In this document: positions 1 to 34,958 of the stretch, piece by piece
How the letters are laid out: each line of letters starts with the position of its first letter
How positions within the stretch are numbered: position 1 is the first letter of the stretch
From: a virus
DNA: 34,958 nucleotides
Direction: 5' to 3' (one strand)
Virus record (IMG/VR): IMGVR_UViG_3300021963_005132
Span: 1-34,958 of that record
Position numbers and translations under genes: made by a program
The notes under the pieces: generated by a model
What the model was told of the DNA's origin: nothing
The model's database searches: none
What the model saw: the letters and a program-made list of their open reading frames with translations, nothing else

Positions 1-7
1 ACCATTT

Positions 8-45
8 AAAAAAAGTTACGAGAGCGGTGGTCTCTCTCTCGTAAC
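8..45 (-). terminator. Rho-independent terminator
   Basis: A perfect 10-bp stem (15-24 with 36-45) with an 11-base loop is followed, on the minus strand, by a run of seven T (plus-strand A at 8-14). It lies just beyond the stop codon of the 52-375 gene and should end that early transcript. Confidence 0.85.
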
Positions 46-51
46 AGACGA

Positions 52-375
52 TCAAGCTTCAGCTAGTTCTTTAATTGACTCAAGTTCTAGGTCGACTTTT
101 TCCTCTTTCACAGCCTCAATTATAGGCTGTTTCACAGATTTAATCAACTCTTTCTTTCCCAAAATCTCGATAATATCTGATGCATAAGTTGCGAACTGAT
201 CTTGATCCAAAAGAAACTGACACGCTTCTGGTTTAGTCATGGGCTTAGGAAGCTCAATCAAATCGATATCCGTATCACCTTGCTTCTGCAAGTTCTTAAT
301 TCGAAGAACCTTATCAGAACAAAAACGAACCTTAATCACCCCGTTGTTACGGGAAACACCTGCTACTGTAAACAT
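52..375 (-). CDS. Conserved T4-like phage hypothetical protein
   Basis: This 107-residue soluble protein begins MFTVAGVS and carries the segment KVRFCSDKVLRIKNLQKQGDTDIDLIELPKPMTK in shorter stretches; from memory it resembles small hypothetical proteins common in cyanophage and pelagiphage genomes. No catalytic motif is visible. The C-terminal third is rich in Lys and Glu and probably helical. An upstream ATG at 390 is in frame, but the ATG at 375 has an AAAGG Shine-Dalgarno about 7 bases ahead and the other has none, so 375 is preferred. The gene is last in an early unit that starts at the sigma70-type promoter at 690-718 and ends at the terminator at 8-45. Function unknown. Confidence 0.75.
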   Translation of the reverse strand: MFTVAGVSRNNGVIKVRFCSDKVLRIKNLQKQGDTDIDLIELPKPMTKPEACQFLLDQDQFATYASDIIEILGKKELIKSVKQPIIEAVKEEKVDLELESIKELAEA

Positions 376-406
376 ATCAATGCCTTTCATAATATAAAAA
401 ATACTA

Positions 407-664
407 TCAAACGCCCAGGCCTTGACCTGCCATCAGATAGTTGGTTACCTTGGTAACCATAACATCCTTAGACGTTGCTCGCTCTAACTCGTAGATGAAC
501 TTATCTTTGGTTGTACGCTTACCAGAGGATTGCTCTATCAGCTCCTTACAGATTACTCGAAAGCTTTCTAAAGTTGCCGAATGATATTGACTAAACAAAA
601 ATATCATACCCTCACCACCCACCATATCTTGCTTAACCCGTGCTCGTGAATTAGTTTGAGTCAT
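407..664 (-). CDS. Small phage hypothetical protein
   Basis: An 85-residue protein, basic at the N terminus (SRARVKQD), with a central predicted helix around residues 28-50. I see no recognised domain. The ATG at 664 follows an AAAAGGAA ribosome-binding site and lies 26 bases downstream of a good -35/-10 promoter, so it is the first gene of a two-gene early unit with 52-375. It may be a host-takeover or regulatory factor, which early small genes of T4-like phages often are, but nothing in the sequence proves that. Confidence 0.65.
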   Translation of the reverse strand: MTQTNSRARVKQDMVGGEGMIFLFSQYHSATLESFRVICKELIEQSSGKRTTKDKFIYELERATSKDVMVTKVTNYLMAGQGLGV

Positions 665-689
665 AATGTATTCCTTTTAAACATATGTT

Positions 690-718
690 ATTATAACCTA
701 TTTCAGGGTTACTGGCAA
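690..718 (-). promoter_or_regulatory. Sigma70-type early promoter
   Basis: On the minus strand TTGCCA (713-718) and a perfect TATAAT (690-695) are separated by 17 bases. It lies between the terminator at 742-764 and the ATG at 664, and should start the two-gene unit at 52-664 early, using host RNA polymerase. Confidence 0.75.
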
Positions 719-741
719 CTTTTGGGTGGTCGTTACGTCAT

Positions 742-764
742 AAAAAAAGAGCCTTACGGCTCTT
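742..764 (-). terminator. Rho-independent terminator overlapping a stop codon
   Basis: Minus-strand stem AAGAGCC / GGCTCTT with a GTAA loop followed by T-rich sequence (plus-strand A run at 742-748). The stop codon of the 754-924 gene lies in the loop, so the Glu-rich C terminus (EEEEP) is encoded by the stem. Confidence 0.85.
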
Positions 765-924
765 CTTCTTCTAGGGCTTCTGCATCGAGTAACCCTCTAT
801 CAATTAATTCTATTACGGTTTCCTCAATACCTTCATATTTTCCCTTCCAGTAACAAGCGTAACAGGCTACAAGCATGAGGGTGATCTGAATCAAGTCTCC
901 CCCCGTTAGAACAACATCGTTCAT
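754..924 (-). CDS. Small hypothetical protein with Cys pair
   Basis: A 56-residue protein starting MNDVVLTGGDLIQITLMLVACYACYW and ending LEEEEP. The N-terminal half is hydrophobic around residues 11-23 and includes Cys21 and Cys24; the C-terminal half is acidic. The ATG at 924 is preceded by AAAGG about 6 bases upstream. The gene starts 14 bases after the stop of the HExxH gene, so it is probably cotranscribed with it, and it ends inside a terminator hairpin. The hydrophobic stretch could be a single membrane helix. Function unknown. Confidence 0.6.
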   Translation of the reverse strand: MNDVVLTGGDLIQITLMLVACYACYWKGKYEGIEETVIELIDRGLLDAEALEEEEP

Positions 925-938
925 TTAAACCTTTCAGA

Positions 939-1580
939 TTATACAGTAACATGAGGCATCCATTGAAAGGTTTTCTTTAGAAGTCTCTTTTTTATCTTGG
1001 ACCAATCGTCTCCCTTGTATATTTTTTTATAATAATTATACGACCAAAGTTTCTTTCTAGTATCAATAGTTCTTAAAATTTCGTAAGGGTCTTTTTTAGG
1101 GTAACAGAATCTAATCTCCATCGCTATATCGTGACCGTAAGCATCTATTTCATCGATGTCTGCAAGATATTCTTTTTCTTCCGATATTGAACCTGTTAAG
1201 TTACGAAAGTCTATTGCACATGGTTCCCCATCTGTTTCTCTGTTCTGCCATTGTAACTCGTGAATTGTTTCGTGCTGGCAGACTTGAGACACAGCGAATT
1301 TAAAATCTCTCCAAATTTCATTTGTGAGATTAAATTTTCTTTGTTCTTTAGGGAAGTTGAGTATGATGTATTTAACATCTTCCTCCATGTCGTATAGACC
1401 GGATACTGAGAAATCATCAGGCCCGTAATCATCAAAAGTTTCAAATCTAAATTTAAATGGTATTTCGGCTTTTTTGTAGCCGCGAGTCAGAGTTCCGGCG
1501 ATTTGATAATAAGTAGGTCGTCCTAAAAGCTTAGATTTCTTATCCTCTAAAACTTGATCAATTGCTGGTGCAAGATACAT
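939..1580 (-). CDS. Late protein with HExxH zinc-metallopeptidase-like motif
   Basis: A 213-residue soluble protein without signal peptide. Residues 103-107 read HETIH, the zinc-binding HExxH pattern, followed about 30-40 residues later by an acidic helix (EEKEYLADIDEIDAYGHD) that could give a third metal ligand. This suggests a metallopeptidase-like fold, but the match is by motif only and no named peptidase family is obvious. The gene has an AGGAGG Shine-Dalgarno and an exact late promoter octamer TATAAATA 18 bases upstream of the ATG, so it is expected late, with head and tail proteins. Possible roles are capsid maturation or a virion-borne peptidase; a purely structural protein is the alternative. 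The C terminus is strongly basic. Confidence 0.7.
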   Translation of the reverse strand: MYLAPAIDQVLEDKKSKLLGRPTYYQIAGTLTRGYKKAEIPFKFRFETFDDYGPDDFSVSGLYDMEEDVKYIILNFPKEQRKFNLTNEIWRDFKFAVSQVCQHETIHELQWQNRETDGEPCAIDFRNLTGSISEEKEYLADIDEIDAYGHDIAMEIRFCYPKKDPYEILRTIDTRKKLWSYNYYKKIYKGDDWSKIKKRLLKKTFQWMPHVTV

Positions 1581-1598
1581 AGGACCTCCTTTTCAATT

Positions 1599-1606
1599 TA
1601 TTTATA
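1599..1606 (-). promoter_or_regulatory. T4-type late promoter TATAAATA
   Basis: The minus strand carries an exact TATAAATA, the T4 late -10 sequence. It overlaps the stop codon of the helicase gene (TAA at 1602-1604) and lies 18 bases ahead of the ATG of the HExxH gene. Confidence 0.75.
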
Positions 1607-2996
1607 CTTTAATGCCGGAGAAATCCTTAGTTTTAAACATTTTAGACATACCAAAATTGCTATTCTCGTTATCCTCTTGACCGGAATCAGCTAGATTACT
1701 TTGCGCAATATCCTCTAAGTCATAAAGTCGCATCTTCGCACGATCAATACCAATCATAAACCGCTTATATAATGTTGGATCATTATACCGGTTTTTTAAC
1801 TGCTTGACCATGATCTGATTGAGACCTTCGAGCTCTTCTGTACTTATTAAGGCAAACATAAAATCTGCCGTGGCGGGTAAACCGAAGGATTCGGACGTAT
1901 CGGTCAGCTCCACATCTGTATTCGAGAAACCCGAACGCGTAGTTTGTGTAGCGGAGACGATAGGTAAATTAAATTCTACAGCTAGACCTCTCAACTCTTC
2001 AGCAATGGCTTTGATATATGTATAAGAATTGACTCCGCCACCGGGCTTAAATCTAGAGGATGCGCAGATATTCAAATAGTCAATAAAGATAACATCTGGC
2101 TTAAATGAGCGTTTTAACGACAATTCGTTCAGTAATCCCTTAAAATGACCTACGTGAGCAGATGCTGTAGGGTATTCTTTGATAATTAACTTACCATGAG
2201 ATTTACCGTTAATCTTATCGATTCTACCTTCAAACATCTGCTTAGGTAAATTCTTTAACTGATCTATTTCGACATTAAGTAAGTTAGCGTCGACACGCTC
2301 GGCAATCCTCTCCTCTGCCATCTCCATCGTAATATAGAGAACGTTCTTACCTAGAGCCAAATTAGCAGCAGCCATGTGACACATGAAAAGAGACTTACCC
2401 ACACCAGTACCAGCCAGAGCAATATTAAGCGTCTTGTTTGGTAGACCTCCATTTGTGATTTTATTGAATAGCGAAAGATCAAACGGAAGGCGAGACTCCA
2501 CCCGATTATAAAAATCAAAACGCTCAGAAGAATCTTCGAAATAATCGTGACCCACGGAAGAATCAAAGCAGACACCTAGCGCCTCCTGTAACAATGATGG
2601 TATGCCATCTTTACTAAAGTTCTTATCTCTACCTTCCATGATACCAATCGATTGAAGAATGGCATTATATACGGCCTTATCTTTACAAAACTTTTCAGTC
2701 TCGTCCAACAGCCAGTCTTGATTTGGCTGCTCAAATACTTCTAACTCTTTTACCAGGTCACTAGTCTCTTTAAACGTACCTTCAGGTAAATTAGAATTTT
2801 GTAACGTTATACCCAACGCCTCAGTAGTCGGAGGCTTATTATACTTAATTACAAAATCACTAATTACCTTATAGATCGTTCTCTCACTCTCATCTGTAAA
2901 GTATTCAGACTTTACAAACGGTAAGACCTTCCGCATGTAGCTTTCATTATGTACTAGATTCCGTAGTATCGTTATCTCTAGTCTGTTTGAGGTCAT
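1602..2996 (-). CDS. 41: Replicative DNA helicase, T4 gp41 / DnaB family
   Basis: A 464-residue DnaB-type helicase that would unwind the fork and cooperate with primase. The Walker A motif AGTGVGKS is at about residues 195-202 and a Walker B-like DVIFIDYLN follows about 100 residues later; the N-terminal part (LRNLVHNESYMRKVLPFVKSEYF) matches the T4-like helicase N domain. Length agrees with gp41 (about 475 residues). The reading frame could begin at a TTG at 2999, but the ATG at 2996 is preferred. It overlaps the upstream small gene by 50 bases and lies downstream of uvsX, as in marine T4-like phages. Its stop codon is embedded in the late promoter of the next gene. Confidence 0.95.
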   Translation of the reverse strand: MTSNRLEITILRNLVHNESYMRKVLPFVKSEYFTDESERTIYKVISDFVIKYNKPPTTEALGITLQNSNLPEGTFKETSDLVKELEVFEQPNQDWLLDETEKFCKDKAVYNAILQSIGIMEGRDKNFSKDGIPSLLQEALGVCFDSSVGHDYFEDSSERFDFYNRVESRLPFDLSLFNKITNGGLPNKTLNIALAGTGVGKSLFMCHMAAANLALGKNVLYITMEMAEERIAERVDANLLNVEIDQLKNLPKQMFEGRIDKINGKSHGKLIIKEYPTASAHVGHFKGLLNELSLKRSFKPDVIFIDYLNICASSRFKPGGGVNSYTYIKAIAEELRGLAVEFNLPIVSATQTTRSGFSNTDVELTDTSESFGLPATADFMFALISTEELEGLNQIMVKQLKNRYNDPTLYKRFMIGIDRAKMRLYDLEDIAQSNLADSGQEDNENSNFGMSKMFKTKDFSGIKV

Positions 2997-3252
2997 CAAT
3001 TGCTTCTCTTAAAATATCGTTTATAATTACTTCTATGACAACTTTAAATTTATCACCCTTAACATCTTCATCCGTAATTATTTCGGGTTTATGTACTACG
3101 TGGTAGTCAAGAGCAAGTTCACTTTTACCCTCATCCGGCCAATCTAACTTTTCTATCTGAACGGTTACACCTTTATACTCACCATCAATAATTTCAAAGC
3201 CCCAATCCTTTTCACCAACGAACCAAGGTTTAAATAAATCATTCCTCAACAT
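2947..3252 (-). CDS. Conserved hypothetical protein between uvsX and gp41
   Basis: A 101-residue acidic protein (MLRNDLFKPWFVGEKDWGFEIIDGEYKGV and onward) with alternating short strands, suggesting a small beta-rich fold. A gene of this kind commonly sits between uvsX and the helicase gene in marine T4-like phages, from memory. The ATG at 3252 is inside the end of uvsX and has AAGGAG 7 bases upstream; a start at 3282 has no such support. The last 50 bases overlap the helicase start, so the three genes are probably translationally coupled. A role in recombination or helicase loading would fit the position but is not shown by sequence. Confidence 0.75.
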   Translation of the reverse strand: MLRNDLFKPWFVGEKDWGFEIIDGEYKGVTVQIEKLDWPDEGKSELALDYHVVHKPEIITDEDVKGDKFKVVIEVIINDILREAIDDLKQTRDNDTTESST

Positions 3253-4303
3253 CAGCGTACTCCTTTGTAATATCTTCATCACTTAGAATCGCGCCATTAG
3301 CAACTTGGTATGTAGTCTTAACCCAATCTTGAAATGACTTTGATTGGAGAATAGGCATCCAGAATTCTTTTGTATCACATTGTGCAGATCTAAACTTCTG
3401 TTCTTCCACTTCACCTGTAGCCTTATCAACCCGGGAGTACCAACCATTAGAAGGCTTAATAACGTGACCTGATTCTAAAGCCATATCCAGTAAGCCAGAC
3501 CAACGACTAATACCACCATCGTGACGAACAGTAACAGGGATCTTAGATTTCTCTCTTACATAACGTGACTTCTCAACGTTAATAATAAAGTTATAACCTA
3601 CAACCTCTGTACCGTCTTTTTCTTGCTGACGACCAAGGATAAAGATATTATCGGCAGCATAATAAGAACCAGTACCACCACCAACTACGTCTTTAGAGTA
3701 TAATTCCATAGTCTTGTAAGTATGGTTAACTACAATCATAGGTATATCTTTAAGAGATAGATGAGGTGTAATCATACGAAACAATGACTTAATCTGCTTT
3801 GCACGCGACATATCTGCAACAGACTTACCTTCGAGAGCATCCTCGACTTCTTTCTTAGACGCAAGATTACCAATAGAGTCAATAATAATAATTAAATGGT
3901 CACTTCTTTCGACGCCCTCTAACTGAGTCATTACATCAAACTTTAACTGCTCAATATTAGTTAAAGGAGTATGAATAACCCGTTTAGAATCAATACCGAA
4001 AGAGTCAAAGTATGACTGAGGAGTACCGAACTCAGAATCATAAAATAGTAAGGCTGCATCTGGGTACTTATCCAGATACGATTTAGCCATCAATAATGAA
4101 AAAGCCGTCTTAAAGTGCTTCGAAGGCCCTGCCCACATAGTCAGTCCTGGAGTTAAACCACCATCCAGTTTTCCAGACAATGCAATATTAATTGCAGGGA
4201 TAGAAGTAGGAATCATATCTTTCTTCTGAAAGAACTTCGAATCGGCTAGGATAGCCGTATCTTTAATCGTAGAGTTTTTCTTAATTTTATCAAGTATAGA
4301 CAT
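3239..4303 (-). CDS. uvsX: UvsX RecA-like recombinase
   Basis: A 354-residue RecA/Rad51-family strand-exchange ATPase for recombination-dependent replication and repair. Walker A is GPSKHFKT at residues 59-66, close to T4 GPSKSFKS; the Walker B region reads LIIIIDSIGNLASKKE, and VVGGGTGSYYAADNIFIL resembles the DNA-binding loop region. Length is close to T4 UvsX (391). The C terminus is acidic (EDITKEYADVEE), as usual. The ATG is preceded by AAGGAATT, and a strong sigma70-type promoter at 4328-4356 lies just upstream, so early expression is likely, continuing into gp41. Confidence 0.95.
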   Translation of the reverse strand: MSILDKIKKNSTIKDTAILADSKFFQKKDMIPTSIPAINIALSGKLDGGLTPGLTMWAGPSKHFKTAFSLLMAKSYLDKYPDAALLFYDSEFGTPQSYFDSFGIDSKRVIHTPLTNIEQLKFDVMTQLEGVERSDHLIIIIDSIGNLASKKEVEDALEGKSVADMSRAKQIKSLFRMITPHLSLKDIPMIVVNHTYKTMELYSKDVVGGGTGSYYAADNIFILGRQQEKDGTEVVGYNFIINVEKSRYVREKSKIPVTVRHDGGISRWSGLLDMALESGHVIKPSNGWYSRVDKATGEVEEQKFRSAQCDTKEFWMPILQSKSFQDWVKTTYQVANGAILSDEDITKEYADVEE

Positions 4304-4327
4304 AGTATAATTCCTTAAAGTTCACAT

Positions 4328-4356
4328 ATTATAATATAAATCAGACGTAAGTTCAA
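4328..4356 (-). promoter_or_regulatory. Sigma70-type early promoter of uvsX
   Basis: Minus-strand TTGAAC (4351-4356) and TATAAT (4328-4333) are separated by exactly 17 bases, 24 bases ahead of the uvsX ATG. The promoter begins right at the 3' end of the nuclease gene. Confidence 0.8.
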
Positions 4357-4360
4357 TCGA

Positions 4361-4801
4361 TTACTGACACCAGCTTTGCTTGGCGTCACCGTAATATTCT
4401 CGAGCTAGTCCATTAGCAATTAAACCTGCTCGAACACTCTGACCATTGACTAAGATATCTCCAAGCACTCTACCCCCAAATTTATCCCAGGCATATAATG
4501 TAACTTGTATCTTACCACCCTGAGCGATCAACTGCGTGGTCCACTTACTGGCTAACTGTGCTCTTTGATCTTCTTGTGGACACTGTGCTCTGTGTCCTTT
4601 TTCTGGTGTATCCACACCGAAGATACGAACTGCTAGTTCTGGTTTGAGCGGAGCAGGTAAGAACGGCGCTGCGATAACAATAGTATCGCCATCACTTACA
4701 CGTAAAACTTGAGTATCATAAGTTGCTGAGTTCTTAGGCATCTTTTGAGCAAATGCCTGGGTAACTAACAGTAGCGAGAGAATTGCAATATATTTTTTCA
4801 T
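4361..4801 (-). CDS. Exported thermonuclease-type (SNase-like) nuclease
   Basis: A 146-residue protein with a clear signal peptide (MKKYIAILSLLLVTQAFA, cut before Gln19) and a staphylococcal-nuclease fold domain. The metal and catalytic region is visible as VSDGDT, VRIFGVDTPEKG (Arg and Glu) and DKFGGRVLGDI (second Arg). Such enzymes cut single- and double-stranded DNA or RNA with calcium. Its ATG overlaps the gp43 stop codon (ATGA), so it is coupled to the polymerase although its product should be periplasmic or secreted. It could degrade extracellular DNA, host DNA after envelope breakdown, or competing phage DNA; these roles are inference. Confidence 0.88.
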   Translation of the reverse strand: MKKYIAILSLLLVTQAFAQKMPKNSATYDTQVLRVSDGDTIVIAAPFLPAPLKPELAVRIFGVDTPEKGHRAQCPQEDQRAQLASKWTTQLIAQGGKIQVTLYAWDKFGGRVLGDILVNGQSVRAGLIANGLAREYYGDAKQSWCQ

Positions 4802-7308
4802 CCGAATAATCCTTCTAGAGATGCGGTTTCTTTAACTTGCCAGCCAATACAGCTGAGTAAAGAGTTAAGGGGTTCAAGAAAAGACTTCTCAAACATTTTA
4901 TCATAATCAATATATTCCCGAATTTTAAATTCAGGAGGTACTTCACCAGCAAAGGTAATAACATGGGTACCGAGTGGATTGGGTTCACGAAGATACAAGA
5001 ACTTAATCTTATCGCCCTCCTGAATCAACTGATACTTTTTCTCTAGCCCCTTACTTGTGACTAGATGATTATATATGAGAGCACCCCTAACGTGTATAGG
5101 GGTACCCTTCCTAAAGATACCGTTAGAGTCTGCGTACTCTTTGATACCGTTAACACCACGAGGGAAAGCAATATCTTCCGGCTCAAGGCTATGCCACCTG
5201 GCTTCCAGATCTACCACATACTTTCTTAAAGTAGTCTCGTCCTTGGTAAGTGCAATAGCTACCGCCTCTTTCAATGCCTTTCGTACCGGGGCAGGGGTAG
5301 AGGATCTAACAATCTCCATACCCAACACTTTTAGTTTAGGGGGATCGTATGCAACGCCCTCAGAGTTATAAACGTTAACAGCGTAACGTTTCTTAGCAAT
5401 CCAGATACCTCTATCGGCAATAATCTCACGCTTGAACTTAATCTTACGTTGGTAAGTATTCAGATAATCCGAAATAGACTCGCAAGCATCATTGATCGTC
5501 GGTTCAATTTGAGTTGCGCAGTACTTATCGAGTACGTCAACGATTGCTGACTTTTCTCTACCTGCAAGATTCTTCTCAACAAGAGCACCAAGAGTAATAT
5601 AGGTAGAATCGGTATCAGAGTAAAAAGAATATTCAACATCTTTAGTTCCTACTTCTTTATTAACAAACTCGTTTAATTTTTTAGCAACTGATCTAATTAG
5701 AAACTGACCGGTCATAGTAATACCTTCGGCAATACGAATATCGTAATACCTGAAGTGAATATTACCCATTGCACCGTAAAGTGAGTTCATCAAGATCTTA
5801 GCAGCCATCTGCTTGGAGTTAAGACTAGAGATCAGACCAAGATACTTTTTATCTTTAGTTTCCTCGTACATAGTCTGGGCAGCTAACATTTCTTTCTTCG
5901 CCACCTGCCTAGAGGTAAAGTAAAACTCAATAAGCTCAGGGAATATACCTTTCTTAGTTCGAGTAAAACTTTGTCCATTTGCAGTCATAGACCAGTTATT
6001 CTTATGTAACTCTGAAGTATTGACCTCATGGTCTATCAACCGCTGAATCGATCTCTCGTCATCTGCTAAGAACTTCTGACCATCTACCAGCGTCTCTGGA
6101 GACATATTCCAGGTCATAATGATAGAGGGGTATAGGGAGGTAGCGTCAAAAGATACTACCCAATCGTATCGAGAAGGTTTAGGCTCTTTAACATACGCAC
6201 CCATAATAGTACGATCCTTATCTGGATCAACACCCGGCGGATTATGTACTATAATATTATCTTTCAACAACTTATTGTATAAGATACAATCCCAGGTTCT
6301 TACAGATGAAAAGATATCGGTATAGTTACACTTAGCATCATAAGCCATCGTAAGAATCAAGTTAATGATCCTCATCTTATCCTCTAACCTATCCACCAAC
6401 TCTACGTCGCGGATATTATAGTCCACAAACAGCTCCCAGTCCTTGGTATAGAACTCTTTAAACGTTGCATGAGGATTCTTTAACTTATTTTCACCGAGCT
6501 CTTCCATAGCAACGGTATCCAGTTTATAGTTCTCAACCATCTTATAAGAAAACTTCTTATACAGATCCATAAAGTCGAGAATAGAAATACCGCACCACTC
6601 ATACGCCAATTGAGTACGACCCCGGGCAGTAGGTACTTCGTACTGCCTAATAATACCCCATGGTGAGCATTCATCTAAAGCTTTCTCACCAAGCACTTTT
6701 GTAATGCGAGAAGATAGGTATGCGATATCAAATAACTGACTATTCCAGCCTGTCGTCACATCAGGATAATCGGACTTATGATGATTAATAAACTGACGTA
6801 GAAGATCGAACTCGTCTTTACATTGAACGTATACGGAATTAGGTTTCTTGCTTAGATAAGGACCGCAACCAAACGTTGTAATTACTTTGGTATTAAAGTC
6901 CTGTACAGATATAAGGGTGACTTGCTCTTGAGCAGTCCTGGGTTCAGGAAACCCGTATTCCGTTGTCGTCTCAATATCGATAGTCACAATTTTCATCAAC
7001 GATATATCGAACTCAATCATATCAGGGAACATCTTACTGATGAACTGATACGTATAACTTCTATTACCGAAGATAGGAAAGTTACTTACTTCCTTATACT
7101 GCTCAACAAAGTTTCTTGCTTCTTTAATCGTACTGAACTTAATCTTTTCAAGATTTTCGCCCCACAACGACTTAAATTCTGACGGCTTACCAGAACGAAC
7201 ATACAGGGTAGGTTGGAAAGGAATCTTTTGATTTACGCGTTTTCCATCTTTAAAACCACGAAAATGAACGTAGTTTCCACGCGTATAGATATTAGTATAG
7301 AAGAGCAT
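4798..7308 (-). CDS. 43: DNA polymerase, B family (T4 gp43)
   Basis: An 836-residue replicative polymerase with 3'-5' exonuclease. The exonuclease motifs are TIDIETT (Asp111, Glu113), TGWNSQLFDIAYL and YNIRDVELVDRL. The polymerase motifs are DATSLYPSIIMTW (A), KILMNSLYGAMGN (B) and YSDTDSTYI (C), with AKKRYAVNV nearby. The C-terminal end SLEGLFG resembles the clamp-binding tail of gp43. It is slightly shorter than T4 gp43 (898). The gene is intact and not split by an intron. The ATG has only a weak Shine-Dalgarno; a TATAAT lies 9 bases upstream without a good -35. It is transcribed away from the plus-strand block that begins at 7435. Confidence 0.97.
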   Translation of the reverse strand: MLFYTNIYTRGNYVHFRGFKDGKRVNQKIPFQPTLYVRSGKPSEFKSLWGENLEKIKFSTIKEARNFVEQYKEVSNFPIFGNRSYTYQFISKMFPDMIEFDISLMKIVTIDIETTTEYGFPEPRTAQEQVTLISVQDFNTKVITTFGCGPYLSKKPNSVYVQCKDEFDLLRQFINHHKSDYPDVTTGWNSQLFDIAYLSSRITKVLGEKALDECSPWGIIRQYEVPTARGRTQLAYEWCGISILDFMDLYKKFSYKMVENYKLDTVAMEELGENKLKNPHATFKEFYTKDWELFVDYNIRDVELVDRLEDKMRIINLILTMAYDAKCNYTDIFSSVRTWDCILYNKLLKDNIIVHNPPGVDPDKDRTIMGAYVKEPKPSRYDWVVSFDATSLYPSIIMTWNMSPETLVDGQKFLADDERSIQRLIDHEVNTSELHKNNWSMTANGQSFTRTKKGIFPELIEFYFTSRQVAKKEMLAAQTMYEETKDKKYLGLISSLNSKQMAAKILMNSLYGAMGNIHFRYYDIRIAEGITMTGQFLIRSVAKKLNEFVNKEVGTKDVEYSFYSDTDSTYITLGALVEKNLAGREKSAIVDVLDKYCATQIEPTINDACESISDYLNTYQRKIKFKREIIADRGIWIAKKRYAVNVYNSEGVAYDPPKLKVLGMEIVRSSTPAPVRKALKEAVAIALTKDETTLRKYVVDLEARWHSLEPEDIAFPRGVNGIKEYADSNGIFRKGTPIHVRGALIYNHLVTSKGLEKKYQLIQEGDKIKFLYLREPNPLGTHVITFAGEVPPEFKIREYIDYDKMFEKSFLEPLNSLLSCIGWQVKETASLEGLFG

Positions 7309-7354
7309 TTGCTTATTATAGGTGCTTTTGAATACTTATGCCACCTTACGGGAC

Positions 7355-7362
7355 CATAAATA
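7355..7362 (+). promoter_or_regulatory. Late-promoter-like CATAAATA
   Basis: CATAAATA on the plus strand, one base from the T4 late octamer, lies 73 bases ahead of the first plus-strand ATG. The 126-base divergent gap 7309-7434 also has TATAAT at 7381-7386 without a convincing -35. Together these are the only promoter candidates I see for the plus-strand block. Confidence 0.5.
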
Positions 7363-7434
7363 AATGACATGATAATGAATTATAATACGAAAGTGAGTGA
7401 ATAGCGACAAAACATTACCCAAAAGGAAAAGTAA

Positions 7435-8514
7435 ATGACATACAAGTACAAAAAGCTTGTGGCAATGCTTTTTGTTATGATAACTGGGAGTATTAATGCA
7501 CAGACATTAATCAATCAGGGCACTTATGACTCAAAGAGTCTAGTTGACACCAACAGTACCACTACCAGTACAAGTACGATTAACACCAACAACGTTAATA
7601 GCGGCACAGTAACTACTAACAATAATACTGTGTTAAGTGGCGGTACAACCAACACTAATAACAACAATAACGTTAATAGTGGCACAATGACCAACAACAA
7701 TAACAATAACAACGTTATGAGCGGTTCGGTTACCTATACAAATAACAACAACAACGTTAACAGCGGTACTCAAACGTTTAACAATAACAACGTTAACACG
7801 GGTGACATGACTAACCGCAATATTAATACAAGCACCAGTGTAAATACTAATAATAATGTTAACACTGGTGATATGACAAACCGTAATATTAATACTAGTA
7901 CGTCTACTTCAAACAATACCAATAATAACATTAACAGCGGTACAATGACCAATAATAACAATAATGTTAATACTGGTACAATGACTAACAACAACAACAA
8001 TACAAGTACGAGCGCTAATCAAAACGTTAATCAAAACAATAACGTTAATAGCGGAGATATGACTAATCGTAATATCAATACCAGTGATATTACGCAACGT
8101 GTTATTCAACCTCCTCCAACCGCAGTTGCGCCTACCATGATGTCAGGCGGTAATGCTGACTTATGTAGCACAGGAACAAGTGGTAGCGTACAAACTCAAA
8201 TCTTTGGTGTAAGCAGTGGTGGAACAGTCCGTGATATGAATTGCGAACGCTTAAAGTTATCTAAAACCCTGTATGACATGGGCATGAAAGTGGCCGCAGT
8301 TGCTACCATGTGCCAAGACCGTAGAGTTTTTGATGCCATGATGGCCGCAGGTACACCTTGCCCTTATGAAGGTCAAATCGGTGCTCAGGCTAAAGCTTCT
8401 TGGGAAGCTAACGCAGATAAAATACCAAAGTTAGACGAGGCAAAAACAGATGACACATATAAGAAAGTTGGCATTGGCGCTCTTCTTGGGGCTCTTGTGT
8501 TCAAGTTATTCTAA
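7435..8514 (+). CDS. Exported Asn-rich repeat protein with C-terminal membrane segment
   Basis: A 359-residue protein with signal peptide (MTYKYKKLVAMLFVMITGSINA, cut before Gln23). Residues about 45-220 are a low-complexity array built from variants of NNNNVNSGTMT and NRNINTST, almost only Asn, Thr, Ser, Gly and Val. The regular alternation suggests a beta-solenoid or amyloid-like fibre, by inference. A non-repetitive domain of about 110 residues follows, with four Cys (CSTG, MNCERL, TMCQD, TPCPYEG), then a short hydrophobic tail ([15 protein letters not shown]) that may sit in a membrane. AAAAGGAAAAGTAA precedes the ATG. Its last 65 bases overlap the signal peptide of the next gene in another frame. 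Function unknown; surface fibre, virion appendage or envelope-associated protein are options. Confidence 0.85.
   Translation: MTYKYKKLVAMLFVMITGSINAQTLINQGTYDSKSLVDTNSTTTSTSTINTNNVNSGTVTTNNNTVLSGGTTNTNNNNNVNSGTMTNNNNNNNVMSGSVTYTNNNNNVNSGTQTFNNNNVNTGDMTNRNINTSTSVNTNNNVNTGDMTNRNINTSTSTSNNTNNNINSGTMTNNNNNVNTGTMTNNNNNTSTSANQNVNQNNNVNSGDMTNRNINTSDITQRVIQPPPTAVAPTMMSGGNADLCSTGTSGSVQTQIFGVSSGGTVRDMNCERLKLSKTLYDMGMKVAAVATMCQDRRVFDAMMAAGTPCPYEGQIGAQAKASWEANADKIPKLDEAKTDDTYKKVGIGALLGALVFKLF
7564..8090 (+). repeat. Degenerate tandem repeats encoding Asn-rich array
   Basis: Imperfect units of the type AACAATAACGTTAATAGCGG recur through the gene at spacings of about 45-75 bases. Units differ mostly at synonymous positions, so selection seems to act on the protein and the array is old or kept from recombining. 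Confidence 0.7.
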
Positions 8515-10336
8515 CAGTCAATCTATTGACCCTGTTACCGGTAATTTAATAAATTACGGTATTGGTCCCACGGAAACAACAAGTACGTGGAACAACGGTG
8601 TCTATGTCAACCAACTGTGCTTTGGAGCAGGACAACCGGGTAACTGTGGTCCAAATCCCAGCATTAGAGAAGGAAACAATATCAACTTCTCTTACGGTAC
8701 TGTAGACTTAAATCAAATTGTTAATATAAACAAGGCCCTATCTATCGGTGGAAGCGGTGTACAACTTAGCGGGTTCAACTTTGGCTTTATGGCCAAGAAC
8801 GGCAACGGTTGGGATGATGGTAGACAAGATTACCTGGGTGCGTATGTTAAATTTTACAATTCAGCAGGCAGTCTTGCCTCAACTTATGATTACACAGCAC
8901 AGACTAATCAAAAATATAACTGGACACTGTTTAACTTTAGTGAAACATTTGCCAGTCCAGTTGCCGCTTCAACCTATAGTAATGCACAAGTGGGGTTTAT
9001 AGGTCGTGATAATAACTTTTGGGCAGGTACGTATGGCCCTGAAATTTACAATGTGAACTTCAGTTTAAAGTATTCAGTTAGACCCGACCCGTGTATTGCT
9101 GATCCATTATCAAGTCCTACTTGTCCAGGATATGCACTAGCTACTGTTAAAAATTCCATATTAGGATCCACAGTATCAAATGCATCTGTGACATCGTTTG
9201 TACCTGCGCCTAACTATGCATTAATTTCTCCTGGGCCAGCGGCAGGCCCAGATCCTACTAATCCTGTCCCAGGACCGCAAGGACCACAAGGACCGATGGG
9301 GTCACAAGGACCGATGGGGTCACAAGGACCGATGGGGTCACAAGGTCCGGCAGCAGGTCCGCAGGGACAAGATTCAAATCCAAATTCTATCGGCCCTATG
9401 GACAGTCCATCACAACCAGGTCCACAAGGTCCACAACAAGGGCCTGCCGCTGGCCCACAACCTGCAGGTGGGCCGCCACAACAAACACAGTCTGCTCCAC
9501 AACCGAGTTCAGGTCCAAGTCAAGCAGGACCGGCTGCAGGTCCAAATAGATCAAACGATGGCCCTAAAATGACTCCAGGCGCTGCATTAAGTATAGCAAG
9601 AACCGCGCAGGAAAAAGATAAAGCAGTACAGGCAACTGCTGTACAAACCGCAACAAGAGCATTCGAAAGTGCTATGCAAAGTTCGCAAACTGCCAGCAGT
9701 ACTGCAATTGCTATGAACCAAGACATGAGCGCGAATAGTGCTACTGCCGCGGCACAATTTGCCAGTCAGGCGACCCAGTCAAGTATGCAAATGTCTGGAC
9801 AAACGCAACAAATAAACAATGCAGGTCAAGCATATAACGGTACTGGACTTTCTGTTGCCAAAGCCAGTACAAGTATATTCAATGTAGACAGTTTAAATAG
9901 TTCTACAACAGGTCAATCGTCTAGCCAAACTTTATCGGTAACGCAATTCCGTAATGAATCAAAAAATTATGAAGTAGAAGAACCTCCAATGCAAGTAGCC
10001 GGATTTGGAGGCATAGGCAAAGCCGGAAATCCATTGTCAGATATGATGAATCAACGAATGGACATGATGCAAACTAACGTGGAACAACGTACTGAATCTG
10101 TTAAAAAGAATGTACAACCAAACGACTTAGCCGGTGGCGTTGATGTTGCCGCTATGGCACAGATTCCAAAAGGGTATGAAGCATACAGCTTAATTGTACT
10201 ACGCGATGCTCCTTTTTATAAACCTGAAACAATATACAAAAACAACCGAACAGTTGACAATGTAAGATTACTAAGAGGGTTAACAGGTGGCAGTGATGCC
10301 AAACATCAACAAATGGTTGATCAACAATACAAATAA
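8450..10336 (+). CDS. Exported collagen-like protein
   Basis: A 628-residue protein with signal peptide ([23 protein letters not shown]). Residues about 24-220 form a folded, beta-rich, aromatic domain containing Cys pairs. Residues about 263-375 are Gly-Pro-Gln and Gly-x-y triplets ([18 protein letters not shown] and related), interrupted, collagen-like. A long Ala/Gln/Ser-rich helical region and a C-terminal domain ([36 protein letters not shown]) follow. Collagen-like regions trimerise and are common in phage fibres, but a cleavable signal peptide is unusual for a virion protein. The start overlaps the previous gene by 65 bases, suggesting coupling. I do not recognise a family for the terminal domains. 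Confidence 0.85.
9290..9343 (+). repeat. Three perfect 18-bp tandem repeats
   Basis: Three identical copies of GGACCGATGGGGTCACAA encode GPMGSQ within the collagen-like region. Identity at DNA level, unlike the neighbouring degenerate triplets, indicates a recent expansion and a likely length-variable spot. Confidence 0.9.
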
Positions 10337-10345
10337 GGAAGTAAA

Positions 10346-10942
10346 ATGGCAGAAGAAATTAAGAACGTTAACGCTAAGATTGACGAAGCAGAAGCAGCAG
10401 TAAAGAAGTATGCAAGTAAAGACACTGTTATCAGTATTGGTGGTTATGAATTTACACCTGCAAAACTCATGGTTGCATTTACCTTAGTATCATCTACACT
10501 AGGTGGGTTGTATGGTGCTTTTGAAGTATACAAAGATTATCAAGGCATGAAGAAAAAGATTGCTGAATATGTTACCCCTGACTTAACTGAAATTTATAAG
10601 AAGATGGAAGTGTTGGACGCTAATACCAGTAAGATGGTTGAGTATACAGATACAATTAAGATAGACCTTAAAGGTGATGTTCGTAGATTGGAAAGTGTAG
10701 TTGAGAATGTTGAGCGTAGTAGCAAGACTGATCAACGACTAACCGATACTGGAATGAAAGAAATCAAACGTGATGTTGATGGAACTGTAAAAGAAATTAA
10801 ACGCGATGTTGATGCAACTTTAAAAGACATCAATCGCGAACTGGTCAAGAATCAAAAAGAAACACAAACTGAAATAAGAGCTCTAAGAACTGAAGTAGAT
10901 TCTAAAATTAAAAAGGCATTGGATAATCCATTGTCAAACTAA
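10346..10942 (+). CDS. Membrane-anchored coiled-coil protein
   Basis: A 198-residue protein with a short acidic N-terminal helix, one predicted membrane segment (KLMVAFTLVSSTLGGLYGAFEVY, about residues 39-61), then a long charged helical region to the end. Residues about 135-165 contain a near-repeat MKEIKRDVDGTVKEIKRDVDATLKDINREL, typical of a coiled coil. It has no signal peptide. The ATG follows AAGGAAGTAAA, 9 bases after the collagen-like gene stop, so it is in the same operon. The architecture resembles spacer or tether proteins linking the inner membrane to something else. Function unknown. Confidence 0.8.
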   Translation: MAEEIKNVNAKIDEAEAAVKKYASKDTVISIGGYEFTPAKLMVAFTLVSSTLGGLYGAFEVYKDYQGMKKKIAEYVTPDLTEIYKKMEVLDANTSKMVEYTDTIKIDLKGDVRRLESVVENVERSSKTDQRLTDTGMKEIKRDVDGTVKEIKRDVDATLKDINRELVKNQKETQTEIRALRTEVDSKIKKALDNPLSN

Positions 10943-10943
10943 A

Positions 10944-11084
10944 ATGTTCGGCACTGCTCTCGCTATCTACATGTACGTACAAGCACCACAATGTATTAGG
11001 TGGACTTGGAGTGGCGATGTTTATAATAGAAAAGTGGTATGTTTAGAGTGGCGTAAAAAAGAGAAAGAGGAAAAAAAGAAATGA
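10944..11084 (+). CDS. Tiny basic hypothetical protein
   Basis: A 46-residue reading frame, MFGTALAIYMYVQAPQCIRWTW and onward, ending in a Lys/Glu tail (RKKEKEEKKK). It starts one base after the stop codon of the preceding gene and its TGA overlaps the ATG of the next (ATGA), which strongly suggests a translated, coupled gene. The N-terminal 14 residues are hydrophobic but short for a membrane helix. There are two Cys. Function unknown. Confidence 0.6.
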   Translation: MFGTALAIYMYVQAPQCIRWTWSGDVYNRKVVCLEWRKKEKEEKKK

Positions 11085-11578
11085 TTGATCCTATCACAGC
11101 ACTTGCAGGCATTACGTCTGCAATTAGCATGGTTAAGAAGGCGGCAAAAGTAGCCAACGACTTAGGTTCTCTTGCCCCAATGATTGGCAAAATGTTTGAT
11201 GCCAAGAGCACCGCAACAAAAGCATTAGTTGAAGCTAAGAAATCTAAGAAAAGTTCTAACATGGGAACCGCTCTCCAGATTGAGATGGCGTTAGAGCAGG
11301 CCAGAGCTTTTGAAGAAGAACTAAAATTACTGTTTATGCAGACAGGCAAGATTGACGTATGGAATAAAATCAAGGCTCGTCAAGCAGAAATGGATGCAGA
11401 CGATGCTAATGATATAAGACTCCATAATGCACAAGAACGCAAACGTAAACAAAAAGAAGCAGAGTTAAATGAATGGGCAATGATTATAGGTGCAGTTTCA
11501 TTTATCGTATTCCTATTTGCAATCGGTAGTTATGAACTGATACAATGGTGTCAAACAAGTGCAAGGTGTGGAAGATGA
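11081..11578 (+). CDS. Coiled-coil protein with C-terminal membrane helix
   Basis: A 165-residue protein. The N terminus (MIDPITALAGITSAISMVKKAAKVANDLGSL) is an Ala/Gly-rich amphipathic helix; residues about 60-132 are charged and helical (EQARAFEEELKLL, NAQERKRKQKEAELNEW); one membrane helix (MIIGAVSFIVFLFAIGSYELI) lies near residues 134-154. From memory, proteins starting this way occur in other marine T4-like phages without assigned function. It is coupled at both ends by ATGA overlaps. The layout suggests a membrane-anchored complex with its neighbours; membrane remodelling is one possibility. Confidence 0.78.
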   Translation: MIDPITALAGITSAISMVKKAAKVANDLGSLAPMIGKMFDAKSTATKALVEAKKSKKSSNMGTALQIEMALEQARAFEEELKLLFMQTGKIDVWNKIKARQAEMDADDANDIRLHNAQERKRKQKEAELNEWAMIIGAVSFIVFLFAIGSYELIQWCQTSARCGR

Positions 11579-11727
11579 ACGAATATCAAAAAACTTTTGA
11601 TATGTGTTTAAAGATATTTGTATATGGTAGCGTGGCATTATACTTTTTAGGGTTCTTAAAATTCTTACCTGATGACTTATCGAATAGATTGGTTAATGGT
11701 TTGATAGGTAGATTTTTACCTGGTTAA
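11575..11727 (+). CDS. Small single-pass membrane protein
   Basis: A 50-residue protein, MNEYQKTFDMCLKIFVYGSVALYFLGFLKFLPDDL and onward, with one predicted membrane helix at about residues 11-28. The ATG at 11575 overlaps the preceding stop codon; a longer frame from 11545 would lie wholly inside the upstream gene and is rejected. Small hydrophobic proteins in lysis cassettes can be holins, but there is no endolysin beside it, so no function is assigned. Confidence 0.7.
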   Translation: MNEYQKTFDMCLKIFVYGSVALYFLGFLKFLPDDLSNRLVNGLIGRFLPG

Positions 11728-11748
11728 TAAATAATAAAGGAGAAAATT

Positions 11749-11865
11749 ATGTTAGATATTTTACTTTGGGTAGCAGTAGGTGCATTTATTGGCTGGAATT
11801 TTCCCCAACCATTCTGGGCTAAAATGATGCAAGAAAAAATACAAGCAATGATTGCAAAGAAATAA
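11749..11865 (+). CDS. Tiny single-pass membrane protein
   Basis: A 38-residue frame, MLDILLWVAVGAFIGWNFPQPFWAKMMQEKIQAMIAKK, preceded by AAAGGAGAAAATT, an excellent ribosome-binding site. Residues 1-18 form a short hydrophobic helix, followed by a basic amphipathic tail. An ATAAATA sequence at 11727-11733 could be a weak late promoter. The size and charge pattern fit small phage membrane proteins, but function is unknown. Confidence 0.68.
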   Translation: MLDILLWVAVGAFIGWNFPQPFWAKMMQEKIQAMIAKK

Positions 11866-11875
11866 AGGAAGAAGT

Positions 11876-12424
11876 ATGGCAGAAGAAAAAAAACCTTTAA
11901 GCAGAAGTGAACGTGAAGCTCAGATCAAAGACAAAGCAGGGTGGCTTATTACCGTACTTGCTGCTCTTCTGGCCATTAATACCTATATTGCTTCTGGCAA
12001 TAGTTCTAAGGTATTAAACAATACTATTAAAGCAAACGATACCTGGGCTTTTTATCAAGCTAAGTCTATTAAGCAGACACTGGCTGAAATGGCTAGAGAC
12101 GATGCAGTTGAAAGAAAACAATTTGATAAAGCAGATAAGTTAACTGCAAAGATTAATAGATATGAGAGTGAACCTGCAACAGGTGAGGGTAAGAAAGAGT
12201 TGATGGCTAAGGCTCGTGCACTAGAAGCAGAGCGCGACGAAGTTCGTAAATCAGGCCCCTGGATGACGTTTGCAGGATCAGGCTTTCAGATCTCAATTGT
12301 GTTACTATCTGCTAGTATCTTAGCTGTTGCTCCTGCCCTGTACGTTGCAAGTATTATAGTCGGAGCTTTATCTGCGTTACTAATGAGTCAAGGAATATGG
12401 CTCTGGTTACCGTTAACTCTGTGA
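11876..12424 (+). CDS. Membrane protein, last gene of the plus-strand block
   Basis: A 182-residue protein starting MAEEKKPLSRSEREAQIKDK. A first membrane helix (GWLITVLAALLAINTYIA) is at about residues 22-39; a helical, charged soluble region of about 80 residues follows; the C terminus holds two close membrane helices (FQISIVLLSASILAVAPALYVASIIVGALSALLMSQGIW, given here as one stretch of two helices). AAAGGAAGAAGT precedes the ATG; a start at 11852 has no such site. It ends 12 bases into the 3' end of the convergent peptidase gene, with no terminator visible between them. Function unknown. Confidence 0.75.
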   Translation: MAEEKKPLSRSEREAQIKDKAGWLITVLAALLAINTYIASGNSSKVLNNTIKANDTWAFYQAKSIKQTLAEMARDDAVERKQFDKADKLTAKINRYESEPATGEGKKELMAKARALEAERDEVRKSGPWMTFAGSGFQISIVLLSASILAVAPALYVASIIVGALSALLMSQGIWLWLPLTL

Positions 12425-13120
12425 TACAATAAATTCGGCTTCAGGTATTCGTACCTTGCCGTTTTTACTTCCAAGTATGATAACGATACGGCGGCCAACT
12501 TCTGTATCTACCATCATCACAATGCAACCACCGGCTGCATTTGTCGTTCCGGTCTTACTAACAATAAAGCTATGACGCTTACCAACAATAGGGTTGGTGT
12601 TATTAAACGTCTGTACTTGCTTACCAGTCTTAATAGTCAGTACAGCTGTCTGACTAGCTTTAACAATTTCAGGATAGTAACTTGCTTCAAATACCAGTTT
12701 CAGCAGATCTAAGGCTGTGCTAATGTTCATTGGACTGAGACCGGTTGGGTCAATAAACTTTGTTTTAATCATCCCTAAAACATAAGCTTTTTCATTCATG
12801 TATCGAATACATTGAAACCGACCACCTGGAAAATTATCACATAATACTTTAGCAGAATTATTATCTGATTTTACTAAAGCCAGTTGAATGTGTTGCTCTC
12901 TTGTATACTTACCGAGCTTCTCTTGCATATTTTGATTATTATCAAGTACAGCCATTACAGTCATTAGCTTAGTAATACTGGCGATAGAACGAACTACATT
13001 AATATTTGAACCTTCAATCAAGTTACCCTGAACATCAGTCTCCAACCAGCTCTGGGCGGTAATGTTAACTGCAAACGCATTACTAACAAATAGTAATGCG
13101 GCAAGTACAAACAACTTCAT
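12413..13120 (-). CDS. Exported D-Ala-D-Ala carboxypeptidase/endopeptidase-like protein (S11)
   Basis: A 235-residue penicillin-binding-protein-type serine peptidase. A signal peptide (MKLFVLAALLFVSNAFA) precedes the catalytic set: SxxK as SITK (48-51), SxN as SDN (85-87) and KTG at 189-191, in correct order and spacing for S11 enzymes such as DacA or PBP7. It lacks the C-terminal beta domain and membrane anchor of DacA, so it may be a soluble periplasmic enzyme. It would trim or cut peptidoglycan cross-links. Phages usually use amidases or lysozymes; a role in wall editing during infection, slow lysis or superinfection control is inference. A start at the ATG at 13120 has AGGG about 8 bases upstream. 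Confidence 0.88.
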   Translation of the reverse strand: MKLFVLAALLFVSNAFAVNITAQSWLETDVQGNLIEGSNINVVRSIASITKLMTVMAVLDNNQNMQEKLGKYTREQHIQLALVKSDNNSAKVLCDNFPGGRFQCIRYMNEKAYVLGMIKTKFIDPTGLSPMNISTALDLLKLVFEASYYPEIVKASQTAVLTIKTGKQVQTFNNTNPIVGKRHSFIVSKTGTTNAAGGCIVMMVDTEVGRRIVIILGSKNGKVRIPEAEFIVSQS

Positions 13121-13151
13121 TAGTTATACCCTAAAATAATATTAGGAGAAA

Positions 13152-13226
13152 TGGTTGCGGGGGAAGGAGTCGCACCTACGACCTCGGGATTATGAGTCCC
13201 GCGCTCTTCTACTGAGCTACCCCGCG
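13152..13226 (-). tRNA. tRNA with CAT anticodon, initiator (fMet)-like
   Basis: A cloverleaf with anticodon loop CTCATAA and genome-encoded CCA (plus-strand TGG at 13152). C1 faces A72, an unpaired first position and the hallmark of bacterial initiator tRNA; G2-G7 pair fully with C66-C71. The anticodon stem has three G-C pairs but shifted by one position from the GGG/CCC of E. coli tRNA-fMet, and the T loop reads TGCGACT rather than TTCGA. Initiator identity is likely but not certain; it stands alone, away from the tRNA cluster. Confidence 0.8.
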
Positions 13227-13297
13227 ATTGTTTTTGCTTTATATCACTCGGGTAAATAGCAGCCACAAACTTAAGCCTATTTTTACCATTCATAATA

Positions 13298-13675
13298 TCA
13301 TTTGGTATGAATTGTGCCATTTGTTTGACTATCCCCGGGTGCTACCCTGTAATTATCTTCTACTGAATCAGGTGTTGATACTTCTATTATAGTACCCTCT
13401 TCAATACATATCAACTGATGGGGTAGTAACGGCTTATTGTGCCATGTATCCCCTTGATATAATTGAACGAATTTTTCTGAAGCATCGGTAGTATCGATCC
13501 AACGAACCTCAAACCTACCCGATAGCACATACCACGTTTCATCTTTCTGTGCATGAAAATGCATAGAAAATTTTGATGCTCTTTTAAAGTGTAAAAGCTT
13601 ACCACAATATTTATCATTGGTAGCCCAGATCAGCTCGTGGCCCCAACCCTTCTCTACAAAGCCTTCTAAACGCAT
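13298..13675 (-). CDS. Cupin-fold protein, mannose-6-phosphate isomerase-like
   Basis: A 125-residue single-domain cupin. The metal-binding region is visible as SMHFHAQKDETWYVLSG and GDTWHNKPLLPHQLICIEEG, with His and Glu ligands at expected spacing. Such small cupins often accompany sugar-nucleotide operons and may be sugar-phosphate isomerases or epimerases, though many are uncharacterised. Its ATG overlaps the stop of the heptose kinase gene, so it belongs to the ADP-heptose operon. It might replace an isomerase missing from the pathway, but this is speculation. Confidence 0.8.
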   Translation of the reverse strand: MRLEGFVEKGWGHELIWATNDKYCGKLLHFKRASKFSMHFHAQKDETWYVLSGRFEVRWIDTTDASEKFVQLYQGDTWHNKPLLPHQLICIEEGTIIEVSTPDSVEDNYRVAPGDSQTNGTIHTK

Positions 13676-14418
13676 ACTATTTCCTCTAACGTGGGAGCAT
13701 ATACACCCATGTGTTGTACTGTTACTGACCCTGCCTGTACAGCAAATGCAATTGCTGTTGACATCTTACGTTCAAGAAGATATCCATATACTAAGGCGGC
13801 TAAGAATGTATCACCTGCGCCACAGACGTCAACAACGTCGATGTCAACTGCCGGGTACTGCCTACCCTTATACCGGGCACCTTGTTTACCTGTGGTTACA
13901 ATTAATTCTGTAGGAAATGTCCTTGCTAAGCTATTCTCCGAGCTATTAATTTTAACTATTGCTCCCTCAAATCTGGCCAAGTCAGTTTTCTTCGTGTCAA
14001 TAAAAATTGGCACAGAAGTCGTTTGAATTAACTGTTCAACTAATTCATATGTAACAACACCCTTGTCATAATCTGAGATAACTATTGCATCATAGTTAAG
14101 TGTAACATTTGGTAATATATCTACGGGGACAGCAAACACGTCCTGGTCAATACGAACTATATGATGACCTGTTCTACTATCGATAAGTCTAATTTTTCTT
14201 GATGGTTCACGGGTAATAAGCGTTACCTCGCAACCTAGTTTTTCTAGATTATTCCTGACATTATAAACCATGCCTGGTTTTTCTTCCGAGCGAAGATATT
14301 TAAAAATAGGAACCGGGGCTTCCGGGCTTATGCGATCTACTGTACCGTACTGGTACTCATCGATACAGCTATCACCTATTAATAATATTTGATATGGTTC
14401 TTGTGGAGGAGTAATCAT
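13666..14418 (-). CDS. hldE-N: PfkB-type heptose-7-phosphate kinase (HldE N-domain-like)
   Basis: A 250-residue ribokinase-family protein. DSCIDEYQYG at the start, RISPEAPVPIFKY (characteristic of RfaE/HldE) and the ATP-site motif DVCGAGDTF near residues 200-208 are visible. HldE domain I phosphorylates D-glycero-beta-D-manno-heptose 7-phosphate at C1. It is somewhat shorter than the bacterial domain (about 315 residues). In bacteria this domain is usually fused to the nucleotidyltransferase; here they are separate, overlapping genes in inverted order. The frame can be extended to TTG codons at 14430, but ATG 14418 is preferred. It overlaps its upstream neighbour by 47 bases. Confidence 0.87.
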   Translation of the reverse strand: MITPPQEPYQILLIGDSCIDEYQYGTVDRISPEAPVPIFKYLRSEEKPGMVYNVRNNLEKLGCEVTLITREPSRKIRLIDSRTGHHIVRIDQDVFAVPVDILPNVTLNYDAIVISDYDKGVVTYELVEQLIQTTSVPIFIDTKKTDLARFEGAIVKINSSENSLARTFPTELIVTTGKQGARYKGRQYPAVDIDVVDVCGAGDTFLAALVYGYLLERKMSTAIAFAVQAGSVTVQHMGVYAPTLEEIVCV

Positions 14419-14773
14419 CAATGCGTTCAAAAAATTCTAATCGTTTAGCATACTGACTGCCTATCACAGTCTTATTGCGCCAGTCACTACCTACTACCAT
14501 TATAGAGGGTTTGATCTGTTTAATCCACATCTCAAGCTCCTCGTCACTACTGAATACTTCCACTTCATCTACTGCCTTAAGATTAAGTAACATAGTCTTA
14601 CGCTGAAATGAATCGTAAATAGGTCTTGACGGACCTTTTAACTGTTTAATTCTCTCATCACTATCAATAGCTACAAATAACTTATCACCTAAGCTCTTAG
14701 CATAATTAAGAAGAGCCAGATGACCAAGATGTAAAATGTCAAATGTACCATTAACAAAGACAGACTTAGACAC
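14372..14773 (-). CDS. hldE-C: Heptose-1-phosphate nucleotidyltransferase (HldE C-domain-like)
   Basis: A 133-residue cytidylyltransferase-fold enzyme. FVNGTFDILHLGHLALLNYA carries the nucleotide-binding HxGH, and DDYSSTRTISNI near the C terminus matches the conserved STR region of RfaE domain II; VVGSDWRNKTVIG is also typical. It should transfer AMP to heptose 1-phosphate. The start is a GTG that overlaps the stop of the epimerase gene. Related enzymes include glycerol-3-phosphate cytidylyltransferases, but the kinase and epimerase beside it favour the heptose pathway. Confidence 0.87.
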   Translation of the reverse strand: MSKSVFVNGTFDILHLGHLALLNYAKSLGDKLFVAIDSDERIKQLKGPSRPIYDSFQRKTMLLNLKAVDEVEVFSSDEELEMWIKQIKPSIMVVGSDWRNKTVIGSQYAKRLEFFERIDDYSSTRTISNIINR

Positions 14774-15530
14774 CAGAGTATACCTTATTGAAGTTAGTCA
14801 TATCTGCACACGTGTAACGTTGGTAGGAATGCTTAAGATGTTCAGGGAAAGGAATATATTCAATTCTAGCATTATACTTTTCTGCAACCTCTCCAGCTAC
14901 ATCTAAAAAGGATTTAGTCTTACCTGTACCTACATTCCAAATACCGCTTACTTTAAATTCCATAAAACGAATATGTGCATCGATAACAGTCTCCACGGGT
15001 ACAAAATCTCTTAAAAAGTTTTCGCTATTTTCAAATACATTAATTACTCTTGAATTAAGCGCTTGATAAGTAAACTGATGATAGGGGCTAGCTTGTGATC
15101 CTTTATGATCTTCATGTGGACCGTATACATTAAAGTATCTGAATCCCTGTGCCTGTTTACCAGAAGCATACAGTTCGAACATATATTTTGACCATGCATA
15201 GGGTGTTCTAGGATCAACTGGTGAAGTTTCTGTAAACAATTGGTTCAAACCATATACAGACGCCGAACTTGAATACTGGAAAGGTATGTTGTAATAATTA
15301 CACATATCTAAAAGATCAACACTGAATTTGTAATTCTGTGTCATTATTTTCTCTACATTACGCTCTGTTGTAGAAGAGATAGCACCTAGATGAATAACCT
15401 GTTCGAACTGCTCTATGTCCGGGAATACATCTCCCCACTCGAAACCAGTTACAGTATGACCAATACGCTCTAAATGAGGTACAAGGTTCTGACCTATAAA
15501 GCCTCTATGACCTGTTACTAAAATGTTCAC
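14766..15530 (-). CDS. hldD: NAD-dependent epimerase, HldD (ADP-heptose 6-epimerase)-like
   Basis: A 254-residue extended short-chain dehydrogenase. The Rossmann motif GHRGFIG is at the N terminus, the catalytic pair appears as SSSASVYG followed by YAWSK, and FRYFNVYGPHEDHKGSQASPYHQF resembles HldD substrate-binding sequence. HldD interconverts ADP-D-glycero- and ADP-L-glycero-manno-heptose. It is shorter than E. coli HldD (310). The frame extends to 15626 inside the previous gene, but a GTG at 15530 directly before NILVTGHRG, one base after the upstream stop, is the natural start. Neighbouring split HldE genes support the assignment; another sugar epimerase remains possible. Confidence 0.85.
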   Translation of the reverse strand: MNILVTGHRGFIGQNLVPHLERIGHTVTGFEWGDVFPDIEQFEQVIHLGAISSTTERNVEKIMTQNYKFSVDLLDMCNYYNIPFQYSSSASVYGLNQLFTETSPVDPRTPYAWSKYMFELYASGKQAQGFRYFNVYGPHEDHKGSQASPYHQFTYQALNSRVINVFENSENFLRDFVPVETVIDAHIRFMEFKVSGIWNVGTGKTKSFLDVAGEVAEKYNARIEYIPFPEHLKHSYQRYTCADMTNFNKVYSGV

Positions 15531-15531
15531 T

Positions 15532-16260
15532 TTATTTAATCCAAGGAAATTTACCTGCATACTTTGTATGCATTTTTCTGTTACCTTCGTCAAAGAACTC
15601 ACGATTAACGGAGCCCTCATTACCACCTAACCGGTATGAAAGTGTATGCTTACCCGTGCATACATAGTTATCGTGCTTAATGTTATCTTTTAAAATATTA
15701 TAGAATCTTCTATCACCGCCCCACCCGAAATCCCAGATGTGGCATACCTGACGGTAGAATGACGTCTTAAAACAATATGAACTTGTATCTATTAAATGAA
15801 CGTTTTCACCTACCCATGCAGGCCACCTACCTAAGGACTCGCAATTATCATCTGTAATATAATTTTTATCTTTATCAAAAATTTGTCTAAGCGAATAAGC
15901 CCAGTCTAGATTTTTACTCTCTATAATATTGATAAGTGACTCTACGTGACCAGGTTCAAACCAATTATCCTGATCTAAAAAGAGAACATAATCGTGATCA
16001 ATAAGATGGCCAAACCCAGCCATGATTCGGTGGCCATAAAAGCCATTTTTACCGGTATTAAACGGTAAGTCAATTCGTTTAATTTTTCCACCTGTAATAA
16101 TTCTTGCATCATTTAATACCTTATCTACTCTAGATGAAAACTCAACCCCGTCTACAACTAGAAGGTGTTCTACCTCTTTGTTTGTCTGATTTAATACCGA
16201 ATATACAGCATCAGCTAATTCAGGTGACCCTGTAGTAGGGGTTATAACTAATATACTCAA
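15532..16260 (-). CDS. Glycosyltransferase family 2
   Basis: A 242-residue GT-A-fold glycosyltransferase. The N terminus LSILVITPTTGSPELADAVYSVLNQ is the nucleotide-sugar-binding start of GT2 enzymes, and VLFLDQDNWFEPGHVESL contains the metal-binding DxD. A second region, FGWGGDRRFYNILKDN, fits the catalytic base loop. A TTG start at 16260, overlapping the previous stop (TTGA) and preceded by AGAGGG, is preferred; another TTG is 6 bases upstream. Its position ahead of the ADP-heptose genes suggests it adds heptose or a related sugar to an acceptor, by inference. Confidence 0.85.
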   Translation of the reverse strand: MSILVITPTTGSPELADAVYSVLNQTNKEVEHLLVVDGVEFSSRVDKVLNDARIITGGKIKRIDLPFNTGKNGFYGHRIMAGFGHLIDHDYVLFLDQDNWFEPGHVESLINIIESKNLDWAYSLRQIFDKDKNYITDDNCESLGRWPAWVGENVHLIDTSSYCFKTSFYRQVCHIWDFGWGGDRRFYNILKDNIKHDNYVCTGKHTLSYRLGGNEGSVNREFFDEGNRKMHTKYAGKFPWIK

Positions 16261-16907
16261 TCCCAAAGCCCTCTGTAATATTTACCGAATAAAACTAGAC
16301 CGTTGGAGATACGTTTATCATGCTTCATATAACCTTCACTATCAAACTCCGTTGTATCCTTAGGACCTTTGTCCCATGAGTACATAGTAGGCTTACCGTT
16401 CTCATCCCATGCACATGGTGTAGTTACTCTGTCGGATATACCTGTATGGTATTGAGAATCCCAGTCGGATGTTAACTGTTCAAAGGTCCAAATCATTTCT
16501 GCTAGTACCCAGTCCCAGCGCTTATGCCAGTTTTCGTCTGTATCCCATTCGTTCTCTTTTGCAGGTGCTTCTGTAGAACGAAGATTTAAACCTTCAGGCA
16601 CATCTGCATCTTCAACATGAGGGGCACCATGCTTAGTTGCTTGAAGCTGTATAAGCATAGGTAGGATGATCTGGGAAAGAGAAGTATCCATATTCCAGGT
16701 ATCCCATTTATCGATTTTAACATAATCGATTTTAGGATGAATAGTATCTAGTACTTTTTGAATACCTTGGCAAAGAGGCTGAAGTATGTTGCTCAGCCTA
16801 TCAATAAGTGGTTCATCGTAATCAATCTCCCGCCAAAAGAAAACCTTCTCAAGAATCTTGTAGGGGCTGATCCAATGGTAGCGGTATTTGCTTAGATAGA
16901 CTTTCAT
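16257..16907 (-). CDS. Conserved phage hypothetical protein
   Basis: A 216-residue, Trp-rich soluble protein starting MKVYLSKYRYHWISPYKILEKVFFW. From memory, similar proteins are widespread in marine T4-like phages and metagenomes without known function; I see no catalytic motif. Conserved-looking features include WDTWNMDTSLSQIILPMLIQLQ and DENWHKRWDWVLAEMIWTFEQ. It is placed in an overlapping string leading into the glycosyltransferase and heptose genes, but may simply be an ancient phage gene unrelated to sugars. A virion-associated role is a possibility. Confidence 0.78.
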   Translation of the reverse strand: MKVYLSKYRYHWISPYKILEKVFFWREIDYDEPLIDRLSNILQPLCQGIQKVLDTIHPKIDYVKIDKWDTWNMDTSLSQIILPMLIQLQATKHGAPHVEDADVPEGLNLRSTEAPAKENEWDTDENWHKRWDWVLAEMIWTFEQLTSDWDSQYHTGISDRVTTPCAWDENGKPTMYSWDKGPKDTTEFDSEGYMKHDKRISNGLVLFGKYYRGLWD

Positions 16908-17088
16908 TTCTTGCTTCCCAGGTTTTATTCTTTAATATAATTGACTTATCTTCTTGCAAATCAAAGCTTATAACATCATCTACACGCCAGTCATTATCAG
17001 CTAAAAACTCTTCAGAAAACTGAAGCATTTGATCTTCAGAACCATCCTCAGCAGCTACAACGTCAAAGGTATATACTTTATCTACCAT
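16849..17088 (-). CDS. Small acidic hypothetical protein
   Basis: A 79-residue protein, MVDKVYTFDVVAAEDGSEDQMLQFSEEFLADNDW and onward, strongly acidic. No domain is recognised. The ATG at 17088 has TTGGAGT 5 bases upstream; the frame could be extended to 17112, but that would run into the tRNA at 17101-17175. Its 3' end overlaps the next gene by 59 bases in another frame. Function unknown. Confidence 0.7.
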   Translation of the reverse strand: MVDKVYTFDVVAAEDGSEDQMLQFSEEFLADNDWRVDDVISFDLQEDKSIILKNKTWEARNESLSKQIPLPLDQPLQDS

Positions 17089-17100
17089 ACTTACTCCAAT

Positions 17101-17175
17101 TGGTGGGCCCACTAAGAATTGAACTTAGACTCAATCGATTATGAGTCGACTGCTTTACCATTAAGCTATAAGCCC
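17101..17175 (-). tRNA. tRNA with CAT anticodon, probably Ile2 (lysidine type)
   Basis: A good cloverleaf: acceptor G1-A7 pairs with T66-C72, T stem CTAAG/CTTAG is perfect, and CCA is encoded. The anticodon loop is CTCATAA. The anticodon-arm context GACTCATAATCG followed by TTG is much closer to E. coli tRNA-Ile2 than to elongator Met, so decoding of ATA after lysidine modification is more likely. Met remains possible. Confidence 0.85.
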
Positions 17176-17193
17176 ATTATATAATAAGAGTTA

Positions 17194-17505
17194 TTAATTA
17201 ACGCAAGTACGAACTTCGTTTCTAATAACCCCTGTATACGGGTCTTGCACTTGCACCAGGCAAGAATAATAGTTCCGAATAGGAAAGCTATAGATAGAGG
17301 GTTGCTGCATGATTACAGGTGGCTGTTGTACAATCACCGGTGGTGTTTGCTGATGTATGACTTGAAGTTGACCTGCCCTATGTAGTTGTTGAATTGCCCA
17401 CAGGCCTGCAATACCAGCAAGTGCACCTTGTTCGCGTTCGCCCCATGCAAAAGCAGAATTACTAAAAGCTAAACCAGCAATTATAGCTACAATAAATTTT
17501 TTCAT
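17194..17505 (-). CDS. Small exported protein
   Basis: A 103-residue protein with a strong signal peptide (MKKFIVAIIAGLAFSNSAFA, cut before Trp21). The mature part has a Gly/Ala-rich hydrophobic helix (GALAGIAGLWAIQQL), then Gln/Pro/Val-rich repeats (VIVQQPPVIMQQP) and two Cys that may form a disulphide near the C terminus. AAGGAGATATCAG precedes the ATG. It has its own sigma70-type promoter at 17532-17560. Probably periplasmic or envelope-associated; function unknown. Confidence 0.78.
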   Translation of the reverse strand: MKKFIVAIIAGLAFSNSAFAWGEREQGALAGIAGLWAIQQLHRAGQLQVIHQQTPPVIVQQPPVIMQQPSIYSFPIRNYYSCLVQVQDPYTGVIRNEVRTCVN

Positions 17506-17531
17506 CTGATATCTCCTTAGTAGATGTATCT

Positions 17532-17560
17532 ATTATATATTAAGTCAGACCAGACTGCAA
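17532..17560 (-). promoter_or_regulatory. Sigma70-type promoter of the exported protein gene
   Basis: Minus-strand TTGCAG (17555-17560) and TATAAT (17532-17537) are spaced by 17 bases, 26 bases before the ATG at 17505. Its -35 is adjacent to the end of the 17569 gene. Confidence 0.75.
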
Positions 17561-17568
17561 CTGTTACG

Positions 17569-17748
17569 TTACTTCTTACGCAACACATCTTTACGCATTA
17601 GCACAGTGCGCTGCATGATAGGTTTACGGACCTTAACGTACTCAACCCCGTCAATGAAACGAGTATCGTTATAATCTTCACAAATCCATTCCTCCGAATT
17701 AACCGGATTAACAAGCGTAATAGGATATGGTTTTTTAGACGTTCTCAT
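17569..17748 (-). CDS. Conserved phage hypothetical protein
   Basis: A 59-residue basic protein, MRTSKKPYPITLVNPVNSEEWICEDYNDTRFIDGVEYVKV and onward. The pattern TLVNPVNSEEW with FIDGVEYVKVRKP and RTVLMRKD looks like a short conserved beta-rich phage protein that, from memory, is common in marine T4-like phages. The start is uncertain: ATG 17748 matches that conserved length, while an in-frame ATG at 17775 is nearer the previous stop and could be used by coupling. Function unknown. Confidence 0.7.
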   Translation of the reverse strand: MRTSKKPYPITLVNPVNSEEWICEDYNDTRFIDGVEYVKVRKPIMQRTVLMRKDVLRKK

Positions 17749-17777
17749 AATATTTTGAATTATGACATGAAACATTA

Positions 17778-18056
17778 TCAACTTGCCAGTTGAATACCTG
17801 AACCGAATGCAGAGTTGTACTGATTGTAAATATCTTTAGAAGGTTTTTCTTGCCAGATAACTTTATCAAGCTCAACTGTAACTTTAAAATCTTCTGTATA
17901 TGATGCGTAAGGAATTAAACCCATCATCGTTTGACCTTCTGAACGACCAGGCATAAGTTGAATAGCGCATGGTTGCTTAAGAGTAATACCGATATGGTCA
18001 GTAGTAACGTCCGCGATCAATTCTTCACCAGTAATTAATTTTACAATTTTAATCAT
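17778..18056 (-). CDS. Conserved phage protein, possibly Sm-like fold
   Basis: A 92-residue protein, MIKIVKLITGEELIADVTTDHIGITLKQPCAIQLMP and onward, ending YNQYNSAFGSGIQLAS. The N-terminal LxTGEELIADV followed by a conserved strand-rich segment resembles LSm-like beta-barrels, and such genes are common in marine T4-like phages; both statements are from memory. An RNA-binding role would follow from an Sm fold but is unproven. The ATG overlaps the previous stop (ATGA). A TATAAATT sequence about 20 bases upstream resembles a late promoter. Confidence 0.75.
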   Translation of the reverse strand: MIKIVKLITGEELIADVTTDHIGITLKQPCAIQLMPGRSEGQTMMGLIPYASYTEDFKVTVELDKVIWQEKPSKDIYNQYNSAFGSGIQLAS

Positions 18057-18229
18057 GTTACAACAATCTCTTCTATAAATTTATAAGCACATTCTTCATT
18101 ATAAAATATTTTAAAGAAATATGCAAGTGTTAACGGGTTATGAAAAAACACTAATATCTGATCATCGAAAACACTGGCTTTAATAACCCAGTTCTTTCTT
18201 CTAACAGGTATTAGTGAAAGTATTATCAT
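18053..18229 (-). CDS. Small hypothetical protein
   Basis: A 58-residue frame, MIILSLIPVRRKNWVIKASVFDDQILVFFHNPLTL and onward. It starts with AAAAGGA 3 bases upstream; the start overlaps the stop of the upstream gene (ATGA) and the stop overlaps the next start (ATGA). These overlaps at both ends make translation very likely. It is mixed hydrophobic and charged, probably a small alpha/beta protein. Function unknown. Confidence 0.68.
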   Translation of the reverse strand: MIILSLIPVRRKNWVIKASVFDDQILVFFHNPLTLAYFFKIFYNEECAYKFIEEIVVT

Positions 18230-18309
18230 GTTCCTTTTGGATGTCTCATTCGGCTTTCTCGTACTGCATTTCTAACTTCATATATCATATTTAGTAATCT
18301 TTTAAACAT
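18226..18309 (-). CDS. 27-residue basic peptide
   Basis: The frame MFKRLLNMIYEVRNAVRESRMRHPKGT is an amphipathic, strongly basic helix. Its ATG overlaps the stop of the 18309-18494 gene (TAATG) and its TGA overlaps the next ATG, so it is embedded in a coupled string of tiny genes. There is no room for a folded domain; an RNA-binding, membrane-surface or partner-binding peptide is conceivable. Confidence 0.55.
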   Translation of the reverse strand: MFKRLLNMIYEVRNAVRESRMRHPKGT

Positions 18310-18494
18310 TAGATTAGTCCCCGTCTAATTAAAACATCCATTCTTGATTGAAGGTCTTTATGATCTACACAATCTTTAAGATACGTGTCTATCTCATTCT
18401 GATAGGAAGGTGTAAATGCTTTTTCCACCCATGACCAAAAATCTGACATCGAAGGGGCATGTACACCCCCAAATGCTTCTAGTTCTTTATACAT
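18309..18494 (-). CDS. Small hypothetical protein
   Basis: A 61-residue protein, MYKELEAFGGVHAPSMSDFWSWVEKAFTPSYQNEID and onward, ending IRRGLI. It is helical in pattern with a Trp pair. AAGGAAAAGCT precedes the ATG at 18494; an in-frame TTG at 18518 is less likely and would overlap the terminator. It heads the coupled string 18494 to 17569, immediately after the Hsp20 terminator. No promoter with both boxes is seen before it, so readthrough may be needed. Function unknown. Confidence 0.7.
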   Translation of the reverse strand: MYKELEAFGGVHAPSMSDFWSWVEKAFTPSYQNEIDTYLKDCVDHKDLQSRMDVLIRRGLI

Positions 18495-18521
18495 AGCTTT
18501 TCCTTGTCTTGTGAACAATTT

Positions 18522-18544
18522 AAAAAAAGCCCCCGAAGGGGCTT
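18522..18544 (-). terminator. Rho-independent terminator after hsp20
   Basis: Minus-strand stem AAGCCCC / GGGGCTT with a stable TTCG tetraloop is followed by a T run (plus-strand A at 18522-18528). It lies five bases after the Hsp20 stop. Confidence 0.88.
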
Positions 18545-18548
18545 AGTA

Positions 18549-19061
18549 TTACAGGTCGCGATCTTGTGGATCTTCTGTAAGTAATTGAGGTTTAGTTTTT
18601 TTAGGTTTAGTTTCTGAAGTATCGTTTACTTCGATCTTCTTTGGCTTTTTATGCTCAGGAATAATACGCTCAAGGAAGACCTTCAGCATACCATTAAACA
18701 TTTCAGCATTTTGTACTTCGACTTGGTCATCAAGTGCAAAAGTACGAGTAAAGGCACGATTGGCAATTCCCTTGAATAGGAAATTTTCCTCGGCTTCGTT
18801 TGACTGAACGCTACCCTTAATTACCATCTTACCGTCATTAAGTTCAATCTCAATGTCTTGTTTAGAAAAACCAGCAACAGCTACTTCAACAACGTAAGTA
18901 TTATCACCTGTCTTTTTAATGTTGTAAGGGGGATAGTTAGGAATATTTTTTGTCATGTCATCGTGTATCTTAGCAATACGCGAGAACTGGTCATCAAAGC
19001 CTACAAAAAATTTATCCATGTCCTTAAATGCAGGACCAAAAGCAATGCTTCCTAAAGTCAT
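18549..19061 (-). CDS. hsp20: Hsp20 / small heat-shock protein
   Basis: A 170-residue alpha-crystallin-domain chaperone. The domain is seen from PPYNIKKTGDNTYVVEVAVAGFSKQDIEIEL through GKMVIKG and ends near NGMLKVFLERIIPEHKKPKKIEV, which holds the C-terminal anchoring I-x-I/V-type motif; a disordered Lys/Asp tail follows. Such ATP-independent holdases prevent aggregation and occur in many T4-like cyanophages and pelagiphages next to the clamp-loader genes, as here. The ATG at 19061 has AAGGGAGCT 6 bases upstream; the frame extends to 19103 without support. Expressed with the phasin-like gene, two bases upstream. Confidence 0.92.
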   Translation of the reverse strand: MTLGSIAFGPAFKDMDKFFVGFDDQFSRIAKIHDDMTKNIPNYPPYNIKKTGDNTYVVEVAVAGFSKQDIEIELNDGKMVIKGSVQSNEAEENFLFKGIANRAFTRTFALDDQVEVQNAEMFNGMLKVFLERIIPEHKKPKKIEVNDTSETKPKKTKPQLLTEDPQDRDL

Positions 19062-19062
19062 A

Positions 19063-19284
19063 TTAAGCTCCCTTTTTAGTAGTACCTGTAATTGCATTTG
19101 CAAATGTTTGAGTTGTCAGTGTAATTACATCACTGGCAGACTTAGCAATTTGCTTTGTAAAGACACGTTGTGCCTCGACAAAATCAACTAAAGGTTTTTT
19201 AAGGGATTCTTCCTGTACAGTTTGTTTGAGGAAGGTAATTTTGGCGTCTTGAATTGAATCGATAGCCATGTTTGCGTAGAACAT
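19063..19284 (-). CDS. Phasin-like small amphipathic protein
   Basis: A 73-residue helical protein, MFYANMAIDSIQDAKITFLKQTVQEESLKKPLVDFVEAQRVFTKQ and onward. The segment PLVDFVEAQRVFTKQIAKSASDVI resembles phasin helices that coat polyhydroxyalkanoate granules, though the protein is much shorter than typical phasins (120-190). It is preceded by TAGGAGAAACTAT and lies two bases before hsp20. In PHA producers phasins and Hsp20 both bind granule surfaces, so their pairing is suggestive. A phasin call rests on motif memory only; a generic helical phage protein is the alternative. Confidence 0.55.
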   Translation of the reverse strand: MFYANMAIDSIQDAKITFLKQTVQEESLKKPLVDFVEAQRVFTKQIAKSASDVITLTTQTFANAITGTTKKGA

Positions 19285-19289
19285 ATAGT

Positions 19290-19437
19290 TTCTCCTATTA
19301 AGCGAGTTTAAAATTCGATACCCCGAAGGCGTATCATTAATCCAGCTTACCGACTACTGGGGTACCTTATCGTTGTACCGGCTTTAGACGCTCCTAAGGT
19401 AGAAGAGCCTGTAACGTTCCCATCCCGGGGATATGAT
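19290..19437 (-). ncRNA. Candidate structured leader or small RNA upstream of phasin-like/hsp20 genes
   Basis: Between regA and the phasin-like gene 166 bases have no plausible protein but several consecutive hairpins on the minus strand: GCTC/GAGC around 19397-19415, GGTAC/GTACC around 19361-19379, CCAG/CTGG around 19341-19359, and GATAC-GCC-TTCG-GG-GTATC at 19317-19335, with a stable TTCG loop and one bulge. A TATATAAT sequence at 19438-19445 may act as promoter. It could be a 5' regulatory leader (for example a thermosensor for hsp20), an attenuator, or a processed RNA. No known riboswitch or ribozyme core is recognised. Confidence 0.45.
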
Positions 19438-19450
19438 ATTATATATGCTT

Positions 19451-19885
19451 TTACTCGTTAGAATCTACTCTTTTTTTACTACCAATATTATACTTGGTTT
19501 GTAGATCCCATTCGTGCTTATCTTTATATGAAATTACTTTAATTTGCGACAGAGGAGCAAGTTCGGTAAATTTGGTAGCATCTATAATCTTTACCAGTTC
19601 CCAATCAGAGAGGAGCTTGGCAATTGTATTTCTGCGTTCTAAATCGTTTTCTGTTAAGTCGGTCTGCTTTCCATCTAAGGCAAAGAGTTCCTTAAAGTGA
19701 ACGATATAGTATTTTCCTTGTTTATGTAATATGTGGCAAGATTGAAAAAGAATCTTATCTTTTCTAGAGGCAACACCAATTCTGGTTAACGTTTCTCTTA
19801 CCTTAAGAAAATCATCTGGTTGAACAAGTAGGACTTCTAGGGGTGCATATCCAGGTAAGTCAATCTTGAAGTACTCGTTTGACAT
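19451..19885 (-). CDS. regA: RegA translational repressor
   Basis: A 144-residue homologue of T4 RegA (122), which binds ribosome-binding sites of early mRNAs and blocks their translation. The match is clear over VQPDDFLKVRETLTRIGVASRKDKILFQSCHIL, KYYIVHFKELFALDGKQ and KHEWDLQTKYNIGSKKR, including the helix-loop residues known in T4. It has a slightly longer N terminus. An ATG at 19885 with AAGGTGG 8 bases upstream is preferred to a GTG at 19897. It overlaps the 3' end of gp62 by 26 bases. In T4 RegA represses its own operon and clamp genes; the same is likely. Confidence 0.93.
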   Translation of the reverse strand: MSNEYFKIDLPGYAPLEVLLVQPDDFLKVRETLTRIGVASRKDKILFQSCHILHKQGKYYIVHFKELFALDGKQTDLTENDLERRNTIAKLLSDWELVKIIDATKFTELAPLSQIKVISYKDKHEWDLQTKYNIGSKKRVDSNE

Positions 19886-20315
19886 TATTAATTCCACCTT
19901 TTTCTAATTTTTGTTTTATCAGGTCAATTTGAGATTGATCTAGAAGGGGAAGTACTTGGCGTGCCTTATCTGTGCTATAACCATAGTATTGTTTTATTAC
20001 TTCTATCGACTCAATCTTATCAGCTTTGATCCACTTATTATAGCGTTTCTTAGGCCTAATATTATTTATTAGAAATTGGAACTGGAGTTTCTTATCGAGG
20101 TGGGGTCTGGAATTCATCTCATTTGCTTGGATTACGGTATCAGCGCCGTACGAAAGCCCTTTATTTACAATGTATGGAGCATATTGCTTTTCAGCCCAAT
20201 CATCTACCATAAGATCGTTCTTATTATAGGTGATTGCATTAATAAAATCGAAAGGCGAGATAGCTGGTGCTCTATAAGGCTCAATAACTATCTCTACTTT
20301 AGGTTCCCCGAACAT
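19860..20315 (-). CDS. 62: Clamp loader small subunit, T4 gp62
   Basis: A 151-residue protein matching the gp62 pattern: SPFDFINAITYNKNDLM, KQYAPYIVNKGLSYG, MNSRPHLDKKLQFQFLINNIRPKKRYNKW. gp62 is the single delta-prime-like subunit that joins four gp44 ATPases to load the gp45 clamp. It is somewhat shorter than T4 gp62 (187). The gene lies between gp44 and regA in the usual order, with two small genes inserted between it and gp44. It begins directly at the end of the membrane-protein gene and overlaps regA downstream. Confidence 0.88.
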   Translation of the reverse strand: MFGEPKVEIVIEPYRAPAISPFDFINAITYNKNDLMVDDWAEKQYAPYIVNKGLSYGADTVIQANEMNSRPHLDKKLQFQFLINNIRPKKRYNKWIKADKIESIEVIKQYYGYSTDKARQVLPLLDQSQIDLIKQKLEKGGINNVKRVLQD

Positions 20316-20602
20316 TAGATTACCATTCTAATTAAACCGACTGTGTCGATTGTGGTTAGGAGCAAGTAGTTAGCAAGCATCCCAAATGATTTCCTAGTAT
20401 AAGCAGCCCAAGCATACATAGCACAGCCGCAGATCCATACAGGGTAAAGAGTAAGTAGAGGCGGGGTAGGGACGGTTGCTGCCATAGTGATGGAGCAGCC
20501 AATACTAATAGCCCAAGCAAGAAGCTCAACGAAAAAACGAAAGCGATTAGAGCGATAGTCATCTTTTATCCATTCAAATGTAGGTCTTAGTAATTCATTC
20601 AT
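20315..20602 (-). CDS. Small integral membrane protein
   Basis: A 95-residue protein with three predicted membrane helices (about residues 23-43, 48-67 and 73-94) after a charged N-terminal tail (MNELLRPTFEWIKDDYRSNRFR). It lies between the two clamp-loader genes and its ATG is embedded in the end of the preceding gene (ATGAATGA). From memory a small membrane protein is often found at this place in marine T4-like phages. I considered PnuC-type transporters but see no family motif. A membrane anchor for the replisome or a transporter are both speculative. Confidence 0.72.
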   Translation of the reverse strand: MNELLRPTFEWIKDDYRSNRFRFFVELLAWAISIGCSITMAATVPTPPLLTLYPVWICGCAMYAWAAYTRKSFGMLANYLLLTTIDTVGLIRMVI

Positions 20603-20777
20603 TTAAAATCCAGTCTTCCGCGCGATCCTCAGCTTTATCAATTTCTTGAAAAAAGAACTCGTTCTGAGTTTCAAAATAGCTATCTAGACACAATACTCGG
20701 TAACCACTACCACGAGCAAATACCGCTGCATACTTAAGCTTATCTTCTGAATAATGTTCGCTAATTAATGTTGTCAT
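20595..20777 (-). CDS. Small conserved phage hypothetical protein
   Basis: A 60-residue acidic protein, MTTLISEHYSEDKLKYAAVFARGSGYRVLCLDSYF and onward, ending EDWILNE. No domain is recognised. The central GSGYRVLCLDSYFETQNE may be a beta hairpin. The ATG overlaps the gp44 stop (ATGA) and its stop overlaps the start of the membrane protein, so it is a coupled member of the clamp-loader operon. Function unknown. Confidence 0.72.
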   Translation of the reverse strand: MTTLISEHYSEDKLKYAAVFARGSGYRVLCLDSYFETQNEFFFQEIDKAEDRAEDWILNE

Positions 20778-21706
20778 TTTAACTCCACAGACGCCATAAT
20801 TTCAGTCAGACATGCAACTAAGTTAATCTCTTGATCAGCTACAAAAGCGGACTTATACTGGTAGTCAGCAATCGTTAGAACCAGTTGCGGTACTTGATTA
20901 GTTAAAGGTACAAAGGTATCGTAAATCTTACGGAACAAAGATACAGGATCATTATCTAAATTATTAACAACCCAGGTCCGCATTTTCTTCCAGTCTTTTT
21001 CTTTAATAGCATCGATAAGTTCTTTCATGTTAGCCTCGCTAACACTGACTAAGATACCCTCATCAATAGAACCAGATTGAGAATAACGCTGAAGCTCGTT
21101 TAACGTTCTACGAAAGTCAGGAAAGTGCTTCTGCACAATCTTAACAATCACCTTTTGATCAAACGGTATAGCTTCTTGCTCTAATATACTGCATACACGC
21201 TTAAAGAAGTTAGCTGCGATGGTTGGTTTATCTGCGTTAGGAATCTTAAACTCAATTACAGCACACCTAGAGTGCAAGGGTGGTATAATACGATTCTTAA
21301 AATTACAAGTTAGAATAAAGCGACAGTTACTTGCAAACTCTTCAATGAACCCGCGCAATGCAGGCTGGGTAGAGTTAGGGTTTAAGTAATCAGCTTCGTC
21401 AAGGATAACCACCTTAGTATTACCACTAAAAGAAACAGTAGAGGCAAATTGCTTAATCTTAGTACGCAATACATCAATACCAGACTCTTCTGATCCGTTA
21501 ATGATCATATAGTCGGTCTGAAGCTCCTCACACAGGGCCCTAGCTACCGTAGTCTTACCGGTACCTGCAGAACCACATAACAACATATTCTGAATCTCAC
21601 CTTTAGCAACCATCTGCTTAAAGTATTCTTTCTGAGACTCAGGTAAGATACAATCGTCAATTTTCCTAGGGCGATATTTTTCAACCCAGATAAAATGCTC
21701 ACTCAT
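20774..21706 (-). CDS. 44: Clamp loader large subunit, T4 gp44
   Basis: A 310-residue AAA+ ATPase. EKYRPRKIDDCILP at the N terminus, Walker A GSAGTGKTT (about 44-52), Walker B VVILDEADYL, and SRC-motif HSRCAV are all visible, followed by the lid and C-terminal collar domains. Four copies with gp62 open the gp45 ring and place it on primed DNA. Length agrees with T4 gp44 (319). It is followed by overlapping small genes and preceded, 8 bases upstream, by the oxygenase-like gene. Regulation by RegA is expected from T4. Confidence 0.95.
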   Translation of the reverse strand: MSEHFIWVEKYRPRKIDDCILPESQKEYFKQMVAKGEIQNMLLCGSAGTGKTTVARALCEELQTDYMIINGSEESGIDVLRTKIKQFASTVSFSGNTKVVILDEADYLNPNSTQPALRGFIEEFASNCRFILTCNFKNRIIPPLHSRCAVIEFKIPNADKPTIAANFFKRVCSILEQEAIPFDQKVIVKIVQKHFPDFRRTLNELQRYSQSGSIDEGILVSVSEANMKELIDAIKEKDWKKMRTWVVNNLDNDPVSLFRKIYDTFVPLTNQVPQLVLTIADYQYKSAFVADQEINLVACLTEIMASVELK

Positions 21707-21714
21707 AATATATT

Positions 21715-22302
21715 CTATTCATTTTTAAAATTAAACCAACCGGTTATCACATATTTTTCGTATACAGGTGAAACTATACCTCGGTGAGTAAAAGTCCAGT
21801 CTGCCGGCCATATAACGGTTTTACCTTTAACAGCCTTTACTTTCTTTTCTTGATACAACCATTCTGTACCCCCCTCGCACTCTTCCCCATCAACCGTATT
21901 AAGATATGTCATGAATACCAGATGACGGCCTGAATTAGGGTACACACCTGTTCCTCTTTCCGCATGCCATATTTTATAACCACCGCCGGGTACATAGTAT
22001 TGTATATTGACCCCCTCGATAATACCCCACGGTGCATGAGAGTTACAATAACTATATTTTTCTATATATCGGTCTACGCACTGCTGTAATAGGTTAAAGT
22101 ATTCACTAAGTTCTGAAGCATTACTATCTAATACAACATCAATTGAATCTTTTTTGTCTTTATCAACTGTATCAACAGAGTTAACTTTTAAATAACCTGC
22201 TCGCTTGTCGTGTGCTTCCCATACCTGAATTAATCTATCGCAGAATGCTGTATCTGTGTGAAGATACGATTCTAAGAATTTAGACTCTTCACAAACGAGC
22301 AT
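21715..22302 (-). CDS. 2-oxoglutarate/Fe(II) oxygenase-like protein
   Basis: A 195-residue protein of the prolyl-4-hydroxylase-like double-stranded beta-helix type. The iron-binding set appears as WHAER (His and Glu, an HxE variant of HxD) and THRG (distal His), with KYVITGW giving the basic residue for 2-oxoglutarate. Such genes are frequent in T4-like cyanophages and pelagiphages, often next to the clamp genes. Substrate is unknown: protein hydroxylation and nucleic-acid repair or modification have been proposed in general. It starts two bases after the gp45 stop, so it is part of the same transcript. Confidence 0.82.
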   Translation of the reverse strand: MLVCEESKFLESYLHTDTAFCDRLIQVWEAHDKRAGYLKVNSVDTVDKDKKDSIDVVLDSNASELSEYFNLLQQCVDRYIEKYSYCNSHAPWGIIEGVNIQYYVPGGGYKIWHAERGTGVYPNSGRHLVFMTYLNTVDGEECEGGTEWLYQEKKVKAVKGKTVIWPADWTFTHRGIVSPVYEKYVITGWFNFKNE

Positions 22303-22303
22303 A

Positions 22304-22975
22304 TTAAACTACTGAACCAGGTTCGGCGGCAATCCAATATTGTAGTTGTCTAGACTCGTGTTTAAAATGAAGGAACTTAGCTTTACCATTAGGAGTCTTA
22401 GCAACTGTAATGTCGTATGCATCAGGAATAACTTTTAGATTCTCGACAGCAATAAAGACATCGAAGTCATCAAAGGATGTACCTAGAGACTTCCTAAAGT
22501 TAGACGCTGTATCATTCTTACGATCACTAACCGATAATACAACAGCTTGATTCTTGCATGTAACCGATACAGTAGGTGCACCGGTGATAGCGGCCGCTTT
22601 CATAATCATCTGGATATCTTCAGCTGTTACTTTAAACTTATAAACATCAGCATGCTCAATCTCGTTAGTAGGAGCAGCAGTTACAATCTCAGGATTAGAG
22701 TAGTAGTATTCAAATTTACCAGCCGGGCTAGTAATACCAATACATTTATCTCCAAACTCAATATCCTGGCTATCGGTCAACGTCCACATAGCAAGAAGGG
22801 AGTTAAGATCATAGATAGCAAACTCTTTAGGAATGGTTTCCTTAATTGTAGCTTTAGCAAAGATGTTCTTTGCATTAGAGATAGTACTAACTGCATCACC
22901 TTCTTTAAATACAATATTAGTATTGATCGATGCAAAGTTCTTTAGCAGCGCAATAGTTTCACTTCCAATTTTCAT
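22304..22975 (-). CDS. 45: Sliding clamp, T4 gp45
   Basis: A 223-residue processivity clamp, similar in length to T4 gp45 (228). Features include MKIGSETIALLKNFASINTNIVFKEGD at the start, AIYDLNSLLAMWTL, and the C-terminal KFLHFKHESRQLQYWIAAEPGSVV. Trimeric gp45 tethers gp43 and, in T4, also activates late transcription. In-frame ATG at 22975 has AAGGACTATATT upstream. A TATAAT (22998-23003) lies 22 bases before the start, without a good -35 at the right distance, so a middle or otherwise non-sigma70-type promoter is possible. Confidence 0.93.
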   Translation of the reverse strand: MKIGSETIALLKNFASINTNIVFKEGDAVSTISNAKNIFAKATIKETIPKEFAIYDLNSLLAMWTLTDSQDIEFGDKCIGITSPAGKFEYYYSNPEIVTAAPTNEIEHADVYKFKVTAEDIQMIMKAAAITGAPTVSVTCKNQAVVLSVSDRKNDTASNFRKSLGTSFDDFDVFIAVENLKVIPDAYDITVAKTPNGKAKFLHFKHESRQLQYWIAAEPGSVV

Positions 22976-23006
22976 AATATAGTCCTTATAATTACATATT
23001 ATAACG

Positions 23007-23747
23007 TCATTTCCAGCTCAATGCTACTTCTTTCGTCGGCATGGTACCATTATACTTGTCGATACAGTACTGTCTTTCTTTTGCATCGAGTTCTTGAAAC
23101 TTAGGGTCTCGAAATGCAGAGGACCCGTGTTCTCTAAAGCAAACCAAAACGTCATCTATCATAATAGGGTCACCATGGTAGTAGTAAGACCGGTAGAAGT
23201 ATTCACCGTCTACAAGCCATAACATATTATCATCCATCTCAATTGCGCAGTCACGTCTTACGGCATAGTTAGATGGATTACCGGTTGTGTTATCACCATT
23301 CACGTATTTGTTACCATACCAAGGAAGTCTAGTATCAAAGTAATGAGACCTATCTTCATTACAATGAGTAAACCCAGATATAAACCATTTACCTCCAGGG
23401 TTATTATCAAATGCATCACTTATCTTTTGTAACGCGAATGGGTCTACAAAGAAGTCGTCCATGTAAAGTAATTTTACAATATCTCCCGTTGCATGCTTAA
23501 CGGCATTATTGACATTGTTAGCAGCGTTCTTTTTCTCACTGGTATTACGTACATACCGAATATTAAGAACATGATCAAAAGTATCTACAATAGATCTTAA
23601 GTTATCGAATGTACTTTGATCTGAAATAACAACTTCAAAGTCTTTAAACGTTTGAAAGATTAGATAAGAAAGATATTCAACAAGAAACTTTTCTGCTCGG
23701 TTACTTTCCATTGTATACACCGGGCAACAAATAGAAATTTTAGACAT
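23007..23747 (-). CDS. Glycosyltransferase family 2
   Basis: A 246-residue GT-A glycosyltransferase. ISICCPVYTMESNRAEKFLVEYLSYLIFQTFKDFEVVISDQST is the standard N terminus, and VKLLYMDDFFVDPFALQKI provides the metal-binding DD. The later region LPWYGNKYVNGDNTTGNPSN and WLVDGEYFYRSYYYHG likely bind the acceptor. ATG 23747 overlaps the stop of the GDPD-like gene; the frame to 23771 is not needed. It is the last gene of the glycan cassette, immediately before the clamp gene. Confidence 0.87.
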   Translation of the reverse strand: MSKISICCPVYTMESNRAEKFLVEYLSYLIFQTFKDFEVVISDQSTFDNLRSIVDTFDHVLNIRYVRNTSEKKNAANNVNNAVKHATGDIVKLLYMDDFFVDPFALQKISDAFDNNPGGKWFISGFTHCNEDRSHYFDTRLPWYGNKYVNGDNTTGNPSNYAVRRDCAIEMDDNMLWLVDGEYFYRSYYYHGDPIMIDDVLVCFREHGSSAFRDPKFQELDAKERQYCIDKYNGTMPTKEVALSWK

Positions 23748-24180
23748 AATCAACACATATCCCATGAACACCTAGCGACCGATACGCTAAAAAATCAACT
23801 TTTGAACCGAAGTCAAGTATGACTTGTTTCCACGAATAAACGTTTTGAGGTTTAGGGTATGTCCAGACATAGTTCATAGAAGTCAAGGTATATTCATCTT
23901 TATCGTGAAAGAAATAATTAATACCTTTTATCCCGTGAAGTCTAGAACTTGAGGTTAAATCTTTGCAGTGGATCCATAATCTACTTTTATTTTCAATTAT
24001 GTAATCTAGTGTAATGGGATAAGTTGGCTCGTCGTGACCAAGATATAGTTCATTATTATATAACCGGAGATCAATTTCTACATCGTACCCCTGGCGGATA
24101 CAATAGTCAATAACTTCTGGTTTATTTTCATTATCTGTATCAGGTCCAAATGTATTGCCTCGATGACAAATTATTTTCAT
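23740..24180 (-). CDS. Glycerophosphodiester phosphodiesterase-like protein
   Basis: A 146-residue TIM-barrel-like protein of the PLC-like phosphodiesterase type. The catalytic set looks preserved: ICHRGN (His, Arg), YDVEIDLR (Glu, Asp) and YLGHDEPTY (His). It is shorter than bacterial GDPD enzymes (about 240), so part of the barrel is reduced. It may cut a phosphodiester in a lipid-linked or glycan intermediate, or remove glycerophosphate decorations. ATG 24180 follows the SDR stop by one base. Found inside a polysaccharide-type cluster, so a role in surface glycan processing is inferred. Confidence 0.72.
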   Translation of the reverse strand: MKIICHRGNTFGPDTDNENKPEVIDYCIRQGYDVEIDLRLYNNELYLGHDEPTYPITLDYIIENKSRLWIHCKDLTSSSRLHGIKGINYFFHDKDEYTLTSMNYVWTYPKPQNVYSWKQVILDFGSKVDFLAYRSLGVHGICVDYV

Positions 24181-24181
24181 A

Positions 24182-24838
24182 TTAAATGTTTTTAGGAGCA
24201 CCTAAAGGTTGAACGTTAAGATATTGTTTCCAAGGTTGACCTCGATCAGTACGCTTAAGTTTTCTAAAGCCTCGTTTGCGGATTATTACATTATCACCTG
24301 GTTTATGCAATCCATCAATACATTCTTTAACAATTTCAGCCACTTGTAGCGTTGTCAGCCTAGTTCGTTTATCTTCACCTGGGTAATCATGCTCGCGCAT
24401 CTTAGTATCTACGCGACCGGGGCTAATTGAATAGGCATTGTAACCTTCAAGGCCAAGTGACTGAACGAAAGAGATAACCCCAGACTTAGACGCCGAGTAA
24501 CCGCTGTGCTCTGGTTTACCGTACATACCGGCAACCGAGGCAATAAAGATCATAGTTTCGACACCAGCATTAATTGATTCTCTAGCAATTAAATAACTAC
24601 CGGTTAGGTTTACATCAATCTCTTCTTTCCAGTGATCAATATTAGACTCCTTAACTACTTGAACATGAGAAATACCTGCGCAGTTAACAATAATATCTGG
24701 GCTATATTTTGCCAGTGTTGATCTTATCTGTTTTACGTCTCTAACATCGCATTCTTCTTTTGGAATGTTTACAGTATCAGGATATAGTTGTTTGATACCC
24801 TCACCAATATCACTCTTACCAAAAATTAATACTTTCAT
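24182..24838 (-). CDS. Short-chain dehydrogenase/reductase
   Basis: A 218-residue classical SDR. The cofactor loop is present as IFGKSDIGEG, followed by CDVRD, the NCAG motif (IIVNCAGISH), a catalytic Ser in IASVAG and YSASK (Tyr, Lys). It would oxidise or reduce a sugar or related metabolite with NAD(P). The ATG overlaps the stop of the nucleotidyltransferase gene (ATGA), suggesting that it acts on the activated sugar made by that enzyme. Substrate not deducible. Confidence 0.85.
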   Translation of the reverse strand: MKVLIFGKSDIGEGIKQLYPDTVNIPKEECDVRDVKQIRSTLAKYSPDIIVNCAGISHVQVVKESNIDHWKEEIDVNLTGSYLIARESINAGVETMIFIASVAGMYGKPEHSGYSASKSGVISFVQSLGLEGYNAYSISPGRVDTKMREHDYPGEDKRTRLTTLQVAEIVKECIDGLHKPGDNVIIRKRGFRKLKRTDRGQPWKQYLNVQPLGAPKNI

Positions 24839-25560
24839 AATACAACATCCCCGTTTTCAACTTTATCTAAAAATATTTCTAATTCATATGGCGTACCAAG
24901 CATATGCTTTTTGTTAACATCAACTTCATATACCGATACATTACCTAAACCTGCAATTAACTCATTATATGCAGGCGCAATATAGAACTCGTTATTAGTT
25001 CTTATATTTTTAGCAATCATCATAACTACACTCTCGATATATTCATTACCATGTCGGAAGTAGTAGATACCTGCGCATGCTTTATCGGAAATAACTTTCT
25101 TTTCTGCTACTTCAATTACTTGACCTTTTTTAACCTTAGCATAACTATGATGGGGGTTTGTTGAATTAAATACTACCAGTGACCCATCCCGGTCTTTAGA
25201 CTGTTCTAGGAAATCATCAAAGTTCCATTCAAGATATTGATCACAGTTTGCAATAACTAACGGCTTTGAATTATTAATGTAAGGCAATGCCATCAACGTG
25301 GTACACGCAGCACCCTCTGTAACAATATCCAATGGGATAATTGTGCCCTGTTGCTCAAGAAATTCTTGAAGCCCGTTATCTAAATGTTCTTTCAATGCAA
25401 TAAAAATAAAATTACACTCACTGTGTTTAGACGTAAGCGAATCAATGACACGTTTAATCATTGGAACGCCAACTACGTCAATCATTGGTTTAGGCTTATC
25501 ATAACCGCTCTCAACAAATCGTTGACCTCTACCGGCCATTGGAATAACTATATTAATCAT
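24835..25560 (-). CDS. Sugar-phosphate nucleotidyltransferase
   Basis: A 241-residue NTP-transferase of the RmlA/GlmU-N type. The signature MAGRGQRFVESGYDKPKPMI binds NTP, and VIANCDQYLEW supplies the metal-binding Asp. It should join a sugar 1-phosphate to a nucleoside triphosphate, giving the activated precursor for the cassette. It lacks a C-terminal left-handed helix domain. AAGGATTTAA precedes the ATG. Sugar and nucleotide identity cannot be decided by reading. Confidence 0.87.
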   Translation of the reverse strand: MINIVIPMAGRGQRFVESGYDKPKPMIDVVGVPMIKRVIDSLTSKHSECNFIFIALKEHLDNGLQEFLEQQGTIIPLDIVTEGAACTTLMALPYINNSKPLVIANCDQYLEWNFDDFLEQSKDRDGSLVVFNSTNPHHSYAKVKKGQVIEVAEKKVISDKACAGIYYFRHGNEYIESVVMMIAKNIRTNNEFYIAPAYNELIAGLGNVSVYEVDVNKKHMLGTPYELEIFLDKVENGDVVL

Positions 25561-25571
25561 TTAAATCCTTA

Positions 25572-26240
25572 TTATGGAAATCTAGCTAAGATTTCTTCGT
25601 TAATTGGTATCTTACCACGCAAGCGGTCTGTGTAATCTCTTGTACAAATACTTGTTAACAGGTGACCGCTTAATTGAGGTTCCTCACTCATGAAGTGAAT
25701 ATTTCCTTGACCCATGATAGGTGCAAGAATAGAGTAAAAGTTATGCATGTGATTGGGATCAAATTTAGCAAGCTCTGCAAACCCTTCAACCACCTGACTA
25801 TGAAGACGTTTCGGCCAGGCATAAAAAGTATCACCTACAAATTGCTGACTTTCCCAATACCCGTTACCCTCACGAGAAACAAAATTAAATTTATCCCAGT
25901 CTATGTTAAAGTCTTTTAAAGGTTTGTTGTAATGAACATCAAACCTTGACATAATATAGAAATCAATACGCTCATCATCCCCTGTAAGCTTAACAGCAGC
26001 CGCACGAGTTGGGTTTTGCTTACTACCTTCAAAAGGTATAGAAGCAAGTCTTTTAGGGTTAAGGAGTCTGGTAACTTCATCCATTCTATCATTATCATAC
26101 GTCATGACGTATTTAAAGACGGAGTGTTCTTCCCGAAGAGGTTGAATTAAGTTACGATCAATGTTAGGGAAACAATGATTAAAATCTCTTTCTGATTTAT
26201 GACCGAATGATATACCTGCAAAAATTAATGCTATGTTCAT
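25572..26240 (-). CDS. Hypothetical protein of the glycan cassette
   Basis: A 222-residue protein, MNIALIFAGISFGHKSERDFNHCFPNIDRNLIQPL and onward. IDFYIMSRFDVHYNKPL resembles an Asp-containing site of some glycosyltransferase-like surface-polysaccharide proteins, but I cannot place it in a family. The ATG at 26240 has AAGGTGAAT directly before it; a GTG at 26246 is the alternative. An exact late promoter (26262-26269) lies 21 bases upstream, so it starts a late unit that probably includes the nucleotidyltransferase and SDR genes. Confidence 0.7.
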   Translation of the reverse strand: MNIALIFAGISFGHKSERDFNHCFPNIDRNLIQPLREEHSVFKYVMTYDNDRMDEVTRLLNPKRLASIPFEGSKQNPTRAAAVKLTGDDERIDFYIMSRFDVHYNKPLKDFNIDWDKFNFVSREGNGYWESQQFVGDTFYAWPKRLHSQVVEGFAELAKFDPNHMHNFYSILAPIMGQGNIHFMSEEPQLSGHLLTSICTRDYTDRLRGKIPINEEILARFP

Positions 26241-26261
26241 ATTCACCTTATATAATAGTTT

Positions 26262-26269
26262 TATTTATA
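26262..26269 (-). promoter_or_regulatory. T4-type late promoter TATAAATA
   Basis: Exact minus-strand TATAAATA, overlapping the stop codon (26265-26267) of the upstream glycosyltransferase and 21 bases ahead of the ATG at 26240. The same stop-codon-in-promoter arrangement occurs at 1599-1606. Confidence 0.72.
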
Positions 26270-26978
26270 TTTCAGATTTAAGATTTACAGCAAACGGAAA
26301 GTAGTCTTTTCTAAATATTTGATTCAACTTATTTTCATTAGCAATGTGCTGCGAACCAAAACCTCTTGCCTTATCTGACTCAGGAATTCTATTCTGTATT
26401 TGTAATTTACGACTTAATGCTTTCATGTTAAATGGTGACCAACCATACCATAAAACTTTAAGTTTATCAGTATTAAAATTAGGGTAATGTCTACCAAGGG
26501 GGTACGATACCCCGGGCTTATTATGAATTAGTCTAGGTCGTCTTGCTAGAGGATCTCTACCGTGATAATGAATACCATGATATTTTTGTTCTATAAGCGG
26601 TTTGGTGTATGAGGGTAAAATCTCTGGTTCTGCATCTACCATTATAAAACACGGTACCGTGATTTCCTGATTTGGTGTACTATTCATTAAAGAATAATCG
26701 CCAACCAACAACTCGGTCGTATTAAGACAAGTCTTCCAACCTGTAACTGTACTCTCAATATCAGATACTTCATCATCAATTAGTTTTGCATCAAAGAATT
26801 GATTTCTAGAATTTACAATAGTCCAATCAGGACATATATGTCTAATAATGCTCACGGAGTTATCAGTAGAGGCATAGTTAATCATTATACCATGATTAAA
26901 GTATTTCTTATGATGTTCTAGCCACCAAGGAAGCAAATACTCTTCATTATAAAAATGTGAAATTATTGTCTTGTACAT
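26265..26978 (-). CDS. Glycosyltransferase (GT2/GT92-like)
   Basis: A 237-residue protein whose start, TIISHFYNEEYLLPWWLEHHKKYFNHGIMINYASTDNS, is typical of GT92/Glyco_tranf_2_4-type enzymes. CFIMVDAEPEILPS may hold the acidic metal site (usually DxD; here DAE). The C terminus contains HYHGRDPLARRPRLIHNK and YPLGRHY, His-rich stretches that could bind acceptor. Its start overlaps the end of the GT/methyltransferase fusion gene by 16 bases. Donor and acceptor unknown. Confidence 0.78.
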   Translation of the reverse strand: MYKTIISHFYNEEYLLPWWLEHHKKYFNHGIMINYASTDNSVSIIRHICPDWTIVNSRNQFFDAKLIDDEVSDIESTVTGWKTCLNTTELLVGDYSLMNSTPNQEITVPCFIMVDAEPEILPSYTKPLIEQKYHGIHYHGRDPLARRPRLIHNKPGVSYPLGRHYPNFNTDKLKVLWYGWSPFNMKALSRKLQIQNRIPESDKARGFGSQHIANENKLNQIFRKDYFPFAVNLKSEI

Positions 26979-28870
26979 ACCACTTCAGGGAAGTATTTTA
27001 AGAAGTTAATTTTATCAGATTTACGGGAAAGAACTTTAGATTTAATCTCATCAAAGAAGTTCCACGCCAAAGGTACAACGCAAATTTCACCCTCTTCACC
27101 AAACAAAGTATTGGGAGGTAGAATTGGTATTTTAGAGCCTGGGCTAAACATACGGTGCTTCAAAGGATTATCATCTACAATATAGTCTAAATTAAACTTA
27201 GAGAAGTTAAGAAAGGTATTACCCTTGGCAGCTGCCCCGTACCCGATAACTTTAATACCTTGTTTTTGCAATGCTTCCACCATTGCTTTTGTTTCTTTAG
27301 CAATACGTATACAGTTATTTGCATACTTAAGCATGATACGGTAGGTAAGTGTTTGTTCTTCTGCAATAAACTTTTCAGATTGATCAGGTAGGTCTTTAGA
27401 TAACACAAATACAAAACTTGTACCGTGAATAGGTGTACGGGTTACGTCAATAACATTTAGCCCTGCCCGGTGAGCTAGTGCGCAAAAGGATTTAACACTG
27501 AAGAAAGAAATATGTTCATGGTAAATAGTATCAAACTGATTATTTGCTACCATATCTGCTTGTGATGTCTGAATAAAAATACAACCATTTGTATCCAGAG
27601 CATCTTTACAAGATTCTAAGAACTCTTTAGGGTATGAATTGTGAGCAAATACGTTTTGTGCAGTAATGATATCAAACTTTGTATCAAACTGTTTAGCAGA
27701 TGTAAAGTAATCACATACAATAGAATGCTTCTTAGAGCTTTCAGGGTATAAGTTTTCAGCTGGATCAATACCGTATGTAATAAAACCTTTCTCTTTATAA
27801 GAGTCAAGTTGAGTACCATCGTTACACGCGATATCGAGTACCTTTTTACCTTCTGTATATTTACGCGTAAAGTCTACAAACCAATCAAAGTAATCCTTCA
27901 ACGTCTTTGTTGTACCGCTTACATAGAGGTAGTGTTTGAATAGTTTATCAGGGTCGACGACATGCGTTAACTGAATATGGGTACAATCCATACAGTAGTT
28001 AATACCTAGAGGGTAACTGTACTCTTTTTCATCAACGGTTTCAAGATAGCTATTAGCCAGGGGCTGGTTGTTAAGGTTTAAAATGTCTTCTAAGTTAGTA
28101 CCACCACAGCAAAGACAATTTGTTAACTTTTTGTAGCTACTGTAATCTAAAGAAAGAATATCTCTTAATTCAGCCTTTGATACATCACTCCAACGTCTAT
28201 GCGACCCCGCGACATAATGAACACCCATCATCTCACCGTCACTATTTTTAAAATAACAGTTACCATAGCTGGTAGCATCCGTCTTCCAATTTTCTGATAA
28301 GATATTATTTTCAAAAATATGTTTACGAATTCGGTATCCTACTTCAACATACCCTGTAGGTCGATTTTCATTTACTTCTTGTTCAGTAATAACCCAGGAA
28401 TGTGATTTAGCTAACTCCGCATCATAATATGCACCGAAGCAGACAGGAATATTTTTAAACGCTTCAGGATTCTTTTCTACCCAGCTCTTTGTATCTTTGC
28501 CATCGTTATATTCGGTACCAATAGCTTTGTACCCTTCTTTAAACTTTTTATATACGTAATCGTGAATATTTTTATTAAGAATAAAGTAGTCTGAGTCAAT
28601 GATACCAACGATATCTGACTTAACATATTTCAAGCCTTCATTAATAGCCTTACCGTGGGAAAGACCATCAAATGTTGGTACACTTTCACATTTTACAAAG
28701 TGATCTATAATAGAATCTAAGCATGCAGCCGTAGTCTGCTTTTCACCATCCGGTGTATTGTCTACAACGATTAAATTATAATCTTTATGTGGAAAAAGGC
28801 GTTTAAAATTCTCTATTTGCAATTCTAGCAAATCATAATTTTTATAGATAACAATTATGTAATCAATCAT
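26963..28870 (-). CDS. Fusion of GT2 glycosyltransferase and sugar C-methyltransferase
   Basis: A 635-residue two-part enzyme. Residues 1-240 are a GT-A domain (IIVIYKNYDLLELQIENF, IIDSDYFIL with DSD at 92-94). Residues about 250-635 match sugar C-methyltransferases of the TylC3/NovU type: zinc Cys at CLCC (252-255) and YCMDC (293-296), SAM site VLDIACNDGTQLD (about 345), HEHISFFS, and the C-terminal GYGAAAKGNTFLNF. Such methyltransferases add a branch methyl to C-3 of keto-deoxysugars. Fusion to a glycosyltransferase suggests that the branched sugar is made and transferred by one protein. The start overlaps the end of the epimerase gene. Confidence 0.88.
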   Translation of the reverse strand: MIDYIIVIYKNYDLLELQIENFKRLFPHKDYNLIVVDNTPDGEKQTTAACLDSIIDHFVKCESVPTFDGLSHGKAINEGLKYVKSDIVGIIDSDYFILNKNIHDYVYKKFKEGYKAIGTEYNDGKDTKSWVEKNPEAFKNIPVCFGAYYDAELAKSHSWVITEQEVNENRPTGYVEVGYRIRKHIFENNILSENWKTDATSYGNCYFKNSDGEMMGVHYVAGSHRRWSDVSKAELRDILSLDYSSYKKLTNCLCCGGTNLEDILNLNNQPLANSYLETVDEKEYSYPLGINYCMDCTHIQLTHVVDPDKLFKHYLYVSGTTKTLKDYFDWFVDFTRKYTEGKKVLDIACNDGTQLDSYKEKGFITYGIDPAENLYPESSKKHSIVCDYFTSAKQFDTKFDIITAQNVFAHNSYPKEFLESCKDALDTNGCIFIQTSQADMVANNQFDTIYHEHISFFSVKSFCALAHRAGLNVIDVTRTPIHGTSFVFVLSKDLPDQSEKFIAEEQTLTYRIMLKYANNCIRIAKETKAMVEALQKQGIKVIGYGAAAKGNTFLNFSKFNLDYIVDDNPLKHRMFSPGSKIPILPPNTLFGEEGEICVVPLAWNFFDEIKSKVLSRKSDKINFLKYFPEVVCTRQ

Positions 28871-29747
28871 ATTGGAAATATTCGTTTCTAATTACTACTT
28901 TAGGGTTTCTGTTTTTATAACAATCAATAACACTCTCAACAACAGAGTGGATATTATCTTCATATGTAAACTTATTCAACACTTTAAATTTAGTATTATC
29001 AATAGCAAAATTATATGTACCTGATGTATTCCCGTTATCAATAATATCTACTTTTGTATGCTCATTAACTATCTTACAAATATCTTCAACTGTTGAATTA
29101 AAAGTTGCAAGATTAAAGATATTTGAATGAGTATTTTGTATAATTATTGATTCAACAGCCCTTGATAGATCTCTTACAGAAAGTATAGGGCGTTTAATAT
29201 GCTTATTTGTAATGGTAATATGGCCTTCTGTAATAGCTGAATACACCATAGAGTTAATCATCAGATCTCTTCGAATGACAGGTGAATTACCATTGACGGT
29301 ACCGAATCGAAGACCTACTAGCTTTCTACCTTCAGACATATACTTTATTGCCAATAAGTCTAAACTTACTTTAGTAAGATCGTAATTGTTTACAAAATCA
29401 ACACTAATTTCATTTTCAATATACAGACGTTTAACATCATTAGCACCATAAACTGATGCACTACTTGCGTATATAATAGTTTGCTTACTATCCGTTTTTT
29501 CAACTAGATTTTTAAAATTTCGTACATTGTTTTTCCAAGGTGAATCTAACGGACCATTACAACACTGAACACTTGAATGACCAGCTAATAATACAATGTG
29601 AGAGAATTGAAGAAGGAATTCTCTCCCTAAAATATTATAATCTTGTTTCCTATTACCGAAGGTTTGAACATCTAGACCTTGACTAATTAGATGGTTATTA
29701 AGATAGGTACCAATGTACCCCTCACCACCGATAATTAAAATTTTCAT
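28863..29747 (-). CDS. NAD-dependent sugar epimerase/dehydratase
   Basis: A 294-residue extended SDR. ILIIGGEGYIGTYL is the Rossmann start; YASSASVYG and YDLTK supply the catalytic Ser/Thr region, Tyr and Lys. LRFGTVNGNSP fits the substrate loop. It acts on a nucleotide-activated sugar, as epimerase, reductase or 4,6-dehydratase; it lacks clear dehydratase marks, so epimerase or reductase is more likely. Its end overlaps the fusion gene start, and its ATG overlaps the aminotransferase stop (ATGA). Confidence 0.85.
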   Translation of the reverse strand: MKILIIGGEGYIGTYLNNHLISQGLDVQTFGNRKQDYNILGREFLLQFSHIVLLAGHSSVQCCNGPLDSPWKNNVRNFKNLVEKTDSKQTIIYASSASVYGANDVKRLYIENEISVDFVNNYDLTKVSLDLLAIKYMSEGRKLVGLRFGTVNGNSPVIRRDLMINSMVYSAITEGHITITNKHIKRPILSVRDLSRAVESIIIQNTHSNIFNLATFNSTVEDICKIVNEHTKVDIIDNGNTSGTYNFAIDNTKFKVLNKFTYEDNIHSVVESVIDCYKNRNPKVVIRNEYFQYD

Positions 29748-30823
29748 ATTCCAGTATACTCATTTAATACTTTGATTATATGCTCTTGCTCAAACATAGT
29801 CAACCACCACCCGTTAGGAATGCAGATCTGAGTTTCAGTAAACGATGTCACACCGGGTAGAGCACCCTCTCGGAATTGAGATATACTGCTGTACATATCA
29901 TTACGGAAGTGAACCGGGCTAACTGCAATGCCGTTGTTTTCTAAGTATTTGGTAAAATGATCCTTTAACCCTACTTTTACATGCATACTGAATAACCAGT
30001 ACGAACATGTCTCATCCCATTCAGGTAAAGTTAGTAATGGATTATTAACCTTAGTAATATAGTCTTTTGAATTACGTCTACTACAAGCAACCGAGTACTC
30101 AGCTTTACCTATATTAGATAGTCCAATAGAGGCATTAATATCATTCATGTGATATTTAAAACCAACTTTCGTAATGTCTTGTGTACAGCGGAATGATTCG
30201 TTCTTTGTTCTATCTAAACCATACCAACGAAGTGTACGGGCTTCATTTTCCATTTCAGGTGGGCAAACTAAAATTCCACCATCACCGGTAGTAAGGAATT
30301 TAATAGCCTGGAAGCTGTAACAAATATAATCTCCACGTTCAATATCACCTATACCAAAAACATCCCAGGTATGAGCAGCATCCTCGATTACAGGTACCCC
30401 AAATGCTTTAAGTGCTTTATAATCACAAATCTTTCCAGCCCAGTTAACTGCAAGGATTGCTTTAGTTTTTTCGTTGATTAGTTTACCAACAGATACAGGA
30501 TCAATGAGTCCGGTCAAGGGATCAATATCAGCCCAACGCAGTCTAGCGCCTCGATGAATTGCACCTACGTTAGATGCAAAACAAGTCTGAGGTGTTGCAA
30601 TAACTTCGTCACCAGGTTTAATATTTAATAGGTCTAGGGATAGATCAATAGCCGCAGTACATGAATTTACAGTGACAGGTCTTGTCTTAGATTTTAAAAC
30701 GCGCCACAAAACATCTTCAAATTCTTCTACGACAGGCCCCTGACCAATAAAGCCTGAAGATAGTACAGCGGAAACTTTTTCTGCTGCATGGTCCGACATC
30801 GCAACTTTAAATAACGGAATCAT
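29744..30823 (-). CDS. DegT/DnrJ/EryC1/StrS sugar aminotransferase
   Basis: A 359-residue PLP enzyme that transfers an amino group to a keto-sugar nucleotide. The PLP lysine is in SFQAIKFLTTGDGG (Lys about 175), the PLP-ring Asp in VIEDAAH (about 148), and SGFIGQGPVVEEFE is the usual N terminus. Length fits the family (about 370). It is directly followed by the epimerase and preceded, overlapping by 17 bases, by an N-acetyltransferase; the pair would give an N-acetylated amino-deoxysugar. Confidence 0.92.
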   Translation of the reverse strand: MIPLFKVAMSDHAAEKVSAVLSSGFIGQGPVVEEFEDVLWRVLKSKTRPVTVNSCTAAIDLSLDLLNIKPGDEVIATPQTCFASNVGAIHRGARLRWADIDPLTGLIDPVSVGKLINEKTKAILAVNWAGKICDYKALKAFGVPVIEDAAHTWDVFGIGDIERGDYICYSFQAIKFLTTGDGGILVCPPEMENEARTLRWYGLDRTKNESFRCTQDITKVGFKYHMNDINASIGLSNIGKAEYSVACSRRNSKDYITKVNNPLLTLPEWDETCSYWLFSMHVKVGLKDHFTKYLENNGIAVSPVHFRNDMYSSISQFREGALPGVTSFTETQICIPNGWWLTMFEQEHIIKVLNEYTGI

Positions 30824-31271
30824 ATTGATACTCCATGTAATATATTTTATCTGTTTCGCCTGTTACTTTAAAGTTAAGGCCTTCGTAAGTTTTAAATGCT
30901 CGTGTATTACTTTTTAATACCTCAAGCCGAATAGGTAATGACTTATGACATTGATCAACCAGAAACTTAAAAATAACTTTACCTAAACCTTTATCCCTAT
31001 AGTCAGGTACTAGACCACCAGTTAAAAGAAATTCGTTTTCATTTTTATGAACAACTCCAAAGCCAGCATCAACAATACACACACCATGCTCAATAGCATA
31101 CGCAATGTATAAGTCATATTTACGAAACGCAGTCTTGAACCATTCTTCCTGTTGTTCAGGGGTAATTAACTCAGTACTGCGTGTCATATATTCACGACAT
31201 TGATTACGCACTACGCGAAGATTCTCAGCCTCAGCAGGAGTTGTAACTCGTTTAAAAACTATTTGTGTCAT
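30807..31271 (-). CDS. GNAT N-acetyltransferase
   Basis: A 154-residue GNAT-fold enzyme. The acetyl-CoA pyrophosphate loop is seen in GGLVPDYRDKGLGKVIFKFLV, an atypical R-x-x-G-x-G variant, followed by RLEVLKSNTRAFKTYEGLNF. It probably acetylates the amino group added by the aminotransferase next to it, as WecD or FdtC-type enzymes do. The start overlaps the glycosyltransferase stop (ATGA). Confidence 0.87.
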   Translation of the reverse strand: MTQIVFKRVTTPAEAENLRVVRNQCREYMTRSTELITPEQQEEWFKTAFRKYDLYIAYAIEHGVCIVDAGFGVVHKNENEFLLTGGLVPDYRDKGLGKVIFKFLVDQCHKSLPIRLEVLKSNTRAFKTYEGLNFKVTGETDKIYYMEYQYDSVI

Positions 31272-32218
31272 AGAAACACCTCTTTAAATTTATTCATTAC
31301 AGGTACAGGCTTAAATTGCTCTACCCGCTTCGTCCAGTCTTGTTTAAACTCTGGTAAGTTATGAAGTAGATAATTTAAATGACTTGCATCATTATATAAT
31401 AGACCGCTGTCTTTTAACATATCTAAGTGATTTAAATCGTGACCATTGTTCCATGCAAGGACCGGTTTATTAAGAGATAAGAACTCAGCGATCGATAGAC
31501 CAAAACTCTCTCCTCTTTCTCTTGCATGTAACATTGCATCACAAGTATTAATAAAATCTGCTTTACGCTGAACGTCATGAATTTCATTAATAAACTTTAC
31601 GTTAGGATGGGATACAAAAGGTTCGGTACCCATCATAAGAAAAACAAACGTATCGTTATCTTGCACGAGCTTGGTAATATAGTCTTTTACAAATTTAATA
31701 TCAAAGGTAAAATAACCCCCAAGACGACCTATTATAATTTGATCTGGTCTAATACCTAATGCTTGTCTGTAATCTTTTTTAGGTTCAGGTAAATCTACAA
31801 TATGCGGAACAAACGGCAACTTACCATCTGACATTTTATTAGATAACCATTCGGATATATAAGCATACCTATCACCATGCGGTTCGTAATATTGAAACAC
31901 CGAATGTATGGCAGTCTTAGTATTAGTTACAAGCTCACCTTCCTTATGACCGGCTCTGATAAAGTAAGCTGTATCAACTTTCTCTTTATCTATCAGTTTT
32001 TGTAATTGACCTTCTTTATAACATTCGATCTTAAATCGTTGTTTAAGGTTATGAAGTACAACGGCCTCAGTGCCCATGTCTTTTTCATAACCTAAGCTTT
32101 CATTGTAAACGATTACGCTTTCATTACCTAAGACTTCTTGATTGTATCTTGCATAGTCGGTAACAGCTACTGTTGTACCACGAAAGTTTAATGTATTAGC
32201 GTGAAATAATATTTTCAT
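31268..32218 (-). CDS. Glycosyltransferase, GT-B (GT4-like)
   Basis: A 316-residue retaining glycosyltransferase. MKILFHANTLNFRGTTVAVTDYARYN is a GT-B N terminus; GRLGGYFTFDIKFVKDYI marks the second domain, and ARERGESFGLSIAEFLSLNKPVLAW is the E-x7-E motif that binds the donor sugar nucleotide. It would add a sugar to a growing glycan or protein. ATG overlaps the preceding gene stop (ATGA). Confidence 0.88.
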   Translation of the reverse strand: MKILFHANTLNFRGTTVAVTDYARYNQEVLGNESVIVYNESLGYEKDMGTEAVVLHNLKQRFKIECYKEGQLQKLIDKEKVDTAYFIRAGHKEGELVTNTKTAIHSVFQYYEPHGDRYAYISEWLSNKMSDGKLPFVPHIVDLPEPKKDYRQALGIRPDQIIIGRLGGYFTFDIKFVKDYITKLVQDNDTFVFLMMGTEPFVSHPNVKFINEIHDVQRKADFINTCDAMLHARERGESFGLSIAEFLSLNKPVLAWNNGHDLNHLDMLKDSGLLYNDASHLNYLLHNLPEFKQDWTKRVEQFKPVPVMNKFKEVFL

Positions 32219-32880
32219 AATTTAAATGTAGTAGCAGAAGTAAAAGACTCAGTTGTAAATTCGTCTCTAATAACCTGATCGCAACGTTTAACAAACATCT
32301 CAATATTTTCCGCCATTCGTGATTGATAGAGATGATATATCGAATTATCGAACACCGTACCAATACCATAGTAGCCAAGATTGCTTAAAGGCCAGATACC
32401 TTCAGAAGAAGGCTTCTCAAAGTATGTAGGCATCAGTGCACGATACTTCATACCTTTATCTTCTGCCATGTAGCATATTTCTTCAGCTGTATCTGATCGA
32501 CGGGTTTCGGTGAATGAGGGTCGACCTAGCTTGTCGTATGCTTTCTTAGAGATTGCATAGAAGGCAGGTGCGGCATAGATGTGAGACTTAGGGGGAATGT
32601 GGTTTGAGACTTGAGCAATGCCAACAAATGTCTCATTCCGATTTGCATACTTAATATACTCTAAGTAGCATTTATTGAGAGGGATACAATCGGGCTCCAT
32701 AAACACAATAACATCACTTGACGAGTTATTGATCACCCACTGCATCCACATGCCATGATTATGGCCATCACGGTTATCATAATTCATCGGAATACTAAAA
32801 TAGTCCATGACACGTTGATGTGCTGATAGCATATCCTTATCAACGTTATTCCAATGTAACGAATTAAACTCAACTTTCAT
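32215..32880 (-). CDS. Probable GT-A glycosyltransferase
   Basis: A 221-residue protein. VIVFMEPDCIPLNKCYLEYI has a metal-site-like EPD followed by a hydrophobic helix, as in GT-A enzymes, and HIYAAPAFYAISKKAYDKLGRPSF fits an acceptor-side segment. The family is not certain. AGGAGTGTGAT precedes the ATG. It is the first gene after the tRNA region, 61 bases downstream of an exact late promoter, and probably heads a late glycan operon. Confidence 0.72.
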   Translation of the reverse strand: MKVEFNSLHWNNVDKDMLSAHQRVMDYFSIPMNYDNRDGHNHGMWMQWVINNSSSDVIVFMEPDCIPLNKCYLEYIKYANRNETFVGIAQVSNHIPPKSHIYAAPAFYAISKKAYDKLGRPSFTETRRSDTAEEICYMAEDKGMKYRALMPTYFEKPSSEGIWPLSNLGYYGIGTVFDNSIYHLYQSRMAENIEMFVKRCDQVIRDEFTTESFTSATTFKL

Positions 32881-32916
32881 ATCACACTCCTATCATATAA
32901 TTATAATATAGACAAA

Positions 32917-32941
32917 GAAAAACCGCCACTGGGGACGGTTT
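32917..32941 (-). terminator. Rho-independent terminator after the tRNA array
   Basis: Minus-strand stem AAACCG / CGGTTT (6 bp, with extra G-C pairing across one mismatch) followed by TTTTTC. It lies between the tRNA array and the glycan operon and should stop tRNA transcripts. Confidence 0.78.
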
Positions 32942-32948
32942 ATTTATA
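32941..32948 (-). promoter_or_regulatory. T4-type late promoter TATAAATA
   Basis: Exact minus-strand TATAAATA, directly adjoining the terminator hairpin. RNA starting 5-7 bases downstream would lack the outer part of the 5' stem, so the terminator should not stop late transcripts from this site. Confidence 0.7.
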
Positions 32949-32958
32949 CCACAAAAAA

Positions 32959-33035
32959 TGGTGCGAGTGGCGGGACTCGAACCCGCAGATTATGGATTTT
33001 AAGTCCACTGCCTATACCAATTCGGCTACACTCGC
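32959..33035 (-). tRNA. tRNA-Leu (anticodon TAA), short variable loop
   Basis: Acceptor GCGAGTG/CACTCGC and T stem GCGGG/CCCGC are perfect; anticodon loop CTTAAAA; encoded CCA. Between anticodon and T stems there are only five bases (AATCT), whereas leucine tRNAs of bacteria and T4 have a long variable arm. Confidence 0.92.
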
Positions 33036-33041
33036 AATAAA

Positions 33042-33116
33042 TGGTCCGGCGTACAGGAATCGAACCTGTATTGATAGCTTAGAAGGCTACTGTATTATCC
33101 ATTATACTAACGCCAG
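33042..33116 (-). tRNA. tRNA-Arg (anticodon TCT)
   Basis: Cloverleaf with anticodon loop CTTCTAA, T stem ACAGG/CCTGT, acceptor CTGGCGT/ACGCCGG with one G-T wobble, encoded CCA. It reads AGA, a codon frequent in AT-rich phage genes. Confidence 0.92.
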
Positions 33117-33121
33117 AAGAA

Positions 33122-33198
33122 TGGTGCCCAAGGAGAGACTCGAACTCTCAAAATTTGGCTTCTAAGACCAACACGTATACCAATTCCGTCACCTGGGC
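33122..33198 (-). tRNA. tRNA-Leu (anticodon TAG), short variable loop
   Basis: Acceptor GCCCAGG/CTTGGGC (one G-T wobble), T stem GAGAG/CTCTC, anticodon loop CTTAGAA, encoded CCA. The variable loop is ATTTT, five bases, so like the TAA tRNA it lacks the class II arm. Confidence 0.92.
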
Positions 33199-33203
33199 AA
33201 TCT

Positions 33204-33674
33204 CTAAGCTGCTAATACCTCTTTCAACCTATCAGCCGCATAGCTAGCGGCGAAGGCATTTGGTTTAACCATTGGTACAACGTTACATGTACCTTTAATA
33301 AAACCAACTGCCTGCTGAATAACTATACTACTATTATAACGCACATCGGGGTTAATATCAAGATGTATCTGTACTTCTTTTTCACCAATTGAGTCTACAA
33401 TTTTATGGTACAGTTCCGCCACCTTATACACTTCGTTCATTAAACGCATCGATGGTTTACTAGCCTTAGCATCATAATCAATTTCCGTCTGTACTTCACC
33501 AAATATCTTACAACCGTGGCATCCATCTATGTGTACTACGATTGCTAAAGTATAATCTGCATACCATCTACCGCTACGCTTACATCTCTCTGAATCAGCC
33601 CCGATATAGATCTTAGTCTCTGGACTCTGTGATTCAATGAATGCTTTAACTTCACTTATATCTAAATTTTTCAT
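33204..33674 (-). CDS. YkuK/DUF458-type RNase H-fold protein
   Basis: A 156-residue protein. KIYIGADSERCKRSGRWYADYTLAIVVH has the strand-plus-Asp start of an RNase H-like fold, IHLDINPDVRYNSS holds further Asp, and VVPMVKPNAFAASYAADRL is typical of the DUF458 C terminus. A nuclease role is likely from the fold but not established for the family. It lies alone among tRNA genes and is read the same way, so it could take part in tRNA or RNA processing, by inference. ATG at 33674 has only a weak ribosome-binding site. Confidence 0.8.
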   Translation of the reverse strand: MKNLDISEVKAFIESQSPETKIYIGADSERCKRSGRWYADYTLAIVVHIDGCHGCKIFGEVQTEIDYDAKASKPSMRLMNEVYKVAELYHKIVDSIGEKEVQIHLDINPDVRYNSSIVIQQAVGFIKGTCNVVPMVKPNAFAASYAADRLKEVLAA

Positions 33675-33690
33675 GGTAGTACTTCTTAAA

Positions 33691-33764
33691 TGGAGCGGGG
33701 TGCGAGAATCGAACTCGCGACTTGAACTTGGAAGGATCTAGTTTTACCACTAAACTAACCCCGC
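33691..33764 (-). tRNA. tRNA-Gly (anticodon TCC)
   Basis: Acceptor GCGGGGT/ACCCCGC and T stem GCGAG/CTCGC are perfect, anticodon loop CTTCCAA, discriminator T, encoded CCA. The anticodon stem is weak: A27-A43 and T30-T40 do not pair, which may lower activity. Confidence 0.88.
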
Positions 33765-33766
33765 AT

Positions 33767-33840
33767 TGGCATCCCGGGAGGGATTTGAACCCCCACCAAC
33801 GGTTTTGGAGACCGACATGCTGCCGTTACACTACCGAGAT
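33767..33840 (-). tRNA. tRNA-Trp (anticodon CCA)
   Basis: Acceptor ATCTCGG/CCGGGAT with one wobble, discriminator G as usual for Trp, anticodon loop CTCCAAA, encoded CCA. Confidence 0.92.
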
Positions 33841-33856
33841 AAATTCTTATTATATA

Positions 33857-33933
33857 TGGCGCGTCCTGAGAGATTCGAACTCCCAACCTCAGGTTTCGAA
33901 GACCTGCTTTCTATCCAGTTGAATTAAGGACGC
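33857..33933 (-). tRNA. tRNA-Arg (anticodon TCG)
   Basis: Acceptor GCGTCCT/AGGACGC perfect, anticodon stem CAGGT/ACCTG, loop CTTCGAA, discriminator G, encoded CCA. Confidence 0.92.
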
Positions 33934-33938
33934 ATGTA

Positions 33939-34013
33939 TGGTGGTGACAGTTGGATTCGAGCCAACGACCTGCTCCGTATGAAGGAGCTGCACTACCGCT
34001 GTGCTATGTCACC
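33939..34013 (-). tRNA. tRNA-Met (anticodon CAT), elongator-type
   Basis: Acceptor GGTGACA/TGTCACC perfect, including a G1-C72 pair that excludes initiator use; anticodon stem GCTCC/GGAGC, loop TTCATAC, encoded CCA. It lacks the Ile2-like context of the 17101 tRNA. Confidence 0.9.
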
Positions 34014-34018
34014 TTAAC

Positions 34019-34108
34019 TGGCGGTGCGACTGAGACTCGAACTCAGAAACCGGCTTTCACCGGTCGACGGATTAGCAATCCGCTCTAATACCATTATAGG
34101 ACCGCACC
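34019..34108 (-). tRNA. tRNA-Ser (anticodon GCT)
   Basis: A class II tRNA with a full variable arm (ACCGG/CCGGT), acceptor GGTGCGG/TCGCACC, anticodon loop TTGCTAA, discriminator G, encoded CCA. Confidence 0.93.
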
Positions 34109-34114
34109 ATTAAT

Positions 34115-34206
34115 TGGCGGAAGACAGAGGAGTCGAACCCCATCCCATTTCTGAGAACCTGGTTTTCAAGGCCAGTCGCAGGACCAACCCCGCTGCATTA
34201 TCTTCC
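34115..34206 (-). tRNA. tRNA-Ser (anticodon TGA)
   Basis: A class II tRNA with long variable arm, acceptor GGAAGAT/GTCTTCC, anticodon stem CTGGC/ACCAG around loop CTTGAAA, discriminator G, encoded CCA. Confidence 0.92.
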
Positions 34207-34216
34207 ATTATTCTAC

Positions 34217-34292
34217 TGGTACCAAGAGACGGGATCGAACCGCCCAAGCACAGATTTTCAGTCTGTCGCTCTACCAACTGAGCTATCTTGGC
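34217..34292 (-). tRNA. tRNA-Phe (anticodon GAA)
   Basis: Acceptor GCCAAGA/TCTTGGT (G1-T72 wobble), anticodon stem ACAGA/TCTGT, loop CTGAAAA, encoded CCA. Confidence 0.93.
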
Positions 34293-34301
34293 AATTTTCT
34301 T

Positions 34302-34377
34302 TGGGGTGACCTATGGAATTCGAATCCATGCTATCGGAATCACAATCCGAGGTGCTAACCGCTGACACTAAGGTCAC
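34302..34377 (-). tRNA. tRNA-His (anticodon GTG), no encoded G-1
   Basis: Acceptor GTGACCT/AGGTCAC perfect, anticodon loop TTGTGAT, discriminator C, encoded CCA. The base before position 1 is T, not the G-1 that bacteria normally encode opposite C73. Confidence 0.92.
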
Positions 34378-34389
34378 ACCAAAGAAAAC

Positions 34390-34464
34390 TGGTAGGGGTA
34401 CAGAGAATCGAACTCTGATTAATAGGTTAAAAGCCTACTACTTTAGCCGTTAAGTTATACCCCC
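34390..34464 (-). tRNA. tRNA-Lys (anticodon TTT)
   Basis: Acceptor GGGGGTA/TACCCCT (G1-T72 wobble), anticodon loop CTTTTAA, encoded CCA. Its first ten bases overlap the 3' end of a protein gene, whose stop codon TAA (34455-34457) is formed by tRNA bases 8-10. Confidence 0.92.
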
Positions 34465-34586
34465 AAAGGTATTTGTTTTTGTGCTCTACGTAATGCCTTA
34501 TTAGACTTACGATGAACACCTGCTTTACGGAAAAGTGCTAGACGAACGAAGCAGTTACGTTCGCGCACGATCGGTTTACTTTTCAT
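34455..34586 (-). CDS. Tiny basic conserved phage protein
   Basis: A 43-residue protein, MKSKPIVRERNCFVRLALFRKAGVHRKSNKALRRAQ and onward, with about a third Arg and Lys. From memory similar short basic proteins occur near tRNA genes in marine T4-like phages. AAAGGAGTTAGTT precedes the ATG at 34586; the longer open frame to 34652 only reads through the tRNA-Gln gene. The stop lies inside tRNA-Lys, so mRNA and tRNA share a precursor. A nucleic-acid-binding role is possible. Confidence 0.75.
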   Translation of the reverse strand: MKSKPIVRERNCFVRLALFRKAGVHRKSNKALRRAQKQIPLGV

Positions 34587-34610
34587 AACTAACTCCTTTA
34601 AAAAAAATAA

Positions 34611-34684
34611 TGGCAGAGGGTACAAGAATCGAACTTGTGATCTCGGAATCAAAATCCGATGTTATACCATTTAACTAACCCCCA
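34611..34684 (-). tRNA. tRNA-Gln (anticodon TTG)
   Basis: Acceptor TGGGGGT/ACCCTCT with T1-T72 unpaired and one wobble, T stem ACAAG/CTTGT, anticodon loop TTTTGAT, discriminator G, encoded CCA. An open 1-72 pair is compatible with glutaminyl-tRNA synthetase. Confidence 0.9.
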
Positions 34685-34689
34685 ACAAA

Positions 34690-34764
34690 TGGTACCTTGT
34701 GACAGTTTCGAACTGCCGACCCTCTCGGTGTAAACGAGACGCTCTACCCCTGAGCTAACAAGGC
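34690..34764 (-). tRNA. tRNA-Val (anticodon TAC)
   Basis: Acceptor GCCTTGT/ACAAGGT, anticodon stem TCTCG/CGAGA perfect, loop TTTACAC, encoded CCA. Confidence 0.93.
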
Positions 34765-34771
34765 AAAAAAA

Positions 34772-34864
34772 TGGTGGAGCAACTTGGAGTCGAACCAAGA
34801 TTGTTTACCCTGAGGGGACGGATTTACAGTCCGCCGATGCACACGCCTTAGCATCAATTGCTCC
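34772..34864 (-). tRNA. tRNA-Tyr (anticodon GTA)
   Basis: A class II tRNA with long variable arm (CCC/GGG around TCA), acceptor GGAGCAA/TTGCTCC perfect, anticodon stem GCGGA/TCCGT, loop CTGTAAA, encoded CCA. Confidence 0.93.
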
Positions 34865-34870
34865 GAAAAT

Positions 34871-34945
34871 TGGCTCCAGTGGCAGGGATCGAACCTACGA
34901 CCAATTGATTAACAGTCAACTGCACTACCGCTGTGCTACACTGGA
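34871..34945 (-). tRNA. tRNA-Asn (anticodon GTT)
   Basis: Acceptor TCCAGTG/CACTGGA perfect, anticodon loop CTGTTAA, discriminator G, encoded CCA. Confidence 0.92.
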
Positions 34946-34952
34946 ATATAAA

Positions 34953-34958
34953 TGGTCT
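34953..34958 (-). tRNA. Possible 3' end of a further tRNA, cut by the window edge
   Basis: The last six bases read AGACCA on the minus strand, the form of an acceptor end plus encoded CCA, at the spacing seen between the other tRNAs. Only the end is present, so identity is unknown. Confidence 0.35.

Follow-up and report, generated by a model that had tools for sequence, protein, structure and literature searches.

What does a phage do with a tight operon of exported repeat proteins and small membrane proteins? The question is raised by a window of 34,958 nucleotides, a T4-like phage fragment that makes up positions 1 to 34,958 of the IMG/VR record IMGVR_UViG_3300021963_005132. A sequence-only reading of this DNA had singled out eight plus-strand reading frames between 7435 and 12424 as possibly one system of fibre-like exported subunits and membrane tethers, and as the only plus-strand genes in the window. 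The eight frames and their order are as claimed, the other plus-strand frames of at least 80 amino acids lie mostly opposite longer minus-strand genes, and the ATGA overlaps are present at 11081 and 11575; the P1 and P2 frames also share an overlap of 65 nt. The locus reads as follows, the locus counts referring to a first set of about 80 loci.

7435 to 8514, plus strand: P1, 359 amino acids; predicted signal peptide, Asn-rich repeats, conserved four-Cys domain and hydrophobic C-terminal tail; family phrog_20531
8450 to 10336, plus strand: P2, 628 amino acids; predicted to be exported; sugar-binding-type N-terminal domain, variable collagen-like linker, long helix and conserved C-terminal tail
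10346 to 10942, plus strand: P3, 198 amino acids; single membrane segment (about residues 41-61) and coiled coil, ending in NPLSN
10944 to 11084, plus strand: P4, small protein of 46 amino acids; optional partner, cluster in 20 loci
11081 to 11578, plus strand: P5, 165 amino acids; C-terminal membrane segment; phrog_32327; optional, cluster in 35 loci
11575 to 11727, plus strand: P6, membrane protein of 50 amino acids; optional, cluster in 12 loci
11749 to 11865, plus strand: membrane peptide of 38 amino acids; optional, in 8 loci, with a relative in phage Mosig
11876 to 12424, plus strand: P7, 182 amino acids; DUF4337 membrane protein (Pfam PF14235, E 2.2e-29); optional, in 29 loci
12413 to 13120, minus strand: Peptidase_S11 neighbour, convergent, exported and D-alanyl-D-alanine endopeptidase-like; outside the core, cluster in 19 loci

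Genes of the LPS sugar type also neighbour the module in the window. The absence of enzyme motifs was borne out for P1 to P7, none of which gave a credible match to an enzyme family in Pfam or NCBIfam, and an enzymatic function was rejected for them on this ground.

The conserved unit is smaller than eight genes. P4 to P7 and the 38-residue peptide occur in only 8 to 35 of the about 80 loci, and what stands of the proposed single system is a core of three genes, P1-P2-P3, whose co-inheritance is supported by their recurrence. Of the 186 loci with room for it, 184 have a P3-type gene ending in NPLx downstream of P1, which excludes, for the core, homologues scattered individually. The reading frames are real, with homologues found in tens of independent contigs and mostly 60-90% identity in the C-terminal region of P1. 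Each of two scans returned at least about 600 matching stretches, and the many aquatic phages that carry the module span T4-like, large, T7-like and other types with unrelated tails, cultured SAR11 and roseobacter phages among them. The trio as a unit is not described in the literature searched, which likewise yielded nothing relevant on pelagiphage proteomics, DUF4337 in phages or asparagine-rich exported phage proteins. A host origin of P1 was rejected: a single-pattern scan of 84,980 genomes produced only 19 loci, which, judged as a set and by appearance, are nearly all short MAG contigs resembling phage carry-over.

Signal peptides are predicted on P1 and P2, in agreement with the earlier view of the operon's first two products as exported proteins. 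By a crude in-house rule, a signal-peptide-like N-terminus is found in 65 of 68 dereplicated P1 homologues; for P2 homologues the figure is 53 of 57 when alternative starts are allowed and 51 of 57 when the start is taken as called. Among other reading frames, 312 of 1063 score likewise. Beyond its N-terminus, P1 has two parts.

7519 to 8100, plus strand: Asn/Ser/Thr-rich region of P1, 28-521 amino acids among homologues and short or absent in marine members
8101 to 8424, plus strand: conserved domain of P1, about residues 223-330, with invariant Cys

Next to P1, roseophage-type phages encode a small lipoprotein that is homologous to the conserved domain (hhalign 97%); 46 of 51 of these lipoproteins have a lipobox. 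A clear lipobox is absent from the P1 and P2 of the window and present in only 1 of 65 P1 and 2 of 51 P2 homologues with a signal-peptide-like start. P1 has no Pfam match at E<=1, hence no detected curlin repeats, and a BFVD search returned unnamed relatives only. Among solved structures there was neither a sequence match nor a VIA-align match at Z >=2, a fold search limited by a structure model that is confident in the helical C-terminal domain only.

In P2, the conserved parts flank a region of low complexity.

8531 to 9085, plus strand: Fbs1/FBA-type jelly-roll domain of P2, residues 28-212 (AlphaFold2, Foldseek, VIA and motif)
9182 to 9565, plus strand: collagen-like Gly/Pro/Gln-rich linker, predicted to be disordered
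10163 to 10333, plus strand: conserved C-terminal tail, FYxPxxIY...VDNxRxLR...HQxMVxxQY

AlphaFold2 gives residues 28-212 a pLDDT mostly above 90. Foldseek assigns the modelled domain to Fbs1-3 in all of its top 10 rows, at probability 1.00, and VIA aligns it with Fbs1 at Z 12.7 over 157 residues with about 10% identity, the next non-Fbs rows reaching about 10.5. We are confident that the predicted fold is the sugar-binding jelly roll of the Fbs1 type. Moreover, a FWAG-YGP motif aligns to QFWAGWYGPRV of FBXO6, its aromatic FW loop presumably having a role in sugar binding, and W191 is kept in at least 90% of aligned homologues. P2 thus shares the fold and loop of the FBA domain of Fbs1 and Fbs2 (FBXO2/FBXO6), sugar-recognising ubiquitin-ligase subunits, but it is phage-encoded, exported and fused to a linker and helix, and its ligand is putative. 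The HTVC033P gp45 and S28C10 homologues of P2 are annotated as "putative carbohydrate binding domain containing protein"; like phrog_20531 for P1, such existing labels concern single proteins and carry no function. With a jelly roll at the head of P2 and, at the end of P1, a Cys-rich domain common to a small lipoprotein, the two proteins depart from the simple exported fibres first imagined.

Could P1 and the collagen-like P2 nonetheless be tail-fibre or decoration proteins of the virion, their hydrophobic N-termini being something other than signal peptides? The linker and helical part of P2 match tail-fibre PHROGs, and the trio lies near structural genes in some podophages. These matches are confined to the low-complexity part, however, and their reading as evidence of a tail fibre was rejected on that account; with signal-peptide-like starts in nearly all P1 and P2 homologues and a trio common to phages with unrelated tails, a virion role seems highly improbable.

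Display at the cell surface accounts for more of these features. P1 and P2 would then form adhesive fibres that bear a lectin and clump host cells or debris, in line with the "sibling capture" idea put forward for phage curli (PMC7029224), and predicted signal peptides, a lectin-type domain and long low-complexity regions of very variable length are all compatible with it. Yet it is not these regions that are conserved but the Cys-rich domain, the P2 tail and the membrane-bound P3, and no outer-membrane secretion channel was found: CsgG (PF03783) is absent from all 31 records searched, the window included, where controls were positive and many records, the window too, may be fragments. The curli phage Melnitz, which has a different system, showed no clumping (PMC9004378). 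We regard surface display as unlikely. The module shares with the phage curli or type VIII secretion operons (pelagimyophages, Melnitz, HTVC023P-type) an aquatic phage setting and an exported repeat protein, but no CsgG was found with it, and published curli operons are not described as having its Cys-rich domain of P1, its domain of the Fbs1 type or its NPLx-ending coiled coil. A phage curli operon was rejected from the negative CsgG search and the lack of a curlin-repeat Pfam match for P1, and the module is now distinguished from those published.

When might these proteins be made? One element upstream of P1 bears on this.

7355 to 7362, plus strand: T4-late-promoter-like element CATAAATA, 80 nt before P1 and the sole CATAAATA in the window

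The 120 nt ahead of P1 contain ATAAATA in 21 of 24 gp43-type loci and, over the dereplicated set, in 21 of 68; of other reading frames, 44 of 531 are so preceded. The form enriched upstream of P1 is NATAAATA, and the exact TATAAATA shows no enrichment in the window. This pattern points to late expression of the module. Such timing, together with the lysis genes described below, weighs against superinfection exclusion or receptor masking, which would be expected early and in which the exported proteins would bind envelope glycans or receptors and block adsorption or injection by other phages or of released progeny. Export, the lectin-type domain, hypervariable middle regions, carriage by many unrelated phages and the adjoining LPS-type sugar genes fit such a role; a constant membrane-bound coiled coil with a fixed C-terminus is left unexplained by it, and we consider it distinctly unlikely.

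The gene neighbourhood suggests late expression and a role in lysis. Among 70 dereplicated loci, 19 of 26 matches to endolysin-like genes fall in the 2-kb bins next to the module, where 7.6 are expected (p 5e-6), and none from -10 to -2 kb; such an association does not require surface exposure. The module adjoins holin or endolysin genes in several isolates, and spanin-like genes and GH19 lie directly upstream of it in several contigs; in some large phages GH19 is far from it. The window itself has no recognisable holin, endolysin or spanin gene, and the convergent S11 peptidase is the only nearby peptidoglycan enzyme. The slot just upstream of TerL holds the module in S28C10, HTVC202P and Baldr, and in HTVC200P, HTVC111P and HTVC026P it holds a membrane coiled-coil protein and a small Cys-containing protein with a hydrophobic N-terminus; HTVC112P carries comparable small proteins.

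A role in lysis timing would make P1 a periplasmic antiholin-like regulator and P2 and P3 its anchors or sensors. The antiholin RI of T4 works in the periplasm and carries a cleavable signal peptide (PMC8385771). P1, exported and with a Cys-rich helical domain, resembles it in overall design, and holin-like genes precede P1 in Mosig, HTVC033P and S28C10. P1 has no sequence or structural match to known antiholins, though, and the sugar-binding domain of P2 would go unexplained, which makes this proposal very doubtful.

A closer parallel is offered by the two-component spanins (lambda Rz/Rz1, T7 gp18.5/gp18.7), whose inner-membrane subunit consists of an N-terminal membrane segment and a periplasmic coiled coil (N-in, C-out) and whose genes are usually, not universally, located with those for holin and endolysin. 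Like them, the module pairs a coiled-coil membrane protein with exported partners in overlapping genes, is often beside holin or endolysin genes, occupies the TerL-upstream slot in some pelagiphages and has a Cys-containing exported part. Unlike them, it comprises three proteins without clear sequence homology to spanins, one bearing a large sugar-binding-type domain, and neither P1 nor P2 of the window is recognisable by a lipobox as the outer-membrane lipoprotein partner of a spanin. Neither a collagen-like linker nor an Asn-rich region is known from any spanin model. P3 itself has a membrane-type segment in 55 of 56 homologues, with ambiguous flanking charges (more positive on the N-terminal side in 12, on the C-terminal side in 26, equal in 18); the lean towards the C-terminal side would make the coiled coil cytoplasmic. 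The P3 of ctXG6705 weakly matches the Rz-like phrog_312. Freshwater and roseophage P3 are homologous (hhalign 95%), but the pelagiphage-type and freshwater profiles show no significant homology (hhalign 14%), and pelagiphage P3 is therefore equated with the freshwater protein by its position, its architecture and its NPLx ending.

Taken together, our tentatively preferred reading, held at somewhat less than even confidence, is that P1, P2 and P3 form a late, lysis-associated complex, spanning the Gram-negative envelope of the host, that is spanin-like in action without being a member of the spanins. P3 would be seated in the inner membrane with its coiled coil. Exported P2 would hold a GlcNAc-type glycan, of peptidoglycan or LPS, through its sugar-binding domain, its linker, helix and conserved tail bridging towards P3, and the outer membrane would be the site of action of the Cys-rich domain of exported P1. 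With the wall cut by endolysin, the complex would be freed to join or disrupt both membranes. We infer such an assembly, and its effect on the outer membrane, from the features above. The envelope-spanning arrangement first suggested is kept in so far as exported subunits and a membrane-anchored partner are directed to the envelope; its surface-display side is less favoured, the neighbourhood suggesting late expression and lysis.

In the survey by Kongari et al., about 13% of phages lacked an identifiable spanin (PMC6139136). For the way in which such phages breach the outer membrane, the module offers concrete candidate genes, since no clear separate spanin was detected in cultured SAR11 and roseobacter carriers; a search with three PHROG spanin families found no clear match in 11 module-bearing phage records. 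Canonical spanin-type genes co-occur with the module in five freshwater contigs, and it is therefore not simply a spanin substitute. It is possible, though doubtful, that the trio is an undescribed machine shared horizontally between phages, in which a lectin-like subunit on envelope sugars helps to link the inner membrane to the outer and disrupt the latter at lysis, as a spanin alternative or accessory in very many aquatic phages. In any case, families annotated only as hypothetical gain testable labels. Outside the core, the P5 family adjoins a holin and an M15 peptidase elsewhere.

The window, a viral record of 34,958 bp, belongs to a T4-like phage encoding a gp43-type DNA polymerase, a gp45-type clamp and 17 tRNA genes. 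The plus-strand block proposed by the sequence-only reading is real and was recovered as open reading frames spanning 7435-12424; family searches of its proteins matched no enzyme family, in agreement with the absence of enzyme motifs that had been remarked on.

Polymerase, promoter-like element and plus-strand genes of the window
4798-7308, minus strand: gp43-type DNA polymerase
7355-7362: late-promoter-like element CATAAATA, upstream of P1
7435-8514, plus strand: P1, phrog_20531 (family without function)
8450-10336, plus strand: P2, overlapping P1 by 65 nt
10346-10942, plus strand: P3
10944-11084, plus strand: P4
11081-11578, plus strand: P5, phrog_32327 (family without function)
11575-11727, plus strand: P6
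11749-11865, plus strand: 38-aa membrane peptide, MLDILLWVAVGAFIGWNFPQP...
11876-12424, plus strand: P7, DUF4337

All eight genes had been suggested as possibly one system, which is not borne out: the core is P1-P2-P3. Searching viral contigs with the C-terminal region of P1 gave at least 597 confirmed matches, from which 80 loci were fetched, and a second query gave at least 593. P1, P2 and P3 stand next to each other in this order, on a single strand, in nearly all of these first 80 loci; the optional genes occur in 8 to 35 (P4 20, P5 35, P6 12, the 38-aa peptide 8, P7 29). An open reading frame with N-P-[LIM], or a near match, at its C-terminus, the mark of P3, is present within 6 kb downstream of P1 in 184 of 186 fetched loci with room downstream; such endings occur in 226 of all 9000 frames examined, P3 genes included. 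At 8450-8514 the same DNA encodes the hydrophobic C-tail of P1 and the P2 signal peptide in two frames, and many freshwater loci likewise have P1/P2 overlaps, of 59-74 nt. Carriers include T4-like phages, contigs of up to 352 kb, the cultured SAR11 phages HTVC115P, HTVC023P, HTVC202P, HTVC033P, Baldr and Mosig, the T7-like Votkovvirus S28C10 and the roseophages CRP-810 and CRP-207. Bacterial genomes yielded only 19 loci, on MAG contigs, which look like phage carry-over. Downstream of P3 in L014, L025, L031, L056, L061 and other loci, there are often two small membrane proteins of the CQDPxNW and LTGTLSGIMLA types, in the position of P4-P7 in the window.

Under one crude rule, signal-peptide-like N-termini were found in 65/68 dereplicated P1 and 53/57 P2 homologues versus 312/1063 other frames. 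P3 is predicted to have a single membrane segment and a coiled coil. Surface display by exported P1 and P2 is a reading that we consider unlikely, and superinfection exclusion one to which we give somewhat less credence. The Asn/Ser/Thr-rich region of P1 homologues varies from 28 to 521 aa, and the conserved domain has invariant Cys. In the AlphaFold2 model of P1 the helices are confident, a beta hairpin is placed between Cys244 and Cys270 at low confidence, and the Asn-rich part shows no resolved structure; none of the solved structures compared matched. In L084, L089, L192 and other roseophage-type loci, a small lipoprotein of 70-95 aa (lipobox in 46/51 family members) is encoded directly before, or overlapping, P1, and profile comparison shows its homology to the C-terminal domain of P1 (a P1-domain profile detects it at E about 1e-9, and hhalign gives a probability of 97%). 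The P3 homologues of CRP-810 (L084 9213-9635) and CRP-207 (L089 3292-3873) carry the annotation 'lysozyme', apparently wrongly.

The N-terminal domain of P2 (residues 28-212) is confidently predicted as a jelly roll, most pLDDT values exceeding 90. The linker that comes next is hypervariable, being collagen-like in the window and either acidic or rich in Lys in pelagiphages; a long helix and then a conserved tail complete the protein. With VIA-align, the eight best PDB entries for the N-domain were the sugar-recognising F-box proteins Fbs1, Fbs2 and Fbs3 (Z 11.1-12.7 over 151-158 residues), followed by Vip3A, phage tailspike domains and CBM16 (Z 9.5-10.5). Independently, a sequence profile matches FBXO6 (E 0.0027; aligned FBXO6 segment GKDTQFWAGWYGPRV), and W191 is conserved in at least 90% of aligned homologues. 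The loop shared with FBXO6 is the site of the sugar-stacking aromatic residues in Fbs proteins, and P2 may bind a GlcNAc-type ligand.

ATAAATA, the core of T4-type late promoters, is found no more than 120 nt before P1 in 21 of the 24 loci that contain gp43, which are not fully independent, and in 21/68 dereplicated loci versus 44/531 for other frames (Fisher p 1e-6). Endolysin-like genes (GH19, amidase, M15, GH24, S11; search profiles seeded from the loci themselves) were matched 26 times across 70 dereplicated loci. Of these matches, 12 fall within the 2 kb preceding P1 and 7 at +2 to +4 kb, another 4 and 3 lie beyond that, and the stretch from -10 to -2 kb has none. The adjoining bins hold 19 versus 7.6 expected (p 5e-6). 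Several freshwater contigs have GH19 and spanin-like genes directly upstream of the module, and P1 is preceded in Mosig, HTVC033P and S28C10 by genes we read as holin-like, with one weak PHROG holin match. The trio lies just before terminase in S28C10, HTVC202P and Baldr, near the position that the spanin pair has in T7. The same place holds a membrane coiled-coil protein and a small protein that contains Cys and has a hydrophobic N-terminus in the sisters HTVC200P, HTVC111P (terminase 95% identical) and HTVC026P, and other small proteins in HTVC112P and HTVC119P. Three PHROG spanin families searched against 11 phage records revealed no clear separate spanin, except a 0.021 match in Mosig; P3 of ctXG6705 gave a weak Rz-like match.

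P1-P2-P3 may tentatively be read, at a little under even odds, as a late, envelope-spanning, lysis-associated complex working like spanins; that the trio sets lysis timing we find less credible than either display or exclusion. Canonical spanin-type genes besides the module in five freshwater contigs, and a GH19 tens of kilobases away in some large phages, count against the spanin-like reading. Since P1 and P2 of the window have no clear lipobox and the charges flanking the P3 membrane segment are ambiguous as to topology, we do not class the module as a spanin. CsgG was absent from all 31 records tested, so the module is distinct from the published phage curli operons (PMC7029224, PMC9004378, PMC9599517), which are ruled out as its identity. 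In databases its members are labelled 'hypothetical' or 'putative carbohydrate binding domain', or carry a wrong label, and P1-P2-P3 was not found described as a unit in the literature searched, most subscription journals lying outside it. The module makes the point raised by the spanin survey of Kongari et al. (PMC6139136), in which about 13% of phages had no identifiable spanin, testable in cultured phages.

Other genes of the window and its relatives deserve mention. In Mosig, a 41-aa relative of the 38-aa membrane peptide lies directly 5' of a 3TM holin-like gene. On the minus strand, a gene at 4361-4801, flanked by gp43 and a RecA/UvsX-like gene, encodes an exported protein resembling staphylococcal nuclease (PF00565, E 1.8e-9), whose cluster is present in 15 loci. 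Convergent with P7, 12413-13120 (minus strand) encodes an exported Peptidase_S11 closest to D-alanyl-D-alanine endopeptidase, whose cluster is present in 19 loci. Cupin, PfkB-type sugar kinase, cytidylyltransferase-like and NAD-dependent epimerase genes at 13298-15626 (minus strand) form a run reminiscent of a pathway that makes nucleotide sugars (ADP-heptose-like) for LPS.
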